Origin: Pandoraea apista
Lineage (GTDB): Bacteria > Pseudomonadota > Gammaproteobacteria > Burkholderiales > Burkholderiaceae
Assembly (NCBI RefSeq): GCF_001465595.2
Contig: NZ_CP013481.2
Location: 1,984,001-2,048,000, forward strand
Direction of reading: 5' to 3'
DNA length: 64,000 nt
Shown here: piece after piece, positions 1 to 64,000 of the stretch
Layout: each line of letters begins with the position of its first letter
Numbering within the stretch: the first letter of the stretch is position 1
The notes under the pieces: model-generated
What the model saw: the letters and a program-made list of their open reading frames with translations, nothing else
Database searches by the model: none
Told to the model about the DNA's origin: nothing
Program-made: the position numbers and the translations under genes

Positions 1-207
1 GTCACCTTCACCCATGACGATCCATACGGCGTTGTATCCATAGCGCTTTTGGATGCCAATCGCATACTCAAGCTTTATCGACTTTATCTTCCCATCCAGC
101 CACTGGTTGACGGTTCCCTTAGTGACGCCGGCCGCCGTCGCGATCTCGATTTGCTCGGCGCCGGTCTCGTCGATGATGGTTTGGATTCGTTGGTCAAGTG
201 TGCTCAT
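1..207 (-). CDS. CI-like phage repressor, N-terminal part (runs off the window)
   Basis: Only the first 69 codons lie in the window; the frame is still open at base 1. The start is the ATG at 207-205. Residues about 10-45 form a helix-turn-helix of XRE type, with an IEIATAAGVTKGTVNQW recognition segment, followed by a WIVMGEGD stretch typical of the linker in CI/C2-type repressors. It diverges from a Cro-like gene across a 93-bp operator region, as in lambdoid lysis/lysogeny switches. It probably maintains lysogeny of prophage A. Whether a LexA-like autocleavage domain follows cannot be seen. Confidence 0.85.
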   Translation of the reverse strand, partial: MSTLDQRIQTIIDETGAEQIEIATAAGVTKGTVNQWLDGKIKSIKLEYAIGIQKRYGYNAVWIVMGEGD

Positions 208-300
208 GGGATAGAAATCTAAACGAATCGTGGTTTAGAGCACTTTCCAAATTCAGTTTAGGGTTCTATACTCTCGGCAAGACCTATTGGAGCCGACGAT
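208..300 (+). promoter_or_regulatory. Divergent repressor/cro operator-promoter region
   Basis: The interval holds an inverted repeat CTAAAC-N8-GTTTAG (219-238) and a further half-site GTTTAG (256-261), likely operators for the flanking repressor or Cro. A rightward promoter fits TTTCCA (244-249), 17 bp, TATACT (267-272), placing the half-site between the two boxes. The cro ribosome site is TTGGAG just upstream of 301. Operator assignment is inferred from symmetry and position. Confidence 0.6.
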
Positions 301-507
301 ATGAACCTAACGAAACAGCAGGCCACGGCCATTTTTGGCAGCGGTGCTGCGCTTGCTCGAGCGCTCGGCATCACGAAGGGCGCCGTGTCTCAGTGGCCCG
401 ATCAGCTCGACCAGCAACGCACGGCAATGGTGATCGGCGCCGCAGTTCAAAACGGTAAGTCCGTTCCTGATGGCTTCATTAATCAACCCGATCAGGTTGC
501 GGCGTGA
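301..507 (+). CDS. Cro/YdaS-like transcriptional regulator
   Basis: A 68-residue protein that is almost entirely one helix-turn-helix: residues 5-35 read as QQATAIFGSGAALARALGIT followed by KGAVSQW. The weak N-terminal helix and the WPDQLDQQRTAMV stretch match YdaS/Cro-type proteins that toxin-antitoxin databases also call YdaS antitoxin. It is the first rightward gene and diverges from the repressor, so it most likely acts as Cro, shutting off the repressor promoter during lytic growth. ATG at 301 has a TTGGAG ribosome site. Confidence 0.8.
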   Translation: MNLTKQQATAIFGSGAALARALGITKGAVSQWPDQLDQQRTAMVIGAAVQNGKSVPDGFINQPDQVAA

Positions 508-519
508 ACAACCGATCGG

Positions 520-816
520 TCATACGCGGGAAGGTGGCTCTCCGAGCACTTCAAGCATCGCAGCAAGCGAGAGCGTCAGCTTCTCGTCATATGGCGCTGA
601 CAGCGGGTGGCTCGAAAACGCATCTCCAAGGTCGTTCGCCGATTGACGTAGCGCTAACGCAATTTGTGATTTGTGTTGCGCTCTTTCCAAGAGCAAATGC
701 ATTGCCCGCTCCAGCAGGTCGATTTTCGCTTGCTGCATCAAAACCGTATTGCTGAATGCCTGGATCACTGCTGCAACGTCATCCGGGTTGAGTGGCTGTT
801 GCTTCCCTTCTTTCAT
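520..816 (-). CDS. Hypothetical protein antisense within the immunity region
   Basis: A 98-residue protein with a GTGAGGA ribosome site correctly spaced before the ATG at 816-814. It is amphipathic, with a helical central segment (about 20-60: AFSNTVLMQQAKIDLLERA, then LLLERAQHKSQIALALRQSA) and no recognised domain. It is the only leftward gene between cro and cII, so it is transcribed toward the cro end and could interfere with early rightward transcription. The frame is open further upstream, but no ribosome site supports a longer form. The call rests on ribosome site and composition. Confidence 0.55.
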   Translation of the reverse strand: MKEGKQQPLNPDDVAAVIQAFSNTVLMQQAKIDLLERAMHLLLERAQHKSQIALALRQSANDLGDAFSSHPLSAPYDEKLTLSLAAMLEVLGEPPSRV

Positions 817-961
817 GGAGTCCTCACTGATGAAAGTTAATGTCGATGGCCTGCAAGCCGGCATTAATTCTCGCATGGCCGAGAACTCCGCCGTTTCGTT
901 GTCGCTTGGGATGAAGTTTCCCGCGCGACGCTGCACCGCACAACATTCGCGAGACTGATCC

Positions 962-1471
962 GTGAACACATCCGACGCTGCATATCACCTCGTCCATGAC
1001 TACAAGGGCGGTTCCGAATCGCTCGCACCTCGCATGGGCATCTCAGCCGCACTACTGCGCAACAAGGTCAACCGCAATCGGACCCCGGAGAACCGCAACG
1101 TTCTATCGCTGGCCGAGGCGGTGAACATGACCGACCTGACCGGCGACGAGCGAATCCTTCACGCTTGGGCATCCGAGCGCAATAGCGTCTTGGTGCGTCT
1201 TCCAGAGCCGACTGAGCAGCCTGACAACGAGGAATTGCTTGGCCTCTTCATGCGCCTTACGACGGAGTTTGGCGCGCTCGCACAGCGCCATCAGGAAGCG
1301 ACCGAAGACGGTGAAGTCGACGAACAGGAGAAATCCGACCTGAAGCGCCTTGGCAACCAGATACACCAGACGGTGCAGCAGATCCAGAGCCTCACCGAGG
1401 TGATTTACTGCCGCCCATCTACTGGTAGCGGCACCACGCCGCAGCGCGCTCCGAGCGTGCGGGTGGTGTGA
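962..1471 (+). CDS. CII-like phage regulatory protein
   Basis: A 169-residue protein from a GTG start. The N-terminus (DAAYHLVHDYKGGSESLAPRMG, then SAALLRNKVNRNR) is the typical beginning of the Phage_CII family in Burkholderia and Ralstonia phages, where a small helix-turn-helix binds DNA. The C-terminal half is acidic and helical. Its place after cro matches lambda cII, an activator of lysogenic promoters. Family and position agree; the regulatory sites were not identified. Confidence 0.75.
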   Translation: MNTSDAAYHLVHDYKGGSESLAPRMGISAALLRNKVNRNRTPENRNVLSLAEAVNMTDLTGDERILHAWASERNSVLVRLPEPTEQPDNEELLGLFMRLTTEFGALAQRHQEATEDGEVDEQEKSDLKRLGNQIHQTVQQIQSLTEVIYCRPSTGSGTTPQRAPSVRVV

Positions 1472-1472
1472 C

Positions 1473-1550
1473 ATGGCCGACATCATTGCCGCCGTGCCCA
1501 TCGTCTGCATCGTCGCCGTGACGTGGTTCGTGCTGCGTCGGAGGGGGTGA
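1473..1550 (+). CDS. Tiny membrane peptide (25 aa)
   Basis: An ATG two bases after the cII stop opens a 25-residue frame. It is essentially one transmembrane helix (DIIAAVPIVCIVAVTWFVL) ending in RRRG, a positive-inside tail. There is no strong ribosome site, so translation would depend on coupling to cII. Function unknown; small single-span peptides are common here in Burkholderia prophages. Confidence 0.4.
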   Translation: MADIIAAVPIVCIVAVTWFVLRRRG

Positions 1551-1605
1551 ACGATGCGCGCCTTGTATGATGACGTTCCTAATTCATTGACCGGAACGGA
1601 CCAAT

Positions 1606-1905
1606 ATGGACAGCACAAAGAAGCCATCCGAGGAATTACGCGAAGAGCGCGAATTCCAAAGGAAGTACTGGGACAAACTGTATTCCGAGGCGAAAGCTGG
1701 GAGCAGTCTCCACGATGCAATCGGCGTGATTGTTGCTCTGCATCGCTCACTCGTGGACGGCGAACCACTCAACGAGGAATGGGCGCGTTGGGTCGAGGAA
1801 TGGCTTCATCTTGCCGATCGAGTGGAGTCCGACATGGACACTTGGTTGAATATGGTGTTCTCCGACAACGTCGAGCACATCATGTCACGCAAAAAGCGCG
1901 ACTGA
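1606..1905 (+). CDS. Hypothetical acidic protein
   Basis: A 99-residue, strongly acidic and Trp-rich helical protein with no recognised domain (for example LNEEWARWVEEWLHLADRV at about 60-78). A GGAACGGA ribosome site precedes ATG 1606. It lies in the early operon between cII and the replication gene. The composition resembles small phage inhibitors or DNA mimics, but nothing specific supports that. Confidence 0.65.
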   Translation: MDSTKKPSEELREEREFQRKYWDKLYSEAKAGSSLHDAIGVIVALHRSLVDGEPLNEEWARWVEEWLHLADRVESDMDTWLNMVFSDNVEHIMSRKKRD

Positions 1906-1961
1906 TTCATCGTCTCCCGTGCCGCAATGGCGCGGGCAATCGCTTTCGGATGGGGGTCTAA

Positions 1962-2909
1962 ATGGCCCGCATCCGCTCTACCAAGCCCGAATTCTGGACC
2001 TCTGAGCAGGTTATGGAGCTGTCGCGCGACGCGCGGCTCTTGTTCATCGGCATGTGGAATTTCTGCGATGACGCAGGAATCCACCCAGCCAGCCCGAAGC
2101 GCCTCAAAGCCGAAGTCTTCCCCGCAGATGATTTGACCTCGTTGGACATTCGCCGACTGGTCGACGAATTGGTGTCGATCGGTCTCGTCGAAGAGTACGA
2201 AGTCGACGGCGAGGCATTTTGGATTGTTACCGGCTGGCATCACCAGAAGATCGAAAAGCCGACCTACACGCACCCTCGTCCCGACGGCACGCTCCCTGCA
2301 AACGCGCCGGCGCGCCGCAAAACCCGCATCTCATCGTCAAATTCGACGAGTAGTCGTGGAGATGTCGACGACAAGTCGCCGAATGATCGCCGACCGCTCG
2401 ACGACAACTCGCCGACGGAGTCGAGTCGAGTCGAGTCGAGTCGAAAGGAATTAGGTTCTAACAACGACGGTGGTACACCTCCCGCGAATGACGAAAATTC
2501 GCTTCTCGTCGCCGTCGACGTTTCGAAACGATTGATCGCCTGGGAACGAGAGCGGGGCAAGTTTCCCAAGGGGCTGAATGCGTCGACCCAGCCGGTGCTG
2601 GACCTGGCGTCCATGAGCATCACCGCCGTGGAACTGCGTGCAGCCTACGACGATGCCGTGAGCGAACGCGACAAGGCGTCGGACCCCACGCCCGTCAACG
2701 CAGGCTTCGTGCGCTCGTTCGTCGAGAAGCACCGGCGCCCCCCGCCTAAGCCCAAAGCACCACCGCTACACACGCTCAACGACACACAACTCACGCAGGC
2801 CGGCCGCGAATGCGGCGCTGGCGAGGCGCGCGTCGGGGAGTCTCGAGACTCGTACATCGATCGGATCAAGCGCAAGCAGGCCGAAAACTCACGAGGAGCC
2901 GCAGCATGA
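1962..2909 (+). CDS. O-like phage replication protein
   Basis: 315 residues. The N-terminus (MARIRSTKPEFWTSEQVMEL, then RDARLLFIGMWNFCDDAGIH) is characteristic of phage replisome organisers with a winged-helix domain over about residues 1-110, ending in the WHHQKIEKPTYTHPRP motif. A low-complexity Ser/Arg-rich linker (about 120-185) follows, then a helical C-terminal half. The linker is encoded by five tandem GAGTC pentamers. It probably recruits a helicase to an origin within or near this gene, as lambda O does. No helicase gene is visible in prophage A, so host DnaB would be used. Confidence 0.8.
   Translation: MARIRSTKPEFWTSEQVMELSRDARLLFIGMWNFCDDAGIHPASPKRLKAEVFPADDLTSLDIRRLVDELVSIGLVEEYEVDGEAFWIVTGWHHQKIEKPTYTHPRPDGTLPANAPARRKTRISSSNSTSSRGDVDDKSPNDRRPLDDNSPTESSRVESSRKELGSNNDGGTPPANDENSLLVAVDVSKRLIAWERERGKFPKGLNASTQPVLDLASMSITAVELRAAYDDAVSERDKASDPTPVNAGFVRSFVEKHRRPPPKPKAPPLHTLNDTQLTQAGRECGAGEARVGESRDSYIDRIKRKQAENSRGAAA
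2418..2442. repeat. GAGTC x5 tandem repeat inside the replication gene
   Basis: Five perfect copies of GAGTC in tandem, encoding an ESSRV-type repeat in the linker. The 5-bp period is not a multiple of three, so the reading frame rotates between copies. The repetition is therefore at DNA level. Possible roles are a replication-origin element, as lambda iterons lie inside the O gene, or a slippage-prone tract. Confidence 0.9.
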
Positions 2910-3433
2910 GCGATACCACCACGACCTCGCAGGACAACGGCCCGAAGTGGCTTTGCGCCGCTCACGGCTGCATGCTCGCCGGCACCACGAAGACCGGGGC
3001 GGACTGGCTATGCGGCTGTCACGCGCATGTCCTGCCGATGCACTGGCAGGAGGTCACGCGCCGCATGCACGAGCGCTCGGCGTTCGTCCGTGCGTACCTC
3101 AACGCCGCGACGATTCACCCTTTCGACTGGGTCAACGGCCGTCACCGTGCTGCATCCGATGCGATGGCACGCATGGGGCGCCCCGACTTGGCACCCGCGA
3201 ACCAGACGCGCTCCGTGAAGGTGTTTGATCGAAAAGAGCATGCCTTCGTCGATCACGTTCGCACGATCAACGAGCAGCAATCGATCAAGCACTGGACAGA
3301 GCGGCTCTACCTGACCCTCATCGCCGAATGCACGGCGAACCTCGAAAAGGCGAAGGTGCGCTCGGTGCCCACTGCTGAACTGCCGTTCACGCCGCCAGCC
3401 GTTCAATCCCTCATCCCGGAGATGGCCGAATGA
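2906..3433 (+). CDS. Hypothetical protein with Cys/His N-terminus
   Basis: 175 residues. The start is the ATG at 2906 with a GAGGAG ribosome site; it overlaps the previous stop (ATGA). Residues 15-40 hold a CAAHGC and a WLCGCHAH pair that could bind zinc. The rest is helical, ending in a segment (KVFDRKEHAFVDHVRTINEQ) without recognised homology. It lies between the replication and resolvase genes, so a DNA-metabolism role is likely but unproven. Confidence 0.75.
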   Translation: MSDTTTTSQDNGPKWLCAAHGCMLAGTTKTGADWLCGCHAHVLPMHWQEVTRRMHERSAFVRAYLNAATIHPFDWVNGRHRAASDAMARMGRPDLAPANQTRSVKVFDRKEHAFVDHVRTINEQQSIKHWTERLYLTLIAECTANLEKAKVRSVPTAELPFTPPAVQSLIPEMAE

Positions 3434-4002
3434 CACTTTTCGATGAAATGCCGGCATACCCCGGCGAGATGGACGAATTCCCGGACCTCGCGCGCGCGCG
3501 CACGTTTGACACGTGCCGTTCGATCCTCGCGCTCGACCTCGGCACGAAGCTCGGCTGGGCGACGGTGGACCGGAATGGCGTGGTGCGTAGCGGCAGCGTC
3601 TCGTGTTCCACCTCGAATGGTGGGTTCACCGGACGCGCGTTGAGGTGGAACAAATTCCGGGCACACCTGAGCGAATTGTGTTCCAGCGTTGGCGATTTTG
3701 ACGCCGTGTACTTCGAGCACGTTCAGGCGCATGGTTCGCAGAAAAACCCCAACGTGATTGTCACGGCCCATGTCTACGGGGGATTCCTGGCTCACCTCGA
3801 ACATTGGTGCGGGGGCCGTAATCTGCAACCGACGGGTGTCGGCGTTGGCGAGGTGAAGAAGGCTTGGGCTGGGAAAGGCAACGCCAAGAAGCCAGAAATG
3901 ATCGCCGCTGCGCGTGCTAAGGGCTTCCGCCCCGCTGACGACAACGAGGCCGACGCCCTGGCCATCCTGTCGCTGGCCATCACGCGGGAGAACGCACGAT
4001 GA
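3430..4002 (+). CDS. RuvC-like Holliday junction resolvase
   Basis: 190 residues with an RNase H-like fold. The first strand ILALDLGTKLGWA carries Asp36, the YFEHV strand carries Glu96, and the C-terminal PADDNEADALAI helix carries Asp171 and Asp175. This is the acidic set expected of RuvC-type nucleases. Phage RuvC-like enzymes cut branched DNA during recombination or before packaging. Start codon and upstream stop overlap (ATGA), so translation is coupled to the preceding gene. Confidence 0.85.
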   Translation: MTLFDEMPAYPGEMDEFPDLARARTFDTCRSILALDLGTKLGWATVDRNGVVRSGSVSCSTSNGGFTGRALRWNKFRAHLSELCSSVGDFDAVYFEHVQAHGSQKNPNVIVTAHVYGGFLAHLEHWCGGRNLQPTGVGVGEVKKAWAGKGNAKKPEMIAAARAKGFRPADDNEADALAILSLAITRENAR

Positions 4003-4571
4003 CCGCAAACACGCATTGGACACCCGAGCAAGACGCCCGGCTCTGCGAACTGTGGGCGCGCGACGTGCCGGTCGATGAGATCGCTGCCGAACTCGGACGC
4101 ACCGAGATCGCCGTGCCGAAGCGCGCACGCGGTGCTCTGGGCCTGCCGCGTCGTGAGATCGACCAATACCGCAATCCCTCGATCGCATGGCCCGCGATCC
4201 AGCGCGAATTGCGCAAGGTGCCGTCAGCCGACTCCAAGTATCTCGCGCTCGTCACGGGCTACTCGCGCCGCCAGATGCTGCTTCTGCTGCGCCAGCACCA
4301 TGACGCAAAGGAGCTTCACATCGCGAAGTGGGTGCGTTACTCGGTGGCGGGGCAGTGGGCGCCGCAATACGCCCTGGGCGCCGGTGAGGATGCACCCAGG
4401 CCGGTGCCGCTCACGCGTGCCGAGAGGTGGAAGAACACCGCGAAGAAGCTCAAGGACAACCCCGAGCATTACCTGCGTCGCAATCAGAACGCGCGCCTGC
4501 GCTACGCCACGCGTACCGGCAAGCTCGTGCGCCGTGACCCGCTCACAGCCGCTCTGTTCGGGGGTGCGTGA
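3999..4571 (+). CDS. GcrA/SANT-like helix-turn-helix protein
   Basis: 190 residues. The N-terminus (WTPEQDARLCELWARDVPVD, then EIAAELGRTEIAVPKRARGA, residues 7-46) has the pattern of Myb/SANT-like and GcrA-type domains, which bind DNA or the sigma factor region. The rest is basic (RAERWKNTAKKLKDNPEHYL, then RRNQNARLRYATR). It is likely a DNA-binding early regulator or structural component of the replication region. It overlaps the resolvase stop. Confidence 0.6.
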   Translation: MTANTHWTPEQDARLCELWARDVPVDEIAAELGRTEIAVPKRARGALGLPRREIDQYRNPSIAWPAIQRELRKVPSADSKYLALVTGYSRRQMLLLLRQHHDAKELHIAKWVRYSVAGQWAPQYALGAGEDAPRPVPLTRAERWKNTAKKLKDNPEHYLRRNQNARLRYATRTGKLVRRDPLTAALFGGA

Positions 4572-4681
4572 TGCGCGACCCAATCGGCGCAATCCTCGTC
4601 TTCGTCGGGCTCGCCTGCGTGCTCATCGCCGCTTGCTCGGCGCTCGGAATCGCCATCGTCGAGATCACTTTCCGCCCCTAA
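4571..4681 (+). CDS. Tiny membrane peptide (36 aa)
   Basis: ATG 4571 overlaps the previous stop (TGATG). The peptide is one long hydrophobic helix (GAILVFVGLACVLIAACSAL) flanked by MRDP and EITFRP. No lipobox spacing was recognised with certainty, although LIAAC could be one. Too short for homology-based assignment. Confidence 0.45.
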   Translation: MRDPIGAILVFVGLACVLIAACSALGIAIVEITFRP

Positions 4682-4683
4682 AC

Positions 4684-4929
4684 ATGAGCAACCTTGTCCG
4701 TCTCGCAGGCATCCTTCCGCGCCAGCCAGAATTTCGTGCGTGGCTGGCCGAAGCCGCTCATCAACCGATCACCCCTGACGACGCCGCCGAGTTCATCCGC
4801 ATCGCGTGCGGTGTCGATAGCCGTCGACAGATCGATCAGGACGCCGGCGCGGCAGAACGTTTTCACACCATCGTGCGCCGGCCGTTCCTGGCGTGGCGCG
4901 ATCAGCAGCACCAACCCAAAGGAGCATGA
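4684..4929 (+). CDS. Hypothetical early phage protein
   Basis: 81 residues from ATG 4684 (MSNLVRLAGILPRQPEFRAW). The first half has a pattern (FRAWLAEAAHQPITPDDAAE) seen in small proteins of Burkholderia phages of unknown function; the end is RRPFLAWRDQQHQPKGA. Only two bases separate it from the preceding stop. No domain is assigned. Confidence 0.6.
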   Translation: MSNLVRLAGILPRQPEFRAWLAEAAHQPITPDDAAEFIRIACGVDSRRQIDQDAGAAERFHTIVRRPFLAWRDQQHQPKGA

Positions 4930-4931
4930 AC

Positions 4932-5294
4932 ATGGAAGATGTCAACGAGCAACAATCAGGCGCCGAGGTGGCGCAAGTGGGGGAGCCTGTCGCTGCGACG
5001 GAACAGGCGTCGTCCGAGACGAGCACCACGGCATCGAGCGGTGCGGATGCGACGCTGGCCGACGTTGGGCTCGGGACTCAATCGAACGAATCAACCGGCG
5101 AGTTGCAGACGGGCACCAGCGAGGGTTCCACGAAGGGCGGTGATGCGCCCGATTCCCGAGCGATCGCTCGGGGCGCCGTTTCCGTCGGCGACATCTTCTC
5201 CGTGGTGGTACGCGAAACGCATGTGACGGTCGTAGGCCGCGATGGCTACGTGATCATCCGCGACAACGAGGGAACGGCCAATGACGCAGCCTGA
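4932..5294 (+). CDS. Hypothetical acidic protein with disordered N-terminus
   Basis: 120 residues. ATG 4932 is preferred over ATG 4926 because AAAGGAG (4918-4924) is correctly spaced only for the former. Residues 1-80 are low-complexity Glu/Ser/Thr/Gly/Ala and likely disordered. The last 40 (AVSVGDIFSVVVRETHVTVV) form a compact beta-rich end. Function not recognised. Confidence 0.6.
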   Translation: MEDVNEQQSGAEVAQVGEPVAATEQASSETSTTASSGADATLADVGLGTQSNESTGELQTGTSEGSTKGGDAPDSRAIARGAVSVGDIFSVVVRETHVTVVGRDGYVIIRDNEGTANDAA

Positions 5295-5457
5295 AATCTA
5301 CTTCGACCCGGACCTGAACTTGATCACCGCTGACCCGAAGCCTGGTAACAACGCGCGCGTGATTACGAAGGCCGACGTCCCGGCGCTGGTGCGTGCCGGT
5401 GCCGAGGTCGACAAGTCTGCCCGCGCCGTCAGCCAACGTCTGCCCTCGGGGAAGTGA
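5281..5457 (+). CDS. Small hypothetical protein (58 aa)
   Basis: ATG 5281 lies 14 bases inside the end of the preceding gene, a common arrangement in this operon. The product (MTQPEIYFDPDLNLITADPK and onward) is soluble and ends in SQRLPSGK. No domain is recognised. Confidence 0.5.
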   Translation: MTQPEIYFDPDLNLITADPKPGNNARVITKADVPALVRAGAEVDKSARAVSQRLPSGK

Positions 5458-5461
5458 ACGA

Positions 5462-5719
5462 ATGCCCAACGCCGTCCCGCTCGATGTGCGCGTCGACTGG
5501 TTCCGTGTGCTCACGGACCTTTGCCGGGATGGCGGTTCGCTATACCAACTTGCGCGGGACACATCGATTCCTCGTTCGTCGCTCCAGTCATACAAGAATG
5601 GCAGCGAGCCGACGCACGCCGTAGGCATGTGCTTGCTGGCGCACTGGTCGGCGAAGGTGGGTAAGTCGGGCGGAGATGCACCGCTCGTGACGCGGTATCA
5701 ATCTATCAATGTGAGGTGA
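5462..5719 (+). CDS. Small helix-turn-helix phage protein
   Basis: 85 residues from ATG 5462. Residues 15-50 (VLTDLCRDGGSLYQLARDTS, then IPRSSLQSYKNGSEP) fit a helix-turn-helix with a SSLQSYKNG recognition helix. It probably binds DNA as a late-early regulator. It sits at the end of the early operon, just upstream of a terminator. Confidence 0.65.
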   Translation: MPNAVPLDVRVDWFRVLTDLCRDGGSLYQLARDTSIPRSSLQSYKNGSEPTHAVGMCLLAHWSAKVGKSGGDAPLVTRYQSINVR

Positions 5720-5721
5720 GC

Positions 5722-5910
5722 ATGACAGACGAGGAGGCATTGCTGATTCTTGCGGCGCGCGGGGGGGGAGAGTGGATTAACTGGAATGAGAGAACGAATC
5801 GACCGCAATGGTGGCAGATGGGCAATCATCAGGCATCTATCACGCTTGATGGAGATTTCACGCGAGAACAACTGATGGCCATCCTGCATTTTGAGGATCG
5901 CGCCGAGTGA
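5722..5910 (+). CDS. Small hypothetical protein (62 aa)
   Basis: ATG 5722 is chosen because GAGGTGAG (5714-5721) lies next to it; a GTG at 5716 would overlap the previous stop. The Trp-rich product (GGEWINWNERTNRPQWWQMG) has no recognised domain. It is the last gene before the terminator that ends the early operon. Confidence 0.55.
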   Translation: MTDEEALLILAARGGGEWINWNERTNRPQWWQMGNHQASITLDGDFTREQLMAILHFEDRAE

Positions 5911-5929
5911 CGCGTCTTCTGCTCATGCA

Positions 5930-5951
5930 AACCCGCTTCGGCGGGTTTTTT
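5930..5951 (+). terminator. Rho-independent terminator (TTCG tetraloop)
   Basis: A 7-bp stem AACCCGC / GCGGGTT closed by a TTCG loop and followed by six T. It separates the early operon from the terminase genes. The 25-base stretch 5930-5954 recurs exactly at 40452-40476 in prophage B. Confidence 0.85.
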
Positions 5952-5983
5952 GTTGCCTGCGATTTCCCCTCGCCCGACGATTT

Positions 5984-5999
5984 AGACGAAATCTCGTCT
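5984..5999. repeat. Inverted repeat upstream of the small terminase gene
   Basis: AGACGA-AATC-TCGTCT, between the terminator and the small terminase gene. It could be an operator or part of a packaging (pac) or late-control site. Only the symmetry is seen. Confidence 0.4.
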
Positions 6000-6046
6000 G
6001 CCATGCCGCCAAATAATCACCGCAGGTTATAAACAGCGGGGCGGAA

Positions 6047-6463
6047 ATGCCGAGAGGCGCGAAATCGTCATACCAGCCGGAATACGCGGAGCAAGCGCGC
6101 AAGCTGTGCCTGCTCGGTGCGACCGACGACGTGATCGCCCGATTCTTCGGCGTGACTGACCGCACGCTGCGCAACTGGAAGCAGAAGGAATCGAAATTCG
6201 CCGACGCGTGCAAGCTCGGCAAGCTCTCGGCCGACGCAGAGGTCGTCAGCTCGCTGTATGAGAAGGCCAAGGGCGGCGACGTCACGGCCTGCATCTACTG
6301 GCTGAAGAACCGCCAGCCCGAGCAGTGGCGCGACCGCGTGGCGCACGAAGTAACGGGCGCCGCCGGTGGCCCGATCAAGCACGAAACCTCCCTCGACGTC
6401 TCGAAGCTCTCCGACGAGCAGCTTCGCGCGCTCGCATCCATCGCAGTGAAGGGTGGTGAGTGA
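6047..6463 (+). CDS. Terminase small subunit
   Basis: 138 residues. The N-terminus (EYAEQARKLCLLGATDDVIA, then RFFGVTDRTLRNWKQK, residues 12-47) is the helix-turn-helix that recognises the packaging site. A helical oligomerisation part and a C-terminal KLSDEQLRALASIAVKG tail follow, as in many small terminases. It heads the late operon, and its stop overlaps the large subunit start (TGATG). Confidence 0.85.
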   Translation: MPRGAKSSYQPEYAEQARKLCLLGATDDVIARFFGVTDRTLRNWKQKESKFADACKLGKLSADAEVVSSLYEKAKGGDVTACIYWLKNRQPEQWRDRVAHEVTGAAGGPIKHETSLDVSKLSDEQLRALASIAVKGGE

Positions 6464-8055
6464 TGGGCGCCCGCGAATTTTCCATTCAGGACGTTCTCAA
6501 CGCTCGCGCCGAACTGGCACGCCGCAGCCTGCCCGACTTCGCTTGCATGGTCGACATCCCGACCGTGCCGCTGACCGATTCGGAAGATGAAGACCAGTTC
6601 ACGATGATGCGCCTCGGCAAGCTGGCTGCGCATCACGAACTCGTCTGCCGCGCGCTTCAGGACGTCGAAGCGGGCCTCATTCCCAACCTGATGGTGCTGA
6701 TGCCGCCGGGCAGCGCGAAAAGCACGTACGTCGATGTCGTGTTCGTGCCGTGGTTCATGGCGCGCGCGCCGCGTCGCAACGTCATCCTCGCCAGCTATGC
6801 GAGTGACATTGCAGCGAAGCAAGGACGCCGCGCACGCCAGCTCATCAAGTCGCCGTCGTTCGGACGTCTGACGCGCGGTATTGGTCTGTCTGCCGAGAGC
6901 CAAGCCGCCGACCAATGGGCGCTTACGAACGGAAGCGAGTACATGGCCGGGGGGCTGCTATCTGGCCTGACCGGCAACCGCGCGCACCTGGGCATCATTG
7001 ACGACCCGATCAAGGGGCGAGAACAGGCAGAGTCCGAGACGATCCGCAAAAAGACGTGGGACGCATACATCGACGATTTTTGCTCGCGTCTCATCCCGGG
7101 CGCACCGCAGATCATGATGCTCACGCGCTGGCACCGCGACGACCCGGCGGGCCGCATCCTGCCCGAAGACTGGGACGGCGAGTCCGGCGTGTTTGAGGGA
7201 CGCGACGGCCGCACATGGCACGTCATCTGCCTACCGGCCATCGCCGATCGCACTGACGACCCGCTCGGCCGCGCACTCGGTGAAACGCTCTGGCCCGAGT
7301 GGTTCAGCCTCGATCACTGGAAGCCTTTCCAGAAGAATCGCCGCACCTGGTACAGCCTGTATCAGCAGAAACCGTCGCCCGATGAAGGGACGTACTTCCA
7401 GCGCATCTGGTTCCGCCGGTACCGCCCGGGCAGCGAACCCGCGCACCTCAACAAGTACATGACCAGCGACCACGCGCCCGCCGGTGGCGACGGCAACGAC
7501 TTCGCGTGCGTTCGTGTCTGGGGCGTGGCCGCAAACAACGACGTCTACTTGCTCGACGGCTTTCGTGAGCACCTCACGATGGACAAGCTGGCCGAGCGCG
7601 TGGTGGGGAAGCGCGAGCGGGGTCTGGTGGGCTTGATTGCCAAGCACCGCCCGCTCGCGTGGTTCCCCGAGGATGACAACAACTGGAAAGCTTCAGCCGG
7701 CTTCATCACGCAGCAGATGCGCGCCGAGCGCCAGTTCGTGCGCGTCGAGCCGATTACCCCCCACGGCAGCAACAAGCAGGTCAAGGCGCAGGCGTTTCAG
7801 GGCATGGCGTCGTCAGGCTGCGTATGGATTCCCGAAGGGCCGGAAGGCGACGAAATCATCGAGCAATACGTCCAATTCCCGACCGGTAAGCACGACGACG
7901 AGGTCGACGCGGGCAGCCTGATGGGGCGTGCGCTTGCCGAAGCGCATCCGGCTGTTGTGCCGTTTAAGGAACAGAAGCGGGTTGAAAAAGACCGCTGGGA
8001 TCGTGCATTCAGCCGGAACGACGGCGACGGGGAGGGATCGTGGAAAGTGGCGTGA
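6463..8055 (+). CDS. Terminase large subunit
   Basis: 530 residues. The ATPase part has the Walker A MPPGSAKST (80-88) and Walker B LGIIDD (176-181). The C-terminal nuclease part has TSDHAPAGGDGNDFACVRVW (about 334-353) and HDDEVDAG (about 470-480), giving the acidic residues of an RNase H-like headful nuclease. It cuts and pumps concatemeric DNA into the procapsid through the portal encoded next door. The start chosen is the ATG at 6463 that overlaps the small-subunit stop. Confidence 0.93.
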   Translation: MGAREFSIQDVLNARAELARRSLPDFACMVDIPTVPLTDSEDEDQFTMMRLGKLAAHHELVCRALQDVEAGLIPNLMVLMPPGSAKSTYVDVVFVPWFMARAPRRNVILASYASDIAAKQGRRARQLIKSPSFGRLTRGIGLSAESQAADQWALTNGSEYMAGGLLSGLTGNRAHLGIIDDPIKGREQAESETIRKKTWDAYIDDFCSRLIPGAPQIMMLTRWHRDDPAGRILPEDWDGESGVFEGRDGRTWHVICLPAIADRTDDPLGRALGETLWPEWFSLDHWKPFQKNRRTWYSLYQQKPSPDEGTYFQRIWFRRYRPGSEPAHLNKYMTSDHAPAGGDGNDFACVRVWGVAANNDVYLLDGFREHLTMDKLAERVVGKRERGLVGLIAKHRPLAWFPEDDNNWKASAGFITQQMRAERQFVRVEPITPHGSNKQVKAQAFQGMASSGCVWIPEGPEGDEIIEQYVQFPTGKHDDEVDAGSLMGRALAEAHPAVVPFKEQKRVEKDRWDRAFSRNDGDGEGSWKVA

Positions 8056-10046
8056 TGCAGGGTCAACCCGTGGCAGTAGTTCAGGTCGACGTGATCGAAG
8101 CGCCAGACGTATCGGTGCTTTGCCGCTGGTTCGAAGAGTCGGAGCAAATGACCGACGACGCTCGCAAGCTTGCCGAGCGCGACCGAGATTACTACGACGC
8201 GAAACAGTGGACTGCCGCAGAACTCGCGACGCTTGCGCGCCGAGGCCAGCCAGCCCTGACGATCAACTACATCAAGCGCAAGGTCGAATACCTCCGTGGC
8301 TTCGAACGCCGTCTGCGCAGCGACCCTAAGGCATTCCCGCGCACCCCCCACGAAGAGCAGATGTCGGAAGCGGCGACAGATGCGCTTCGCTTCGTGGCCG
8401 ATCAGAACAAGTTTGACGTGACGCGCTCAGACGTGTTCGAGGACATGATGATCGAGGGCACGGGCGGCGCCGACGTCGTCGTGCGCCCCACGAATGATGG
8501 CTATGCCGTGGACATCAAACGCGTGCCGTGGGATCGCATCTTCTTCGATCCGTACAGCCGCGACAAAGATTTCGCCGATGCCCGCTACAAGGGAATCGTG
8601 ATCTGGGAAGATCGCGCAGCAGCGCTTGAAGCCTACCCGGACCGTGCGGCGGCTATCGAAAACACGCTGAATAGCGGTTCGATGGCCGACACATACGACG
8701 ACCGGCCGAAGTACTCACGCTGGGCCGACAACCGTCGAACTCGCGTTCGCATCGTGCAAATGCACTGGCGGCAGGGCGGTCAGTGGATGGTCGCGACGTT
8801 CACGCGCGGCGGATATCTAGACGATCCGATGCCGTCGCCCTACGTTGACCGTGAGGGCAATCCGACGTCGTCGCTCATCCTGCGCTCAGCATACGTCGAC
8901 CGTGAGAATAACCGTTACGGCCACGTGCGCGACCTGATCCCTCTTCAGGACGAGATCAACAAGCGTCGCAGCAAGGCGCTGCACCTCATGAGCGTGCGCC
9001 AGACGTTCGGCAACCGTCAGGCAATCCTCGACGTCGACAAGGCGAAGCGCGAACTCGCGAAGCCTGACGGGCACATCGAAGTTGAAGCTGGCGGCCAGTT
9101 GAATGCCGATTTCGGCGTGCTGCCGACCGATGGCATGGCGCAGGCACAGCTCGAGCTACTTCGTCATGCGACGGGCGAGATGCAGGCCAGCGGCCCAAAT
9201 GCCGCGATGGCAGGCAAAGACCCGCGTATTCAGTCGGGACGCGCGATTCAAGCGCAGCAGGCGGGCGGCGCAATCGAGGTCGAACCTATTGTCGATGACC
9301 TGCGCCAGTGGACGCAGCAAGTCATGGAGGCGTCTTGGCTGCGTGTGCGCCAATTCTGGACGGGCCCGACGTGGGTGCGTGTAACTGATGACGAACGCAA
9401 TCTGAAGTGGGTCGGGCTGAACCAGCCGGTGACGCTCGCCGACGAACTCGCGGCCATGCCGCCCGAGCAGGCACAGCAGATAACGCAGCAATACCAATTG
9501 CAGCCTGGCGACCCGCGTCTCGACCAAGTCGTGCGCCGCGATAACGAAATCTCCGGTCTGGACGTGGACATCATCATCGAGGAAGGCCCTGACGTCGCGA
9601 ATATCCAAGCCGAACAGTTTCAGATTCTCGCGCAGATCGCGCCTGCACTCGCGCAGACAGGTGACCCGATCCCGACCGAGGTTCTTATCCGTGCTTCGAG
9701 CTTGCGCAACAAGGATGCATTGCTTGATCAGATGAATAAGGCGCGCGAACAGCGTGCAGCCGCTCAGCAGGGTGCTGCACAGATCGGGCAGGCGCAGGCA
9801 GAGGCGACCATCAACAAGACCAATTCAGATGCATTGAAGGCTCGCGCGCAGGCCGCCGAGTCCATGGCGAACGCTCAACGCGGCCCCGACGCTCCGCAGC
9901 CTCAGCAACAACCGTCGACCCTCGACGAAATGAAGAAGGCTGCCGAAATCCGGCGCATCAATGCGCAGACTGCGGCCCTTCAAGTTGATTCGATCAAGAC
10001 GATTGCCGACGCGCAGCGCCCGGCACAGGTGACAGATTTCGCATAA
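8055..10046 (+). CDS. P22-type portal protein
   Basis: 663 residues, a length typical of P22-like portals. Residues about 20-60 contain FEESEQMTDDARKLAERDRD and the QPALTINYIKRKVEYLRGFE motif that marks this family. The C-terminal 130 residues are Gln/Ala-rich and helical, resembling the P22 portal barrel. The protein forms the dodecameric ring for DNA entry and exit. ATG 8055 overlaps the terminase stop; a GTG at 8040 with a closer GGAGGG is an alternative. Confidence 0.88.
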   Translation: MQGQPVAVVQVDVIEAPDVSVLCRWFEESEQMTDDARKLAERDRDYYDAKQWTAAELATLARRGQPALTINYIKRKVEYLRGFERRLRSDPKAFPRTPHEEQMSEAATDALRFVADQNKFDVTRSDVFEDMMIEGTGGADVVVRPTNDGYAVDIKRVPWDRIFFDPYSRDKDFADARYKGIVIWEDRAAALEAYPDRAAAIENTLNSGSMADTYDDRPKYSRWADNRRTRVRIVQMHWRQGGQWMVATFTRGGYLDDPMPSPYVDREGNPTSSLILRSAYVDRENNRYGHVRDLIPLQDEINKRRSKALHLMSVRQTFGNRQAILDVDKAKRELAKPDGHIEVEAGGQLNADFGVLPTDGMAQAQLELLRHATGEMQASGPNAAMAGKDPRIQSGRAIQAQQAGGAIEVEPIVDDLRQWTQQVMEASWLRVRQFWTGPTWVRVTDDERNLKWVGLNQPVTLADELAAMPPEQAQQITQQYQLQPGDPRLDQVVRRDNEISGLDVDIIIEEGPDVANIQAEQFQILAQIAPALAQTGDPIPTEVLIRASSLRNKDALLDQMNKAREQRAAAQQGAAQIGQAQAEATINKTNSDALKARAQAAESMANAQRGPDAPQPQQQPSTLDEMKKAAEIRRINAQTAALQVDSIKTIADAQRPAQVTDFA

Positions 10047-10109
10047 CCCGCCGCCGGGGATCGGGCGTATGGCTGCCGCCGGGCCAATTCGGGCGTGTTG
10101 GAGAGAGCA

Positions 10110-10913
10110 ATGACGACATCACTGGACGACGTTTTGAGTGGGGCAGCACCGCAAGAACCGAACGACGCCGCGCAGCAGCAGCAAGGCGACACGGCAACGG
10201 CGGCGACTGAGCAATCCACTACGGGCGACGCGGCCACGCAAGCGGAAGCGCAACAGGCAGCAGCAACGCTGAGCGTAGACGAGGGCGCGGATGCGAGTGC
10301 GACGCCGGCACAACAGACTGGATCCATGGTGCCGCTGAAAGCTCTTGAGGAAGAACGCAAGGGACGACAGGACTGGAAGGAAAAGGCAATCCGAGCCGAG
10401 GCAGCGCTCGAAGCTTTGCGGACGCAGCACTCGCAACCGCAGGCAATGCAAGCGCAACAGCCGGTCGAAATGGATCTTCATACGACGCTTCTGAACGAGC
10501 GATTCAACACCTCCGAAATGTTGCTTCGCGCCAAGCACGACGACGTTGACGACATGGTGAAGATCTTTCAGGAAGCCGTCGCAAAGAATCCGGCTCTCGG
10601 CGCGGAAATGGGACGCCAGATCAATCCGTATGGATGGATGTACGACCAGGCGAAGCGCATTCAGGCGATGGAAGAAATCGGCAGCGATCCGGCGGCGTAC
10701 CGCCAGAAGTTGCGAGATGAACTCATGGCCGAGATGCAAGCGCAACAGTCGCAAGCGTCTACTGATGCATCGACCGTCGCGCAAACGACTGCCATTACCG
10801 CCCAGCCAGTCATTCCGAAAACTCTCGCGACCGCACGATCCGCCGCGCCGCGCACTGCGCCGGCATGGACGGGCCCTACGGCGCTGTCCGACATTCTCAA
10901 TTCGAAGAGGTAA
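10110..10913 (+). CDS. Putative scaffolding protein
   Basis: 267 residues between portal and capsid, the classic place for a scaffold. Residues 1-75 are low-complexity Gln/Ala/Thr. The centre (VPLKALEEERKGRQDWKEKA) predicts coiled coil. The end is rich in Ala, Thr and Pro. The start is ATG 10110 with GGAGAG at good spacing; an upstream TTG would lack one. It likely guides procapsid assembly and leaves before packaging. Confidence 0.75.
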   Translation: MTTSLDDVLSGAAPQEPNDAAQQQQGDTATAATEQSTTGDAATQAEAQQAAATLSVDEGADASATPAQQTGSMVPLKALEEERKGRQDWKEKAIRAEAALEALRTQHSQPQAMQAQQPVEMDLHTTLLNERFNTSEMLLRAKHDDVDDMVKIFQEAVAKNPALGAEMGRQINPYGWMYDQAKRIQAMEEIGSDPAAYRQKLRDELMAEMQAQQSQASTDASTVAQTTAITAQPVIPKTLATARSAAPRTAPAWTGPTALSDILNSKR

Positions 10914-10919
10914 CGAAAA

Positions 10920-12014
10920 ATGGCTGAAACTACCGCCCGCGCGGGCTTGACCCCGCAGCAATGGGACGATCAATTCTTCATGGAATACGTCCGTGACAAC
11001 CGCTTTAAGCGGTACATGGGCACCGATGAAAACTCGATCATCCAACTGAAAGACGATCTGACCCGCAAGTCGGGAGATCGCGTGACCTTCGCCAACGTCC
11101 GCAAGCTCAAGGGACAAGGCGTCACCGGCAACCAGGTGCTCGAAGGCAACGAAGAAGAACTCGACTCGCGTTCGATGGCCGTCACGGTCAATCCGCTGCG
11201 CAATGCCGTAATCGTCACCGACTGGGATGAGCAGAAGTCAGCGATCGACCTGCGCAACGCAGGAAAAATGGCACTTAAGCTTTGGGCGATGGAAAAGCTG
11301 CGTGACGCCACGATCGCGGCGCTGTACTCGATCAATGGCGTTCCCTACGCATCGGCGACCGAGGTGCAGAAAGATGCATGGTTGGCCGACAATGCCGACC
11401 GCGTGCTCTTCGGCGCATCGGTGTCGAACAACACGGGCAACGACCACTCGGCGTCGCTCGCGAACATCGACAACACTGCCGACAAGCTCAGCACGGACAT
11501 GATCAGCCTTGCCAAGCGCCGCGCACAACTCGCATCACCGGCCATTAAACCGATTCGATTGAACGAGGATGAAGAGTGGTTCGTGATGTTCGCGAACTCG
11601 TTAGCGTTCCGTGATCTGGGCAAAGACCCAGCGATGGTTCAAGCCAACCGTGATGCGCGCGCTCGCGAGGGCAACTCGATGAACAGCAATCCGCTGTTCA
11701 CCGGCGGTTCTCTCGTCTGGGACGGCGTGATCATCCGCGAAATCCCAGAAATCCCGTATCTCCCTGGTGTGGGCGCCGGTGGCATTCAGGTCGGTGCCAA
11801 CTTCCTCGTGGGTGCGCAGGCGGTCGGCGTCGCATGGGCTCAGCGCACGAAGTCGACTACCGATGTGCGTGACTACGGCTACCGAACCGGTGTCGGTGTT
11901 CAGGAGATCCGCGGCGTCGAAAAGCTCCTCTTCGGCAAGGGCCCGGACGACACCGCGAACCTGGTGCAACACGGCGTGCATACGGTATATGCCGCCGCCG
12001 TGGCCGACGCCTGA
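10920..12014 (+). CDS. Major capsid protein, N4-gp56 family
   Basis: 364 residues. The segment around residues 35-75 (QLKDDLTRKSGDRVTFANVR, then QGVTGNQVLEGNEEELDSRS) is diagnostic of the N4-gp56/DUF4043 capsid family. The rest fits the HK97-like fold: a helical spine at about 110-135 and the P-domain. It forms the icosahedral shell. A strong hairpin follows the gene, consistent with differential expression. The N4-type capsid beside P22-type portal and tail genes is a mosaic combination. Confidence 0.9.
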   Translation: MAETTARAGLTPQQWDDQFFMEYVRDNRFKRYMGTDENSIIQLKDDLTRKSGDRVTFANVRKLKGQGVTGNQVLEGNEEELDSRSMAVTVNPLRNAVIVTDWDEQKSAIDLRNAGKMALKLWAMEKLRDATIAALYSINGVPYASATEVQKDAWLADNADRVLFGASVSNNTGNDHSASLANIDNTADKLSTDMISLAKRRAQLASPAIKPIRLNEDEEWFVMFANSLAFRDLGKDPAMVQANRDARAREGNSMNSNPLFTGGSLVWDGVIIREIPEIPYLPGVGAGGIQVGANFLVGAQAVGVAWAQRTKSTTDVRDYGYRTGVGVQEIRGVEKLLFGKGPDDTANLVQHGVHTVYAAAVADA

Positions 12015-12031
12015 TCGCCCGTGATGTTAAC

Positions 12032-12049
12032 GCGGGCCTTCGGGCCCGC
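12032..12049 (+). terminator. Hairpin after the capsid gene (possible attenuator)
   Basis: A 7-bp GC-rich stem GCGGGCC / GGCCCGC with a TTCG loop, followed by TTCCC rather than a T-run. It may stabilise capsid mRNA or attenuate readthrough instead of fully terminating. Confidence 0.5.
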
Positions 12050-12083
12050 TTCCCGAACCGCATTTGAAATCGAGGAAACGGAC

Positions 12084-12518
12084 ATGACCACCTTTACTGC
12101 AACAAATACCGGCACGGCAAATGCTGTCGCTGGCGTGGGCGATGGCCACGGCCTGAAGGCTGTGGTTGGCGTATTCACGTTGGGCGCCGCACTGGCACTG
12201 AACGATGTGATCGCGAGCCCGACGCTGCCCAAGGGCGCAACTATCGTCGATGTCATCGTCACTGCGACGGATCTCGACACGAACGGAACGCCAACGATCT
12301 CGCTCGACGTCGGCTACGGCGACGATCCGGATTATTTCATTCAGGCGTCGACCATCGGCCAGACCGGCGGCGTGGCGCGCGCTTCGGCTCCGACGGCCAA
12401 GCCCTTGCTGCTAGCGCTGAACGATACCGTTGATGTGACGGTGAAAGCTGCGCCGGCGACGGGCGCTACCACCGGCACCGTATCTATCGTCGTTCTATTC
12501 CTGCCGCCGAACGCGTAA
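12084..12518 (+). CDS. Hypothetical virion protein, possible head decoration
   Basis: 144 residues from ATG 12084, which has GAGGAAA upstream. The composition is Ala/Thr/Val-rich with alternating beta patterns (for example ATIVDVIVTATDLDTNGTPT at about 53-72), suggesting a beta-sandwich. Its position directly after the capsid gene suggests a decoration or capsid-stabilising protein. No family was recognised, so the role is inferred from synteny only. Confidence 0.6.
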   Translation: MTTFTATNTGTANAVAGVGDGHGLKAVVGVFTLGAALALNDVIASPTLPKGATIVDVIVTATDLDTNGTPTISLDVGYGDDPDYFIQASTIGQTGGVARASAPTAKPLLLALNDTVDVTVKAAPATGATTGTVSIVVLFLPPNA

Positions 12519-12573
12519 GCCGAAACGTGGACATACGGGCGGCGCGGTCTGGCCGCCCACAAAGGAGAAAGAA

Positions 12574-12966
12574 ATGGCAAAGGTCAAATACCTGGGTGAT
12601 CCGAGCGGTGACGAGCATCGCCACTCGATTGAACACGTCGGCGTGAAGCTCTCGCGTGGCGAGTGGGCGGAGCTGCCTGACCATGCCGCCAAGAAACTCG
12701 CGGGCAATCCGCATTTCGAGGTGAAAGGCATTGCGGCAGATGGCGATTCGAATGCTGGGTCTGCTGCGTCGGACGCCCGTATCGCTGAGTTGACCGCGTC
12801 GAACGAGGCGCTCGCCGCCGAAGTCGAGAAGCTGACGGCGGCTCTCGATGAGCGTGGCAAGACGCTTCAGGAGGCAACGGCCCGCATCGCTGAGTTGGAA
12901 GCGACGGTCACCTCGTTGCAGATCCCGCCGGTCGACGAGGCGCCCGCGAAAGCGTCGAAGAAATAA
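12574..12966 (+). CDS. Hypothetical coiled-coil structural protein
   Basis: 130 residues. The N-terminal 50 form a small beta fold (KVKYLGDPSGDEHRHSIEHV). Residues 60-115 are a heptad coiled coil (ARIAELTASNEALAAEVEKL, then TAALDERGKTLQEATARIAE). A GGAGAAAG ribosome site precedes ATG 12574. It sits between capsid and head-completion genes, so a head or neck role is likely. Confidence 0.65.
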   Translation: MAKVKYLGDPSGDEHRHSIEHVGVKLSRGEWAELPDHAAKKLAGNPHFEVKGIAADGDSNAGSAASDARIAELTASNEALAAEVEKLTAALDERGKTLQEATARIAELEATVTSLQIPPVDEAPAKASKK

Positions 12967-12978
12967 GCGAGGCCGCAC

Positions 12979-13314
12979 ATGGCAGCGACGATCAACGATC
13001 TGGCGACCCGAGTACTGCAAAAGCTGCGCGTCCTGAGCGTGGGGCAGACGGCGTACCCCGAGGATATGGAAATCGCGAAGCAGAAGATCCGCGCGGCGCA
13101 TGCGTCGTTCCGCAAGGATGAGCGCGTGCGCTGGACGATTTCGTCGCTGCCTGAGGCCGCCGAGGAACCCTACGTGATGCTCGCGGCGTATTTCTGCGCC
13201 CCCGAGTTTCGCAAACAGGCCGACCCGTCGTGGGTCACGTTCGCCGAGCGCGAAATTAACGCGGTCATCCAGACGCCCACATCCGGCGTGCCGGTGTGCA
13301 CGGAGTATTTCTGA
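12979..13314 (+). CDS. Head completion protein (P22 gp4-like)
   Basis: 111 residues, mostly helical, beginning MAATINDLATRVLQKLRVLS and containing EDMEIAKQKIRAAHASFRKD. This is the pattern of P22 gp4-type adaptors, which bind below the portal and plug the packaged head. Its order (capsid, this gene, gp10-like gene) supports the assignment. It is immediately followed by the next gene without a gap. Confidence 0.7.
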   Translation: MAATINDLATRVLQKLRVLSVGQTAYPEDMEIAKQKIRAAHASFRKDERVRWTISSLPEAAEEPYVMLAAYFCAPEFRKQADPSWVTFAEREINAVIQTPTSGVPVCTEYF

Positions 13315-13725
13315 ATGGACATCTCTTTCTCGGTCGCTATGGATCAGCCCGCAGAGCGGCGCGATTTTGAAGTCGCGGCCGGGGACGATTTCCGCGTACT
13401 GCTCAGCGTCTATGCCAAAGACGTCGACGACGGCTCGCTACCGGTCGACCTGACGGGCAAGACGCTTACGCTGAAGGTGGCGGACTGTGCCTATCCGCCG
13501 CTGACCGTGTCGGCTGCCGGTGCCGCGCAGACTGCGTTCGTGTTTGTGCCCGGTAATACGAAGGACGCATGTGGGCGCCTGCCTTACACGATCAAGATGA
13601 CCGATAACACCAGCGGGAAGGTCACGACTTTGGCGTTTGGCGCGATGGTCGTGCGCAACGCTGGTGCGTGCGTCTGGCCACAGGGCAACGATTACGGCTG
13701 GCGCGGTTACGGGAGGCTCGTATGA
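13315..13725 (+). CDS. Hypothetical beta-sandwich structural protein
   Basis: 136 residues starting right after the preceding stop. Beta-rich: DFEVAAGDDFRVLLSVYAKD, then VDLTGKTLTLKVAD at about 40-60. The pattern resembles N-terminal BppU-like or immunoglobulin-like domains of phage baseplate or neck proteins. The end is WPQGNDYGWRGYGRL. Its stop overlaps the start of the gp10-like gene (ATGA). Confidence 0.55.
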   Translation: MDISFSVAMDQPAERRDFEVAAGDDFRVLLSVYAKDVDDGSLPVDLTGKTLTLKVADCAYPPLTVSAAGAAQTAFVFVPGNTKDACGRLPYTIKMTDNTSGKVTTLAFGAMVVRNAGACVWPQGNDYGWRGYGRLV

Positions 13726-15140
13726 TCCCGCTTCCGCTCACCGGCGGCTCGTCAAAGGCTCGCAGCCACATTGCGTCGAGCGTCCGTTCGCTGAACCTCT
13801 ATGGCGAGAAGAACCCGCAGGGAAGCGAATTCCCCGAGACCTATTACCCGACGCCGGGCCTGCGCAAACTCGCGACCGCGCCGGAATCCGGTTACGCGGG
13901 CCTTTACGTCAGCTCGGCAAATGAACTGTTCGCGGCCGTCGGAAAGTCGATTTACCAGATCGGCAGCGATTACTCGTTCACGAAGATCGGCGAGATTGGC
14001 ACGCCTGCCGGGCCGGTGTCGATGCAGGACAACACGCTTCAAATCGTGATCGTCGACGGCTCGCCGAATGGCTGGACGGTCGAGATGAACACGAAGGCAT
14101 TCGCCAAGATCACCGATCCGGCGTTCTACGGCTCGCCGCGCGCGTCCATCGTCGACGACTTCATGGTCTTCAACCAGCCGGGCACACGCCAGTTCTATGT
14201 CTCGCCTGCGCTCTCGATGGATCTCGACCCGCTCGACATCGCGGCGAAGAATGGTGCGCCCGACAAGCTGGTTGTCGCGGTCGTGGCAAACCGTCTTATC
14301 TGGTTGCTTGGCGAGCGCAGTACTGAAATCTGGAATAACACCGGGGCATCTGATTTTGCCTTCGCACGATATCCGGGCGTCTTCATTCAGCATGGGTGCG
14401 CGGCGGCGGCGTCCCCCGCTGTGGCCGACAGCGCCGTCTTCTGGCTCGGCCAGGACGAGCAAGGCGGCGGCCTGGTGTTCCGTGGTAGCCAGTTGAGCGC
14501 GCAACTGATCTCGACGCCGGCGCTCACTGAGGAATTGCGCTCGTATCCGCGACTCGACGATGCGATCGGCTATATCCATCAGCTTGACTCGCATTTGTTC
14601 TATGTCCTGACGTTCCCGACTGCTGATCGAACGTGGTGCTACGACATGCTCTCGAGCGAGTGGCATGAGCGCGGCTGGATGAGCGACGACGGAAAGCAGC
14701 ATCGCCACCGGGGCGCGTGCTTCGCCAACTGGCGCGGCAAGCAGATCGTGGGGGACTGGGAGACGGGAGATCTCTACGAACTCACGCCTGATGCCTACGA
14801 CGACGCGGGGGAGGAGACTCTTCGTTTGCGCTCTTGGGCAATCGCCGGTGGCAGTGGTGAGCCGATGAGCTACGACAAATTCCGCGCGGTGATGGAGGTC
14901 GGCGAGGCGTCCTCATATGAGGACGACCCGAAGGCCCGTCTTCGCTGGTCTGATACGCGCGGCAGAACTTGGTCGAATGCGATCTCGATGAGCGTGGGCA
15001 AGCGCGGTGAGTTCTCGCGCAATGTGGAGCGTCATCGCCTCGGAACCGATCTTGCGAATGGTCGAATTTTTGAACTTGCGTGGTCAGCAAATTGTAAAAC
15101 GGCATTGGCCGGAGCGTATGTCGATGTGGGGGCTGATTAA
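13722..15140 (+). CDS. Packaged DNA stabilisation protein (P22 gp10-like)
   Basis: 472 residues, the same length as P22 gp10. The N-terminus (MIPLPLTGGSSKARSHIASS, then the YYPTPGLRK region) is typical of the Phage_stabilise family, a beta-propeller-like tail hub. It binds gp4 and carries the tailspikes. Start is ATG 13722 with GGGAGG upstream; longer forms into the preceding gene are unlikely. The assignment is firm by length, motif and synteny. Confidence 0.88.
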   Translation: MIPLPLTGGSSKARSHIASSVRSLNLYGEKNPQGSEFPETYYPTPGLRKLATAPESGYAGLYVSSANELFAAVGKSIYQIGSDYSFTKIGEIGTPAGPVSMQDNTLQIVIVDGSPNGWTVEMNTKAFAKITDPAFYGSPRASIVDDFMVFNQPGTRQFYVSPALSMDLDPLDIAAKNGAPDKLVVAVVANRLIWLLGERSTEIWNNTGASDFAFARYPGVFIQHGCAAAASPAVADSAVFWLGQDEQGGGLVFRGSQLSAQLISTPALTEELRSYPRLDDAIGYIHQLDSHLFYVLTFPTADRTWCYDMLSSEWHERGWMSDDGKQHRHRGACFANWRGKQIVGDWETGDLYELTPDAYDDAGEETLRLRSWAIAGGSGEPMSYDKFRAVMEVGEASSYEDDPKARLRWSDTRGRTWSNAISMSVGKRGEFSRNVERHRLGTDLANGRIFELAWSANCKTALAGAYVDVGAD

Positions 15141-15514
15141 TGGCAGACATCGCACCGCTCCCTTTCCCGCCGCGCGAAGTTCCGTTTCTGCTTCAGGACG
15201 GTTCCGGGCGTGTCAATGAAATCTGGCTCGAATTCATCATAGGCTTCTTCGGACGCACCGGTGGCGAGAGCGGCAACGAACAGGGAAGTATTCCTGTCGA
15301 TGTGACGGACCTCCAACTAGACGCAGAGAGCATGCGTGCCGCATCGCTGGCCGTCGCTGCGCTCGCGCGCCTGGCAGAGATTGAAACGATGCTCATGGCG
15401 GCCGTGCCCCAACCGCCGATGATGATCAGTACTTCAGATATGGCCGCAATGGCCACCGACGTCGTTTCGCGCCGGGCTGACAGCGACGACATTCGAATTC
15501 TTATGGGGGTCTGA
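15140..15514 (+). CDS. Hypothetical virion protein
   Basis: 124 residues. The N-terminus (FPPREVPFLLQDGSGRVNEI, then WLEFIIGFFGRT) resembles a small protein found next to tail-hub genes in P22-like prophages. The C-terminal half is a helical Ala/Met segment. It overlaps the gp10-like stop by one base. Role not known. Confidence 0.6.
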   Translation: MADIAPLPFPPREVPFLLQDGSGRVNEIWLEFIIGFFGRTGGESGNEQGSIPVDVTDLQLDAESMRAASLAVAALARLAEIETMLMAAVPQPPMMISTSDMAAMATDVVSRRADSDDIRILMGV

Positions 15515-15515
15515 C

Positions 15516-15848
15516 ATGGCCGTGAATTGGTACGTACTCTCTCAGTCGGTGATCGCTGCCGGCGCAGCCGTAGCGAAATATGCGCCAACGGCGAAGCGTC
15601 AGGGCGTCATCCACTCAGCGCACGCTTGGAATCCTACGGCATCGGCTGTCACGCTGAATTTCTATCTCGTCCCAACTGCCGGATCTGCTGGCGCGGCAAC
15701 GCAGATCTGGCAGGTATCGGTACCCGCTGGGAAGGCAATTCTGATCCCGGAACTGGCGAACGTAAAGATTCCGAATCCGAATGCGCTTTTCGTCGATGGC
15801 GCCGGCGTCACGCTGACTCTTACGGGCGCGGAGGCCGACGTCGCATGA
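15516..15848 (+). CDS. Hypothetical beta-rich virion protein
   Basis: 110 residues. Central beta pattern (ASAVTLNFYLVPTAGSAGAA, then TQIWQVSVPAGKAILIPELA) indicates a small beta-sandwich. Similar short proteins lie in head/tail regions of Burkholderia phages. It could be a minor fibre or decoration component. The next gene starts four bases before its end (ATGA). Confidence 0.55.
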   Translation: MAVNWYVLSQSVIAAGAAVAKYAPTAKRQGVIHSAHAWNPTASAVTLNFYLVPTAGSAGAATQIWQVSVPAGKAILIPELANVKIPNPNALFVDGAGVTLTLTGAEADVA

Positions 15849-16348
15849 AGATTTCCATCGAAACATTTACGCGCGAACTTGCGGACGAGATTACACCACT
15901 CGGACAGCAAAGCTGGGACGAATGTTCGGACATTAAGAAGGACACCTGTGCCTATCACGGGCAGCGTGGCCTTCAGATCGATCCAGATATCGATCAGTAT
16001 CTCTTCCTTGCCCAACACCAATCATTAATCGCCATGACGCTGCGTGACGAAGGTGAAGTGTTGCGCGGATATGCGCTGGTGATCCTCTACAAAAGCCTTC
16101 ACCTGAAAACCGAGTTATGCGCAAACGTCGATACGTTTTACGTACAGCACAATTACCGGCTCTCCATGCCACGCCTCATGTCGCACATCGAAAAAACGGC
16201 CCGCGAACGAGGGGTCAGCATCATCGGGTGGCCGGTAACTAGGACTGGGAATCTGTACAAGATTCTCAAAAATCGCGGTTATATCGCCGACGACGTAGTG
16301 ATGGAATTCAAATTGAAAGACCTTCCGGGAGATGAGACATGTGCGTAG
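15845..16348 (+). CDS. GNAT-like acetyltransferase of the virion gene cluster
   Basis: 167 residues. The C-terminal two thirds follow a GNAT pattern: VLRGYALVILYKSLHLKTEL strand region, FYVQHNYRLSMPRLMSHIEK with a helix, and TGNLYKILKNRGYIADDVVM at the end. A clear Q/RxxGxG/A acetyl-CoA loop is not visible, so activity is uncertain. GNAT-like genes occur next to ejection protein genes in several podoviruses. ATG 15845 overlaps the previous stop. Confidence 0.6.
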   Translation: MKISIETFTRELADEITPLGQQSWDECSDIKKDTCAYHGQRGLQIDPDIDQYLFLAQHQSLIAMTLRDEGEVLRGYALVILYKSLHLKTELCANVDTFYVQHNYRLSMPRLMSHIEKTARERGVSIIGWPVTRTGNLYKILKNRGYIADDVVMEFKLKDLPGDETCA

Positions 16349-17082
16349 CAGCAGCAATTGTCGGAGGGTCTGTCGCAAGCGCAGGTATCGGTGCGATAGC
16401 ATCGAGCAGCGCAGCCGATACGCAGGCAGACGCGGCACAGCGCGCGGCAGATACGTCCTACGCTCAATATCAGCAGACGCGTGAGGACTTAGCGCCATAT
16501 CGCGACTTTGGACAAAAGGCTATAGGCGGCCTGGATTCTGCACTGGCAAATCCTCTCCTATCCGCTTCGTTTACGGCGCCAACCGCCGCTGAAGCCGCCG
16601 CGACGCCAGGCTATCAGTTCACCCTCGATCAGGGGTTGAAGGCCGCACAGAACAGTGCATCCGCGCGTGGGTTGGGAGCATCTGGCGCAGCACTGAAAGG
16701 TGCTGAGGCGTATGCGACCGGACTGGCCGACAGCACCTACAACGACACGTTTAACCGGAATCTCGCCGCGTTCAAAACGAATTACAGCTCTGCGTCCGAC
16801 AACGTGAATCGTTTGCTGGCGGCCGCTGGTCTCGGCCAGAACGCTGCCGCGCAGACTGGAAACGCCGGTGCGCAGGCTGCGAACTCGGTTGCGAACTCAA
16901 TCACTTCTGCGGGCAATGCGTCCGCCGCTGGAACCGTAGGGGTCGGCAACGCGATCAGCGGGGGTATCAACAGCGCCGCAAACGGACTTCTCCTGAACAA
17001 TTTGCTCTCGAATAACACGAGCATGTACGGCTCGCGCGGCGCGTTCACGAGTTCGCAATTCTCCAACCCGGATGGACGGTGA
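16339..17082 (+). CDS. DNA ejection protein (small, Ala/Asn-rich)
   Basis: 247 residues. Begins with a hydrophobic Gly/Ala segment (MCVAAAIVGGSVASAGIGAI) that could insert in a membrane, followed by a helical region (QADAAQRAADTSYAQYQQTR). The C-terminal half is Ala/Asn/Gly-rich. Composition and place match P22 gp7/gp16-type internal proteins that leave the capsid with the DNA. It overlaps the end of the GNAT-like gene by ten bases. Confidence 0.7.
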   Translation: MCVAAAIVGGSVASAGIGAIASSSAADTQADAAQRAADTSYAQYQQTREDLAPYRDFGQKAIGGLDSALANPLLSASFTAPTAAEAAATPGYQFTLDQGLKAAQNSASARGLGASGAALKGAEAYATGLADSTYNDTFNRNLAAFKTNYSSASDNVNRLLAAAGLGQNAAAQTGNAGAQAANSVANSITSAGNASAAGTVGVGNAISGGINSAANGLLLNNLLSNNTSMYGSRGAFTSSQFSNPDGR

Positions 17083-17087
17083 TCAAT

Positions 17088-18380
17088 ATGGCTATCGATC
17101 CGAGCATCCCCCTTCAGGTCAACACGCAGGCGTTCAATCCGCTCACGGCGTATGCGCAGGCTTCTGCAATCTCTGATGCTCGCCAGCGCAATGCGCTTAC
17201 CGACTTGGCGATTCAAGACAAGCGACGCGAGATGGCGCAGTCGCAGGGTGTAAGTGATGCATATCGCGCGAATACCAACCCGGACGGCACAGTGAATCGT
17301 ACCGGCCTCATTGGGGCACTCGCATCCGGCGGCCAAGGAGCAGCAATCCCGGGCATTCAGAAGCAGTTGCTTGACGCTGATACGGCGCAACTCACCCAGC
17401 AGAAGGCGCAAATCGATTTGGGATTGCAACGGTTTGGTGCACTCGCTCAAGTACTCAGCGGCGTGTCCGATCAACCGTCGTACGAAGCTGCGATTCAGCA
17501 TGCGGCACAGACGTTCGGCCCGCAAGCCGTCGCAAATCTTCCGGCGCAGTATGACCCGAGGTTTGTTCAAGGAAAGCTTAATGAAGCACTGACGATCAAG
17601 GACCAGCTCGACCAGAAGCAAAAGCAACTCGATTACGACCTGCGCGTGCGCACTGCCGACGAAACGCAACGGCACAACACGGCAACGGAAGGTCAGGCGC
17701 AATTGCATTATGACCCTGCGAATGGCGTGATCGTGAATACGCAGACCGGCCAAGCGCGACCGGCAGTCGGCCCCGATGGTCAGTCCATTCAGCAGCCCGG
17801 CGGGAAGCTGAACGAATCGCAGGCTAACGCGACGGCGTTCGGCGCGCGCGCTCTCGATGCACAGAATCTGCTTCGTGACCTCGAATCGAATGGCGTCACG
17901 AGCGGCAGCCGGATCGTTCAGGCGGCGGGTGCAGTTCCCGTGATCGGCGGCGCGCTCGGTGCGCTGGCAAATGTGGCCGGTGCCGCATCGGACCAGCAGC
18001 AATCCTACGATCAGGCGAAGCGTAATTTCATCTCGGCTGTGCTGCGCAAGGAGTCCGGCGCGGCTATTGCCGAAAGCGAGTTCGTCAACGAAGACAAGAA
18101 ATATTTCCCGCAGCCCGGCGACAGCGCCGCGACTATCAGCCAGAAAGCGCGCGCCCGCGATCTCGCCATTGAAGCGCTGAAGACGCAGGCCGGCCCCGGT
18201 GCAAATCTCATTCCGGGGATCATCGGAAACACGAACAAGGACGCGGCCGGCGCGACGCAGAAGCCTGCTCAGCAGACTCAACAACCGGCTATCGGGCAGG
18301 ATGCCGCACTTTCCGAGTTGCGCCGACGCGCAGCCGGCAATCCTGCGCTCGCAGAACGTCTGAAGGCGATGGGGTACTGA
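17088..18380 (+). CDS. DNA ejection/internal virion protein (P22 gp20-like position)
   Basis: 430 residues, Gln/Ala-rich and helical throughout, with coiled-coil stretches (about 170-205: NEALTIKDQLDQKQKQLDYD). The C-terminal LSELRRRAAGNPALAERLKA is a recurrent end in internal virion proteins. It is the middle of three ejection genes. ATG 17088 is used; a GTG at 17079 overlapping the previous stop is an equally possible start. Confidence 0.7.
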   Translation: MAIDPSIPLQVNTQAFNPLTAYAQASAISDARQRNALTDLAIQDKRREMAQSQGVSDAYRANTNPDGTVNRTGLIGALASGGQGAAIPGIQKQLLDADTAQLTQQKAQIDLGLQRFGALAQVLSGVSDQPSYEAAIQHAAQTFGPQAVANLPAQYDPRFVQGKLNEALTIKDQLDQKQKQLDYDLRVRTADETQRHNTATEGQAQLHYDPANGVIVNTQTGQARPAVGPDGQSIQQPGGKLNESQANATAFGARALDAQNLLRDLESNGVTSGSRIVQAAGAVPVIGGALGALANVAGAASDQQQSYDQAKRNFISAVLRKESGAAIAESEFVNEDKKYFPQPGDSAATISQKARARDLAIEALKTQAGPGANLIPGIIGNTNKDAAGATQKPAQQTQQPAIGQDAALSELRRRAAGNPALAERLKAMGY

Positions 18381-18381
18381 C

Positions 18382-20949
18382 ATGGCCGATTTCAGCACTC
18401 TGAGCGACGATCAACTTCTGGCCAGCCTCGCACCAGCGCGCGCCGCACCACAATCCTTCACGCCTGCGTCGTTCGCGCAGCAATATGGCCACGTCGCGCA
18501 GGCTACCGGGCAGAAACTCGGCGTCGATCCGTCGCTTCTGCTCGGTCAGTGGGGGCTTGAGACCGGCTGGGGAAAGTCTATCGTTCCGGGCACGAACAAT
18601 CTCGGAAACATCAAGGATTTTTCTGGTGAAGGCGTCGCAGCACGCGACAACATGACCGGTTCTAGCGATAGATACCGGGCATATGCCACGCCACAGGCAT
18701 TCGCCGATGATTATGCCGACCTGATTTCGCGCAAGTATCCCGGCGTCGTTGGCAGCGGCAGCGACTCGGCCAAGTTCGCATCTGCGCTCAAGGCCGGCGG
18801 TTACGCGCAAGACCCCAACTACGTCTCGAAGCTTCAGCAGGTAATTTCGACAGCCCAGCGTGCACAGCCCTCGGCGCTCTCCCGCGTCGGCAATGCCGTG
18901 GCGGGTGCAATCTCTGGAACGGCCAACGCGGCCACCCCTCAGGAACTCTCCGGGATCAGTGATGCAGATCTGCTCGCTGCTCTGGCATCCCGCGGCGTGC
19001 AACCACAGGCGTCGCCACAGCCGCGCGGCACGGTTGAGGAAGTGGGGCGGCAACTCGGGCTCACCGCACGTGCTGCCGGTCACGGTATTGCTGACGCGCT
19101 CGGGCTCGTCGCGAACCCGGTCAACGCGTTGATCAATACAGTGACTGGATCGAAGTTTCAGGATGTGGATACGCTCATCAAGCGCGGTGTCGACGCCATC
19201 ACACCGACACCTGCGAATACCACCGAGCGCGTCGTCGGAGACATCGCCGGGGCAGTCGCAAACCCGGTGAACCTGCTTGGCGGACAACTGGCGACTGGCG
19301 CGACCTCGACGCTCGGTGCCATCGGGCGCGGCGCCGTGGCAGGTGCTGCGACCGCAGGCATGCAGCCGCTGCACGCAGACGACACACTCGCAGACTATGG
19401 CAGGCGCATCGGCGCGGGGGCGGCCGGTGGAGCGGCTGGCGCGGGGGCGGGGCAAGCCATCGGCGCGGTCGCCGACAAGGTCGCGACCGGCATTGATCGC
19501 GTCATGTCTGCCGTTCGCTCACGAATCCCGTCGAATCAAGTCGCAGCACAGGTAAGCGCAGACGACCTTCTCGCAGCCGCCGCACGCGACCAGAACATCG
19601 ACCTTTCCGCGCTCTCGCAAAACGTGCGGAACGGGCTGCGGAATCAAGCCGCTGAAGCGCTCGCGAGCAATCGCACTATCGACGCCCCTGCGCTGCTTCG
19701 ACAGGCCGAAGGAACCGCTGTCCTTGGCTCAGGCAACGGTCTGACATTGGGGCAGGCCACCCGCGACCCGATGCAGTTCGCCACCGAACGCAATATGCGC
19801 GGCATCGTCGGGGCCGGGGAACCGCTAGCGGAACGTTTCGCGGGGCAAAATCGCGCGCTCATCGACTCGCTTAACCGGCGCGGCGCAGCGAACGCGGCCG
19901 ACGAATTCAACACGGGGCAGGCTGCAATCGACGCTGTGTCTGCCGTCGATAAGGCCGCGCGCGACAGGATCGCTGGGCTGTACGGTCAGGCACGTGATCT
20001 CAACGCAGGTGATATCCCGTTAGATCATGTCGGATTCATTAAATCGGCTAACGAGGCGCTCGATAAGAATCTGAAGCAGGCATTCCTGCCGGATGACGTT
20101 CGGAAGACACTTAATAGTATCAGCAGCGGCGACACACCATTGACAGTCGGCGTCGCAGAACAACTTAAGACAATTCTCGGCGATGCCACAAAAACCGCGC
20201 AGCGCGCGGGAAACGGCAATCAGGTAGCAGCGCTCGGAATGGTTCGTGACGCCCTTGAAAACGTCCCTGCGTCTGGCTCAGTCGGCGTGGAAGCTCAGAC
20301 TGCATTCAATGCAGCACGTGCTGCGGCTCGTGAACGATTCGGGGCAATTGACAGCAATCCGGCCCTTAAGGCGGTCGTGAATGGCGACGCCGTGCCTGAC
20401 AACTTCTTCAAGCGTTATGTCCTGAACGGAAATGTGAAGGATGTGAATTCGCTGATGGGAATCGTGCCCGATCAGGGCGTGTCGCTGCGAAACCAGATCG
20501 TCGACTACTTGAAACAGAAGGCGCTCAAAGGAGCCTCGGACGAAGTGGGTGTCTTCAGCCAATCGGACTACAACAAGGCGCTCAACTCGTTGGGTGATGC
20601 GAAGTTGAATGCGCTGTTCCCACCGGAACAGGTGGCACAGCTCAAGCAGATTGGGCGAGTCGCCAGCTACATCCAAGCGCAACCGGCAGGATCTGCGGTG
20701 AACAACTCGAATACGGCGTCTGCCGGGGCAAATCTTGCACTCGGCGCACTCGACCGTTTAGGGAAGGTGCCAGGGCTGAACATTGCCCGTAATTCGATCA
20801 ACCAGTTTCTCAACGAACGTGCGACGGGCCAGGCGCTTGCTAGCCAGATTGATAGCGTGGCGCGCCCCGTTACGGCGGACACGGTCAACCAGCTTCTGCC
20901 GTTCCTTCCAGGGATCGCGGGGGCTGCGAGCGTACCAGACCGCCGCTAA
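18382..20949 (+). CDS. Ejection protein with FlgJ-like muramidase domain
   Basis: 855 residues. Residues about 30-150 form a glucosaminidase/FlgJ-like domain: LGVDPSLLLGQWGLETGWGK with the candidate catalytic Glu in LETGWG, then NNLGNIKDFSG and the YRAYATPQAFADDYADLI motif. The long C-terminal part is helical and Ala-rich, as in large ejection proteins that build a trans-envelope conduit. It begins MADFSTLSDDQLLASL, and a related LSGISDADLLAALASRG recurs at about 189. It likely opens peptidoglycan locally during DNA injection. Confidence 0.8.
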   Translation: MADFSTLSDDQLLASLAPARAAPQSFTPASFAQQYGHVAQATGQKLGVDPSLLLGQWGLETGWGKSIVPGTNNLGNIKDFSGEGVAARDNMTGSSDRYRAYATPQAFADDYADLISRKYPGVVGSGSDSAKFASALKAGGYAQDPNYVSKLQQVISTAQRAQPSALSRVGNAVAGAISGTANAATPQELSGISDADLLAALASRGVQPQASPQPRGTVEEVGRQLGLTARAAGHGIADALGLVANPVNALINTVTGSKFQDVDTLIKRGVDAITPTPANTTERVVGDIAGAVANPVNLLGGQLATGATSTLGAIGRGAVAGAATAGMQPLHADDTLADYGRRIGAGAAGGAAGAGAGQAIGAVADKVATGIDRVMSAVRSRIPSNQVAAQVSADDLLAAAARDQNIDLSALSQNVRNGLRNQAAEALASNRTIDAPALLRQAEGTAVLGSGNGLTLGQATRDPMQFATERNMRGIVGAGEPLAERFAGQNRALIDSLNRRGAANAADEFNTGQAAIDAVSAVDKAARDRIAGLYGQARDLNAGDIPLDHVGFIKSANEALDKNLKQAFLPDDVRKTLNSISSGDTPLTVGVAEQLKTILGDATKTAQRAGNGNQVAALGMVRDALENVPASGSVGVEAQTAFNAARAAARERFGAIDSNPALKAVVNGDAVPDNFFKRYVLNGNVKDVNSLMGIVPDQGVSLRNQIVDYLKQKALKGASDEVGVFSQSDYNKALNSLGDAKLNALFPPEQVAQLKQIGRVASYIQAQPAGSAVNNSNTASAGANLALGALDRLGKVPGLNIARNSINQFLNERATGQALASQIDSVARPVTADTVNQLLPFLPGIAGAASVPDRR

Positions 20950-20953
20950 GCGA

Positions 20954-21040
20954 ATGAAAGCTGTGAAAAGCATCGACGCCGTGAATGAGATTAACCACTT
21001 TTCCATGATTGGCCTTTTGGCTTGGATTTTCGGAGTTTAG
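20954..21040 (+). CDS. Possible 28-aa hydrophobic peptide
   Basis: A short frame (MKAVKSIDAVNEINHFSMIG, then LLAWIFGV) filling the gap between the ejection gene and the tailspike. The C-terminal half is hydrophobic. The ribosome site is poor. It may be only leader sequence for the tailspike. Confidence 0.25.
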   Translation: MKAVKSIDAVNEINHFSMIGLLAWIFGV

Positions 21041-21043
21041 ACC

Positions 21044-23017
21044 ATGTCATCGATTCTTCCCAACGGCAGAACCCAATTCCTCGACATCAACGGTCGGCCG
21101 CTTGTGAATGGCAAGGTTTTCTATTACGAGCCAAATACTGAGACCCCGAAAGATACCTATGCTGACGTCGATTCAGACATCCCCAATCCCCATCCCGTGG
21201 TACTTGATGGGCGCGGAGAGGCGTCTATTTGGGGAAATGGTCATTATCGTCAAGTAGTCAAAGATCAAAATGATCAACTTATCTACGACGTTATCACGCG
21301 AGAACTAGGTGAGGACATCGCCGCAGCGTCGAAAAAGATAATGGATGACCTGGCCAATGCCACAGACGACACGCTTGGAGATGCGTTGATCGGTGTCAAG
21401 CAGCCATACACCGGCGCTGTGTCGATGACGCAGCACGACTTCAACAAGGCATATCTGACGACAATGGCCTTCGGCATCACCGGTGCTGGTGATGAAACGA
21501 CGCGGATGCAGAGCGCAATTAATGCCGCTGCCGCTGCGGGCTTGCGGCTCATCTGTACCGTCCCACAGATTACGGTGACTCAGCTTTATCTCCCCACGGG
21601 CATACAGCTTGATCTTGGCACTACCGTATTGAAACGGGCGGACGGCGCAAACGTGCCATTGCTGCGCAATTCGAACAACTCGTTTACCGCGGGAACATAC
21701 GGAAACTCGGATATCCGAATTTATGGCGGCGTGCTGGACTTCAATGGCATGAATCAGGCAGACGTGGGTACCGATGGGGCTTGGTTGGTTGGTATGCGGT
21801 TTGCCGGTGTTCGCGGGCTCCATTTTCTGAATGGGGTTCGGATCAAGAACAGCCGCAGGTTCAATGTTTTCATCTGCAATTGCCGGCATGTACGCGTCAC
21901 CGGCGGCATTACTATCGAAAACGATCCCGCGATTCCATCGACGAACAAGGACGGAATCCACATCAATGGGAAAACGTCGGACGTCGTGATCGATGTGGTG
22001 TCCGCGACATACTCGGACGACGATGCGGTTGCCCTGAACGCTGATGATGACAACTTCGGCGGGGATCTCATTGCCACGAATATCAACGGCCCGATCGACG
22101 ATGTGACGATTGGCTCCGTGGTGCTGAAATCATCACGAAACGGTGTACGGCTGCTTTCTGCAACGAACCGCATCCGCAATGTCCATATCGGCTCGATCTC
22201 GGGAGAGGTAAGCGTCTATGCCTTCAACGTCGAGGATTACGGGCTAGGTACGTCGTCTTGGTATCAGGACATCAATGTTGGATCGATAGATTGCGTATTC
22301 GGGCAGCGGCCGTATCCGTTAGCGCTTTCGCCGATGGTGAACATCAACACCCTGAACCACAGCATCAACGCATACAGCAATTTCCATATCGGTCAGATCC
22401 ATCGGTCTCAGGAGGATGTGGACGGTCAGGATCGCTCGACGATTGTCTTTTCGCCGTCGCGAACCGAACTCAAAGTGGGCCATATTTCTGAGAGAAATTG
22501 CAGCCATTTGTACGCTGTGCAAATCCTGTCCGGCAGCGGCGGCGTAAAGTTCGAGCTTGCGCGATTCCAGCGCTTTAACAGTCGAGCTTCGGGCGGCATC
22601 TACACGACACCTGTGCGTGTGACGAATGCCACTGGTGTGATCGACTACGTGAAAATCGGAGAGATCCAGGCAGACAGATTGCAACTAAATCTGCTCATCG
22701 AAAATTCCACTGTCGGGCAAGTTGACATGGAAGCGCTAACACAGACGGACGTGGTACCGATCTACCTAACGTCGTCTGTCATTCGACGTCTTTACTGGAA
22801 GTCATTCGACATACCCAGTTACGGACTGTATTCGCGACGGTATCAGCTAACCGGAACGGGATCTGCCGTTCAGTTCGAACGTCCGGCGCCTCTTGGCGGC
22901 ACATCTGCTCAGAGGCCAATCAACCCTGCGTATGGGGACAACTTCCTTGATATCACGCTCGGGAAACCTATCTGGTGGAACGGTCGCTGGATCGATTCCA
23001 CTGGCGCATCCGTTTAA
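21044..23017 (+). CDS. Tailspike protein with P22-type head-binding domain
   Basis: 657 residues. Residues 1-90 (PNGRTQFLDINGRPLVNGKV, then FYYEPNTETPKDTYAD and GHYRQVVKDQNDQLIYDV) are a P22 tailspike-type head-binding domain. Residues about 130-600 have the repeated short strands of a right-handed parallel beta-helix, for example GGVLDFNGMNQADVG and DGIHINGKTSDVVIDVVSAT, as in pectate-lyase-like spikes. Such spikes bind and often cleave O-antigen or capsule, so this gene sets host range. It ends in a small C-terminal domain (NFLDITLGKPIWWNGRWIDS). Confidence 0.88.
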   Translation: MSSILPNGRTQFLDINGRPLVNGKVFYYEPNTETPKDTYADVDSDIPNPHPVVLDGRGEASIWGNGHYRQVVKDQNDQLIYDVITRELGEDIAAASKKIMDDLANATDDTLGDALIGVKQPYTGAVSMTQHDFNKAYLTTMAFGITGAGDETTRMQSAINAAAAAGLRLICTVPQITVTQLYLPTGIQLDLGTTVLKRADGANVPLLRNSNNSFTAGTYGNSDIRIYGGVLDFNGMNQADVGTDGAWLVGMRFAGVRGLHFLNGVRIKNSRRFNVFICNCRHVRVTGGITIENDPAIPSTNKDGIHINGKTSDVVIDVVSATYSDDDAVALNADDDNFGGDLIATNINGPIDDVTIGSVVLKSSRNGVRLLSATNRIRNVHIGSISGEVSVYAFNVEDYGLGTSSWYQDINVGSIDCVFGQRPYPLALSPMVNINTLNHSINAYSNFHIGQIHRSQEDVDGQDRSTIVFSPSRTELKVGHISERNCSHLYAVQILSGSGGVKFELARFQRFNSRASGGIYTTPVRVTNATGVIDYVKIGEIQADRLQLNLLIENSTVGQVDMEALTQTDVVPIYLTSSVIRRLYWKSFDIPSYGLYSRRYQLTGTGSAVQFERPAPLGGTSAQRPINPAYGDNFLDITLGKPIWWNGRWIDSTGASV

Positions 23018-23047
23018 TGAATTGAATAACCGCTCTGGGGTGGGCTG

Positions 23048-23377
23048 ATGAATGAAGCGAACGGCATGCGCAAGCAATGGGCTATCAACTGGGGAGCGGT
23101 GGGCGTTGTCATAAGCGCAACTCTATCTGCTGGCGCGACTGCGCTTGCCGTGAACCGCTCGTACTTTGATCTGGTTAGCGACGTCAGATCGATCAAGGAA
23201 GAAAACGCGGTGCAGAACGACCGCATGACACGTATCGAGCGATCTCAGGCGGATCTCAAGAACGACACAGCGCAGCAACTTCGGGACATCGGCGGTGACG
23301 TCAAAGAGATACGAAGCATTCTGTTGAACAACGCGGCCGGGCAGCGGCCCGACATCGCACGGTGGAGTCGGAGATGA
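23048..23377 (+). CDS. Membrane-anchored coiled-coil protein of the lysis cassette
   Basis: 109 residues with one transmembrane helix at about 14-34 (WGAVGVVISATLSAGATALA) and a coiled-coil tail (about 45-85: VRSIKEENAVQNDRMTRIER). It precedes the holin by an ATGA overlap. It could be a holin partner, an antiholin or an envelope anchor; the sequence does not decide. Confidence 0.6.
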   Translation: MNEANGMRKQWAINWGAVGVVISATLSAGATALAVNRSYFDLVSDVRSIKEENAVQNDRMTRIERSQADLKNDTAQQLRDIGGDVKEIRSILLNNAAGQRPDIARWSRR

Positions 23378-23667
23378 GCATGCGCAAATTTCTCGTTGAC
23401 GACATTGCAACGCTCAAGCGGCGTTGGTCGACGTGGACAGCGGCCCTTACTGCGGTGGCACTCGTTGCCATTCCGGAAGCCGCTGACCGATGGAAAGAGG
23501 ACCTATCGCCGGTCGTGCTTCAGTTTCTGCCGCAGTCGTGGGGGCAGAACGCCGTGGCCATCGCCGGCTTTCTGCTGGTGATCGCGGCGCAGTGCATCCG
23601 GCAGAAGGCGGTATTCGACGCGCTGCGGCGCATCTTTCGCAAGGGAGGCGACGATGGCACCCAATGA
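23374..23667 (+). CDS. Holin
   Basis: 97 residues with two hydrophobic helices (about 22-38 TWTAALTAVALVAIPEA and 62-80 NAVAIAGFLLVIAAQCI) and a basic C-terminus (RRIFRKGGDDGTQ). Size, topology and its position before the endolysin fit a class II holin. Two good starts exist: ATG 23374 (GGTGGAG upstream) and ATG 23380. A dual start could give holin and antiholin forms, as in lambda S, but this is speculative. Confidence 0.75.
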   Translation: MSMRKFLVDDIATLKRRWSTWTAALTAVALVAIPEAADRWKEDLSPVVLQFLPQSWGQNAVAIAGFLLVIAAQCIRQKAVFDALRRIFRKGGDDGTQ

Positions 23668-24109
23668 ACTGACCGCGCATTTCACGCTCGACGAGCTCAC
23701 TCACAGCCAGACGGCTGAGCGGCGCGACATCGACAACAGCGCGCCCGAGGATGTCGTCGCCAATCTGACGCGCGTGGCACAAACGCTTGAGCGCGTGCGC
23801 GTGCTGCTTGGCAGTCGGCCGATCACCATTTCGTCAGGGTATCGCTCGCCGGACCTGAACCGCGCCGTGGGCGGGGCGCGTAACAGCGCCCACCTTTACG
23901 GGCTGGCGGCCGACTTCATCTGCCCGGGATACGGCACGCCGTTGCAAATCTGTAAGGCGATCGCAGCCTCGGGCATCGACTTCGACCAGTTGATTCAGGA
24001 AGGGACGTGGGTTCACCTGGGATTGGCGCAGCCCGGTCAGAAAAGCCGCCGGCAGGTGCTCACGGCAAACTTCTCGGGCGGCGCGGCAACGTATCGGGAG
24101 GGGCTATGA
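23654..24109 (+). CDS. Endolysin, M15 family D-Ala peptidase
   Basis: 151 residues. It has the M15A zinc-site pattern: SGYRSPDLNRAVGG at 61-74, SAHLYGLAADF with His80 and Asp87, then EGTWVHLGL with catalytic Glu116 and His121. These enzymes cut peptidoglycan cross-bridges. The start lies 14 bases inside the holin gene. There is no signal sequence, so release depends on the holin. Prophage B uses a different chemistry (a transglycosylase). Confidence 0.9.
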   Translation: MAPNELTAHFTLDELTHSQTAERRDIDNSAPEDVVANLTRVAQTLERVRVLLGSRPITISSGYRSPDLNRAVGGARNSAHLYGLAADFICPGYGTPLQICKAIAASGIDFDQLIQEGTWVHLGLAQPGQKSRRQVLTANFSGGAATYREGL

Positions 24110-24408
24110 CGGCGTTCCTCGCATTGCTGGTGAAAGTCGGCCCGTGGGTGCTCGGTGTGCTGGGCGTCGTGTTCGGTGCGTTCCGGCACCAGCAGGCCAA
24201 GACGGCGACGGCCGAGGCCGCGCAAAAAGTGGCCGACGCCCAGAAGGCGCAGGCGCAGAACGATGCCGCGCTCGCCGCGGCGAATCAGGCTGGCGCACAG
24301 ACCGGCGCCGACAACGCAAAGGTGAGACGCGATGAAGACGCTACTGCTGCTGGTTTGCCTGCTGGTGACGCTGGCCGGGTGCTGCACAACGAATGGGACA
24401 GGGACTGA
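24106..24408 (+). CDS. Inner-membrane spanin (Rz/LysB-like)
   Basis: 100 residues from ATG 24106 with GGGAGGGG upstream. An N-terminal transmembrane helix (about 3-24: AFLALLVKVGPWVLGVLGVV) is followed by a coiled-coil Ala/Gln region (TATAEAAQKVADAQKAQAQN). The C-terminus overlaps the outer spanin gene in a different frame. The pair bridges both membranes in the last step of lysis. Confidence 0.8.
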   Translation: MTAFLALLVKVGPWVLGVLGVVFGAFRHQQAKTATAEAAQKVADAQKAQAQNDAALAAANQAGAQTGADNAKVRRDEDATAAGLPAGDAGRVLHNEWDRD

Positions 24409-24574
24409 GCCGCGCGTCGAGTACAAGACGAAAATCGTCGACACCGCATGTGACTGGACGAAACCGATCTACGTGTCGAAGGCCGACGTGCTGACCGATC
24501 AGACGGCGGCCGACATCCTCGCGCACAATCGCGCCGGGGCAAAGGTCTGCGGCTGGAAGCCCCGCAGCAAATAA
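24332..24574 (+). CDS. Outer-membrane spanin lipoprotein (LysC/Rz1-like)
   Basis: 80 residues. The signal peptide ends in the lipobox LAGC with Cys17 as lipidation site. The mature part has CDWTKPIYVSKADVLTDQTA and ILAHNRAGAKVCGW, the pattern of P2 LysC-type spanins with two Cys. It starts 77 bases before the end of the inner spanin gene in another frame, the usual nested arrangement. Confidence 0.85.
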   Translation: MKTLLLLVCLLVTLAGCCTTNGTGTEPRVEYKTKIVDTACDWTKPIYVSKADVLTDQTAADILAHNRAGAKVCGWKPRSK

Positions 24575-24607
24575 CTTCACTTCTTCGGCGTGCCCGGCCC
24601 ACCATGG

Positions 24608-24799
24608 CTATTGGGGCCCCGGGTGCCAACCCTTCGTATCGTCAATCTCAATCGCGCCGGCATCCTCCGGCTCATAGACGGCGCCCGGGTGGAACTGCGC
24701 GAACCAATCGCGTGCCGTCTGCTCGTCCATGCGATGACGAGTCTGCTTCCAGCGCCTCGAACCGGGCGTCCGGTATCGGTAGAAGTGGATAGTTTTCAT
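24608..24799 (-). CDS. Small conserved phage protein (63 aa), minus strand
   Basis: Product MKTIHFYRYRTPGSRRWKQT, then RHRMDEQTARDWFAQFHPGA, ending EIDDTKGWHPGPQ. The first half resembles short proteins of Burkholderia prophages of unknown function that begin with KT-YLYR. It is convergent with the spanin genes, upstream of the truncated replication gene, and marks the end of prophage A or the junction with B. Confidence 0.6.
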   Translation of the reverse strand: MKTIHFYRYRTPGSRRWKQTRHRMDEQTARDWFAQFHPGAVYEPEDAGAIEIDDTKGWHPGPQ

Positions 24800-24852
24800 G
24801 GCGCAATTCCTGATTGCCTACGCCAGGGTTACGCCAAAATTTCTTAATCTCT

Positions 24853-25503
24853 ATGTGTGACGCGGGTTTGCTGGCGATTCTTGGTCCCCCCGACAGGAAC
24901 TCCGATGTTCCGGAATCCGGAACCACAAAAGACAACTCCAAAAGACAAGACCAAAAGACAACTCCAAAAGAAGCCCTTTCGCGCTCGCTTCGCGAACGCT
25001 TTGAGATTTTTTGGGCTGGGTATCCGAAACGGAAATCCAAGAAGACCGCCGAGAAGGCGTTCGCAAAGCTCAACCCTGACGAGCAGCTCTTTGCCGACCT
25101 GATGGCCGGGCTTGAGCGGGCCAAGACCTCGGGGCAGTGGGCAAATCCGCAGTTCATCCCGCACGCGGCGTCCTGGCTGAATGCCGGCGGTTGGATGGAC
25201 GAAATTCAATCCGCGTACACCGATGCCGAACTGGCCGTGATCCGGGGCTTTAACGAAGTCCTCGGGGAGCATGTCGGCAAGGTCGATGAGACCGTGTTCG
25301 TGGAGGAGCGGGCGGGGGCGATTCGCGCTCTGATCACCTTGGGCGCTGAGAAGCGACAGAACCCGGAGATGTGGCGTGACTACTTCCCATGGGTCAAGGC
25401 GAACGTCGAATTTCCGCCGAAAGCGTCTTTCGATTGGCTGATCAGCCCGAAAGGCTTCAGCAACGTGATCGGCGGCCAGCACAACAAGGCGGACAAGCGA
25501 TGA
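24853..25503 (+). CDS. O-like replication protein, C-terminal part only (N-terminally truncated)
   Basis: From about residue 60 the product carries the conserved end of phage replisome organisers: FEIFWAGYPKRKSKKTAEKA, then LMAGLERAKTSGQWANPQFI and PHAASWLNAGGWMDE. Only about 35 non-homologous residues precede the linker and no DNA-binding domain is present. An in-frame stop lies at 24811-24813. ATG 24853 has no ribosome site, and TTG 24814 is an alternative start. The gene therefore looks cut at the junction between two prophages, although translation of the fragment is possible. Confidence 0.65.
   Translation: MCDAGLLAILGPPDRNSDVPESGTTKDNSKRQDQKTTPKEALSRSLRERFEIFWAGYPKRKSKKTAEKAFAKLNPDEQLFADLMAGLERAKTSGQWANPQFIPHAASWLNAGGWMDEIQSAYTDAELAVIRGFNEVLGEHVGKVDETVFVEERAGAIRALITLGAEKRQNPEMWRDYFPWVKANVEFPPKASFDWLISPKGFSNVIGGQHNKADKR
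24908..24922. repeat. Palindrome next to the 13-bp repeats
   Basis: TTCCGGA-A-TCCGGAA, 7-bp arms with a single central base, four bases upstream of the tandem 13-mers within the O-like coding sequence. It could belong to a phage replication origin. Confidence 0.5.
24926..24971. repeat. Tandem 13-bp repeats (iteron-like) in the O-like gene
   Basis: Units start at 24926, 24939 and 24952, each CAAAAGACAA plus CTC, GAC and CTC, followed by a partial CAAAAGA. The 13-bp period rotates the reading frame, so the DNA and not the peptide is repeated. Lambda-type origins lie at this position in the O gene. Confidence 0.7.
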
Positions 25504-25769
25504 GTAACGCGTCAGATTCCCTTCGCTGGTTTCGCGATCAGATCGGCAATCGCATTCCGATTCGTTTGCAGCATGCGCGCGAAATCGCGGGCGTCTTGCT
25601 CGGAGTGGAACAGGCCCATAACGAGATGCCTTGCATGCGCTCGTCCGGCCGCGAAGATGTCGTGGTTCGTTTCGAGCATTTCGTCACCCGTCTGCACGCT
25701 CACAGTGAAGCTGCTTGGGGACTCGTAGTGACTCACAACGACAGTCCACAGATCTTGGAATCCGAATGA
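25500..25769 (+). CDS. Hypothetical protein of the replication region
   Basis: 89 residues from ATG 25500, which overlaps the previous stop (ATGA) and has AAGGCGGA upstream. No domain is seen (SLRWFRDQIGNRIPIRLQHA, then FEHFVTRLHAHSEAAWGL). The antisense strand also carries a plausible frame (25512-25772), but without a ribosome site. Coupling favours this strand. Confidence 0.5.
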   Translation: MSNASDSLRWFRDQIGNRIPIRLQHAREIAGVLLGVEQAHNEMPCMRSSGREDVVVRFEHFVTRLHAHSEAAWGLVVTHNDSPQILESE

Positions 25770-25770
25770 C

Positions 25771-25965
25771 ATGAGAAAAGTGATCGCATTAGTACTTGGG
25801 AAGTCAGATTTTAAGCCGGAACTGGCGGATCGACACGATTTGCCAATTCAAGCGCGACTTACCGACGAAGCCTTCGATGCTTCGCTGGATTGCATGGTGA
25901 TCATTGCCAATGATCGGCTCATCAAGAATCGGTACGGCGATATCCCGAAGGCGGACGGCAAATGA
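25771..25965 (+). CDS. Small hypothetical protein (64 aa)
   Basis: Product MRKVIALVLGKSDFKPELAD, ending GDIPKADGK. Basic and soluble, with no recognised domain. It lies between the O-like fragment and the helicase gene and overlaps the helicase start by four bases. Confidence 0.55.
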   Translation: MRKVIALVLGKSDFKPELADRHDLPIQARLTDEAFDASLDCMVIIANDRLIKNRYGDIPKADGK

Positions 25966-27335
25966 CAGCGAACGAACCGAACCGCGCCATTGCTGCCATC
26001 GAAGCGGAGCAGGCCGTCATTGGCGCGCTGCTGTTCGAGAACGATGCGATTGACCGTATCGGCGGCCTGAGGGCAGAGCACTTTTTCCGCGCTGATCATC
26101 GGACGATCTTCGCCGAGATCGTCACCATGCTCAGCGCGAACCAGCCGGCCGATGCGTTCACCGTATTTGGGTGTATCTCGGCTAAGGGCGGCGCCGATGC
26201 CATAGGCGGAATCGGCTACCTCAACGACTTGACTGCCAACGTGCCGGGTGCTGCCAACGTTGCGCACTACGCCGAGATGGTCATTGACCGCGCGCAGAAG
26301 CGTGGCCTCGCTGCCGCGGGTTCGCGCATGCAGGAGATGGCGCAGAACCCGAACGGCGCCACTGCGGGTGAGTTGGTCGACCGAGCACAGGCCGAGGTGG
26401 AGCGACTTGCCGAGGGGCGTGCGGCTGCCGCGCCGATCTTGGCCGCTGAGGGCCTGTCGCATTTTCTGGTTGGCATGGAACGTCGCCTTGACGGCGAGAT
26501 CGCCCCGGCCCGCACGGGTTACGAGGCACTCGACGACAAGATCGCCGGCGGGCTGAAGGGCGGTGACTTGGTAATCGTTGCGGCCCGCCCGTCGATGGGG
26601 AAGACGGCTTTCTCGCTAAACGTGGCATCCAACGTCGCCGAGAGCAAGCCGACGCTGTTTCTGTCAATGGAAATGCCGGCCGAGCAACTACACGCCCGGA
26701 TGATGGCGCGGCATGCCGGTGTGAATTTCGGCCATCTGATCGAGCCGAAGAAGCTGACGGATCAGGAGTGGGGTCAACTGCCCGCCGGCATTGGCCGAAT
26801 CGAGAAGCTGTCGTTGTACTTCGACGACCAGCCGGGACTGTCGCTTCTCGATATCCGCAGCAAGGCGCGCGGTATCAAGCGTCGTCATGGCTTGGGCCTG
26901 ATCGTGGTCGATTACCTCGGCCTGATGACGGGCGGTCAAGGCGACAACCGCACTCAAGAAATCGGCAGCTACTCGCGCGGGCTGAAGGCACTTGCGAAGG
27001 AGTTGGACGTTCCGATTATCGCGCTCGCTCAGCTCAATCGCGGCGTTGAGCAGCGCGCGGATAAGCGCCCGGTGATGTCGGATCTCCGTGATTCCGGCGA
27101 GATTGAGCAGGACGCGGACATCGTGCTCTTCCTGTACCGCGACGAAGTCTATTACCCCGATAGCCCTGATCGTGGTCTGTGCGAAGTGATCATCGGTAAG
27201 CAGCGGAACGGCCCGCTGGGGCGGGTGGCGCTTGGGTTCCAGGGGGAGTTCCAGAGTTTCACACCCCTTGAGTCAGGTGTGACATATGGCCGTCGCGAAG
27301 AGGGTGAGTCGCCGAAGGGCAGGGCAACGTTTTGA
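25962..27335 (+). CDS. Replicative DNA helicase, DnaB family
   Basis: 457 residues. The N-terminal helicase-interaction domain (residues about 10-110) contains EAEQAVIGALLFENDAIDRI and AEHFFRADHRTIFAEI. A linker helix follows, then the RecA-like core with Walker A ARPSMGKTA (208-216), the LFLSMEMPAEQL segment, Walker B LIVVDYLGLM and the RDSGEIEQDADIVLFLYRDE motif. It unwinds phage forks and would be loaded by the O-like protein upstream, here truncated. Confidence 0.93.
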   Translation: MTANEPNRAIAAIEAEQAVIGALLFENDAIDRIGGLRAEHFFRADHRTIFAEIVTMLSANQPADAFTVFGCISAKGGADAIGGIGYLNDLTANVPGAANVAHYAEMVIDRAQKRGLAAAGSRMQEMAQNPNGATAGELVDRAQAEVERLAEGRAAAAPILAAEGLSHFLVGMERRLDGEIAPARTGYEALDDKIAGGLKGGDLVIVAARPSMGKTAFSLNVASNVAESKPTLFLSMEMPAEQLHARMMARHAGVNFGHLIEPKKLTDQEWGQLPAGIGRIEKLSLYFDDQPGLSLLDIRSKARGIKRRHGLGLIVVDYLGLMTGGQGDNRTQEIGSYSRGLKALAKELDVPIIALAQLNRGVEQRADKRPVMSDLRDSGEIEQDADIVLFLYRDEVYYPDSPDRGLCEVIIGKQRNGPLGRVALGFQGEFQSFTPLESGVTYGRREEGESPKGRATF

Positions 27336-27514
27336 AGCAGAGCGATTGCTGGCGGCGCTTCGAGGAAGCGGCAAGGGCGGCGCTCGCAGGGCACGGCAAT
27401 GTGGCTCGAGCCTATCTTGCTGTAGTACGGCGGCGCTTCGGCGACGTGGTAGCGGAAAGGCAGGAAAGTGAGTTGAGGGCATACATCGAACACGTACGGA
27501 GGAAGGGCAAGTGA
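27332..27514 (+). CDS. Small basic hypothetical protein (60 aa)
   Basis: Starts at TTG 27332, overlapping the helicase stop (TTGA), with AGGGCAACG upstream. The product (SDCWRRFEEAARAALAGHGN, then YLAVVRRRFGDVVAERQE) is helical and basic. Unknown function. Confidence 0.6.
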   Translation: MKQSDCWRRFEEAARAALAGHGNVARAYLAVVRRRFGDVVAERQESELRAYIEHVRRKGK

Positions 27515-27993
27515 GCCGGAAGGGTCTGACGTTTCCCGAGAGCGCCGTGAGCAATGGCTTAGTGGGCACTGCGCGGATTCGCGAACAGGTTGGTGCCACT
27601 GCTGCTGCGCTGGCGTCGCCTGCTTCCGTGCCGCTGGCTTACCCGATCCTCGGCATGGTCGAACAGAAGCGCTCGAAGTACAGCAACAGGAAGTGTGAAG
27701 TTGACGGAATCAAGTTCGATAGCCGGGCGGAGGCCCGTCGATGGTCGCAATTGCTGGTCATGGAGGAGCAAGGAGAGATTTGTGCGCTGGAGCGGCAGGT
27801 GGTCTACGTGCTGGCCCCTGGAGTTGTGATCAATGGACGGAAAGCCCCTCCACTCCGCTACGTTGCTGACTTTGTGTACGAGCGCGGTGATGAGACCGTG
27901 ATCGAAGACGTGAAGGGGGTGATCACGGCGGAATACCGAATCAAGCGTCACCTGATGGCATTGAAGGGTTTGAGCATCGTGGAGATCAAATGA
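27511..27993 (+). CDS. DUF1064 protein, predicted endonuclease
   Basis: 160 residues from GTG 27511. Residues 52-160 have the DUF1064 pattern: KRSKYSNRKCEVDGIKFDSR with AEARR, APPLRYVADFVY, and VIEDVKGVITAEYRIKRHLM. Asp, Glu and Lys fall where a PD-(D/E)XK-like nuclease would place them (YVADF, EDVKG). The family is common in phage replication regions, and Holliday-junction or debranching roles have been proposed for relatives. Confidence 0.75.
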   Translation: MSRKGLTFPESAVSNGLVGTARIREQVGATAAALASPASVPLAYPILGMVEQKRSKYSNRKCEVDGIKFDSRAEARRWSQLLVMEEQGEICALERQVVYVLAPGVVINGRKAPPLRYVADFVYERGDETVIEDVKGVITAEYRIKRHLMALKGLSIVEIK

Positions 27994-28307
27994 AGCACGA
28001 CATTCTTGAGTGCATGGATCGAGGTGTCTGGTATTGCGTAGAGACGCTGTCCTCGCTCACTGGGTACGCGCAACGCGGGACTCGCGAGACGTGCTTGCTG
28101 CTGGTCGGCGAGGGTTTGCTGGATATGGAGACGCTCAACGAGAAGCGCAGGTTCCGTCTTGCGATGACGAGGCGTGCGTCCCGGCAGCCGGACTACACCA
28201 GTGTGCCGACGAGGGCGGCGGGCCCGTATCGTCCGCGCTGGACGCCGATGCGGACGTACGACCGCGACGTGCGCTCCCATCAACGACTTTGTGAGGAAGT
28301 GAGATGA
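27990..28307 (+). CDS. Winged-helix-like small protein
   Basis: 105 residues. Residues 1-55 (MKHDILECMDRGVWYCVETL, then SSLTGYAQRGTRETCLLLVG) look like a winged-helix DNA-binding domain; the tail is Arg/Pro-rich and probably disordered. The overlap with neighbours (ATGA) places it in the same operon. Confidence 0.55.
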   Translation: MKHDILECMDRGVWYCVETLSSLTGYAQRGTRETCLLLVGEGLLDMETLNEKRRFRLAMTRRASRQPDYTSVPTRAAGPYRPRWTPMRTYDRDVRSHQRLCEEVR

Positions 28308-28702
28308 GTTGGGGACGCAAGGTGCCATTGCGGAGCGGAAGGCAGATTAAGCGTTCGGCCTTCAAGAAGTCTCGTCGTCCACGTGCCAAGAAGGCCGAGC
28401 GAGAGCATTTGGGGATTGTGGCAGGGCTGTGCTGCATCGTATGCCGCAATCTTGGATTCGGCGAGAGCCCTGCAGAGGTGCATCACGTCCGGTTTCTTGC
28501 GGGAGGTGGTCAACGCGCAGGCCACACGCAGACTATCCCGCTTTGCCCACTTCATCATCGATTGGGCGGCTATGGGGTCGCCTTCCACGCCGGACCTGGT
28601 GAGTTCCAACGGCGCTATGGGAGTGAGGAGCAACTACTCGAGCAAACGACGCGTGAGGTGGCGCACGCCATATTCGCGGCAGTATTACCGGAGATCGCCT
28701 GA
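28304..28702 (+). CDS. Ref-type HNH nuclease (recombination enhancement)
   Basis: 132 residues. Basic N-terminus (KKSRRPRAKKAEREHL), then a zinc-binding HNH fold: CCIVCRN, EVHHVRF, TIPLCPLHHRLGGYGVAFHA and EFQRRYGSEEQLL. This is the HNHc_6/Ref pattern; P1 Ref is a RecA-dependent nuclease that cuts within displaced strands. It would promote recombination during phage replication. Confidence 0.8.
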   Translation: MSWGRKVPLRSGRQIKRSAFKKSRRPRAKKAEREHLGIVAGLCCIVCRNLGFGESPAEVHHVRFLAGGGQRAGHTQTIPLCPLHHRLGGYGVAFHAGPGEFQRRYGSEEQLLEQTTREVAHAIFAAVLPEIA

Positions 28703-28896
28703 TGGCTGCGCTACCGTCGTACTGCTATCAGGATCCCGCGAAGGTCATCGAAATCGAGGAGAGTAAGACATGCCAGGGGTGCATACACAAACTGCGGCTT
28801 TGGGGAGTGGAATATTGCGCCAAGGAGCAAACGAAGCCGGGAGCGCGGTACATGCGCCGGTGTGTGTTCTACGATGAGGGGAGGTCCGAGGAATGA
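28702..28896 (+). CDS. Small Cys-rich protein (64 aa)
   Basis: Has CYQDP, CQGCIHKL, YCAKE and RCVFY, giving five cysteines that could bind one metal or an iron-sulfur centre. Similar short proteins are common in late-early phage regions with unknown function. Start overlaps the Ref-like stop. Confidence 0.55.
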   Translation: MAALPSYCYQDPAKVIEIEESKTCQGCIHKLRLWGVEYCAKEQTKPGARYMRRCVFYDEGRSEE

Positions 28897-29270
28897 GCGT
28901 TCCCAAATGGGTAGAAAGCGAAATCAGGAACTGGGCGCGGTGGTGCCATGCAGGTTCCCTCCCACATCCGATCCCGCCGGATCATTGTCAGTCGATCGAG
29001 TGCCGCTATGTGGGGAGCGAAGCGCTTTGCGAGCCGGATGAGAAGCTTGAGCCTATTTTCGAAGAGCGGGCCCAGGTCGTACAGCGTGTATATGACGCAA
29101 TGCCCTATATCGAGCGCAAGGTGATGCAGGCCGAATATCTCTCGCCGTGGAGGTATGACCGGATCCACAAGGGGGTGGCCGGGGCCGCGCGAAAGATTGG
29201 GGTCTCTATTTCCGGCTACGAGAGCGTGCTGGCGGCTGGGCAAAAAAAGGTGAGGAGGGCGTTCTCTTGA
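28893..29270 (+). CDS. Possible Q-like late antitermination protein
   Basis: 125 residues. N-terminus SVPKWVESEIRNWARWCHAG is followed by a long helical part (about 50-75) and a C-terminal helix-turn-helix-like stretch (AAGQKKVRRAFS at the end; GAARKIGVSISGYESVLAAG before it) resembling sigma region 4. It lies last but one in the early operon, right before a 400-bp non-coding region and the late genes, as Q genes do in lambdoid phages. No clear family was recognised. Confidence 0.5.
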   Translation: MSVPKWVESEIRNWARWCHAGSLPHPIPPDHCQSIECRYVGSEALCEPDEKLEPIFEERAQVVQRVYDAMPYIERKVMQAEYLSPWRYDRIHKGVAGAARKIGVSISGYESVLAAGQKKVRRAFS

Positions 29271-29497
29271 AATACTCGCGCGAAGTCATGGAGTGCATGG
29301 CACATCACCCTGGCCGTTGGTTTCCCATGAATGAGCTGGTTAATTACGTTCGAAGTCGAGCGCCTGGGCCAACGCGCTCTGCCGTTCATCGAGGCGTTTT
29401 GAGGGTGCTTCATGCTCTCCATGAGTGCGGCTCTATATCGATTCGCACACCTCGTTGTGATCGTGGGGCGGGCGCTCTGTATAAGTGGCGCGGCTAA
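29267..29497 (+). CDS. Winged-helix-like protein (76 aa)
   Basis: Begins at TTG 29267, overlapping the previous stop. Residues 5-60 (EVMECMAHHPGRWFPMNELV, then SAVHRGVLRVLHALHECGSI) fit a winged-helix DNA-binding domain. Last gene of the early operon; could regulate late transcription. Confidence 0.55.
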   Translation: MKYSREVMECMAHHPGRWFPMNELVNYVRSRAPGPTRSAVHRGVLRVLHALHECGSISIRTPRCDRGAGALYKWRG

Positions 29498-29570
29498 AAG
29501 TGCGACACGCGGTCTTTGAAAAGCACGACAGGATGTGAGACATTTGTTCCGGGACAGTGCGTCTAACGAA

Positions 29571-29602
29571 ACCCGCCAGGTGAAAGCCGGCGGGTTTTTT
29601 GT
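29571..29602 (+). terminator. Terminator of the prophage B early operon
   Basis: ACCCGCC paired with GGCGGGT across an 11-base loop, followed by a run of six T and then GTTTT. It lies about 75 bases after the last early gene. Confidence 0.75.
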
Positions 29603-29855
29603 TTTCGGCGTTCTCATCAAGCCCGCAGACTGCCGGCGAGGCTGGCCAAGCGAGTCCAAGCGACGAACGGGTTGGCGGGTTTGATGAGGGTGATCGCGCA
29701 ACCACAGCGTAGCCCGCCGTATGGAACCGAGGCGGCAGAAAGCAAGTATCGGTACCCCGGCGTCTAAGCGTTCCGCCATTTGCAAATAAGACGCAGCCGG
29801 AGTTGGGGCCGGCCATCCTCGATCCGTCTCCTCGCCGCTTCGAAAGAGCGGCATT
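29603..29855 (+). ncRNA. Candidate structured RNA (possibly C4-like)
   Basis: Between two plus-strand terminators. Its core is CTCATCAAGCCCGC (29613-29626) paired with GCGGGTTTGATGAG (29675-29688): 14 bp with one G-T pair, enclosing 48 bases. The segment 29671-29735 (GTTGGCGGGTTTGATGAGGG and onward) recalls C4/ash-associated antisense RNAs of P1/P4-like phages. This is from memory of the family and is not verified. Exact ends and promoter are unknown. Confidence 0.4.
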
Positions 29856-29890
29856 GCCCGCCGCCGTTACTGGCGCGGGCTTTTTATTTT
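29856..29890 (+). terminator. Second terminator, before the late genes
   Basis: GCCCGC and GCC (one bulged C) pair with GGC and GCGGGC across GTTACT, followed by TTTTTATTTT. It would end the candidate RNA and is placed like lambda tR', where late transcription waits for antitermination. Confidence 0.7.
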
Positions 29891-29900
29891 CTGAGTCCAC

Positions 29901-30176
29901 ATGGCACGCCCATCAAAGAACATCGCCGCCGACGCCTTGCCCGGCGAGATCGCATTTGTACGCTCTGCCATTTGGCATAACGGAAATCGTCGCGTCGCCG
30001 CCCTTATATCTGCTGCAACCACTGACACTGCGCTGCTGCCTGAGGGGGCGATCGCGTTGGTATCCGTCACAGCCTTCCCGCCGGGTGCGCCCTCGCGCAT
30101 CCTCATCGATGTTCCGCTTTATGCACGGGCGCCCGCCGAAGGTGTGTTCCCGGCCGCTTGGCTGAAGCGTGGGTGA
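29901..30176 (+). CDS. Hypothetical late-region protein (91 aa)
   Basis: Product starts MARPSKNIAADALPGEIAFV; beta-rich, with LLPEGAIALVSVTAFPPGAP and LIDVPLYARAPAEGVFPAAW. First gene after the terminators. It could be a small head or tail component. No family is recognised, and the ribosome site is weak. Confidence 0.55.
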   Translation: MARPSKNIAADALPGEIAFVRSAIWHNGNRRVAALISAATTDTALLPEGAIALVSVTAFPPGAPSRILIDVPLYARAPAEGVFPAAWLKRG

Positions 30177-30183
30177 GACCGCA

Positions 30184-30765
30184 ATGCTCAGTCTGAATGT
30201 GCGTGCGGATGTCAAAGGCATCACGGCCGACCTGTCACGGTATCTGGGCGAAGAGAAGAAGGCGGTCGTCCGAGCGCTGAACAAGACAGCGAATCAGGCA
30301 AGAACTGAGGCCTCGAAAGAGGTCCGAGCCGTTGGCTACAACATTAAGGCGAGCGCGATCAAGAAATCGTTTGCCATAAAGCGCGCCTCTGCCGGCAACT
30401 TGGTTGTCACACTCAAGGCGACGGGACGGCCGATTGGTTTGATCAACTACGGCGCGCGGCAAGGTGGCGGCGGCGTGAGCGTGCAGGTTAAGTCGGGTCG
30501 TAAGGTCTTGAAACACGCGTTCATTGCGAGTATGCCCAACGGGCACCGAGGCGTGTTCGAGCGGACTGGCAAGGGGCACAAGAAGGTGGTGCGCAACGGC
30601 AAGGTCATGCGATCGGGCTTGCCGATCAAAGAGCTATTTGGGCCGTCGATTCCACAGTCGCTCGCAAATGATGCCGTCGAGAAAGCCGTCATGGCGAAGA
30701 TCCGGCAGAAGTTTCCGCAGATTCTCAAGCACGAACTGGCCTTCGCGGCCAGCCGCCGGCGTTGA
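30184..30765 (+). CDS. Minor tail protein Z-like
   Basis: 193 residues from ATG 30184 with GGGTGAG upstream. The sequence RYLGEEKKAVVRALNKTANQ, then RTEASKEVRAVGYNIKASAI and the late ERTGKGHKKVVR are typical of lambda GpZ-family proteins (tail completion, needed for correct DNA ejection). Its place before the terminase is unusual for lambda but is seen in mosaic Burkholderia phages. Confidence 0.75.
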   Translation: MLSLNVRADVKGITADLSRYLGEEKKAVVRALNKTANQARTEASKEVRAVGYNIKASAIKKSFAIKRASAGNLVVTLKATGRPIGLINYGARQGGGGVSVQVKSGRKVLKHAFIASMPNGHRGVFERTGKGHKKVVRNGKVMRSGLPIKELFGPSIPQSLANDAVEKAVMAKIRQKFPQILKHELAFAASRRR

Positions 30766-30818
30766 ACCGTTCAACAATTATTCCGAGCTGCAAAACTGGG
30801 CACTTTTTTCTTTACGCG

Positions 30819-31346
30819 ATGGCGCAGATCAAGTTGACGGGGAAGTACGCGATTGGGTTGCATGCCTACGCGATAGTTGATGACGACATGCTCGACTATC
30901 TATCGCAATGGCGATGGAAGGCGAAACCCAACGGCAGCAAAAACAACGTCTATGCCGTTCGAAACGTGCGTGTTGGTGGCCGGTGCGTGACATTGCGTAT
31001 GCATCGGGTTGTGGCGGGACTGGATGCGTCGAATCCGCTTGATGTGGATCATGACAATCACAACTCACTAGATAACCGTCGCGCAAATCTCATTCCGTCG
31101 ACGCGGAGCCGAAACATCGCGAACGCCCGGCGAGTCGTCCAGCGTGGAGTGTGTTGTCGGTGCGGGGGCGAGTGCACGCGGACTGTTAGCGCATGCGTGA
31201 AAGGTGGCCCCATGGCCTGCTCCGCATGCCGACCGGCTGGGCACCGGACATCCCGGTCGGCGGTCAAAAATGTCGCGGGTCCTTATCCCGAAGACGTGCA
31301 GGGCGGGAGCGAAGACTCGCGAATTTCGCCCAGCGCTGAGTTTTGA
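30819..31346 (+). CDS. HNH homing-type endonuclease
   Basis: 175 residues from ATG 30819. Residues 1-60 (IKLTGKYAIGLHAYAIVDDD, then WRWKAKPNGSKNNVYAVR) form the AP2-like/NUMOD region. The HNH core is TLRMHRVVAGLDASNPLDVD followed by HDNHNSLDNRRANLIPSTRS. A C-terminal CCRCGGEC and CSACR pair suggests a zinc finger. It resembles free-standing homing enzymes that insert beside terminase genes. The ribosome site is poor; TTG 30762 would give a longer form. Confidence 0.75.
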   Translation: MAQIKLTGKYAIGLHAYAIVDDDMLDYLSQWRWKAKPNGSKNNVYAVRNVRVGGRCVTLRMHRVVAGLDASNPLDVDHDNHNSLDNRRANLIPSTRSRNIANARRVVQRGVCCRCGGECTRTVSACVKGGPMACSACRPAGHRTSRSAVKNVAGPYPEDVQGGSEDSRISPSAEF

Positions 31347-31375
31347 AATTTGGGTAACAGGTAACAGATCCATAC

Positions 31376-31969
31376 ATGAATCAAAGCGAGTTCGCGGCAC
31401 TCCACGGGGTCAGTCGAAAGACGGTCACAAAGTGGAAGGAGCGCGGCTGGCTTGTGTTTGCGGGCGATGACATCGACGTCGACCAGTCGAACGCACTTCT
31501 GAAAAGGTATCGCCGTGATGGGATTCCTGCTGTTACCCAAACTGTTACCCAAGCGCCAAAGGGTAACAAGCGAAAGACTGTTACCCAAGCCGCGTCAGAA
31601 GTAACGCTTGAAGCTGGTGAGAGCGCTGGCGAAGCCGCGAATCGGATTCTCTCGGGCAACGTAGAGCTGCTCGATTTCGATGATGCGCGCTGCTTCAAAG
31701 AAAACTATCTCGGGCTGATGGCTCAGCTTGAGTACGAACGAAAGTCTGGCTCCCTCGTCGAGCTGGATACCGCAACAGCAATCCTCTTCGAGGAGTTCCG
31801 GGCGCAGCGCGATGCGTGGCTTAACTGGCCGACCAGGGTGGGGCCGATATTGGCAGCCGATCTGGGCGTCGAGGCCGACCGAGTTGTCGAGGCCCTAACT
31901 GCGCATGTCCATAAGCAAATCGCCCAACTTGGCGAGCCTGAAGCCAATTTCTCCGAAAGGGAAGGCTGA
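31376..31969 (+). CDS. Terminase small subunit (Nu1-like)
   Basis: 197 residues. N-terminal winged helix-turn-helix MNQSEFAALHGVSRKTVTKW with KERGWL, as in lambda Nu1 and P2-like packaging proteins. The central part is Thr/Gln-rich with VTQ repeats, and the C-terminal helices (LEYERKSGSLVELDTATAIL) follow the Nu1 oligomerisation pattern. Its 3' end overlaps the large subunit gene by 65 bases. Confidence 0.8.
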   Translation: MNQSEFAALHGVSRKTVTKWKERGWLVFAGDDIDVDQSNALLKRYRRDGIPAVTQTVTQAPKGNKRKTVTQAASEVTLEAGESAGEAANRILSGNVELLDFDDARCFKENYLGLMAQLEYERKSGSLVELDTATAILFEEFRAQRDAWLNWPTRVGPILAADLGVEADRVVEALTAHVHKQIAQLGEPEANFSEREG

Positions 31970-34058
31970 AAGGCTACGCGCGTCTGTTCGGCGCGCGTGG
32001 ACACCTCCACCTCGCATTAGTGTGCCGGCTTGGGCCGACAAGTATCGCAAGCTCGCGAAGGAAGCAGGAAGTACGTCCGGAAACTGGGAGACGGCTACCG
32101 TCGAGATCGCTCGCGGACCGATGCTTGCGGTGACTGAGCCCGGTGTCCATGTCGTCACGACGATGGTGAGTACGCAGTTACTTAAGACAGCGTTGCTCGA
32201 AAACGTGTTCGGCTACTTTGCTCATCTCGATCCTTGCCCAATTTTGCTGCTGCAACCGAAGGAGGATGCAGCCGAGCAGTTCAGCAAAGAGCGAATCAGC
32301 CCTCTGATCCGCGTGACGCCAGCGCTGCGCGAACTGGTGGGGACGAGCAAAACGCGCAATGCCGATGAGACGCTGCTGTTCAAGGCGTTCCCCGGCGGGT
32401 TTCTGGCGCTCGCGGGCGCTGGCAGCCCTGATAACCTCGCCCGTCGTCCGGTGCGCGTCATCCTCGCTGACGAGGTCGACAAGTATCCGGTGACGCGTGA
32501 AGGAGAGCCGATCGCATTGGCAGAAGAGCGGACGGCGACATTTGGCGTCAACTGGCTTTCGATCCGCGCATGCTCGCCGACGATTGAGGACGAAAGCCGG
32601 ATTGAAGCGAGCTATAAGGAATCGGATCAGCGGCGTGCCTCCCTCGCGTGTCCCCACTGCGGGCACCGCATGTTTCCTGACTTCTTTAAGCACGTCGATT
32701 GGGACAAGCGCCGTGACGATAACGGCGATGTAGTGGAGCATTTCCCGAAGACGGCGAGGATCTCATGCGAGTCATGTGGCCAGATCTGGTCTGAAGGTGA
32801 CCGCCTGCGTGCGCTCCAGACGGCCCGTTGGCATCAGACGAAGCCGTTCGAGTGCTGCGGTTCTCGCCATGTCCCGCTCGATGATTACGAGCGTGCGTGG
32901 CGCGGACCGGAAGACTCACGTGAGACGACGGTCGACGCAGCGATCGCCCAAGTTTGGGATTGGTGGGAGAGTGACCGCCATGCGGTGTATCGCGCCAAGT
33001 GCCCTGAGTGTGGCGAATGGAAGGTCGACAATGAGCACGCCGGATTTCAAGCGAGCAAGCTCTACAGCCCGTGGCAAAAGGACAAGCCATCCGACATTGC
33101 GGCGAAGTGGCTGAAAGCCGAAGGCGACGAAGAAAAGAAGCAGACCTGGTGGAACACGCAGGCCGGCATGCCATATCGCCCGAACTCGGGCAAGGTGTTG
33201 CGCCTTGAGGCGCTCGTCGCACGCGGCGAACGCTGGGCAGCCCAAGTCCCGGACGGCGTAGCGGTTATCACCGTGGGTATTGACGTACAGGACTATCGAT
33301 TTGAAATCGAAGTTGTTGGCTGGGGCAGAAACGAGGAAAGCTGGTCGATCGACTACGAAGTCATCGAGGGTGATCTCGAAACCCCGGGGCCGTGGGAGCA
33401 ACTCGATGCGTATCTCGATCAGATCTGGCATCGAGCAGACGGGCGACCTTTTGAAGCGATGGCGGCTTGCATCGACTCTGGTGGCCATCACACGCAGAAG
33501 GTCTACGAATTCTCTAAGGCCCGGCTAGGCAGAAAGATCTGGGCCATCAAGGGGGAGTCGGCCGTAAGCGGCAAGCGCAACCCGGTTTGGCCGGTTAAGA
33601 AGCCATCCCGACGCACGAAGGCATCGTTCCGGCCGGTAATCCTTGGGGTCAATACAGCAAAGGACACAGTACGCAATCGACTCCACATTGAAGAGCCTGG
33701 GCCTGGCTTCATGCACTTCCCCAACGATCGAGACATCGGCTACTTCGAGCAACTCACGTCGGAGCGATCGGTGGTGAAGGTGTCGGGGGGGCAGAAGTAT
33801 CGGGTGTGGGAGTTGCCGTCTGGGCGAGCGAATGAAGCGCTCGATTGCCGCGTGTACGCCTACGGCGCGCTCTGTGGCTTGACGCACCTCGGTTTGAAGC
33901 TGAATCGCCGCGCAGACATGGTTGCGCAACCGCTTGACGATACGGCCTTACCGCCGGTGTCGGCGCCGTGGCCCGCTTCCGCGCAGTCGATTCAGGCGCC
34001 AGTCGCGTCAATCGATACTGAACCACCCCGTAGGAAGCTTACGGGGCGACTAGCTTAG
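31905..34058 (+). CDS. Terminase large subunit, lambda gpA family
   Basis: 717 residues. ATPase part: WETATVEIARGPMLAVTEPG, VSTQLLKTALLENVFGYF (the degenerate Walker A region of gpA) and RPVRVILADEVDKYPVTREG (Walker B). Two CxxC pairs (ACPHCGHRMFPDF and CESCGQIW) form a zinc region at about 245-295. The nuclease part holds VITVGIDVQDYRFEIEVVGW and the ALDCRVYAYGAL end. It makes cohesive ends at a cos site and packages prophage B DNA, unlike the headful-type enzyme of prophage A. Confidence 0.93.
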   Translation: MSISKSPNLASLKPISPKGKAERLRASVRRAWTPPPRISVPAWADKYRKLAKEAGSTSGNWETATVEIARGPMLAVTEPGVHVVTTMVSTQLLKTALLENVFGYFAHLDPCPILLLQPKEDAAEQFSKERISPLIRVTPALRELVGTSKTRNADETLLFKAFPGGFLALAGAGSPDNLARRPVRVILADEVDKYPVTREGEPIALAEERTATFGVNWLSIRACSPTIEDESRIEASYKESDQRRASLACPHCGHRMFPDFFKHVDWDKRRDDNGDVVEHFPKTARISCESCGQIWSEGDRLRALQTARWHQTKPFECCGSRHVPLDDYERAWRGPEDSRETTVDAAIAQVWDWWESDRHAVYRAKCPECGEWKVDNEHAGFQASKLYSPWQKDKPSDIAAKWLKAEGDEEKKQTWWNTQAGMPYRPNSGKVLRLEALVARGERWAAQVPDGVAVITVGIDVQDYRFEIEVVGWGRNEESWSIDYEVIEGDLETPGPWEQLDAYLDQIWHRADGRPFEAMAACIDSGGHHTQKVYEFSKARLGRKIWAIKGESAVSGKRNPVWPVKKPSRRTKASFRPVILGVNTAKDTVRNRLHIEEPGPGFMHFPNDRDIGYFEQLTSERSVVKVSGGQKYRVWELPSGRANEALDCRVYAYGALCGLTHLGLKLNRRADMVAQPLDDTALPPVSAPWPASAQSIQAPVASIDTEPPRRKLTGRLA

Positions 34059-34065
34059 GGATGAA

Positions 34066-34311
34066 ATGGCTATCACGGACGGAATGAGCACTGCGGACAT
34101 GCAGTCGAGGCTGGCCGCCCTGCAAGCGGCCTACTTTGATCTCTCATCAGGCTCGAAGATTGTGACGGCCACTTACAACCAGGGTGACGGAACGAAGTCG
34201 GTCACTTATCAGCAGGCCGACTTGACGGCGATGTACCGGAGCATCCTGATGCTGCAAAAGGCACTCGGGATCATTACTCACTATCCACACGCGCGAAGAC
34301 CTTACTTCTAA
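34066..34311 (+). CDS. Head-tail joining protein gpW-like
   Basis: 81 residues (MSTADMQSRLAALQAAYFDL, then ATYNQGDGTKSVTYQQADLT and MYRSILMLQKALG). This is the gpW pattern of two helices around a beta hairpin. It sits between terminase and portal as in lambda and would fill the portal channel exit after packaging. It overlaps the portal start by one base. Confidence 0.85.
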   Translation: MAITDGMSTADMQSRLAALQAAYFDLSSGSKIVTATYNQGDGTKSVTYQQADLTAMYRSILMLQKALGIITHYPHARRPYF

Positions 34312-35990
34312 TGCCATCACTCATCGTCGATACATCGGGCAAGCCCTTCGGGGATTTGCCTAGTGGCAGTCGCGCGCGGGCAGATAGTGGATGGGGTGGG
34401 CCCGGAGTTACACAACCGCCGTACTCAAGCCTATTTCCTTACGAAGCGTCGAATGTACAAACGCAGGAGATGGGACAGTGGTTTCCGCAGATCCGCTCCC
34501 CGGATTCGGAGATCAACCAGCATCGAGATCGGATGGTCTCGCGTTCGCGAGATCTGGCGCGCAACGATGGCTGGGCACACGGCGGTATCAGCCGCATCCT
34601 CGACAATACTGTCGGCGCGCACCTGCGCCTGTCATCGAGCCCCGATTGGCGGCTTCTTCGCCGCTTTAATAAGGGCTTCGACGCACAGTGGGCCGACGAG
34701 TTTGGCAAAGCGGTTGAGGCTTTGTGGCGCGGGTATTCGGAGGATTTGGGCCACTACAACGATCTGACGCGCCAACTTACCGTCTCGCAACAGATGCGAC
34801 TCGGATTGCGGCATAAGTTGGTCGATGGCGAGGATCTCGTCGTTGCCTATTGGAAGCCCGAGCGCGTAGGACGCGGCGGCGCTCAATACGCAACGACGTT
34901 TTTGGTTGTGGATCCGGATCGCCTCTCGAATCCGTATCAAATGGTCGATACCAAGTATATGCGTGGTGGCGTGGAGATCGATGACGACGGAGTCCCGGTC
35001 GCTTACCACATCCGAAAGGCCCATCAAAACGACTGGTACAACGCTGCCGAGTCGATGGTTTGGGAGCGGGTCGTGCGTGAGGACGAGGATGGCTGGCGTC
35101 GTGTAATTCACGACTTCGAGCGTGATCGTGCCGGACAGAATCGAGGCATCGGCGTGTTCACGCCGGTCTTGGCTCACATGAAGATGTTGGCACGGTACTA
35201 CGGAGTAGAGCTTCAGGCCGCCACAGTTGCGACGATCTTCGGGACATACGTGACCAGTCCGTACGATCCGGCAATGATCGAGGCGGCGATGGATTCCGCT
35301 CGTGGTGATCAGGAAATGGGGTTCTATCAGGACCTCCGCGCCGAATGGGCAAAGGATCGCCCGGCAATGCTCAATGGAGTACGAGTCCCGACTCTCGCGC
35401 CTGGTGAAGAAATCAAACAGGTTGCGGCTGCCCATCCTCACGATGGATTTGAGGATTTCGCGCATGAGATGCTCCGATCCGTCGCGGCGGCGCTCGGAGT
35501 CTCGGCTGAGCAAATTACGCAAGACTGGAGTAAGACCAACTATTCGAGCGCTCGCGCGGCGCTTCTTGAAAGTTGGAAAACGCTTAGCCGCCGCAACGCC
35601 GAGTTCAAGATTGGGACGGCCACTCCGATGTTTGCGGCATGGCTTCGTGAGCCTATGGAGCGCGGTGATCTCGATGATGTCCTGCCGCGCAACGCGCCCG
35701 AATTCGTCGAGGCGGCAACAGCATATGCACGTTGCGACTGGCTTGGTGTGGCGCGCGGCTGGGTCGATCCGGTCAAGGAGAAGCAGGGCGCAGTTCTCGG
35801 GATGGACGCTGGTCTGTCGACTCTTAAGCGAGAGTGTGCGGAGCAGGGTTTGGACTGGGAGGAGGTGCTCGCGCAACGGGCGCTGGAAATCTCAGCGATG
35901 GAGCGACTCGGTATTCCGCTTCCGAAGTGGACCGGCGCCTCACCTGCGGAGCAAGTGGCAACACCTGAAGAGGCACCCGAACCACAATGA
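34311..35990 (+). CDS. Portal protein, lambda gpB family
   Basis: 559 residues. Characteristic segments: RDLARNDGWAHGGISRILDN, TVSQQMRLGLRHKLVDGEDL, TKYMRGGVEIDDDGVPVAYH and EMLRSVAAALGVSAEQITQD with SKTNYSSARAALLESW. This is the lambda-type portal, unrelated in sequence to the P22-type portal of prophage A. Start overlaps gpW, and the end overlaps the protease gene. Confidence 0.92.
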   Translation: MPSLIVDTSGKPFGDLPSGSRARADSGWGGPGVTQPPYSSLFPYEASNVQTQEMGQWFPQIRSPDSEINQHRDRMVSRSRDLARNDGWAHGGISRILDNTVGAHLRLSSSPDWRLLRRFNKGFDAQWADEFGKAVEALWRGYSEDLGHYNDLTRQLTVSQQMRLGLRHKLVDGEDLVVAYWKPERVGRGGAQYATTFLVVDPDRLSNPYQMVDTKYMRGGVEIDDDGVPVAYHIRKAHQNDWYNAAESMVWERVVREDEDGWRRVIHDFERDRAGQNRGIGVFTPVLAHMKMLARYYGVELQAATVATIFGTYVTSPYDPAMIEAAMDSARGDQEMGFYQDLRAEWAKDRPAMLNGVRVPTLAPGEEIKQVAAAHPHDGFEDFAHEMLRSVAAALGVSAEQITQDWSKTNYSSARAALLESWKTLSRRNAEFKIGTATPMFAAWLREPMERGDLDDVLPRNAPEFVEAATAYARCDWLGVARGWVDPVKEKQGAVLGMDAGLSTLKRECAEQGLDWEEVLAQRALEISAMERLGIPLPKWTGASPAEQVATPEEAPEPQ

Positions 35991-36865
35991 AGAGCTACCC
36001 ATTTGCAGCGGCACGGATTTTTGATGTTCCACTCGCTATTCATCCTGCGAAGGGGCAGGTGATCGCCAAGGCGCTCGCTAGCCGGTTCGGCATTTCCGAT
36101 GTTGAGTTTGCCGGAGGCGCTCCGACGGTTGTCACGCCGATGGCGTATGACGAGTGGGACGACGGCCCGAGTGGTTCGAGTGATGAGACGCCGTATGACC
36201 TCCATGAGGGCGTTGCGATTATCGACGTCTCGGGCACGCTTGTGCAGAAAAGCAGCAATCTACGGCCATATTCGGGAATGCTCGGCTACAACGCGATTCG
36301 GCACAACTTCATCGACGCGCTGAACGATAAGAAGGTGCGAGCGATTGCGCTTTCGATTGACTCTCCCGGCGGAGAGGTAGCGGGCTGCTTTGATTTGGCT
36401 GATTTGATATATGAGTCGCGCCGCGTTAAGCCGACGCTCGCTATCCTGAGCGAGTCGGCGTTCAGCGCGGCATATGCACTTGCCAGTGCATGCGAGCAGA
36501 TCACCGTCCCTCGCACGGGGGGAACCGGTTCTGTCGGCGTGATTTGCATGCACATCGATCAATCCAAAGCAATCGATCGAGCGGGTCTGGCCGTCACCAT
36601 CATCAAGTATGGCGATCGCAAGGCCGACGGGAATCAATTCAATCCTCTGACAAAAGAGGCGCTGGAGCGATTCCAGTCCGACGTTGACGAAATGGGTGAG
36701 TTGTTCGTCGCCACTGTAGCCCGCAACCGTAATTTGCCAGTGGAAACCGTTCGGAAAACGCAGGCAACAACATTCTTAGGCGCCGCCGGCGTCGAGATCG
36801 GCTTCGCTGATGCCGTAATGGCACCGGATGAGGCATTGCGCTCCCTGCTCGCCGAGCTGGGCTAA
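35987..36865 (+). CDS. Capsid maturation protease, S49 family (gpC-like)
   Basis: 292 residues. SppA-like core: AIIDVSGTLVQKSS, ALSIDSPGGEVAGCFDLADL (124-129 DSPGGE), SESAFSAAYALAS with the likely nucleophile Ser160, and YGDRKADGN with the general-base Lys212. It cleaves scaffold and portal or capsid during maturation. In lambda the C gene also encodes the nested scaffold Nu3; here a separate acidic protein gene follows and may serve as scaffold. Confidence 0.88.
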   Translation: MKSYPFAAARIFDVPLAIHPAKGQVIAKALASRFGISDVEFAGGAPTVVTPMAYDEWDDGPSGSSDETPYDLHEGVAIIDVSGTLVQKSSNLRPYSGMLGYNAIRHNFIDALNDKKVRAIALSIDSPGGEVAGCFDLADLIYESRRVKPTLAILSESAFSAAYALASACEQITVPRTGGTGSVGVICMHIDQSKAIDRAGLAVTIIKYGDRKADGNQFNPLTKEALERFQSDVDEMGELFVATVARNRNLPVETVRKTQATTFLGAAGVEIGFADAVMAPDEALRSLLAELG

Positions 36866-36893
36866 CACTTCCCAAACCCAAGAGGTTACAGGT

Positions 36894-37550
36894 ATGACTA
36901 TTCTCTCCCTCGCGGCGCGCCGGCTTTCGTTCGCCCATCTCGCCGGCTTTGCGACTCGCGGCGCGCGCGCTGAAGACGACAAACCCGAAGACGAAGACAC
37001 AAAGCAGGGCCGTCGCGCCGATGACGACAGCCCGGAAGAGCAGGACCGCGACGACGGTAATGGCTCGAAAGGCAAGAAGGGAAAGCGAGCCGAAGACCGT
37101 AACGATGACCCGGATGCCGAAGACGACGAAATGGACGATTCCAGCAAAGGGAAGAAGGGTAAGCGTGCCGACGATGACGCAGACCCTGAGGCAGAAGACG
37201 ATGACGACACCGATCCCGACGCCGAAGATGACGACGGTGAAATGCGGGGCAAGAGCGCCGTTGCTCGCGCTCGCTTGCGTGAACAGGCTCGCTGTGCCGC
37301 CATCATGGGTTCGAAGGCAGCGGGCCGAAACGTCGAATTGGCCGCGAATCTCGCTTTCAAAACGCGTATGACGCGACAGGAAGCGTTGGCGGTGTTGCGC
37401 AGTTCACCTGCCGCAAGTACGGCGAATCATTCGCGCGCGGCGCGGAATCCGAATCTCGGCGCAGGCGGCGAAATGCAACGCAGTTCCGCGCATGCCACCA
37501 GTTCCGGGTGGGAGCGTGCATTTTCGAAGGTCACGGGCAAGCGCGCGTAA
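36894..37550 (+). CDS. Highly acidic repeat protein, possible scaffold
   Basis: 218 residues from ATG 36894. Residues 25-120 are a low-complexity run of Asp/Glu broken by repeated GKKGKRA blocks (three copies, at about 56-82 and 99). The C-terminal 90 residues are helical (MRGKSAVARARLREQARCAA). The region has internal DNA repeats. Its place between protease and decoration gene fits a capsid scaffold, and the C-terminal part resembles scaffold ends of protease-scaffold fusions. Confidence 0.6.
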   Translation: MTILSLAARRLSFAHLAGFATRGARAEDDKPEDEDTKQGRRADDDSPEEQDRDDGNGSKGKKGKRAEDRNDDPDAEDDEMDDSSKGKKGKRADDDADPEAEDDDDTDPDAEDDDGEMRGKSAVARARLREQARCAAIMGSKAAGRNVELAANLAFKTRMTRQEALAVLRSSPAASTANHSRAARNPNLGAGGEMQRSSAHATSSGWERAFSKVTGKRA

Positions 37551-37580
37551 CCAATTCATCTTCTCAAAGGGTCTCTGATC

Positions 37581-38228
37581 ATGAGTTACGTTTCTCGCTC
37601 GCCTCTTGTCGAGGCATGGCATCCCGGCGGCTTCCTGGTCTCGCAACCGCGTGGCCACCGTCATATCGATCGCGGCACCTTTTCTGGTGCTGTCAAAGTG
37701 CTTCCCGGCACCGTCATGGGCAAACAGACAGTCGGCACCGTGGCCACCGCAGCGGCGCTGGGAACGAATACCGGCAATGGCACGTTCGGGGCAATCACGG
37801 TTGGCGCTGCCACGGCAGGCGCCTACACGGTCGAATTCGACGATGCGACCCACTTCGTGGTCTCCGATCCGACAGGAAAAGAGGTCGGCCACGGCACGGC
37901 AGGCGCGGCTTTCAACGCCGGTGGCCTCGGCTTCACCATTACAGCCGGTGGCACGGCGTTTGCGCCGGGTGACAGCTTCACGGTTACCGTGGCCGCAGGC
38001 GCTGGCAAGTGGGTTCCTTGCACGAAGACGGCTACGGACGGTTCGCAAGTTGCTGCTGGCATTTCTTTCGGCTTGGTCGATGCGACGCTCAACGACACGC
38101 CGGGGGCTCTGGTAGTGCGCGACTGTGAAGTGAACAGCTCAGAGCTGGTTTGGGATGCGTCGATGGATGCGCCTGCCCAAGCGGCGGCGCTCGCTCAGCT
38201 TCTCACGCTGAAGATCATCCCGCGCTAA
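37581..38228 (+). CDS. Head decoration protein gpD-like with inserted domain
   Basis: 215 residues, about twice lambda gpD. The gpD halves are residues 1-50 (VEAWHPGGFLVSQPRGHRHI) and about 130-215 (AAGISFGLVDATLNDTPGAL, then AQLLTLKIIPR). Between them is a beta-rich insert of about 80 residues (NGTFGAITVGAATAGAYTVE, then FTITAGGTAFAPGDSF). Such inserts are known in this family. It trimerises on capsid threefold axes to stabilise the packed head. Confidence 0.82.
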   Translation: MSYVSRSPLVEAWHPGGFLVSQPRGHRHIDRGTFSGAVKVLPGTVMGKQTVGTVATAAALGTNTGNGTFGAITVGAATAGAYTVEFDDATHFVVSDPTGKEVGHGTAGAAFNAGGLGFTITAGGTAFAPGDSFTVTVAAGAGKWVPCTKTATDGSQVAAGISFGLVDATLNDTPGALVVRDCEVNSSELVWDASMDAPAQAAALAQLLTLKIIPR

Positions 38229-38255
38229 CCCCAAAACCTCGACACGAACAGACAG

Positions 38256-38276
38256 GCCGCCTCCGGGCGGCTTTTT
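38256..38276 (+). terminator. Terminator between decoration and capsid genes
   Basis: GCCGCC-TCCG-GGCGGC followed by TTTTT. It lies in the middle of the head operon, so it probably tunes the ratio of transcripts or is overridden by antitermination. Confidence 0.75.
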
Positions 38277-38298
38277 CATTTGCGAAGGAGCCGTTCAG

Positions 38299-39336
38299 AT
38301 GGCATCTCTTGATATTTTCAACCAGGACCCGTTCTCCACGGTCACGCTGACCGCTGCGGTCGACAAGTATCCGTATCAGCCGCAAGCGCTTGGCGAACTC
38401 GAAATCTTCGAGGACGATCCGATTCGCACGACCGCCCTCGTTGTCGAGCAACGGCAGGGCCAACTGGTCGTGATCCCGCTGAGTGAGCGCGGCGAAGAAG
38501 GCACGCAACGCACGACCGAGAAGCGTCAGGCGCGCTACTTTGACGTTCCGCGCCTGCGCCACTCGGACACGATCTACGCCAATGAGCTTCAGAACATTCG
38601 TGCCTTTGGCACGGAGTCGGAACTGATGCAGGTGCAGGACGAAGTTGCCCGCCGCCTAGCTGGCCCGACCGGTTTGCTGAAGAACATCGAGTACACCTGG
38701 GAGTACCAACGCCTTGCGGCTGTGCAAGGGTTGTTCACCGATGCCGACGGCACTGTGCGCTACAACTGGTTTCAGGAGTTTGGCATTACCCCGGCACCGG
38801 AGATTGCTTTCAATCTCGCTGCCGCAGCGCCGAATACTCTCCGCCCGCTCTGCAATCAGATTACACGGGCGATGGCACGAAAGGCGCAGGGCGCGTTCAC
38901 GCCGTCGACTAAGGTGTTCGCGCTGTGCGGCGATGCGTTCTATGACCAGTTTGTGAATCACCCGGACGTGATTCGCACCTTCGTGAACTGGAGCGACGCA
39001 CTGGAAATTCGCGGCGGCAGCGCCGGCGGCGCGTTCTCGGCCTTTGAGTTCGGCGGCATCAAGTGGCTGAACTACCGCGGGTCGGACGATAACGCGACCA
39101 TCAAGATCCCGGACGACAAGGTCAAGTTCTTCCCCGTCGGTGCGCCGGGCGTGTTCCGCCGTGCACTGGCACCGGGTGAATCGTTCCAATGGGTCAACAC
39201 CCCGGGCAAACCGGTGTACGTGGTGCCGATCATGGATCGGGACCGCAACGAGTGGTGGAAGATGGAAGTGAGTTCATACCCGCTTCACATCTGCACCCGT
39301 CCGGAAGTTCTGTTCAGCGGCCGTTCGGAGGCTTAA
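38299..39336 (+). CDS. Major capsid protein E, lambda family
   Basis: 345 residues. The family pattern is seen in DIFNQDPFSTVTLTAAVDKY, ALVVEQRQGQLVVIPLSERG, LQNIRAFGTESELMQVQDEV and IKWLNYRGSDDNATIKIPDD. HK97-fold shell protein of prophage B, of a different family from the prophage A capsid. GAAGGAG lies before ATG 38299. Confidence 0.92.
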   Translation: MASLDIFNQDPFSTVTLTAAVDKYPYQPQALGELEIFEDDPIRTTALVVEQRQGQLVVIPLSERGEEGTQRTTEKRQARYFDVPRLRHSDTIYANELQNIRAFGTESELMQVQDEVARRLAGPTGLLKNIEYTWEYQRLAAVQGLFTDADGTVRYNWFQEFGITPAPEIAFNLAAAAPNTLRPLCNQITRAMARKAQGAFTPSTKVFALCGDAFYDQFVNHPDVIRTFVNWSDALEIRGGSAGGAFSAFEFGGIKWLNYRGSDDNATIKIPDDKVKFFPVGAPGVFRRALAPGESFQWVNTPGKPVYVVPIMDRDRNEWWKMEVSSYPLHICTRPEVLFSGRSEA

Positions 39337-39669
39337 ATGCCCGTTGACTGGGACGCCGACGTTCTCGGTCCCTTGGTTGGCGTGTTCGGCGAGCCGGTGC
39401 AATATCGGCCGCGCGCCGGCGCGCCGTTGACGATCAATGGGGTGTTCGATGACGCGTACCAGAAGGAAATGCTCTTCTCGGACGCATCCGTCGAGATGAC
39501 AACCGTTCAGGCTGTTCTTGGCGTTCAGTTGTCGCAGTTTGGCGTGCCGCCAGCCCAGAACGATCAGTTGACGATTGTTCGCACCGGCGGCGCTTACGTC
39601 GTGAAAGATGTTCGAGTCGACAGTCACGGCGGCGCCAAACTGATTCTGAGCAAGATGGGGGCGCAGTGA
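39337..39669 (+). CDS. Head-tail joining protein (gpFII-like)
   Basis: 110 residues beginning MPVDWDADVLGPLVGVFGEP. The GAPLTINGVFDDAYQKEMLF and QLTIVRTGGAYVVKDVRVDS segments fit the Phage_attach/FII family, small beta-barrel connectors at the tail end of the head. It directly abuts the capsid gene. Confidence 0.75.
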   Translation: MPVDWDADVLGPLVGVFGEPVQYRPRAGAPLTINGVFDDAYQKEMLFSDASVEMTTVQAVLGVQLSQFGVPPAQNDQLTIVRTGGAYVVKDVRVDSHGGAKLILSKMGAQ

Positions 39670-40229
39670 CTACTTCGGCAGACATTCGCACCAAGTTCGT
39701 CGAGGCTCTCAAGGGCGCGACCGATGCGGGGGATTCCGTTTTCTCCCCGTTCGACTGGCCGACGATGGGCGACGCATATCCATGCGTTTTGGTACGTGCC
39801 CCAAAGGAGCGGAAGGAGTCGCAAGGGCCATTTCAGCCGGGATACGACGTCTACGCGACCCTACAGGTCGTAGCACGGACCACCTCGCCCGCTCAGGTTG
39901 GAGATGAGGGTTCGGCCGTTGCTCTGGCCGCGGCTGAGCGACTCAAGGCGCAGATCGAGGTTGCGCTGATTAACAACCCGCTCATCTGGAACGACTCGCA
40001 AGGTGGTTCGCTCATCGAGCAATTCGCTTCTATTGACTCGGAGATATCCACCTCATCCGATGGCGACATGCCCATGGCTGAGCTGGTCATGCATATCGAG
40101 GTCAAGTTCTACCAGGGGCCGGAAGACTTCTTTCCGATTCCGGCGGTGGCGATCGACGAAGTTCAAATCGCCGTATCGGTCCCGGACGGCACGCCGCAAC
40201 CCGGCATCATCATTCATCCACAACTCTGA
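39666..40229 (+). CDS. Tail completion/terminator-like protein
   Basis: 187 residues from GTG 39666, overlapping the previous stop. SADIRTKFVEALKGATDAGD, then ALAAAERLKAQIEVALINNP and MAELVMHIEVKFYQGPEDFF have the layout of tail completion or terminator proteins (gpU/Mu gp37-like). Position between head-tail joint and sheath supports this. Confidence 0.65.
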   Translation: MTTSADIRTKFVEALKGATDAGDSVFSPFDWPTMGDAYPCVLVRAPKERKESQGPFQPGYDVYATLQVVARTTSPAQVGDEGSAVALAAAERLKAQIEVALINNPLIWNDSQGGSLIEQFASIDSEISTSSDGDMPMAELVMHIEVKFYQGPEDFFPIPAVAIDEVQIAVSVPDGTPQPGIIIHPQL

Positions 40230-40238
40230 GGAGCGGCG

Positions 40239-40427
40239 ATGTTCATCAAGCCGGCACCTGGGATCAAGCTACGCGATCCCGAAACGAAGCAATTCGTCCC
40301 CGAATCCGGACAGGAAGTCGGGGAGTTTGACCTGTATTGGGTGCGCCGTATCAACGACGGCGATGCAATCAGGGTTTCAGAAGTACTACCCGATGCGCCG
40401 TCCGGAAAGCCGGGGAAGAGCGCATAA
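40239..40427 (+). CDS. DUF2635 protein (Mu gp38-like)
   Basis: 62 residues. MFIKPAPGIKLRDPETKQFV, then EVGEFDLYWVRRINDGDAIR match DUF2635, a small protein always found just before the Mu-type sheath gene. Function unknown; probably a tail component. Confidence 0.82.
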   Translation: MFIKPAPGIKLRDPETKQFVPESGQEVGEFDLYWVRRINDGDAIRVSEVLPDAPSGKPGKSA

Positions 40428-40451
40428 AACACCTCAATGAATTGAACAATC

Positions 40452-40473
40452 AACCCGCTTCGGCGGGTTTTTT
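40452..40473 (+). terminator. TTCG-loop terminator before the sheath gene
   Basis: AACCCGC / GCGGGTT with TTCG loop and six T. The 25 bases 40452-40476 are identical to those at 5930-5954 in prophage A. Confidence 0.85.
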
Positions 40474-40490
40474 GTTTTGGAGAACGCCAA

Positions 40491-41984
40491 GTGACTGTTC
40501 CCTTCAAAACCATTCCGCAGAATCTGCGGGTTCCTCTGTTCCATGCCGAACTCGACAACAGCCAGGCAAACAGCGGTGCATCGACGCAGCGTGCGTTGGT
40601 CATCGGGCAGATCACATCGGCCGGGACTGGGACGCCGGGCGTTCCGCAAATTTCACAGGGTGCAACCGAGGCAAAGTCGGTGGGCGGTGCCGGTTCGATG
40701 CTCGCGCTTATGACCGCGGCGTACCGTCAATCTGACCCGTTTGGCGAGGTCTGGTATCTGCCCTTGGCCGACGACGCCAGCGCCGTGGCCGCTACGGGGA
40801 GCATTGCGGTATCGGCGCCCGCTACGGCCACTGGTGTGATCTACCTGTACATCGCGGCCGTAAAAGGTGTTCCGCCAGTGACCGTCACCGTCACGTCGAC
40901 TCAGACGACGGCGCAGATTGCTACCGCCATTGCGGCGGCGATTAATGCCCAGTCTGACCTTCCCGTAACTGCGGCTGCAGCAACGTCGACAGTGACGGTG
41001 ACCGCAAAGAACAAAGGTCTTGCCGGCAACGACATCGACATTCGGATCAACTACCGAGGTGCCGCAAGTGGCGAGACGCTACCGGCAGGGCTTGCGTTGA
41101 CGATCACACCGATGGCCGGCGGCGCCGTTAATCCGGCCCTGACGACGGCATTCGCGAACTTGCTAGACCAAGAGTTCGATTTCATCGCGTTCCCGTACAC
41201 GGATGCGAACTCGCTGGATGCCATGAAGGCATTCCTGAGTTCGACGACGGGCCGATGGAGTTGGAGCAAGCAGATCTACGGCCACGCGTTCGCGGGATAT
41301 CGAGGGACCCTTGGCGCTCTCACGACGTTCGGCAATACCCGAAACGACGAGCACGTATCGGTCATGGGGTTCAACGATTCTCCGACGCCGGCATGGATCC
41401 TTGCTGCCGACCTGGCCGGCACCGTGGCGACATCGGTCCGCGCGGATCCGGCTCGACCGGTACAGACGTTGGCGCTGTCGAGCTTCCTTGCCCCGCCGCT
41501 GGCGTCGCGCTTTGCGCTAGGCGATCGAAACACCTTGCTGTGGGACGGCATTTCGACGTTCACCGTCGCAAGCGATGGCACGGTTGCCATTGAGAACCTG
41601 ATCACCACCTACCAACAGAATAGCTTCGGCCAGCCGGACGACAGCTATCTGGAAGTGGAAACGCTGTTCACGCTGGCCTATGTACTGCGAGCTCTGCGTT
41701 CCGTGGTGACAAGCAAGTACTCGCGCATGAAGCTTGCGGCAGATGGCACGCGATTTGCCCCCGGCTCGTCGATTGTGACGCCGGCCATCATCAAGGCCGA
41801 TCTGATCGCTCAGTACCAACAGCTCGAGTATGACGGCTTCGTGCAGCAGAGTGCTGTGTTTGCGCAGGGGCTCATCGTCCAGCAGAACAGCACGAATCCG
41901 AACCGCGTGGACGTGATCTACCCGGCGGTGTTGATCGCGCAGTTGCGCGTGTTCGCATTGCTCATGCAGTTCCGCTTGAGCTAA
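40491..41984 (+). CDS. Contractile tail sheath protein (Mu gpL family)
   Basis: 497 residues from GTG 40491 with GGAGA upstream. FKTIPQNLRVPLFHAELDNS, then ALVIGQITSAGTGTPGVPQI and QLEYDGFVQQSAVFAQGLIV with RVDVIYPAVLIAQLRVFALL are typical of Mu-like sheaths. It shows that prophage B encodes a myovirus tail, whereas A encodes a short podovirus tail. Confidence 0.92.
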   Translation: MTVPFKTIPQNLRVPLFHAELDNSQANSGASTQRALVIGQITSAGTGTPGVPQISQGATEAKSVGGAGSMLALMTAAYRQSDPFGEVWYLPLADDASAVAATGSIAVSAPATATGVIYLYIAAVKGVPPVTVTVTSTQTTAQIATAIAAAINAQSDLPVTAAAATSTVTVTAKNKGLAGNDIDIRINYRGAASGETLPAGLALTITPMAGGAVNPALTTAFANLLDQEFDFIAFPYTDANSLDAMKAFLSSTTGRWSWSKQIYGHAFAGYRGTLGALTTFGNTRNDEHVSVMGFNDSPTPAWILAADLAGTVATSVRADPARPVQTLALSSFLAPPLASRFALGDRNTLLWDGISTFTVASDGTVAIENLITTYQQNSFGQPDDSYLEVETLFTLAYVLRALRSVVTSKYSRMKLAADGTRFAPGSSIVTPAIIKADLIAQYQQLEYDGFVQQSAVFAQGLIVQQNSTNPNRVDVIYPAVLIAQLRVFALLMQFRLS

Positions 41985-41997
41985 CACGATCGATTCC

Positions 41998-42021
41998 AGG
42001 CGCCTTCGGGGCGCCTTTTTC
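41998..42021 (+). terminator. Terminator between sheath and tube genes
   Basis: AGGCGCC-TTCGG-GGCGCCT followed by a T-rich run. It would lower transcription past the sheath gene or stabilise its mRNA 3' end. Confidence 0.8.
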
Positions 42022-42039
42022 TTTTTCTGGAGATTCCTC

Positions 42040-42414
42040 ATGGCAGGTAATCCGAATCGCCTCGCCGGCACAGCAAGCATCACTGTCGATGGAACGAATT
42101 ACCTGCTGGTTGGGGACTTCGAATACAACCCGTCGTCGAAGACGCGGGAAACGCTTTCGGGTCAAGACGGAGTTCACGGATTTAGCGAGAAACCGCGGCC
42201 CGGCTCGATCTCTGCCAGCCTGCGCGACGCAGGCAACCTCACGGTTGCCGACCTGAATGCGATGGACAACGTAACGGTCGTTGCCCAACTCGCGAACGGC
42301 AAGACGATCATCGGCCGAAACATGTGGACGGTTGAGGATCAGACGGCCAAAGCGACGGATGCAACGATCGAAGTGAAGTGGGAAGGTCCCCAAGTTTCTG
42401 AAACCACGAGTTGA
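42040..42414 (+). CDS. Tail tube protein (Mu gpM family)
   Basis: 124 residues: NRLAGTASITVDGTNYLLVG, then ETLSGQDGVHGFSEKPRPGS and VAQLANGKTIIGRNMWTVED. This is the Mu-like tube family. It assembles the inner tube inside the sheath. Followed closely by the chaperone gene. Confidence 0.9.
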   Translation: MAGNPNRLAGTASITVDGTNYLLVGDFEYNPSSKTRETLSGQDGVHGFSEKPRPGSISASLRDAGNLTVADLNAMDNVTVVAQLANGKTIIGRNMWTVEDQTAKATDATIEVKWEGPQVSETTS

Positions 42415-42416
42415 AC

Positions 42417-42707
42417 ATGAGCCAACCTGACGAAAAGACCATCAAGCTTCGCAAGCCTGTAAAGCTCGGTAGCGGCGAGAGTGAAGTCATCTACGACAAG
42501 CTCGACCTGCGCGAGCCGACTGCTGGCGAACTCGACAAAGCCACGACAACCGGCGGCTCGAACATCGGCATCGGGATCATGCTGATTCACCTTGTTTCCG
42601 GCCTTCCAAAGTCGGCCGTCGAAAAGCTCAGTCAACGTGATTTCACGGAGGCGAACGAGTATCTCGCGGGTTTTACCGACGATGGCCCGACGGAGTCGCC
42701 GACGTAA
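42417..42707 (+). CDS. Tail assembly chaperone, short form
   Basis: 96 residues from ATG 42417. IKLRKPVKLGSGESEVIYDK, then LDLREPTAGELDKATTTGGS follow the Mu gp41/Phage_TAC_7 pattern. The gene contains a perfect -1 slippery heptamer G GGT TTT at 42668-42674, so a longer form is expected from frameshifting. Chaperones of this kind bind tape measure protein during tail assembly. Confidence 0.85.
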   Translation: MSQPDEKTIKLRKPVKLGSGESEVIYDKLDLREPTAGELDKATTTGGSNIGIGIMLIHLVSGLPKSAVEKLSQRDFTEANEYLAGFTDDGPTESPT

Positions 42708-42829
42708 TCGCCGACGTCACATATTTTTTCCGTTGGAGCCCGCTCGACGCGGAGCGCCTATCGCTTTCAAAGCTGGCTTGGTGGAGAGACCAGGCTAAAC
42801 GCATTCGACAAACCATGAAGGAGGTCTGA
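42417..42829 (+). CDS. Tail assembly chaperone, long form by -1 frameshift
   Basis: After slipping at 42668-42674 the ribosome continues in the -1 frame to the TGA at 42827-42829, adding 51 residues for a total of 137. The added part (VIADVTYFFRWSPLDAERLS, then LSKLAWWRDQAKRIRQ) matches the GpE-type extension seen in P2/Mu-like phages. The -1 frame has no stop between the slippery site and this end. The tape measure start overlaps the stop (TGATG). Confidence 0.8.
42668..42674 (+). promoter_or_regulatory. Programmed -1 frameshift site GGGTTTT
   Basis: Fits X XXY YYZ in the reading frame of the short form (GCG GGT TTT ACC). It sits 31 bases before the short-form stop. GC-rich sequence downstream could pair to stimulate slippage, but no clear pseudoknot was worked out. 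Confidence 0.8.
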
Positions 42830-44820
42830 TGGCGGGCAATGCGTATCAGATCACCATCACGGCTGCCGACAGGGCGTCGGCGGTGGCGAAGAAGATTGAA
42901 GCGTCGATGCAGCGGATCACGAAGCCGATTGATCGGGTGACTGCGTCATCCAAAAAGATGAATGACGCTGCCGCGTCGCTTCGCAAGCCATTCGCCGATG
43001 TCGGCCGCTCGCTCAAGGCATTGGGCGACGAAACCGGTGTGACGAAGGTTGCGCGCGGTATCCGTCGTATCGGTTATGCCGCCGCTGATGCGGGCCGTAG
43101 CCTTCTGGGAATTGTTGCGCCGCTCGCAGGCATCGCAGGACTCGGCTCGATCGCAGGGATTGCCCTGATGACGAACGAGTGGGGCAAGATGGGCGCAGAG
43201 GTTTTGAAGACGTCTTCGGCCATCGGCGTCTCGACTGCAGACCTGCAGGCCTACCGAGGAGCGGCGAAGCTCGCTGGTTTGTCGGCAGATGAGATGACTG
43301 GTTCGCTCAAGTCGCTCGGCAAGACCATCGAAGACGCTACCTACGGCCGAAATCAGGACGCTTTCGTGATGATGCAGAAGTTCGGCATCAGCCTTCATCG
43401 TACGAAAGACGGCGCTGTGGACGCCACTCGCGCGCTCAAGGACGTCGCGAACGCGATCGTGAAGCAGAAAGGCAACGTCCAGACACAGGCGTTGATTGCT
43501 GACGTGTTCGGCGTCGGATCGTTGCTACCCATGCTCCAGAAGGGCGAGTCTGGAATCGATGCGTTCGTTAAGAAAGCGAAGGACATGGGGCTCGTCCTGA
43601 GTGACGAACAACTGAAGCGGGCGGCTGCGTACAACGAGCAGATGATCCAGCTTGAGGCCTCCGGCACGAAGCTCAAGTACTCGTTCGGCGAGGCCATGGC
43701 GCCGGCTCTGGAGCGGACTATTGCGGTCGTCCAGCGCCTGGTGGATCAGTACGGCGCTGTTGCCGCAACTAAGGTCGCGGAGTACGTCGAACGCTTTGCC
43801 AAATGGCTAGAGCAGGTCGATTGGGAAAAAACAGCCAAACAGGTATCAGACTTTGTTGATGCGATAGGCGGTGTGAAGGGTGTCGCGGTCGCGCTTGCGG
43901 CCATCACATTCGCCGCCCCGATCGCGGGCATCGTCTCGATAATCGGCAATCTCACTTCGCTTGCGACGGTCGCCGTGCCGGGGGCAGTCGCAGCGCTTGG
44001 AACTCTCGGGGCCGCCGGTGTTGCGGCATGGGGCGCCCTGAAAATTGCCAAGGCGGCGGGCCTTCCCGATACGAATTCCGCAAAAGGCGCGAGCGATGTA
44101 GCTGCCGGAAACTGGTGGGCCGCGTCTGCCAGCCTACCGGCTATGAGTTTTCTGGGGGCCGGGTGGGATCGCCTTACTGGCAAGTCGAATGCAGACATCG
44201 CCGCAGGCCTTCGAATTCAGTCGGGCGCAGGGAAATCGAGTGCTGAATCAGACGCACTCTTTTCACGGCTCGAGACACAGTACGGCCTGCCCAAGGGGCT
44301 GCTAGATAGCGTATGGGCGCAGGAGTCGGGCCGCGGCACGAACATGCTCTCGTCCGCAGGCGCGAAGGGGCACTTCCAGTTCATGGATGCGACGGCCAAG
44401 CAATACGGGCTCGATGATCCAAATGACCTGTCGAAGTCTGCCACGGCCGCAGCTCAGATGTACCGGGATCTGCTTAAGCAAAACGGCGGAGATCTCAGCA
44501 AGGCCCTTGCGGGGTACAACTGGGGCCAAGGCAACGTGCAGCGCAAGGGCTTGGAGAACGCTCCCAAGGAGACCCGCAACTACGTGGAGCAAGTGCAGGC
44601 GCGGATGGGCGGCACGGGACTGTATAGCAACTCGCCGCGCATTGCCGCCGCCAACCTGCCGGGACAGTCACCGTCGCCTGTGTCGGCCGACGGTGGGCGT
44701 GTCCACGTCGATGTTGTGATTCATCAGGATGGCCGGCCAGCCTCGGCGAAGGTGCGGTCTCAAGGTAACGTGACCGGGACGGCTAGCGTCGGCAATCGAG
44801 CAATCGGGGAGATGGCGTGA
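42829..44820 (+). CDS. Tape measure protein with lytic transglycosylase domain
   Basis: 663 residues. N-terminal helical region (DRASAVAKKIEASMQRITKP), hydrophobic Gly/Ala stretches at about 90-115 and 350-400 (MEMBRANE-like, e.g. ALGTLGAAGVAAWGALKIAK). A C-terminal SLT-type muramidase domain at about 480-590 contains YGLPKGLLDSVWAQESGRGT with the catalytic Glu, AGAKGHFQFMDATAKQYGLD and LAGYNWGQGNVQRKG. It sets tail length and locally opens peptidoglycan upon infection. Confidence 0.9.
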   Translation: MAGNAYQITITAADRASAVAKKIEASMQRITKPIDRVTASSKKMNDAAASLRKPFADVGRSLKALGDETGVTKVARGIRRIGYAAADAGRSLLGIVAPLAGIAGLGSIAGIALMTNEWGKMGAEVLKTSSAIGVSTADLQAYRGAAKLAGLSADEMTGSLKSLGKTIEDATYGRNQDAFVMMQKFGISLHRTKDGAVDATRALKDVANAIVKQKGNVQTQALIADVFGVGSLLPMLQKGESGIDAFVKKAKDMGLVLSDEQLKRAAAYNEQMIQLEASGTKLKYSFGEAMAPALERTIAVVQRLVDQYGAVAATKVAEYVERFAKWLEQVDWEKTAKQVSDFVDAIGGVKGVAVALAAITFAAPIAGIVSIIGNLTSLATVAVPGAVAALGTLGAAGVAAWGALKIAKAAGLPDTNSAKGASDVAAGNWWAASASLPAMSFLGAGWDRLTGKSNADIAAGLRIQSGAGKSSAESDALFSRLETQYGLPKGLLDSVWAQESGRGTNMLSSAGAKGHFQFMDATAKQYGLDDPNDLSKSATAAAQMYRDLLKQNGGDLSKALAGYNWGQGNVQRKGLENAPKETRNYVEQVQARMGGTGLYSNSPRIAAANLPGQSPSPVSADGGRVHVDVVIHQDGRPASAKVRSQGNVTGTASVGNRAIGEMA

Positions 44821-46292
44821 GCGTAGCTGACGTGGTGAACGTTGCGGGCAGCATTGGTGGGATTGCCTCGGCCGCTAAGGGTATTGCGTCATCGGCGCAA
44901 AGCTTGATGAGCCTGTTCGGCAGTGGGGACTATGCGGACAAGCTCCGGAAGGCAAGCTACAACGGGGTACCGTTCGCTGTTCTGTCTGAGAGCGGCGTCT
45001 TTGGCCGCAACGTCGTCGTCCACTCTTACCCGAAGAAGGAAACGAGGCCATGGATTGAAGACAACGGGCTGAAGACGAATGTCCTTCAGGTGACAGGGTT
45101 TTTAGTCGAAAACAGCCTGATCTACGGCGGTGGCGACGTCACAACCCAGAAGATCAATCTGCTGAACGTGATTCGCGGTGGATCCGTAGGCAATACGAAG
45201 CCGCCCGGCATCGGCAAACTGGTCCATCCGACTTGGGGCGAGATCAAGGCGAATTGCACCGAGGCCGAGATTGGCACGTCCTGGGATCGCGGCCGCGTTG
45301 TCGAGTTGCGACTGACGTTCATTCTCGGCGGCGATCGGTTGTATCCGAGCGCGCAGTCTGCGACGAAAGACGCTGTGAGTGGTGCGGCTTCGGGCTTGAC
45401 GGCTTCGTCGCTGCTGAGCTTCGTCAGCCGAACGCTCGATGCGATCAAAGCGGGTGTCGCGGTCATTCGCACAGCCGTTGGCGTTGCCGTTGCGTTCTAT
45501 CAAGCTGTGAACGGTTTGGTGCATAGCGTACGTCGATTCTTCAATTCGATTTCCACGTTGTCCGGAAACTTCGGCCGCCTCTTCGGCGGCAGCAATACGG
45601 GGTACGCTGGGGCCAACGGGAAAGCCCCCAAGACGGCCACGGTCGCGAGTCTCCTTGCGCAGGATACGCAGAACGTCGCAAACGTCGCTGTCGCCGGGGC
45701 GGCGCTATCAACCGCTGCCGTAAGCGCAGGGACGAATCCGGCAGGATTTAGCGCCGCTGCGCAGGCACTAATGTCGGCGACCGCGAACACGGCTGCCTCG
45801 CCGGCGGACGCAATCAGGTTGCTTACGCCGCTGGCGAAATACACGCCCCCGTCAGTGGCGTCGGGCTCACCAATTGCGGCTGCCCAAGCAGTAATGAGCA
45901 GTGCAGCGGGCGATTTGCTGCGCCGTTCTGCGATCGCTCAGGTTGCGACGAGTTCGACGGCGTATCAGCCGGCCTCGGCCGACGATGCCATTGGTGTCCG
46001 GGACACCGTCGTTGCGCTGATCGACGCCGAAATTCAAGTCGCGGCCGATCAGGGCGAGGACGACGTCTATGCGTCGCTGCGAACGCTTCGACAAGCAGTG
46101 GTGACCGACTTCGACAGTCGGGGGCAGGGACTGGCGGCAGTAACGACGTTCCAGTTCAGCGGGCCGATTCCCGCGTTGGCGCTGGCCAATCGTATCTATA
46201 GAGACGTCGGTCGGGAAGGTGAGTTGGTGAGCCAAGCAAATCCGGTTCATCCAGCATTTTTGCCGACGAGTTTCAAGGCGTTGGCCGAGTAG
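44817..46292 (+). CDS. Mu gpN-like tail/DNA circulation protein
   Basis: 491 residues. The N-terminal domain (YADKLRKASYNGVPFAVLSE, then RNVVVHSYPKKETRPWIEDN) and LVHPTWGEIKANCTEAEIGT fit the DNA_circ_N family, the Mu gpN baseplate hub protein. The rest is helical and Ala-rich. Start overlaps the tape measure stop (GTGAGC). Confidence 0.87.
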   Translation: MSVADVVNVAGSIGGIASAAKGIASSAQSLMSLFGSGDYADKLRKASYNGVPFAVLSESGVFGRNVVVHSYPKKETRPWIEDNGLKTNVLQVTGFLVENSLIYGGGDVTTQKINLLNVIRGGSVGNTKPPGIGKLVHPTWGEIKANCTEAEIGTSWDRGRVVELRLTFILGGDRLYPSAQSATKDAVSGAASGLTASSLLSFVSRTLDAIKAGVAVIRTAVGVAVAFYQAVNGLVHSVRRFFNSISTLSGNFGRLFGGSNTGYAGANGKAPKTATVASLLAQDTQNVANVAVAGAALSTAAVSAGTNPAGFSAAAQALMSATANTAASPADAIRLLTPLAKYTPPSVASGSPIAAAQAVMSSAAGDLLRRSAIAQVATSSTAYQPASADDAIGVRDTVVALIDAEIQVAADQGEDDVYASLRTLRQAVVTDFDSRGQGLAAVTTFQFSGPIPALALANRIYRDVGREGELVSQANPVHPAFLPTSFKALAE

Positions 46293-46309
46293 CAAACCGC
46301 AAAAGAGCG

Positions 46310-46343
46310 AAAGCCCCGGACTGTTAGCAGCAGCCGGGGCTTT
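46310..46343. terminator. Bidirectional terminator between tail and immunity module
   Basis: AAAGCCCCGG paired with CCGGGGCTTT around a 14-base loop. Symmetric A/T ends allow it to stop both the tail operon and the leftward repressor gene. Confidence 0.8.
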
Positions 46344-46385
46344 CTGTGTTCAACCTGGATATCGTATACCGCCCAATGCGCCGGG

Positions 46386-46811
46386 CTATTTTTGCTTGCG
46401 GTACGAGTCGAAGTAGACCGTTGCATCGTCTGGGGCGTGTGACTTTGCCTCAAGCATGATTTGTCGCACTTCTTGCAGCGTCGCGCGCTCCGGCACGCGC
46501 ACATACATCACGAACGGTGCGTTCGGGTCGGTACCCGCAGCGACGATCTTTGCGAGCGCCTCTTCGAATGACAGCTTGTACTTCTTCGCATAGTCGTCAA
46601 TCTCCATCTTCGTAAAGTTGGAAATCTCTACGCGAGAAAGATCGGGGTCGTCAAGTTTTTCCCATTGGACCTGGGAAAACGATTTTTGGATGCGATCGAT
46701 CAGCTCCGAGTTCAGAGAGCGGTTGTTCGCTCGCGCAGATTCCTCCACCTGCTCCCGGAGCTCGGGCGGCATGCGGAACGGGTAAGGGGGGAGTTGGGAT
46801 TTCTCGCTCAT
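46386..46811 (-). CDS. Arc-type ribbon-helix-helix repressor
   Basis: 141 residues. The N-terminus (PPYPFRMPPELREQVEESAR, then ANNRSLNSELIDRIQKSF, residues 8-45) is a classic Arc/Mnt ribbon-helix-helix. A C-terminal extension of about 90 residues (MEIDDYAKKYKLSFEEALAK) is absent in P22 Arc. It diverges from a second RHH gene over a 117-bp operator region and from the antirepressor beyond. This parallels the P22 immI locus. Confidence 0.85.
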   Translation of the reverse strand: MSEKSQLPPYPFRMPPELREQVEESARANNRSLNSELIDRIQKSFSQVQWEKLDDPDLSRVEISNFTKMEIDDYAKKYKLSFEEALAKIVAAGTDPNAPFVMYVRVPERATLQEVRQIMLEAKSHAPDDATVYFDSYRKQK

Positions 46812-46928
46812 GTATCAATTATCGAACTAGAGTCAGAAAGATTCAAAGAATCTAATTGACTCTGAGTCAATTAGAATCTAGGATGTGCTTGCCGGTAGTG
46901 TGCCGGTGTATACAAATTGGAGGTGCTG
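46812..46928. promoter_or_regulatory. Divergent operator/promoter of the immI-like module
   Basis: Contains AGATTC-AAA-GAATCT (46839-46853) and a perfect 12-bp-arm palindrome TCTAATTGACTC-T-GAGTCAATTAGA split around 46863 (46851-46875). A rightward promoter fits TTGACT (46856-46861), 17 bp, TAGGAT (46879-46884). The leftward one reads TTGACT from the same palindrome and TTGAAT 18 bp on. Both promoters are therefore occluded by one operator. Confidence 0.8.
46851..46875. repeat. 25-bp near-perfect palindromic operator
   Basis: Two 12-base arms with a single central T. Likely binding site of one or both flanking ribbon-helix-helix repressors, which bind symmetric sites as dimer pairs. Confidence 0.8.
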
Positions 46929-47117
46929 ATGCGTGGCGCTCGCGCAATGCCGCAGGTGAATATCAGGATGCCGGAAGATTTGAAGAGAGAACTCGAACAG
47001 GATGCCGCAAAGAATTTCCGCAGCCTCACGGCAGAGATTCTGTCTCGACTCGTTGCGGGTCGATCAAAAGAAAACGCCCAACCGGCGGCAACCGGTCAGG
47101 CGTTGGTGACGCAGTGA
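46929..47117 (+). CDS. Small ribbon-helix-helix repressor (Arc/Mnt-like)
   Basis: 62 residues from ATG 46929 with GGAGG upstream. The RHH is MPQVNIRMPEDLKRELEQDA, then AKNFRSLTAEILSRLVAG (7-44). It lies immediately before the antirepressor gene, as arc precedes ant in P22, and probably limits antirepressor synthesis after infection. Confidence 0.85.
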   Translation: MRGARAMPQVNIRMPEDLKRELEQDAAKNFRSLTAEILSRLVAGRSKENAQPAATGQALVTQ

Positions 47118-47142
47118 ACCCCTTGAGGAAGGAACACAGATC

Positions 47143-48060
47143 ATGAACAAGAATAGCACTCAGGCCGTGAAACGCCAAATTTCGGTGCCGTTTCACGGAA
47201 CGGACCTGTTGCTCGTCGAACACGATGGGCAGCCGTACACGCCGATGAAGCCGATTGTGGAAGGCATGGGGCTCGATTGGAAGAGCCAGCACGTCAAGAT
47301 GAAGCAGCGATTCGGTTCAACTATGGTGGAAATCACCATAGTTGCTGGTGATGGGAAGCAACGTCTCATGTCTAGCCTCCCGGTCAAGAAACTTCCGGGC
47401 TGGCTTCACTCGATCAATGTCGGGAAAGTTCGCCCCGAGCTTCGTGAGCGCGTTGTTGAATACCAAGCCGAGTGCGACGACGTCCTTTGGAAATACTGGA
47501 CCGAAGGTGTTGCCATCAACGAACGCATGGCGTTCGCGGTCAATCCGGATGATGTGCTGACGGGCGAACAGCAGGAGGTGCTTCGCTTGATGGTCAAGAC
47601 TCACGTTGAGCGCCTGCCGAAGATGAAGCAGGGTGCGGCTGCAACGCGGGTCTGGTCGAAGCTGAAAGCCCACTTCAAGGTTGCATACCGGCAAATTCCG
47701 CAATCGGAATTCACGGAGGCTGTGAGCATCGTGACGCGAACTGCGGCCGAGTGGGAAGTGCTTGATGCTGAGCCGAAGGGCGAAGCAGACCTTATTGCGG
47801 TGATTGAGCAAATGGACGCTCTCGATGCGCTTCGCCAAATCCTGTCGGGTGATCGCTGGTTGCTCAGCTACGACGACGATCGTTGGCGCCTCAAACTCAT
47901 CAGCCGAGACGCGTACATCCTCACGGAGAATCAGATCGTGGGGCTCATCCGTGAGCCTGGAATCATTTCCGAACGCCTGCTTCCGAGAATCATCGCGGTG
48001 GCAGCCGAGCGACTGACTCAGCTCAGTCCGTTCCGGATTGAAAGTCGGGCAGCGGCCTGA
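47143..48060 (+). CDS. Phage antirepressor with P22_AR_N domain
   Basis: 305 residues. Residues 10-125 (ISVPFHGTDLLLVEHDGQPY, then TPMKPIVEGMGLDWKSQHVK, SSLPVKKLPGWLHSINVGKV and LRERVVEYQAECDDVLWKYW) form the P22 antirepressor N-terminal domain. The C-terminal region (about 145-300) is specific and unclassified. By analogy it binds and inactivates a CI-type repressor, perhaps that of prophage A. GAGGAAGG precedes the start. Confidence 0.88.
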   Translation: MNKNSTQAVKRQISVPFHGTDLLLVEHDGQPYTPMKPIVEGMGLDWKSQHVKMKQRFGSTMVEITIVAGDGKQRLMSSLPVKKLPGWLHSINVGKVRPELRERVVEYQAECDDVLWKYWTEGVAINERMAFAVNPDDVLTGEQQEVLRLMVKTHVERLPKMKQGAAATRVWSKLKAHFKVAYRQIPQSEFTEAVSIVTRTAAEWEVLDAEPKGEADLIAVIEQMDALDALRQILSGDRWLLSYDDDRWRLKLISRDAYILTENQIVGLIREPGIISERLLPRIIAVAAERLTQLSPFRIESRAAA

Positions 48061-48090
48061 TTCGGTTTCTCGGAACCCAGCCGCCAGCTT

Positions 48091-48594
48091 TTAGTTGAGC
48101 GGCTGGTAGATCTGCCGCATTTCCCCGTTCACGCATTTGATAGTCACCTTGCCTTGCTTCAGATAGAGCTTTCCATCTGGGGCGGCAAGTAGCTTGTTCG
48201 TCACAAAGGTCTGGGGGTAGTCGCATTTGGCCATGACGACTTTGCCCTTGTCGTCTAGGACAGGCTCTGCGGCCGATCGAAGCACCTTGAAATAGGATGC
48301 GCTACTCCGTTCGTTCGCAGTCGCAATTGGACGCCCGTAGATCAGGCCAAGGATCGGTTCCGTCTCTGATTTTGGTACGTACGTATCTGACCTATTGATT
48401 GCCTCAAACGCGTAACCCGCCTCAAGTCTAGTGCATGACTGTGGAAGCTGCCCATTCTGAGACGTGATTGCGGTGTGCAGGGCCTCAGCCGACTCGCATG
48501 CAATAGCGCCCTCGGACTTGATCTGATACACCGGTTCGGCGTGTGCACAGAGTGCAAATAGGCCGACGGAAAAAGCACCGATCTGTAATCTCAT
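48091..48594 (-). CDS. Secreted/periplasmic protein, lysogenic moron candidate
   Basis: 167 residues with a signal peptide (MRLQIGAFSVGLFALCAHA, cleavage after Ala19). Four mature Cys (about 34, 54, 124, 154) could form two disulfides. It lies on the minus strand inside the plus-strand tail operon, a sign of an independently expressed moron. A hairpin (CCAGCCGC / GCGGCTGG at 48077-48106) spans its stop. No family recognised; superinfection exclusion or host alteration is possible. Confidence 0.7.
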   Translation of the reverse strand: MRLQIGAFSVGLFALCAHAEPVYQIKSEGAIACESAEALHTAITSQNGQLPQSCTRLEAGYAFEAINRSDTYVPKSETEPILGLIYGRPIATANERSSASYFKVLRSAAEPVLDDKGKVVMAKCDYPQTFVTNKLLAAPDGKLYLKQGKVTIKCVNGEMRQIYQPLN

Positions 48595-48611
48595 GATTCA
48601 GTATTCCGCAT

Positions 48612-49703
48612 ATGACGAACGACAATATTACACTTTCGATTGACGAGGCTCGGTTGTCCGGATGGACAAGGCTGCGCGTCACCAGAGGCATTGAGCGCTT
48701 TCCTGGAGACTTTGAGCTTGAGATGACTGAACTGTTTCCGGGGCAAGCGCAAGATGTAGTTGCTTCGCCTGGCGACAAATGTGTTTTGCAGATCGGCGGT
48801 GAGAGCATCATCACGGGCTACGTGGATCGCGTCGTGCCGAGTATCTCCGCCGAGTCACACGACATCCGCGTGACCGGTCGCGGTAAGTGCCAGGACCTTC
48901 TGGACTGCGCCGCCGTTTGGCCGAACGGGCAGATGAGCAACGTCAATGCGTACACGATGGCCAAGAAACTCGCCGCTGTCTACGACATTGATGTGAGTTG
49001 TGATGTGGAGGGGCTGTTGATGATCCCGCAGATCAACATCATCCCTGGCGAGTCCACGTATGAGGTCGTTGAGCGTACCTCGCGCTACAGTGCCCTGCTG
49101 GTCTACGAAGACCGAGGAGGCAACATGGTGCTTGCGCGCGCCGGCACAGAGGTGATGGCGAGTGGCGTTCAGGAGGGCATCAACATCGAGGCAGCAACCG
49201 CCGAGCGATCGATGGATCAGCGCTTCTCGCATGTAACGGCGTTGCTGACCGGCACGAACAATATGCAGGATCTGACGTCGATCACTGCCCCTCATTTCAC
49301 AGCTACCGACCCTAACGTTCCTCGTCGCCGTGAGCGCGTCATCTTTGCTGAGGCTGGCGAACTTGGATGGGAAGTTGGCAAGCAGCGGGCACTGTGGGAG
49401 GTGGCTTGGAGGAGAGGCCGCGCAGAAGTAATTCATGTCACAGTCGACAATTGGCGTGATGTGGCGGGAAACCTGTGGGAGCCGAACAAGCTAATCGACG
49501 TGCTGATTCCTAGCCTGAAGGTATCTGGTGACCAAGCCGGCACCGTGCCGCAGCGCCTAATGATTGCCGAGGTGACCTATAGCCTCGACGAATCTGGAAC
49601 CCATGCTCAATTGACGTTGATGCCGCCCGAGGCATTTGAGCCAAAGCCGATCTTGCTCTACCCGCAATACGGCGATCTCATTGGAACGGTACCCTTGCGA
49701 TGA
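48612..49703 (+). CDS. Baseplate hub protein (Mu gpP/gp44-like)
   Basis: 363 residues. ITLSIDEARLSGWTRLRVTR, then PGDKCVLQIGGESIITGYVD and VTGRGKCQDLLDCAAVWPNG are typical of the gpD/gp44-type baseplate hub. The gene resumes the tail operon after the immunity module and moron. Start is 17 bases from the divergent moron start. Confidence 0.87.
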   Translation: MTNDNITLSIDEARLSGWTRLRVTRGIERFPGDFELEMTELFPGQAQDVVASPGDKCVLQIGGESIITGYVDRVVPSISAESHDIRVTGRGKCQDLLDCAAVWPNGQMSNVNAYTMAKKLAAVYDIDVSCDVEGLLMIPQINIIPGESTYEVVERTSRYSALLVYEDRGGNMVLARAGTEVMASGVQEGINIEAATAERSMDQRFSHVTALLTGTNNMQDLTSITAPHFTATDPNVPRRRERVIFAEAGELGWEVGKQRALWEVAWRRGRAEVIHVTVDNWRDVAGNLWEPNKLIDVLIPSLKVSGDQAGTVPQRLMIAEVTYSLDESGTHAQLTLMPPEAFEPKPILLYPQYGDLIGTVPLR

Positions 49704-50329
49704 CACGAGACCTTGATGTGGGGCCGGTACAGAGAGTAGTTCGCCGAGCGCTAACTGCATTTGCGCGCGCACTGATATCAGCGGTGAATGACTCTGGTGG
49801 GGTCCAGGTTGTACAGATTGCGCTCAGTTCGACGGAGGTGCGGGATGGATCGCCGCGCATCGCAGAGTTCGGCTTCTCTTCGAACCCGCCGGACGGTTCC
49901 GACGGCGTGGTTGCGTTCCTTGGTGGAGACCGTTCGAAGGGTATTGTCATTGGGACTTGTCACCAGGCGTCGCGCCCTCGCGACCTGAGCCCTGGCGAGT
50001 CGATCCTACACAGCCAGGACGGGAAGTCTGTCTATCTGACGGCGGACGGTGGGATCGTGGTCGAAGCTAAGGGGCAGCCTGTCGTGGTCAACAGTGCATC
50101 GGATGTCACCTGGAACTGCACCGGCAAGTTCAAGCTTGTGGCGCCGGCCGGTGTCGAGTTTGATACGCCGCTGGTGAAATCGAGTGGCGACATGCAAGAC
50201 AACTTCGCGAGCAATCCCCACACGCTTGCGGATATGCGGCAGATTTCGAACGAGCATACGCACCCGGTCAAGGGCGTGCAGGGCGGTTCGTCGAGCGTAA
50301 CGAGCGATCCGCCAAATCAACATCAGTGA
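49700..50329 (+). CDS. Baseplate spike/assembly protein (Mu gp45-like)
   Basis: 209 residues. RVADSGGVQ-type pattern here is ALISAVNDSGGVQVVQIALS, followed by FLGGDRSKGIVIGTCHQASR and the C-terminal beta-helical end (LHSQDGKSVYLTADGGIVVE). It matches the Mu gp45 needle that pierces the outer membrane. Start overlaps the hub stop (ATGA). Confidence 0.87.
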   Translation: MTRDLDVGPVQRVVRRALTAFARALISAVNDSGGVQVVQIALSSTEVRDGSPRIAEFGFSSNPPDGSDGVVAFLGGDRSKGIVIGTCHQASRPRDLSPGESILHSQDGKSVYLTADGGIVVEAKGQPVVVNSASDVTWNCTGKFKLVAPAGVEFDTPLVKSSGDMQDNFASNPHTLADMRQISNEHTHPVKGVQGGSSSVTSDPPNQHQ

Positions 50330-50350
50330 ACGCTGCCTATATTGACCCAC

Positions 50351-50375
50351 AAGCCTCCCTCGCGGAGGCTTTTTT
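50351..50375 (+). terminator. Terminator after the gp45-like gene
   Basis: AAGCCTCC paired with GGAGGCTT over a 5-base loop, followed by TTTTT. Confidence 0.8.
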
Positions 50376-50386
50376 GTTTGGTGCGC

Positions 50387-50830
50387 ATGGATACCTCAAC
50401 CGTTTGGGACTCTGCTGCGAACCGCGGTGACTGGATTCTCGCCGGCGCAGCACTCGAGACGGGAAACGACGTCACAACGGCGCTCCTGATCAGTCTCTTT
50501 ACCGATCGAATGGCGGATCTGGACGACATCATTCCCGACGGCACGACCGACCCGCGCGGCTGGTGGGGGGATGACGTCGCCGCCGGCCCGATCGGCTCTC
50601 GAATGTGGCTCATCTTCCGAGAGAAGCAGACCAAAGAAACGCTGCAGCGGGCATATGACTACATCGTAGAAGCCATCCAATGGATGATCGACGACAAGGT
50701 TGTGGCCCGTTTCGACATAAACGTCTCGTGGATCAAGCGGGGCCAGTTGGGCGCCCAGATCACGGCTTACAAGCAGGACGGCTCAATTGTGCCGAACACC
50801 TTCACATGGGCTTGGCAGGGGAATGACTGA
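50387..50830 (+). CDS. Baseplate protein (Mu gp46-like)
   Basis: 147 residues. GAALETGNDVTTALLISLFT, then GTTDPRGWWGDDVAAGPIGS and SWIKRGQLGAQITAYKQDGS are the conserved motifs of the GP46 family. ATG 50387 is used; the GTG at 50381 is an alternative. It forms part of the baseplate wedge (gpW/gp25-like role). Confidence 0.87.
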   Translation: MDTSTVWDSAANRGDWILAGAALETGNDVTTALLISLFTDRMADLDDIIPDGTTDPRGWWGDDVAAGPIGSRMWLIFREKQTKETLQRAYDYIVEAIQWMIDDKVVARFDINVSWIKRGQLGAQITAYKQDGSIVPNTFTWAWQGND

Positions 50831-51942
50831 TGCCGTACCAACGACCCACACTAACTGAGCTTCAACAGCAGGTTGCATCCGACATCGCGTCCAATGTATC
50901 CGGTTCCGATCCGTTGCTTCGATTTGCAAACCTGAAGATCACTGGTCGAGTTCAAGCTGGCCTAGCGCACCTTCATTACGGATACATCGACTACATCGCC
51001 AAACAGGCGGTTCCGTGGACTTCCACAGGCGAGTATCTAGCGGGGTGGGGGGCGTTGCGCAACACGTTCCAGAAATCGCCCACCGCGGCGTCAGGAGTCG
51101 TCCCGTTCTCGGGGGTGCCGGGCACGGTGATTCCTGCGGGCTCGTCTGGCGCGCGGGGAGACGGGGTTACCTATACCTCGCAAGCGGATGCTGCCGTTCA
51201 GGCGAATGGAGTTGCCACCGTTTCTTTCGTCGCTGATCAGCTTGGTGCGGCAGGCAACTGCGATGCCGGAACTGTCGTCACGCTTGGAGTCGCCATTCCT
51301 GGGGTGCAAAGCAGCGGGGCTGCTGCTGCCGCATTCACCGGCGGGGCCGATGCCGAAGAGGAAGACGACTTCAGCGAGCGCGTGATGAGCGCCTATCAAG
51401 CGACGCCCCAAGGAGGCGCCGCCGGTGACTATTCGACGTGGGCGCTCGATGTGCCTGGCGTGACTCGCGCGTGGGTGGTTAGAAACGGCTTCGGTGCAGG
51501 CACCGTTGTTGTGTACGTGATGCTCGATGATGCCCAGGCGGCCCATGGCGGTTTCCCGCAAGGAGCCGACGGAGTGGCAACAGGGGAGCAGTCCAGGGGC
51601 GTCGTCGCGATGGGCGATCAGCTCACCGTAGCAAATGCGATCTTTCCGCTGCAGCCAGTGACTGCGCTTGTTTATGTCTGCTCGCCGATTGCCAATGCCA
51701 TCAACTTCACGATCACGGGCCTGTCGGGGGCATCTGACGCGATTAAGTCCGCAATCTCGGCGGCTATCGCCGGAGTGTTCCGTGCAAACGGCGCTCCTGG
51801 CGGAACGATCGATATGTTGGATATCAATTCGGCGATCGGGTCGATCTCGGGAACAAGTGGATCCGTGATTACTAGCCCTGTTGGCAACATCACCAATACG
51901 ACTGGTCAGCTTCCGACTCTCGGGACAATTACATATCCGTAA
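50830..51942 (+). CDS. Baseplate J-like protein (Mu gp47)
   Basis: 370 residues. YQRPTLTELQQQVASDIASN, then YIDYIAKQAVPWTSTGEYLA and EEEDDFSERVMSAYQATPQG with GGAAGDYSTWALDVPGVTRA are the hallmarks of the Baseplate_J family. It links baseplate wedge and fibres. Starts one base inside the previous gene. Confidence 0.9.
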   Translation: MPYQRPTLTELQQQVASDIASNVSGSDPLLRFANLKITGRVQAGLAHLHYGYIDYIAKQAVPWTSTGEYLAGWGALRNTFQKSPTAASGVVPFSGVPGTVIPAGSSGARGDGVTYTSQADAAVQANGVATVSFVADQLGAAGNCDAGTVVTLGVAIPGVQSSGAAAAAFTGGADAEEEDDFSERVMSAYQATPQGGAAGDYSTWALDVPGVTRAWVVRNGFGAGTVVVYVMLDDAQAAHGGFPQGADGVATGEQSRGVVAMGDQLTVANAIFPLQPVTALVYVCSPIANAINFTITGLSGASDAIKSAISAAIAGVFRANGAPGGTIDMLDINSAIGSISGTSGSVITSPVGNITNTTGQLPTLGTITYP

Positions 51943-51950
51943 GGAAGGCG

Positions 51951-52547
51951 ATGCTTGCTCCATCACTGTCGACAGATGATTATCTGCACGCGTTCCAAGG
52001 GCTCATGCCTCGCGGCGCAGTCTGGCCTCGGGACCCTGATGCGCTTCAAACGAAGGTAATCCGCGGACTAAGTTCGATCTATGCGCAGAACACTGCGCGG
52101 GCCAATAACCTGCTGATCGATTCGTTTCCCGGTACGGCGTTCGAGCTTCTTCCTGAGTGGGAGAAAACACTTGGGTTGCCGGACCCGTGTGCGGGAGTGG
52201 CACCGACGATAGAAGCGCGTCGCGCCCAAGCAGTGGCTCGACTTGCTGCTGTTGGTGGACAGTCCGTCGCATATTTCATCCAACTGGCCACGAATCTCGG
52301 CTACTCCGTCACTATCACGCAGTTTTCGCCGTTCGTCTTCGGACAGGCGTCATTTGGCGATGCGTTGAACGGGCCGGATTGGGCTTTTGCTTGGCAGGTG
52401 AACGCCCCGTCATATTCGATTCGCTATTTCGCATTTGACACCAGCGTTTTTGGCGAGCCGTTTGCATCTTGGAATAACAACGTTCTTCAATGTGAGATAT
52501 CGGCGTACGCGCCTGCTCACACCATTCCCCTCTTCAACTACAACTGA
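51951..52547 (+). CDS. Baseplate/tail protein (Mu gp48, DUF2313)
   Basis: 198 residues. DDYLHAFQGLMPRGAVWPRD, then SFPGTAFELLPEWEKTLGLP and LECEISAYAPAHT-like end (LQCEISAYAPAHTIPLFNYN) fit DUF2313/YmfQ. GGAAGGCG is next to the start. It connects the J-like protein to the fibre. Confidence 0.87.
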   Translation: MLAPSLSTDDYLHAFQGLMPRGAVWPRDPDALQTKVIRGLSSIYAQNTARANNLLIDSFPGTAFELLPEWEKTLGLPDPCAGVAPTIEARRAQAVARLAAVGGQSVAYFIQLATNLGYSVTITQFSPFVFGQASFGDALNGPDWAFAWQVNAPSYSIRYFAFDTSVFGEPFASWNNNVLQCEISAYAPAHTIPLFNYN

Positions 52548-52557
52548 CCACATCAAT

Positions 52558-53832
52558 ATGGATCGATTGATAGCGCAATATACGGTCCCGGTAGGTAGCG
52601 GCGATACCGCGCCAGCGACGGGGACACCGGGCCAAGCCACGAGCGGAAATCCGGCAACGAATACGCCGGCAACTCGGTTGCCAGCGTACGCTTGGAATGC
52701 GATTCAGGAAGAACTGATGGGTGTGCTTGCAGCAGGCGGTATCGCTGCGGATCGCAACAATAATACGCAGGTCGTCGCGGCAATTCGCAGGCTAGTACAA
52801 ACCAAAACGGTCCTTGTAGATGTCGGTACTGCCAACGCCTATGCGGCATCTAACACGCCGGCGCTGACGGCACTTCCAGCCAGTGGCTTCGTTCAAGTGG
52901 TGAGCATCGCGAATGCCAACACCGGTGCTGCGACGTACGCGCCGGACGGCCTTGCCGCCAAACCAATTCTGGGCATGGCGAACGCACAACTGCAAGGTGG
53001 TGAGTTGCCGGCGAAGGGCGTCGCTACTCTGGTCTACGTGGTCGCGTCTAACCTGAACAGCGGAAACGGCGCATGGGTTCTCATTGAATGCACGGGAGGT
53101 GCCCAGCAGCTTGGTGCCGGGTCGTATGGCTCAACGCCTCCGCAGTTCGACAACAGTGCCAAGTTCGCAACGACTGCCGGCGTAAAATCCGCTGGGTTCC
53201 GACATGCGGCGTCCGTGCCTCTTTCTGCCGCAACCACGCTTGACGCGAGCTATGCAGGGAAAATCGTAGTACTCGGCGGAGCGGGCGGATACACCATAAC
53301 GCTACCAGCAAGATCTGCGCTGCCGGATGGCGAGTCGATCACGTTCATTTGCACGGCATCCGCAGCTGTGACCATTCAACGAGCAGTACCGGACCAGATT
53401 TATCCGAACAGTGCCTCTATTACGTCATTGTCAATGAGCAACGGCGCAACCGCCGTACTTGAGTCGTCGAATGCGGTTTCTGGATGGGCCTTGATTGATG
53501 GCTCATCGCAACTTGTCTATGGCGGAATGATGGGGGCGTCGATCGCTCCCAATGGGTATACGAAACTGCCCAACGGGTTAATTATTCAGTGGACTGGTTC
53601 GTCCTATAGCTTTCCTGGAAGCGGGCAGCAAACGCTGGATATCAATTTCCCCATCGCATTTCCAAACGGCGTGTTGTCCGTAATAGTTGGGAATGGGGAG
53701 AACAGCACATCTCAGAACGACGGTGTAGTGCAATGGAATCCCATTGCGACAACCACTGCAAAGTTCAGAGTTTATTGCTACAGCGCGATTGCGGCATTCA
53801 CGGGCTTTACCGCAATCGCCATTGGATATTAA
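52558..53832 (+). CDS. Tail fibre protein
   Basis: 424 residues from ATG 52558. The N-terminus (DTAPATGTPGQATSGNPATN, then AYAWNAIQEELMGVLAAGGI) is a baseplate-binding collar common in fibres. The C-terminal part carries LPNGLIIQWTGSSYSFPGSG and INFPIAFPNGVLSVIVGNGE, a Gp37/gp5-type receptor-binding tip. It determines the host range of the myovirus part. Confidence 0.85.
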   Translation: MDRLIAQYTVPVGSGDTAPATGTPGQATSGNPATNTPATRLPAYAWNAIQEELMGVLAAGGIAADRNNNTQVVAAIRRLVQTKTVLVDVGTANAYAASNTPALTALPASGFVQVVSIANANTGAATYAPDGLAAKPILGMANAQLQGGELPAKGVATLVYVVASNLNSGNGAWVLIECTGGAQQLGAGSYGSTPPQFDNSAKFATTAGVKSAGFRHAASVPLSAATTLDASYAGKIVVLGGAGGYTITLPARSALPDGESITFICTASAAVTIQRAVPDQIYPNSASITSLSMSNGATAVLESSNAVSGWALIDGSSQLVYGGMMGASIAPNGYTKLPNGLIIQWTGSSYSFPGSGQQTLDINFPIAFPNGVLSVIVGNGENSTSQNDGVVQWNPIATTTAKFRVYCYSAIAAFTGFTAIAIGY

Positions 53833-53847
53833 TTTTTGGAGCGAATT

Positions 53848-54411
53848 TTGGGCCAAAAGTACGCAGCATATGACGCGCAAGGCGTTATCACCGCCTATTA
53901 CGATAGCGTCGATAGCCCGGTGCCTGTAGGTATCGAAAATGTGATGGAGATCACCGACGCACAATGGCAAGAATGTCTCACTTCTCGTGGCCATACGGTC
54001 GTGAATGGTGTACTCGTGGCACCTGCCGCGGCGACTTCGGAAGAGCTGCTGGCGCAGGCAAAGGTGCTGCAGTGCGCTGCGATCGATGCTTCATATGTCC
54101 TCGCCTCGACGTCCAGCGTAACGTTCAAGACCTCAGCCGGGGTGTCACAGACTTATCAGGCGGACTCGGATAGTCAGTTGATTCTGATGCAGGCCGTGCA
54201 GGGATACTCGCTTGCGGGCTCAGTGCCGACAGGGTTTTTCTGGAAAGCTGAAGACAACACGTTAGTCAGCTTTTCATTACAGGATCTTGAAGGGCTCTAT
54301 ACAGCCATGTTAGCCAATGGTTGGGCTGCCTTTCAGAAGCGCGCAGAGTTGAAGAAAGCGATCGCCTCGGCTACATCCATCGACGCCGTACAGGCTATCA
54401 ACTGGGGCTAA
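53848..54411 (+). CDS. Tail fibre assembly-like protein (DUF4376)
   Basis: 187 residues from TTG 53848, which has GGAG six bases upstream; TTG 53836 would give four more residues. YAAYDAQGVITAYYDSVDSP, then ITDAQWQECLTSRGHTVVNG and the LQGY-type C-terminus (AFQKRAELKKAIASATSIDA) fit the DUF4376/fibre chaperone type. It lies right after the fibre gene. Confidence 0.75.
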   Translation: MGQKYAAYDAQGVITAYYDSVDSPVPVGIENVMEITDAQWQECLTSRGHTVVNGVLVAPAAATSEELLAQAKVLQCAAIDASYVLASTSSVTFKTSAGVSQTYQADSDSQLILMQAVQGYSLAGSVPTGFFWKAEDNTLVSFSLQDLEGLYTAMLANGWAAFQKRAELKKAIASATSIDAVQAINWG

Positions 54412-54433
54412 CGCCTCCCTCTGAGGTTTCCCG

Positions 54434-54970
54434 ATGCCACAAATCGATGCTGCCAGCGCTGGCGGCAGGAACGCGCTCGCCTTCCTGGACACGCTCGCCG
54501 TGAGCGAGCTGGGCCGGCTTGCGATGGCCAACTCCGATGATGGTTACAACATCATCGTCGGGGGCAGCCAGTCTAAGCCGACGTTGTTCACCAACTACCA
54601 AGACCATCCACGCATCAAGGTGACAATTCTCGACAAGAACGGGAAGCCGAAGATCGACGCGAGAACCGGCAAACCGCTGCAATCTACGGCGGCGGGGCGA
54701 TATCAGATACTGGCGTGGATATTCGATAGTTACCGGCCGCTATTAAAACTGCCCGACTTCTCGCCGCGCAGCCAAGATTTGATTGCACTTCGTCTCATCC
54801 GCGAGTGCGGTGCTATGCCGGATATCGTTGCGGGGCGGACCTCAACGGCCATCGCAAAATGCGCGAGCCGCTGGGCGAGCCTCCCCGGCGCTGGATACGG
54901 CCAACACGAAAATTCTCTCGACTTGTTGCTTGACGCCTACCGGCGCGCAGGCGGCGTCATTGCAGCCTAA
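54434..54970 (+). CDS. Endolysin, lambda R-type lytic transglycosylase
   Basis: 178 residues. It aligns along its length with lambda R: RNALAFLDTLAVSELGRLAM with catalytic Glu25, NIIVGGSQSKPTLFTNYQDH, STAAGRYQILAWIFDSYRPL, FSPRSQDLIALRLIRECGAM and ASLPGAGYGQHENSLDLLLD. It cleaves glycan strands without hydrolysis. There is no signal peptide, so it depends on the holin next to it. Confidence 0.92.
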   Translation: MPQIDAASAGGRNALAFLDTLAVSELGRLAMANSDDGYNIIVGGSQSKPTLFTNYQDHPRIKVTILDKNGKPKIDARTGKPLQSTAAGRYQILAWIFDSYRPLLKLPDFSPRSQDLIALRLIRECGAMPDIVAGRTSTAIAKCASRWASLPGAGYGQHENSLDLLLDAYRRAGGVIAA

Positions 54971-54984
54971 ATCCGGGGGGATCG

Positions 54985-55278
54985 ATGGGCGACGAAAAAA
55001 CACTGTGGGGTTTTGCGGGGCTGGCTCTGTTGGGGGCTCTCATGGGACTCGGAAAATTGCTGGTCAGCGATGAGGTGCTGACGATCCGCCTGATGGTTGG
55101 CCGCTCGATCTTGGGCGCCGGCGCATCAATGATTGCTGGCGTGGTGCTGATCCAAATTCCGGACATTCCGCCGCTGGCGCTGTACGGGATTGGCAGTGCG
55201 CTCGGCGTGGTTGGTGCTCAATTCATTGAAGGGGCTCTCAAGCGAAAAGGGCGGCAGTTTCTTGGGGACCGAAACTGA
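54985..55278 (+). CDS. Holin-like membrane protein
   Basis: 97 residues with three hydrophobic stretches (8-26 WGFAGLALLGALMGLGKLL, about 40-57 SILGAGASMIAGVVLIQI, about 66-84 YGIGSALGVVGAQFIEG). A basic tail (KRKGRQFLGDRN) follows. Position right after the endolysin fits a class I-like holin. Confidence 0.75.
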   Translation: MGDEKTLWGFAGLALLGALMGLGKLLVSDEVLTIRLMVGRSILGAGASMIAGVVLIQIPDIPPLALYGIGSALGVVGAQFIEGALKRKGRQFLGDRN

Positions 55279-55295
55279 TGAACCACATCGTCGCT

Positions 55296-55318
55296 GGCCG
55301 CCTTCGGGCGGCCTTTTT
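55296..55318 (+). terminator. TTCG-loop terminator after the holin
   Basis: GGCCGCC-TTCG-GGCGGCC followed by five T. It splits the lysis block: the HNH gene, second membrane protein and lipoproteins lie beyond it. Confidence 0.8.
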
Positions 55319-55333
55319 GCTTCTTGGGGGCCT

Positions 55334-55849
55334 ATGACTGACGTAACCAAAACCCACGATGAGCGTGAGACGCTCGTTGTCGACGTGCTGCTTCCGGGGC
55401 ACGAGCCACGCACAACCACGCCTCTATTCACGCGTACGCGTCACGCGCTCATCGAGCGCGAGGGTGGCTGCTGCTTCGTCTGCGGCGGTACTGATCACGA
55501 CACCGGGCATCCGCTTGAGGCGCATCACCATCCGATCGAGCGCAGCACCGCGAACATGATCGACTGGCCGCGCTTCGCTGAGGACTGCCGAGCGGGTATC
55601 TGGGGCGAGCGTGCCCGTGCATTCGATTGGGACGGGTTTTTGGCTGCCCAACCCTTCGATCCGTACCGGTTTGTCGACGACATGACCGTCAACGGGATGT
55701 TGCTCTGTAAAGAGCATCACATCGGCAAGGGGGTGGGCATTCACATGCTGCCGCTTCCGCTGCTGCTCGCACAGAAATACGCCGTCGAGGGATATCAGTT
55801 CACTCCGAGCGAGGTCATCCACCACCACGATAAGGAAACGACGAAATGA
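55334..55849 (+). CDS. HNH-like protein within the lysis cassette
   Basis: 171 residues from ATG 55334. ALIEREGGCCFVCGGTDHDT, then GHPLEAHHHPIERSTANMID carry a CxxC and an HHH-rich HNH core; a later NGMLLCKEHHIGKGVGIHML gives the second metal-binding half. A nuclease or host-factor role is likely, though it is unusual in a lysis operon. It overlaps the next gene (ATGA). Confidence 0.7.
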   Translation: MTDVTKTHDERETLVVDVLLPGHEPRTTTPLFTRTRHALIEREGGCCFVCGGTDHDTGHPLEAHHHPIERSTANMIDWPRFAEDCRAGIWGERARAFDWDGFLAAQPFDPYRFVDDMTVNGMLLCKEHHIGKGVGIHMLPLPLLLAQKYAVEGYQFTPSEVIHHHDKETTK

Positions 55850-56040
55850 ACACTCGCACCAAAGTCCTGTGCTATGCCGCGCTGCTTGCCGCTTGGGGGC
55901 TCTTTGCATATGCCGGGAAGACGCCTGTCGATGGCTTCATCACTGCAATCGGTGCTGCCTTGGCGACGCTTGGCGCCGTGCATGTTGGCGCAGGCAAGCC
56001 GCAGACCGATCAGACACCGCCCTCGGGCACGCCGCAGTGA
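55846..56040 (+). CDS. Small two-helix membrane protein (holin/antiholin candidate)
   Basis: 64 residues. Two hydrophobic segments (7-23 VLCYAALLAAWGLFAYA and 29-48 DGFITAIGAALATLGAVHVG) then a polar Pro/Thr tail. It could be an antiholin or second holin for prophage B. Start overlaps the HNH gene. Confidence 0.6.
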   Translation: MNTRTKVLCYAALLAAWGLFAYAGKTPVDGFITAIGAALATLGAVHVGAGKPQTDQTPPSGTPQ

Positions 56041-56351
56041 TCCGCTCGGCGTTTGCATGCGCAGCCAGCGTTGTCCTAGCCGCGTGTGTCGGCACTGCAC
56101 GCTACGAGGTGCAGCCATTCTATGACGCTGCGGGACAACTGATCTGCTGCAAGGCATCCGTCTCGAGTAGCAAGGACGTCGGCGCAGTCACCGTGCGTGT
56201 GACCAACACCCCCGAAGGATTCACCCTTGACTTTGCCGAGACGGGCGTATCAGCCAGTGCGCCGATTACCGCCGGTGGCGGCATCGCTTCTAGCATCTCA
56301 GCAGCCGTCGCGAGCGCGGCGGCCACCGCCGTTCGACTCACCACCCCGTAA
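56037..56351 (+). CDS. Small lipoprotein (104 aa)
   Basis: Starts at GTG 56037 overlapping the previous stop. MIRSAFACAASVVLAACVGT has a signal and lipobox LAAC with Cys17. The mature part (YEVQPFYDAAGQLICCKASV) is beta-rich with a C-terminal Ala/Ser helix. A spanin (o-spanin) or an exclusion lipoprotein is possible; no coiled coil or Pro-rich region supports the former. Confidence 0.65.
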   Translation: MIRSAFACAASVVLAACVGTARYEVQPFYDAAGQLICCKASVSSSKDVGAVTVRVTNTPEGFTLDFAETGVSASAPITAGGGIASSISAAVASAAATAVRLTTP

Positions 56352-56361
56352 GGAAATCACC

Positions 56362-56787
56362 ATGAAGCGTTTCGCCATTCTGGCCGCGTGCGCGGCCGTG
56401 CTTTCGTTCGCCGTAACGGCTTGTTCTACGACGAGCCAGTCGGTGCCAACCCCGACGCAAGTTGCCGCACGGGTGTGCCCGCCGGTTGAAGTGGCTATCA
56501 CGTCGCTACAGCAAGTCAGCGGCATGAGCGATGCTGCGCTGCACGCGCTTGCCGATGCGCAGCCTGTCGTGAGCGCTGTTTGTGCGGCGGGCTCGACGGT
56601 CGACGCCGTCAACCTGCAAACGCTTGCGAGTGCAGGCCTGCCGGCAATCGTCACGGTGGTGAAGGCGTCGCCGCTGTCCGCGCAAGACCAGGATCGCATC
56701 GTGCTGGGCGTGACCACTGCGCAGATCCTGCTGGCGGCTTCAATCGCCGCTTGGCCATCGGATCAATCGACCGACGCAGCGAAATGA
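56362..56787 (+). CDS. Lipoprotein (141 aa)
   Basis: ATG 56362 with AAGGAAA upstream. Signal peptide MKRFAILAACAAVLSFAVTA, lipidation Cys21. The mature part is helical and Ala/Val-rich (EVAITSLQQVSGMSDAALHA). Similar lipoproteins occur at the end of Burkholderia prophage lysis blocks with unknown function. Confidence 0.65.
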   Translation: MKRFAILAACAAVLSFAVTACSTTSQSVPTPTQVAARVCPPVEVAITSLQQVSGMSDAALHALADAQPVVSAVCAAGSTVDAVNLQTLASAGLPAIVTVVKASPLSAQDQDRIVLGVTTAQILLAASIAAWPSDQSTDAAK

Positions 56788-57146
56788 GCCGGTTCCTGAC
56801 CCGACTGGTGATGGAAAACGCCACCGATTGCGATGACGGCCGGTGGCGGCTCGTGCGGGCGCTCGTGTATCAGTCTGACGTGGCAGATCAGACCTTCGTC
56901 GTGCCGCGCGGATTCGTCACTGATCTCGCGTCGGTGCCTCGGCTGCCCGTCGTGTACTGGCTGGCCGGCGGCACGTCGAATGAGGCCGCAGCGGTGCACG
57001 ATTGGCTCTACACTGCAAAGCCTGTGTCGAGGGCGGTGGCTGACAAGGTGCTTCGTGAAGCTTCCGCCGTCACTTGCGTGCCGGTCTGGCGCCAGTGGCT
57101 CATGTACTGGGGCGTTCGGCTCGCCGGTGCGTCGCATTGGCGCTGA
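56784..57146 (+). CDS. DUF1353 protein
   Basis: 120 residues. VYQSDVADQTFVVPRGFVTD, then LASVPRLPVVYWLAGGTSNE and AAVHDWLYTAKPVSRAVADK with WRQWLMYWGVRLAG match DUF1353, common at the end of phage late operons. Role unknown. Last plus-strand gene of the lysis block; 99 bp separate it from the convergent SRAP-like gene. Confidence 0.82.
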   Translation: MSRFLTRLVMENATDCDDGRWRLVRALVYQSDVADQTFVVPRGFVTDLASVPRLPVVYWLAGGTSNEAAAVHDWLYTAKPVSRAVADKVLREASAVTCVPVWRQWLMYWGVRLAGASHWR

Positions 57147-57245
57147 CGCTGCCCACATCGCTGGACTTGCCTGCGAGCGCAGCTACGATGCGCTGACGAA
57201 AAATGATAATCAAAGCGATCAACCATCGGAAAAAGATCACTAGAG

Positions 57246-58001
57246 TTAGCGTTTTCGTGGGTAGGCGCTGTGGCTCGGCTTCTCCCACCACTCATCTGCA
57301 TTCTCTCCATAGCGGAACTCGCTCAGCTTAGGTGCTCGCTTGAGCAGCGCGGGGCCGTCCATTTTCGGGTTCAGCACATGCTGCGTGACCCGTGCCCACT
57401 CGAAGGCATTTCCCATCATCGTGTGACGAGCGAGTATGTCTCGTTCTCGCGGCGCCAGGCCGGGGGCGAGCCAGAAGCGTGCTTGCTCGCCGGCCAGGGT
57501 GACCGGTACGCGCGGCGTCAGCTCAGCCAGTTTGCCTGGAGCCGAGGCTACCAGCACAGAGAATCCAGAGACGGCCGACCAGTACACCGGTGCGCCGAGA
57601 GCGAGTAGAAACACTGGCTCGCCGTTGCGCGGGCGGACATGCCAAGCCTCTCTCTCATTTCCCTTCCCAATCACGATCGTCCAGCCGCAAGCGCACACCA
57701 GATATCGATGGTGCTGCCAAGCCTCACTGAAATAGGGCTTGTCTGCGGCCGTTTCCGCTTGAGCGAAAGGCTGCCGGCCATATCGCTTTCCAAGGTCATT
57801 GTCAGGGGCGAATCCCCACTGAGCGACGTTGATGTTCAGGGCACCGCTATCGCTTCGGAACGCAAGCGGGACCAGGTCGCCGGGCATCATGTTGAACCCT
57901 TTGCTCGTGTCACCCTGGAATCGCTGATCGACGCGGTCAGTCTCGCCCAAGGCGCGAGCATAATCAGCGCGGCCGCGAGCGCGGATGATTCTGATATCCA
58001 T
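57246..58001 (-). CDS. SRAP (YedK/HMCES) family pseudoenzyme
   Basis: 251 residues that align with SRAP proteins along their length: RIIRARGRADYARAL near the N-terminus, then QWGFAPDN, FAQAETAADK, WQHHRYLVCACGWTIV, EPVFLLALGAP and GFSVLVASAPGKLAELTPRV. Yet each known catalytic residue differs: Cys2 is Asp2, the NARxET Asn is Phe79, the Glu of GWxEW is Ile109 and the His of HxRMP is Thr162. No upstream ATG restores Cys2, since in-frame stops precede the start. It is likely a non-covalent relative. It is second in an operon with a LexA box. Confidence 0.78.
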   Translation of the reverse strand: MDIRIIRARGRADYARALGETDRVDQRFQGDTSKGFNMMPGDLVPLAFRSDSGALNINVAQWGFAPDNDLGKRYGRQPFAQAETAADKPYFSEAWQHHRYLVCACGWTIVIGKGNEREAWHVRPRNGEPVFLLALGAPVYWSAVSGFSVLVASAPGKLAELTPRVPVTLAGEQARFWLAPGLAPRERDILARHTMMGNAFEWARVTQHVLNPKMDGPALLKRAPKLSEFRYGENADEWWEKPSHSAYPRKR

Positions 58002-58013
58002 GACGCACCGCTA

Positions 58014-58271
58014 TTACGCCGCGGCGTACTCATCGAGTGCCGGAGTTCTCCCATGCTGGAACAGGACCTTCGGCGACTCCATCGCCCCAGTCTCCGGATC
58101 AAGCAGGACTTCGTAGGCTGCTATGCCCGCGTGCCGGTCGCGCATTGAATGGGCGACGCGCACGGCGCCGGCGCTCGTGCTGGCCGGCCTCACCTCAACA
58201 GGCAACAGGTCGCCCCCTGACCCTTTGCGGAATGGGACGACGATAAATCTGGGGGTGTGGGGGGCTTGCAT
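58014..58271 (-). CDS. Unknown protein, first gene of the LexA-box operon
   Basis: 85 residues from ATG 58271-58269, with GAGGT upstream. MQAPHTPRFIVVPFRKGSGG is followed by LLPVEVRPASTSAGAVRVAH and AGIAAYEVLLDPETGAMESP. Beta-rich, soluble, no recognised domain. It ends 12 bases before the SRAP-like start, so the two are co-translated. The SOS box lies 47 bases upstream, implying induction by DNA damage. Confidence 0.7.
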   Translation of the reverse strand: MQAPHTPRFIVVPFRKGSGGDLLPVEVRPASTSAGAVRVAHSMRDRHAGIAAYEVLLDPETGAMESPKVLFQHGRTPALDEYAAA

Positions 58272-58308
58272 GGCGACCTCTCTCGGGTGACTTCGAGGGA
58301 GGTAAACT

Positions 58309-58337
58309 ATCATAAGATACTGTATAAAAACACAGTA
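58309..58337 (-). promoter_or_regulatory. LexA (SOS) box and promoter of the SRAP-like operon
   Basis: TACTGTATAAAAACACAGTA (58318-58337) matches the E. coli LexA consensus at 17 of 20 positions and has a perfect CTGT-N8-ACAG core. A leftward -10 TATGAT lies at 58309-58314, so the box sits in the -35 region and LexA would block the promoter. It is 47 bases from the 85-aa gene start. Confidence 0.85.
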
Positions 58338-58356
58338 TTTTGGTGAGGGAATTGGG

Positions 58357-58388
58357 GAAAAAAAATCCCACCCCCTATGGGGTGGGAT
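58357..58388 (-). terminator. Terminator of the hicAB operon (leftward)
   Basis: On the minus strand ATCCCACCCC pairs with GGGGTGGGAT around a 4-base loop and is followed by a run of T (A-tract at 58358-58365). It insulates the SRAP-like operon from the toxin-antitoxin operon. Confidence 0.85.
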
Positions 58389-58436
58389 CTGCATTCAAGC
58401 CAAACCCGCATCGCGCTTGGTGTGGCATCTTCTTAG

Positions 58437-58841
58437 TCAAGCTTCATGGGCAAGCGCCTCCAAAGCGACGCGAGCGAGAAAGCCGCTACGGGTCTCATGG
58501 CGTTTTTCAACGTAAGCATCGATCTTGTGAAGGACGAAGCGCGGGAAGCTAACGTTGATGCGCTCCGGTTTGCTATCAAGCTTTGTTACATCGACATCTG
58601 CTAAAGCCCAAACGGCGCCAGCAAATTCCTCACGCTTAGCCAAATCCTCGATGTCTGAGCAGGAAAACGTCACATCTTCCGAATACTCAAGCGACGTTTC
58701 GATATGGCCTTTGATTGCTTCCTTTGCATTCCTGATGGCGTCGTCGATGGTTTCGCCCCAGGAGAAGCAGCCCGGAACATCCGGCACTGTCACTCCATAG
58801 ACACTCCCATCATCCTTATGAATTGCGATGGGAAATTCCAT
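58437..58841 (-). CDS. hicB: HicB antitoxin
   Basis: 134 residues from ATG 58841-58839, with AGGAGT six bases upstream. The N-terminal domain (IAIHKDDGSVYGVTVPDVPG, then CFSWGETIDDAIRNAKEAI) is the degraded RNase H-like HicB fold that binds HicA. The C-terminal ribbon-helix-helix (ERINVSFPRFVLHKIDAYVE, then RSGFLARVALEALAHE) binds the operator. It neutralises HicA and represses the operon. It is downstream of hicA. Confidence 0.92.
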   Translation of the reverse strand: MEFPIAIHKDDGSVYGVTVPDVPGCFSWGETIDDAIRNAKEAIKGHIETSLEYSEDVTFSCSDIEDLAKREEFAGAVWALADVDVTKLDSKPERINVSFPRFVLHKIDAYVEKRHETRSGFLARVALEALAHEA

Positions 58842-58915
58842 TGCGATACTCCTTATTTCGTGCACTCCTTGTCCGCATCCAAGTCACCAGAAGGTTGGTG
58901 AAAAAGCCACCGGCT

Positions 58916-59095
58916 TTACAGGCCGGCGGCTTTCAGGATGCTTTTAACAGTCCCAACTGGCAGATCCTTCTTCGGGTGAGGCACCGTCACAAGTAGCGGC
59001 TTCGTTGGGTGTTTAAAGTGGTGGTGGCTGCCAGTGATTCGCGCTAACTTCCAACCATCATCTTCGAGCATCCGGATGATTTTCGATGAATTCAT
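58916..59095 (-). CDS. hicA: HicA toxin (mRNA interferase)
   Basis: 59 residues from ATG 59095-59093, with GGAG upstream. KIIRMLEDDGWKLARITGSH, then HHFKHPTKPLLVTVPHPKKD matches HicA, a dsRBD-like mRNA cleaver; the catalytic His is His24 of GSH. The downstream antitoxin and the palindromic operator complete the system. In a prophage it probably stabilises the element or acts in phage defence. Confidence 0.92.
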   Translation of the reverse strand: MNSSKIIRMLEDDGWKLARITGSHHHFKHPTKPLLVTVPHPKKDLPVGTVKSILKAAGL

Positions 59096-59116
59096 CGTCA
59101 GTCTCCGTCTGTTCTT

Positions 59117-59151
59117 GTGTGTAATTCTACACACATTTCTCACGGAAGCAA
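59117..59151 (-). promoter_or_regulatory. hicAB promoter and operator
   Basis: GTGTGTA-ATTC-TACACAC inverted repeat (59117-59134) overlaps a leftward -10 TAGAAT (59124-59129). A weak -35 TTGCTT lies 16 bases upstream (59146-59151). The palindrome is the likely HicB ribbon-helix-helix site for autoregulation. Confidence 0.65.
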
Positions 59152-59208
59152 GAATTTTTGTGGGTGTGTGTGTATTTTTTCTTTGTGCCTTGGGATGTGG
59201 AGAACCAT

Positions 59209-59838
59209 ATGTGCACAAACTACCGGGTACCGGATCGGCAGTTGTTCAGCGAATACTACGGCGTGCCGCCGCCGATCGGCGAGTGGCGCGACGAGGTCTA
59301 CAAGGACTATTTCGCCCCGATCATTCGCCGGGACGGCGAGGGGCGGCGCTCTGACTTGGCGTCGTTCGGGATGGTGCCGCGCGAGAAGATCCCGCCAGGC
59401 GTGAAGGTGTTCGACACAATGAACGCGCGCGCCGAGACGGTGGGGGAGAAGCGCAGCTTCAGCAGCGCGTGGAAGAAGCAGCAGCTTTGCCTGATCCCGA
59501 CACAGGTTTTCCGCGAGCCGAATTACGAGACCGGCAAATCGGTATGGTGGGACATCGGCCTAGCCAGCGGTGAGCCGTTTGCGCTTGCCGGTCTATGGCG
59601 CGAGTGGGAGAGCGACGGCGGCCCGCGCTTCTCTTTTACGATGCTCACGCTCAACGCAGACCATCATCCGCTGATGAAGCGATTCCACAAGCCGGGGAGT
59701 GAGAAGCGGTCGGTGGTGATCATCAAGCCGGCCGACTATGACGACTGGCTCGGTGCTCGATCGATGGACGAGGCGCGGTCGTTCGTGACGCTGCCGGATG
59801 CTGACACAATGACTGCGGCGCCAACGCCGAAATCCTGA
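59209..59838 (+). CDS. SRAP family protein, catalytic residues retained
   Basis: 209 residues from ATG 59209, which makes Cys2 the N-terminal residue after Met removal. MCTNYRVPDRQLFSEYYGV, then MNARAET with Asn72, IPTQVFREPNY with Glu103 and HHPLMKRFHKPG with His160 keep the SRAP active site. YedK/HMCES proteins crosslink to abasic sites in single-stranded DNA and protect them. It diverges from hicAB and is the rightmost gene before the tRNA. Host or prophage origin is not settled. Confidence 0.85.
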   Translation: MCTNYRVPDRQLFSEYYGVPPPIGEWRDEVYKDYFAPIIRRDGEGRRSDLASFGMVPREKIPPGVKVFDTMNARAETVGEKRSFSSAWKKQQLCLIPTQVFREPNYETGKSVWWDIGLASGEPFALAGLWREWESDGGPRFSFTMLTLNADHHPLMKRFHKPGSEKRSVVIIKPADYDDWLGARSMDEARSFVTLPDADTMTAAPTPKS

Positions 59839-59934
59839 CGTCAAAAGTGCACAGGGACTGCCTACCTGTGGTGGTTGATGCAGATGACCTTCATGGTGTT
59901 TTGCGGAAAACTCCATGGATTGCGGAAAACAAAA
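59839..59934. other. Possible attachment or arm-site region with direct repeats
   Basis: TTGCGGAAAAC occurs twice (59901-59911 and 59920-59930), 19 bases apart in register, between the SRAP gene and the tRNA terminator. Such short direct repeats can be integrase arm sites, but no integrase gene is in view. No gene is seen here. Confidence 0.35.
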
Positions 59935-59960
59935 AGGGGTTGCGATTTCTCGCAACCCCT
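59929..59960 (-). terminator. Terminator of tRNA-Lys (leftward)
   Basis: On the minus strand an 11-bp stem AGGGGTTGCGA / TCGCAACCCCT with GAAA loop is followed by T residues. It lies 11 bases beyond the tRNA 3' end. Confidence 0.85.
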
Positions 59961-59970
59961 CGAATTCGTT

Positions 59971-60046
59971 TGGTAGGCCGTGCGGGATTCGAACCTGCGA
60001 CCAACGGATTAAAAGTCCGCTGCTCTACCAGCTGAGCTAACGACCC
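59971..60046 (-). tRNA. tRNA-Lys (UUU)
   Basis: 76 bases with encoded CCA. On the minus strand it reads GGGTCGTTAGCTCAGCTGGT at the 5' end, anticodon loop CTTTTAA (anticodon TTT), GGTTCGAATCC T-arm and CGGCCTACCA 3' end. Acceptor, D, anticodon and T stems all pair. The 3' half faces the prophage, as at tRNA integration sites. Confidence 0.98.
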
Positions 60047-60059
60047 AACGAAGAAAAAG

Positions 60060-60089
60060 ATTATAGCGTTACAGTCGTTATAGTGTCAA
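60060..60089 (-). promoter_or_regulatory. Promoter of tRNA-Lys
   Basis: On the minus strand a perfect TTGACA (60084-60089), 18-base spacer and a perfect TATAAT (60060-60065), about 14 bases before the tRNA 5' end. Fits a strong sigma-70 promoter. Confidence 0.9.
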
Positions 60090-60152
60090 TACTTGTGTGA
60101 CGCAGATCGGTTCGATTCGCAGGTAATTCACGCATATGCGCGCGAATTACCG

Positions 60153-61268
60153 TCAAACGCTGCGCTCAATGCGCCACATCTGATATTTGAATGCGCAGAC
60201 GCCGCCCGCGAGAATTGCCGCGATCGCCACGAACGATCCCAGCGCCAGTGTCGATACCCCGGACAACCCCTGGCCGACTGTGCAACCCAGCGCCGTTACA
60301 CCGCCGAAGCCCATGAGCATGCCACCCGCCATGTGGTTCGCCGTGTCTTCCGTGCCCTGAAAGCCTTCCCAGCGGAAATTGCGCGAAACCAACGCATAGA
60401 CGAACGAACCGGCGATGACGCCGAGCACGCTCGCAATGCCCAGCGTAATGATATTGCTCGTGTCGCTCCACATCATCAGCCAATACAACGTGTAGGCGAG
60501 CGGCGACACGAACGACAGTGCTTCCATCTTGCCCGAATTCGTAGCGACGAAACTCTCCTCCAGCGTGTTCGGATTCTCGGCAACGTAGCCGACCTTGCCC
60601 GAGACGTACCACAGCGCCACGATGATCGCGCCAACGGCCAGGCCGCCCAGCAGGTTGTCGAACGTCCAGAATTCGCGTCGTGCAAGCGCCGCGATCACAA
60701 ACGCGCCACCGATCACCAACCCGAGAACGAGCTGCGCGCGCTGGATGTCGCCACCGAACATGCCACCCAGTAACGTGGGCAAATCCTGCGACGTAGCGAA
60801 GGTCGTCTGCACACTGTCGATGGCCGTCACGCGCAGTACGGCGAACACGCCTTTGAGCGTCATGTACGCCGACAAACCGATCATCGTGAAAACGAGCAGC
60901 GACTTCAGATTGCCACCACCAATGCGCACCAGCGTCTTGCTGCCGCACCCGGACGCCAGCACCATACCGAAGCCGAAAAGCCATCCGCCAACGATGTACG
61001 ACAGCCACGTAAAGCGCGGCGTGGTGTAAATCGCCTTGACCGGATCGATGATGCCTTGCGAGGCGAGAATGCCGGTGCCGATGGTTGCCACGCCAATGGC
61101 AAGCCACCACATGCGCATGCGATTCCAGTCACCGATGTTGACGATGTCGGAGAGGGCGCCCATTGTGCAAAAGTGCGTGCGTTGCAGTACCGCACCGAAC
61201 ACGAAGGCGAGGGCAAAAGTGAGCCACACGACTGTGTGGGAGAGGGCAGTGAGATCGACGTCGGTCAT
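60153..61268 (-). CDS. YeeE/YedE family sulfur-compound transporter
   Basis: 371 residues with about nine to ten membrane helices. Cys motifs typical of the family: THFCTMGALS with Cys34, ASGCGSKTLVRIGGGN with Cys108 and ALGCTVGQGLSG near the C-terminus. TsuA-like members import thiosulfate through a chain of Cys contacts. ATG 61268 is chosen as the point where homology begins; a longer form from 61325 is possible. Host gene. Confidence 0.85.
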   Translation of the reverse strand: MTDVDLTALSHTVVWLTFALAFVFGAVLQRTHFCTMGALSDIVNIGDWNRMRMWWLAIGVATIGTGILASQGIIDPVKAIYTTPRFTWLSYIVGGWLFGFGMVLASGCGSKTLVRIGGGNLKSLLVFTMIGLSAYMTLKGVFAVLRVTAIDSVQTTFATSQDLPTLLGGMFGGDIQRAQLVLGLVIGGAFVIAALARREFWTFDNLLGGLAVGAIIVALWYVSGKVGYVAENPNTLEESFVATNSGKMEALSFVSPLAYTLYWLMMWSDTSNIITLGIASVLGVIAGSFVYALVSRNFRWEGFQGTEDTANHMAGGMLMGFGGVTALGCTVGQGLSGVSTLALGSFVAIAAILAGGVCAFKYQMWRIERSV

Positions 61269-61599
61269 GAGGCGAGAAGACGATAGCGGCCGTGCCCGGC
61301 CGTTCGATACATTGTCGCGAGCCATGGGGTGCGGCTGGCATTGTTGTTATCAGACGTGCTGCGCAAGTTGTGCGCGAGCCCGTCGCGGGCGCGGTCGTCA
61401 TGCGAGCCGGCCGTGATCGGCCTGCGCACATCCCCTGAGACGCTGCGCCTCGAGCGCTTGGAAAGTCCGTATTCTACTTGAGGTCGCCCCTGGCAACTCG
61501 CAAACCCCGGAAACGACAACGCCGCCCAAAGGCGGCGTCGTGCGTTTGACGAGGATCCTCACACGGAAGGCAGGTTCGCGCAACCTCCCGAGGGGCGTG
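61269..61599. other. 331-bp intergenic region between cpoB and the transporter gene
   Basis: Holds a leftward terminator-like hairpin near 61519-61538 that ends the Tol-Pal cluster. A TAGAAT -10-like element for the transporter lies at 61471-61476 (minus) without a convincing -35, and a GC-rich leader follows. No gene is seen. Confidence 0.5.
61519..61538 (-). terminator. Terminator downstream of cpoB
   Basis: ACGCCGCC / GGCGGCGT hairpin with a 4-base loop, 62 bases beyond the cpoB stop on the minus strand. The T-tract is weak. Confidence 0.55.
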
Positions 61600-62343
61600 T
61601 TACTTCAGCTTGGCCGCACGCTTCTTGGCCTCCGCTGCCGATTCGCTGTCCGGGTACCTGGCCATCAAATCCTGCAACGTCTTTTTCGCTGCGGCAACTT
61701 GCCCGGACTCTGCCTGGTTGCTGGCAATTGCCAGCATGGCTTCGGCAGCCTTCGGGCTCGTCGGGTACTTCGTCACGATCCCTTGCAGCGTCGCAGTCGA
61801 CCCCTTCAGATCCTTGTTGGCATACTGCGCATTGCCAAGCCAGAACTGCGCTTCGGGTTGATACGGGCTGCCAGGATACTTGGCCGTGAAGGTCCGGAAA
61901 TCCGTTTGCGCACCTTTGTAGTCACCATTGCGGAATTTCGTCAGCGCGGCGTCAAAGACATCTTTCTCGCCCGGTTGGACGGTGCCTGTCACGCCGCCGA
62001 CGGTCATCTGCTGCGGTTCGAATTTCTTCAGACGGCCATCGAGGTCGTTGTAGAAATCCTTTTGACTCTGTTGCAGGTTTGCAAGCTGGTTCTTCAGATC
62101 TTCATTCTGACCGCGCTGGTCGGCCAGATCACGTTGCAACTGCTGGATCTGGTTGTTCAAATCCAGCACGTTGCGCGTGAGCCCCTCGATCCGTTGCTTG
62201 TCTGAATCCAGACGGCTGCGGATATCGAGGATCGCTTTGCGCGCCTCGTCGTCGTCGAACAATCCGGCATGCGCCAGCGGGCTCAGCACCGTAGTGCCGA
62301 GCATCGCCGCGCAGATCATGTTTTTAAGCAAACGAGACGTCAT
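61600..62343 (-). CDS. cpoB: Tol-Pal system protein CpoB (YbgF)
   Basis: 247 residues. Signal peptide ending LAHA (cleaved after Ala26). A coiled coil at about 30-100 (RSRLDSDKQRIEGLTRNVLD, then LQRDLADQRGQNEDLKNQLA) is followed by TPR repeats (KDVFDAALTKFRNGDYKGAQ, YPGSPYQPEAQFWLGNAQYA, YPTSPKAAEAMLAIASNQAE). CpoB coordinates peptidoglycan synthesis with outer-membrane constriction. Ten bases from pal. Confidence 0.95.
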   Translation of the reverse strand: MTSRLLKNMICAAMLGTTVLSPLAHAGLFDDDEARKAILDIRSRLDSDKQRIEGLTRNVLDLNNQIQQLQRDLADQRGQNEDLKNQLANLQQSQKDFYNDLDGRLKKFEPQQMTVGGVTGTVQPGEKDVFDAALTKFRNGDYKGAQTDFRTFTAKYPGSPYQPEAQFWLGNAQYANKDLKGSTATLQGIVTKYPTSPKAAEAMLAIASNQAESGQVAAAKKTLQDLMARYPDSESAAEAKKRAAKLK

Positions 62344-62353
62344 GACGATTCAA

Positions 62354-62854
62354 TCAATAAGCCAGGTCGGCGCGACGGTCCTGGGCCCAACCAGCCTCGT
62401 CGGTGCCCGTAGCCTTTTCCTTGCCCAGCGAAACGGCTTCCATCTGGCTGGTGTTGGCACCCAGGGCCGACATGGCCTTCACCACGGCTTCAGCACGCTT
62501 CTGACCCAGGGCCAGGTTGTACTCGCTCGTGCCGCGCGGGTCGGTGTTGCCCTGAACCAGCACGTGACGCTGCGAGTACTTGTTCAGGAAGGCGGCGTGC
62601 GCCTGGAGCATCGGCGTGTACTGAGCGTCGACGTTGTACTGGTCGAAGCCGAAGTACACGCTGCGCTTGGCGAGCGGGCCGTTCGGGTTGTTCAGTTCGT
62701 CAGCCGATGCGTCGACGGGGGCGACAGCGCGGGCGTCGGTCGTGGTCTGACCCTTGTTGGCGTTAGCCTGGTCGTCAAGCTTGACACCCGACGAGCAAGC
62801 GGCCAGAGCGGCCAGCGAAGAGATGGCGAGGATGTTACGAAGCAGGGAACTCAT
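62354..62854 (-). CDS. pal: Peptidoglycan-associated lipoprotein Pal
   Basis: 166 residues. Lipobox LAAC with Cys20; a short linker; OmpA-like domain at about 60-166 with VYFGFDQYNVDAQYTPMLQA, VQGNTDPRGTSEYNLALGQK and RAEAVVKAMSALG. It anchors the outer membrane to peptidoglycan and binds TolB. It lies between cpoB and tolB, transcribed leftward. Confidence 0.97.
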   Translation of the reverse strand: MSSLLRNILAISSLAALAACSSGVKLDDQANANKGQTTTDARAVAPVDASADELNNPNGPLAKRSVYFGFDQYNVDAQYTPMLQAHAAFLNKYSQRHVLVQGNTDPRGTSEYNLALGQKRAEAVVKAMSALGANTSQMEAVSLGKEKATGTDEAGWAQDRRADLAY

Positions 62855-62884
62855 ATGAGCCTCCGATTGATGTTGCTGTTGATG

Positions 62885-64000
62885 TTATTGCATAAAAGGG
62901 CCCCAGGAGGGTTCGCGAACTTCCCCTCCTCGAACCTGAAGAATCTGCCGGGTTTGCCCGTCCACCGAGACTGCCGCGAGAACCTTGCGGCCTCCCGACT
63001 GCGTTGCATAAAGAATGTACTTGCCGTTTGCAGCAAAACTCGGTGACTCGTCGTGGCTGGTGTCGGTCAGAGCCGTAACATCGCCAGTACTCATATCCTG
63101 CACGCACAGCTTGAATCCGCCACCCTGACGCGCGATGAACGCGAGCAACTTGCCGTCGGGACTGATTCGCGGGCTGACGTTGTAACTCCCCTTGAAGGTG
63201 ACGCGCTGCGCTCCGCCTTCACCCTCGCCCCCGGCCGGCATCTTGTAGATTTGCGGACCACCGCCACGATCGCTCGTGAAGTAAATCCATTTGCCATCCG
63301 GGGAATACTGCGGTTCGGTATCGATCGCGCCGCTACGTGACAGACGCTTGAGGTTACCGCCATTGGCGTTGACCTGATAAATCTGCGTATTGCCGTCGCG
63401 CGAGAGGGCCACGGCGAGCTTGCTGCCGTCCGGCGCCCACGACGGCGCGGAGTTGTTACCCTTCTCGTTGGCCAGCACGGCACGGCGCCCCGTCGGAAGA
63501 TCGTGGATGTACACGACCGGCTTGCGCTTCTCGAACGAGACGTACGCGACCTTGGTGCCGTCCGGCGACCACGCCGGCGAAATGATCGGCTCGCGGCTGT
63601 TGAGCGCGACGCGTGCGTCCTGGCCGTCCGAATCCGAAATCTGCAACTGGTAGTTGCTGCCGCTGTGCAACACGTAAGACAAGCGCGTGGCGAACACGCC
63701 GCGGTCGCCCAGCAACTTCTGATAAATATAGTCGGCAATCTTGTGTGCGGTCAGCCGCAGATTCGCCGCCGAGGAGGTGAGGGCCAGGCCGCCGAGCGGT
63801 TGACCGTTCACGGCGTCGTACAGGCGGAAGCTGACCTGGAAGTTGCCGTTGCCCGCCGGCGCAATCGTGCCGGAGACAAATGCGTTCGCGCCTTTCGCGC
63901 GCCAGGTGCCGAGGTCGACCGAATCGTCCACGCCAACGGTGGCGCCGCCCGTATCGACCTGATTGAAGCGTCCACTGTTGCTCAGGTCAGCCTTGACGAC
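62885..64000 (-). CDS. tolB: Tol-Pal protein TolB (5' part outside the window)
   Basis: 372 codons are present and the frame is open at base 64000. The N-terminal domain remnant ([12 protein letters not shown], then [20 protein letters not shown] and the [13 protein letters not shown] region) is followed by the beta-propeller with repeated SPDG-type motifs ([60 protein letters not shown]). Periplasmic partner of Pal. Codons of the signal peptide lie beyond the right edge. Confidence 0.97.

Follow-up and report, generated by a model that had tools for sequence, protein, structure and literature searches.

The window analysed here, a 64,000-nucleotide stretch of the Pandoraea apista genome, carries two consecutive sets of phage structural genes by open-frame reading (positions 1-24400 and 24853-60046), which probably represent two neighbouring prophages. 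A family scan covering the second set identified terminase, portal, head, sheath, baseplate and endolysin genes, and places the region of interest in the right arm of this prophage, which ends near a tRNA-Lys gene. On the minus strand, the order is a LexA operator, a 46-bp leader, the small gene P0002 and then P0001, which begins 12 nt past the P0002 stop codon (Table 1). Positions 59926-60018 recur as a 93-bp exact copy on the other strand of the same genome (G000:C1:3723179-3723271).

Table 1 The P0002-P0001 operon and its surroundings, in window positions.
Feature	Position	Strand	Remarks
P0001, 251-aa pseudo-SRAP	57246..58001	-	PF02586; catalytic C2/N75/E105/H160 replaced
P0002, 85-aa small protein	58014..58271	-	Open frame; LexA box upstream; genus-wide
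Leader, operator to P0002	58272..58317	-	Holds an inverted repeat possibly covering the Shine-Dalgarno sequence
LexA operator TACTGTATAAAAACACAGTA, palindromic	58318..58337	-	3 mismatches to TACTGTATATATATACAGTA; 46 bp ahead of P0002 start
HicB-like antitoxin gene	58437..58841	-	Pfam PF15919; between operon and P0003
HicA toxin gene	58916..59095	-	Pfam PF07927; context
P0003, intact SRAP	59209..59838	+	Cys2, Asn72, Arg74, Glu103, His160; same prophage end
tRNA-Lys	59971..60046	-	Adjoins prophage right end; probable attachment side, inferred

The operator is of the CTG-N10-CAG type and matches the consensus at 17 of 20 positions, which bears out the original prediction of a LexA box ahead of an 85-residue gene and an SRAP homolog. 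It is the sole site in the window with three mismatches or fewer (0.00 expected from shuffled sequences). Across the whole genome, LexA-type sites at this threshold occur at six places, compared to none for a backwards control; a second 17/20 site precedes genes that, from their translations, we take to be imuA-imuB, a pair known from the SOS response. A box identical to that of the operon lies at G000:C1:3738071. The operator is kept in all 33 full-length P0002 copies tested within the genus, lying no more than 100 bp upstream in 11/11 prophage-type and 22/22 chromosomal-type copies, as it does in both copies from one other genus; these counts omit six chromosomal copies, various fragments and an N-terminally truncated prophage copy (L039) at which no LexA box was found. 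Of the 33 Pandoraea-type copies, 29 have the operator 45-47 bp ahead of P0002; the remainder show a spacing of 31 or 50 bp. By sequence, the case for a LexA operator is strong. Within the leader, the arms of the inverted repeat pair in 79.1% of cells, compared to 41-50% in slid controls, and the covariation score of the hairpin (0.104) does not rise above controls (up to 0.120); conceivably, the repeat could cover the operon’s Shine-Dalgarno sequence. Both arms are altered in the Pandoraea pneumonica leader, with pairing retained. We tentatively regard the operon as an accessory cassette that a Pandoraea prophage carries under DNA-damage control, an assignment that falls somewhat short of even confidence.

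YedK from E. coli and HMCES are SRAP proteins (PF02586) that cross-link to abasic sites. P0001 matches this family at 76.8 bits (cut-off 27.1) over residues 25-211 and its predicted structure displays the SRAP (BB1717-like) fold, in agreement with the original assignment. Alignment with YedK confirms that Cys2, Asn75, Glu105 and His160 are replaced by Asp2, Phe79, Ile109 and Thr162, respectively. Only the naming of the last motif needs correction: the histidine is indeed lost, but the motif given as HxRMP reads HDRRP in YedK. Four further YedK residues are exchanged (Arg77 to Gln81, Trp106 to Val110, Thr149 to Val151 and Asp161 to Pro163), while Arg4, Asn37, Pro40, Trp62, Arg99 and Arg164 (Arg162 in YedK) are retained in P0001 numbering. 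The tryptophan present in 42/42 viral SRAPs is missing at P0001 position 68, and alignment indicates that one of two arginines proposed in PMC3765255 to touch DNA is absent as well. The viral set comes from 80 loci among at least 557 relatives and was collected with patterns containing MCGR or INA[RK]VE, so its Cys2 and Asn75 provide no independent test of conservation.

These replacements are a property of the family. An aspartate occupies the aligned Cys2 place in all five full-length members, none of the four orthologs found besides P0001 having an intact Cys2, and the Asn75, Glu105 and His160 places read Phe, Ile/Val and Thr/Ala/Met. The former pocket as a whole has turned largely hydrophobic (F, I/V, V/I, T/A/M and V/L/M, with threonine for histidine in two members). 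Family members share a C-terminal tail, ..APK..G...DEWWEKP, in which APK, G and DEWWEKP are invariant and for which the predicted model gives a pLDDT below 50, and their pI of 8.8-9.5 compares with a viral SRAP median of 5.4. An N75A mutation in YedK reportedly has only a modest effect, so loss of the asparagine alone says little. Residue-2 cysteine is called absolutely conserved among SRAPs in PMC3765255. As judged by alignment and model, P0001 belongs with the SRAPs in ancestry and fold yet lacks the residues that define the abasic-site enzyme, and we therefore do not class it as a functional SRAP.

Identical losses recur in separate genomes at 64-76% identity, which excludes the sequencing error that the original prediction had named as a risk. 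Among three P0001 orthologs, dN/dS ranges from 0.134 to 0.153, a rough estimate because dS is high (1.25-2.21), and the intact P0003 genes give values that span this interval (0.080-0.182). A cluster of the family (P0004) represents 15 member sequences. These comparisons show a gene that has apparently lost SRAP chemistry and still bears the mark of purifying selection. In the phylogenetic tree, the family forms one supported clade with a long stem (2.41) and short inner branches, grouping with YedK-type proteins and separately from P0003, its exact position being unsure given the long branches. An origin as a recent copy of P0003 was rejected on account of the separate branches, with the same reservation about long branches meeting. 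A protein search with the family alignment returned just the P0001 family and one truncated relative among the best 7995 candidates by shared words. Full-length P0001 is present in 3 of 32 genus genomes; remnants occur in three more and also elsewhere in the host’s own genome, where a C-terminal remnant (L049:8346-8513; G000:C1:3770345-3770512) lies a few kb from genes read as selA-selB. Damaged copies include one with a frameshifted end (L008) and a truncated relative (P0056). To judge from this record, the P0001 gene is often lost.

P0003, which the original prediction overlooked, is an intact SRAP on the opposite strand, 1.2 kb from the P0001 start. Cysteine 2 and the catalytic Asn, Arg, Glu and His are common to all eight rows of an alignment comprising P0003, four orthologs, two rhizobial SRAPs and that of Agrobacterium phage Rivra. 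An intact P0003-type SRAP lies within ~2 kb of P0001 in 3/3 genomes, yet of seven intact P0003-type copies in the genus, four sit in genomes without full-length P0001. A common location within a variable arm of the prophage may account for the linkage. Searching the host’s own genome for SRAPs returned nothing beyond P0001, P0003 and one remnant of the P0003 type, and 21 of the 32 genus genomes have no SRAP match at E <= 0.001. Outside the genus, the GW[FY]EW motif is visible in 23 of 24 best-matching loci (24 of 25 read, L235 being left out), a count taken from printed stretches, the script alignment of the Glu105 region being off for these loci; arginine occupies the His160 place in one of the 24.

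P0002 is distributed more broadly. Relatives occur in 28 of 32 genus genomes, in 30 of 299 genomes of a family sample (those 28 and two of one other genus) and, in a class-wide sample of 321, in the host’s own genome only. P0002 has no match in Pfam, PHROGs or NCBIfam; a fold search yielded weak matches, which are no proof of a new fold and none of which hints at a LexA or RecA binder, and a search of defence families returned nothing for P0001, P0002 or P0003. Further relatives are found in one Agrobacterium phage, rhizobial plasmids and viral contigs. The alphaproteobacterial LexA motif is given as a GTTC-N7-GTTC direct repeat in PMC3323433 and, read as GAAC-N7-GAAC, stands at 5/7 phage and plasmid P0002-relative loci. 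A box of this type is likewise present at 40/40 rhizobial-type viral loci tested (0.06 expected), the other seven of 47 having no upstream DNA; the 40 form 15 clusters at 90% identity, and we infer from similarity that rhizobia are their hosts. Two distinct kinds of operator thereby connect the P0002 family to LexA. Among earlier LexA predictions are two uncharacterised betaproteobacterial genes, hypA and hypB (PMC3323433). The P0002 family is a clear candidate for an unannotated SOS gene.

An apparent link to SRAPs recurs among these distant relatives. An SRAP follows the P0002 relative on the same strand in phage Rivra and in 26 of the 47 rhizobial-type viral loci, which are interrelated and not independent events; it is present in 8 of the 15 clusters. 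Twenty of these 26 SRAPs, and that of Rivra, were read as open frames, and all of those read keep the Cys2, Asn-Arg, Glu and His motifs by eye. The six plasmid loci all lack an SRAP within 2.5 kb of the P0002 relative. In Rivra (L242:2797-4125), two genes of 66 and 158 aa separate the P0002 relative from the SRAP, both without a Pfam family, the longer one rich in cysteine pairs and zinc-ribbon-like by eye.

The second gene of the operon varies within Pandoraea. In other prophages of the genus, the gene behind P0002 is often not P0001 but a 99-aa gene of no clear family (for example L051:9184-9483, minus strand). In three genomes (G004, G021 and G024), the end of P0001 (~residues 203-251) lies directly behind this 99-aa gene, which apparently displaced P0001 there. 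The fetched flanks of chromosomal-type P0002 copies contain neither P0001, P0003 nor the 99-aa gene. Conversely, P. pneumonica lacks P0002, and P0001 starts 48 bp past the box behind the same leader, indicating that the LexA box ahead of P0001 is independent of P0002. The original description of a conserved-looking small partner holds as far as conserved neighbourhood goes. An obligate or dedicated partnership was rejected, since P0002 mostly occurs without P0001 and P. pneumonica P0001 occurs without P0002. On this distribution, P0002 is the conserved core, a wider SOS gene usually found without P0001, and P0001 is an optional second gene.

We favour a mechanism in which RecA-triggered cleavage of LexA would lead to production of both P0001 and P0002. 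P0001 would bind single-stranded or lesion-bearing nucleic acid reversibly, with no covalent cross-link, through the retained Arg4, Arg99 and Arg164 and a more basic surface, and would serve as a removable shield or competitor beside P0003, the catalytic SRAP of the same prophage. P0002 would be a co-induced SOS protein and not an obligate partner. Points in favour of non-covalent binding are the arginines that remain, the shift towards a basic protein and the SOS context, and a reversible nucleic-acid binder acting during SOS is, in our view, the most likely mechanism, though one we would put below an even chance. Against it stand the losses of Arg77, Trp106, the tryptophan at position 68 and one proposed DNA-contact arginine, as well as the hydrophobic pocket, which suits peptide binding or simple core packing no less than it suits DNA binding.

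Together with this pocket, the missing Arg77 and Trp106 argue for a protein ligand instead of DNA. P0001 would then act by protein contact through its former pocket or its C-terminal tail, for example by regulating P0003 or recruiting a repair or replication protein. This is unlikely, though worth serious consideration: the pocket is hydrophobic in 5/5 family members apart from the two threonines, the tail is specific to the family and an intact P0003-type SRAP accompanies P0001 in every genome that has it in full length, but most intact P0003-type copies do without full-length P0001 and the two proteins belong to different SRAP branches. Slightly less probable is that P0002 is the actual effector and acts in SOS feedback by modulating LexA, RecA or prophage induction, with P0001 a passenger in an exchangeable second position. 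The wide, LexA-linked occurrence of P0002, the bare flanks of its chromosomal-type copies and the 99-aa gene with P0001 ends behind it are all consistent with this, and GIL01 gp7, which is reported to bind host LexA (PMC4551915), offers a possible analog. The dN/dS of P0001 (0.13-0.15) and its survival in P. pneumonica without an adjoining P0002 speak against a passenger, and the fold search adds weak evidence in the same direction. The truncated and remnant copies might suggest that P0001 is a decaying pseudogene or a sequencing artefact of an ordinary SRAP, a very improbable reading that we reject given the losses shared between genomes, purifying selection and the 15-sequence cluster. Least credible is inhibition of the host’s own SRAP, as originally proposed, which the kept SRAP scaffold would allow; it is contradicted for the present host, in whose genome no intact SRAP was found beyond P0001 and P0003, as well as by the many genus genomes without any SRAP match; inhibition upon infection of other SRAP-carrying hosts is conceivable.

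Returning to the reversible nucleic-acid binder, a broader reading, which we consider doubtful, would join the P0002 family and SRAPs into one SOS effector unit, carried by temperate phages of two proteobacterial classes and adapted to the LexA operator of each host, in which the Pandoraea SRAP member turned non-covalent beside a catalytic SRAP. A LexA-controlled family that is under selection without the chemistry separates SRAP scaffold function from cross-linking; P0001 and its relatives provide a natural control for studies of YedK and HMCES and make it possible to test the apparent redeployment of a repair enzyme. The P0002 family, found at LexA boxes of two designs, has a candidate SOS role that can be tested directly. 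Among the matches listed in the open-licence literature, titles and abstract beginnings contain no description of this operon or of a naturally Cys2-less SRAP.

Compared to YedK and HMCES, P0001 has four further residues replaced besides the catalytic four (the arginine, tryptophan, threonine and aspartate named above), carries an additional conserved C-terminal tail and is the second gene of a LexA operon; it is basic where the YedK-type viral set is acidic. P0002 may be an analog of GIL01 gp7, a small phage protein acting on LexA, in being a small protein in an SOS-linked phage setting. As an accessory SRAP gene of temperate phages, P0001 resembles F116 p67, pAN_25, phi2LM21 p58 and SPBc2 yoqW, and an integrase gene lies within the fetched stretch at four of six phage or prophage SRAP loci. 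Unlike P0001, the phage and prophage SRAPs read (yoqW and phi2LM21 p58 not included) keep Cys2 and the other catalytic residues. P0003 and the rhizobial phage SRAPs, such as gene 30 of Agrobacterium phage Rivra, share with the P0001 operon the proximity of an SRAP to a P0002-family gene, but these SRAPs are catalytically intact in 8/8 aligned and belong to a different SRAP branch.
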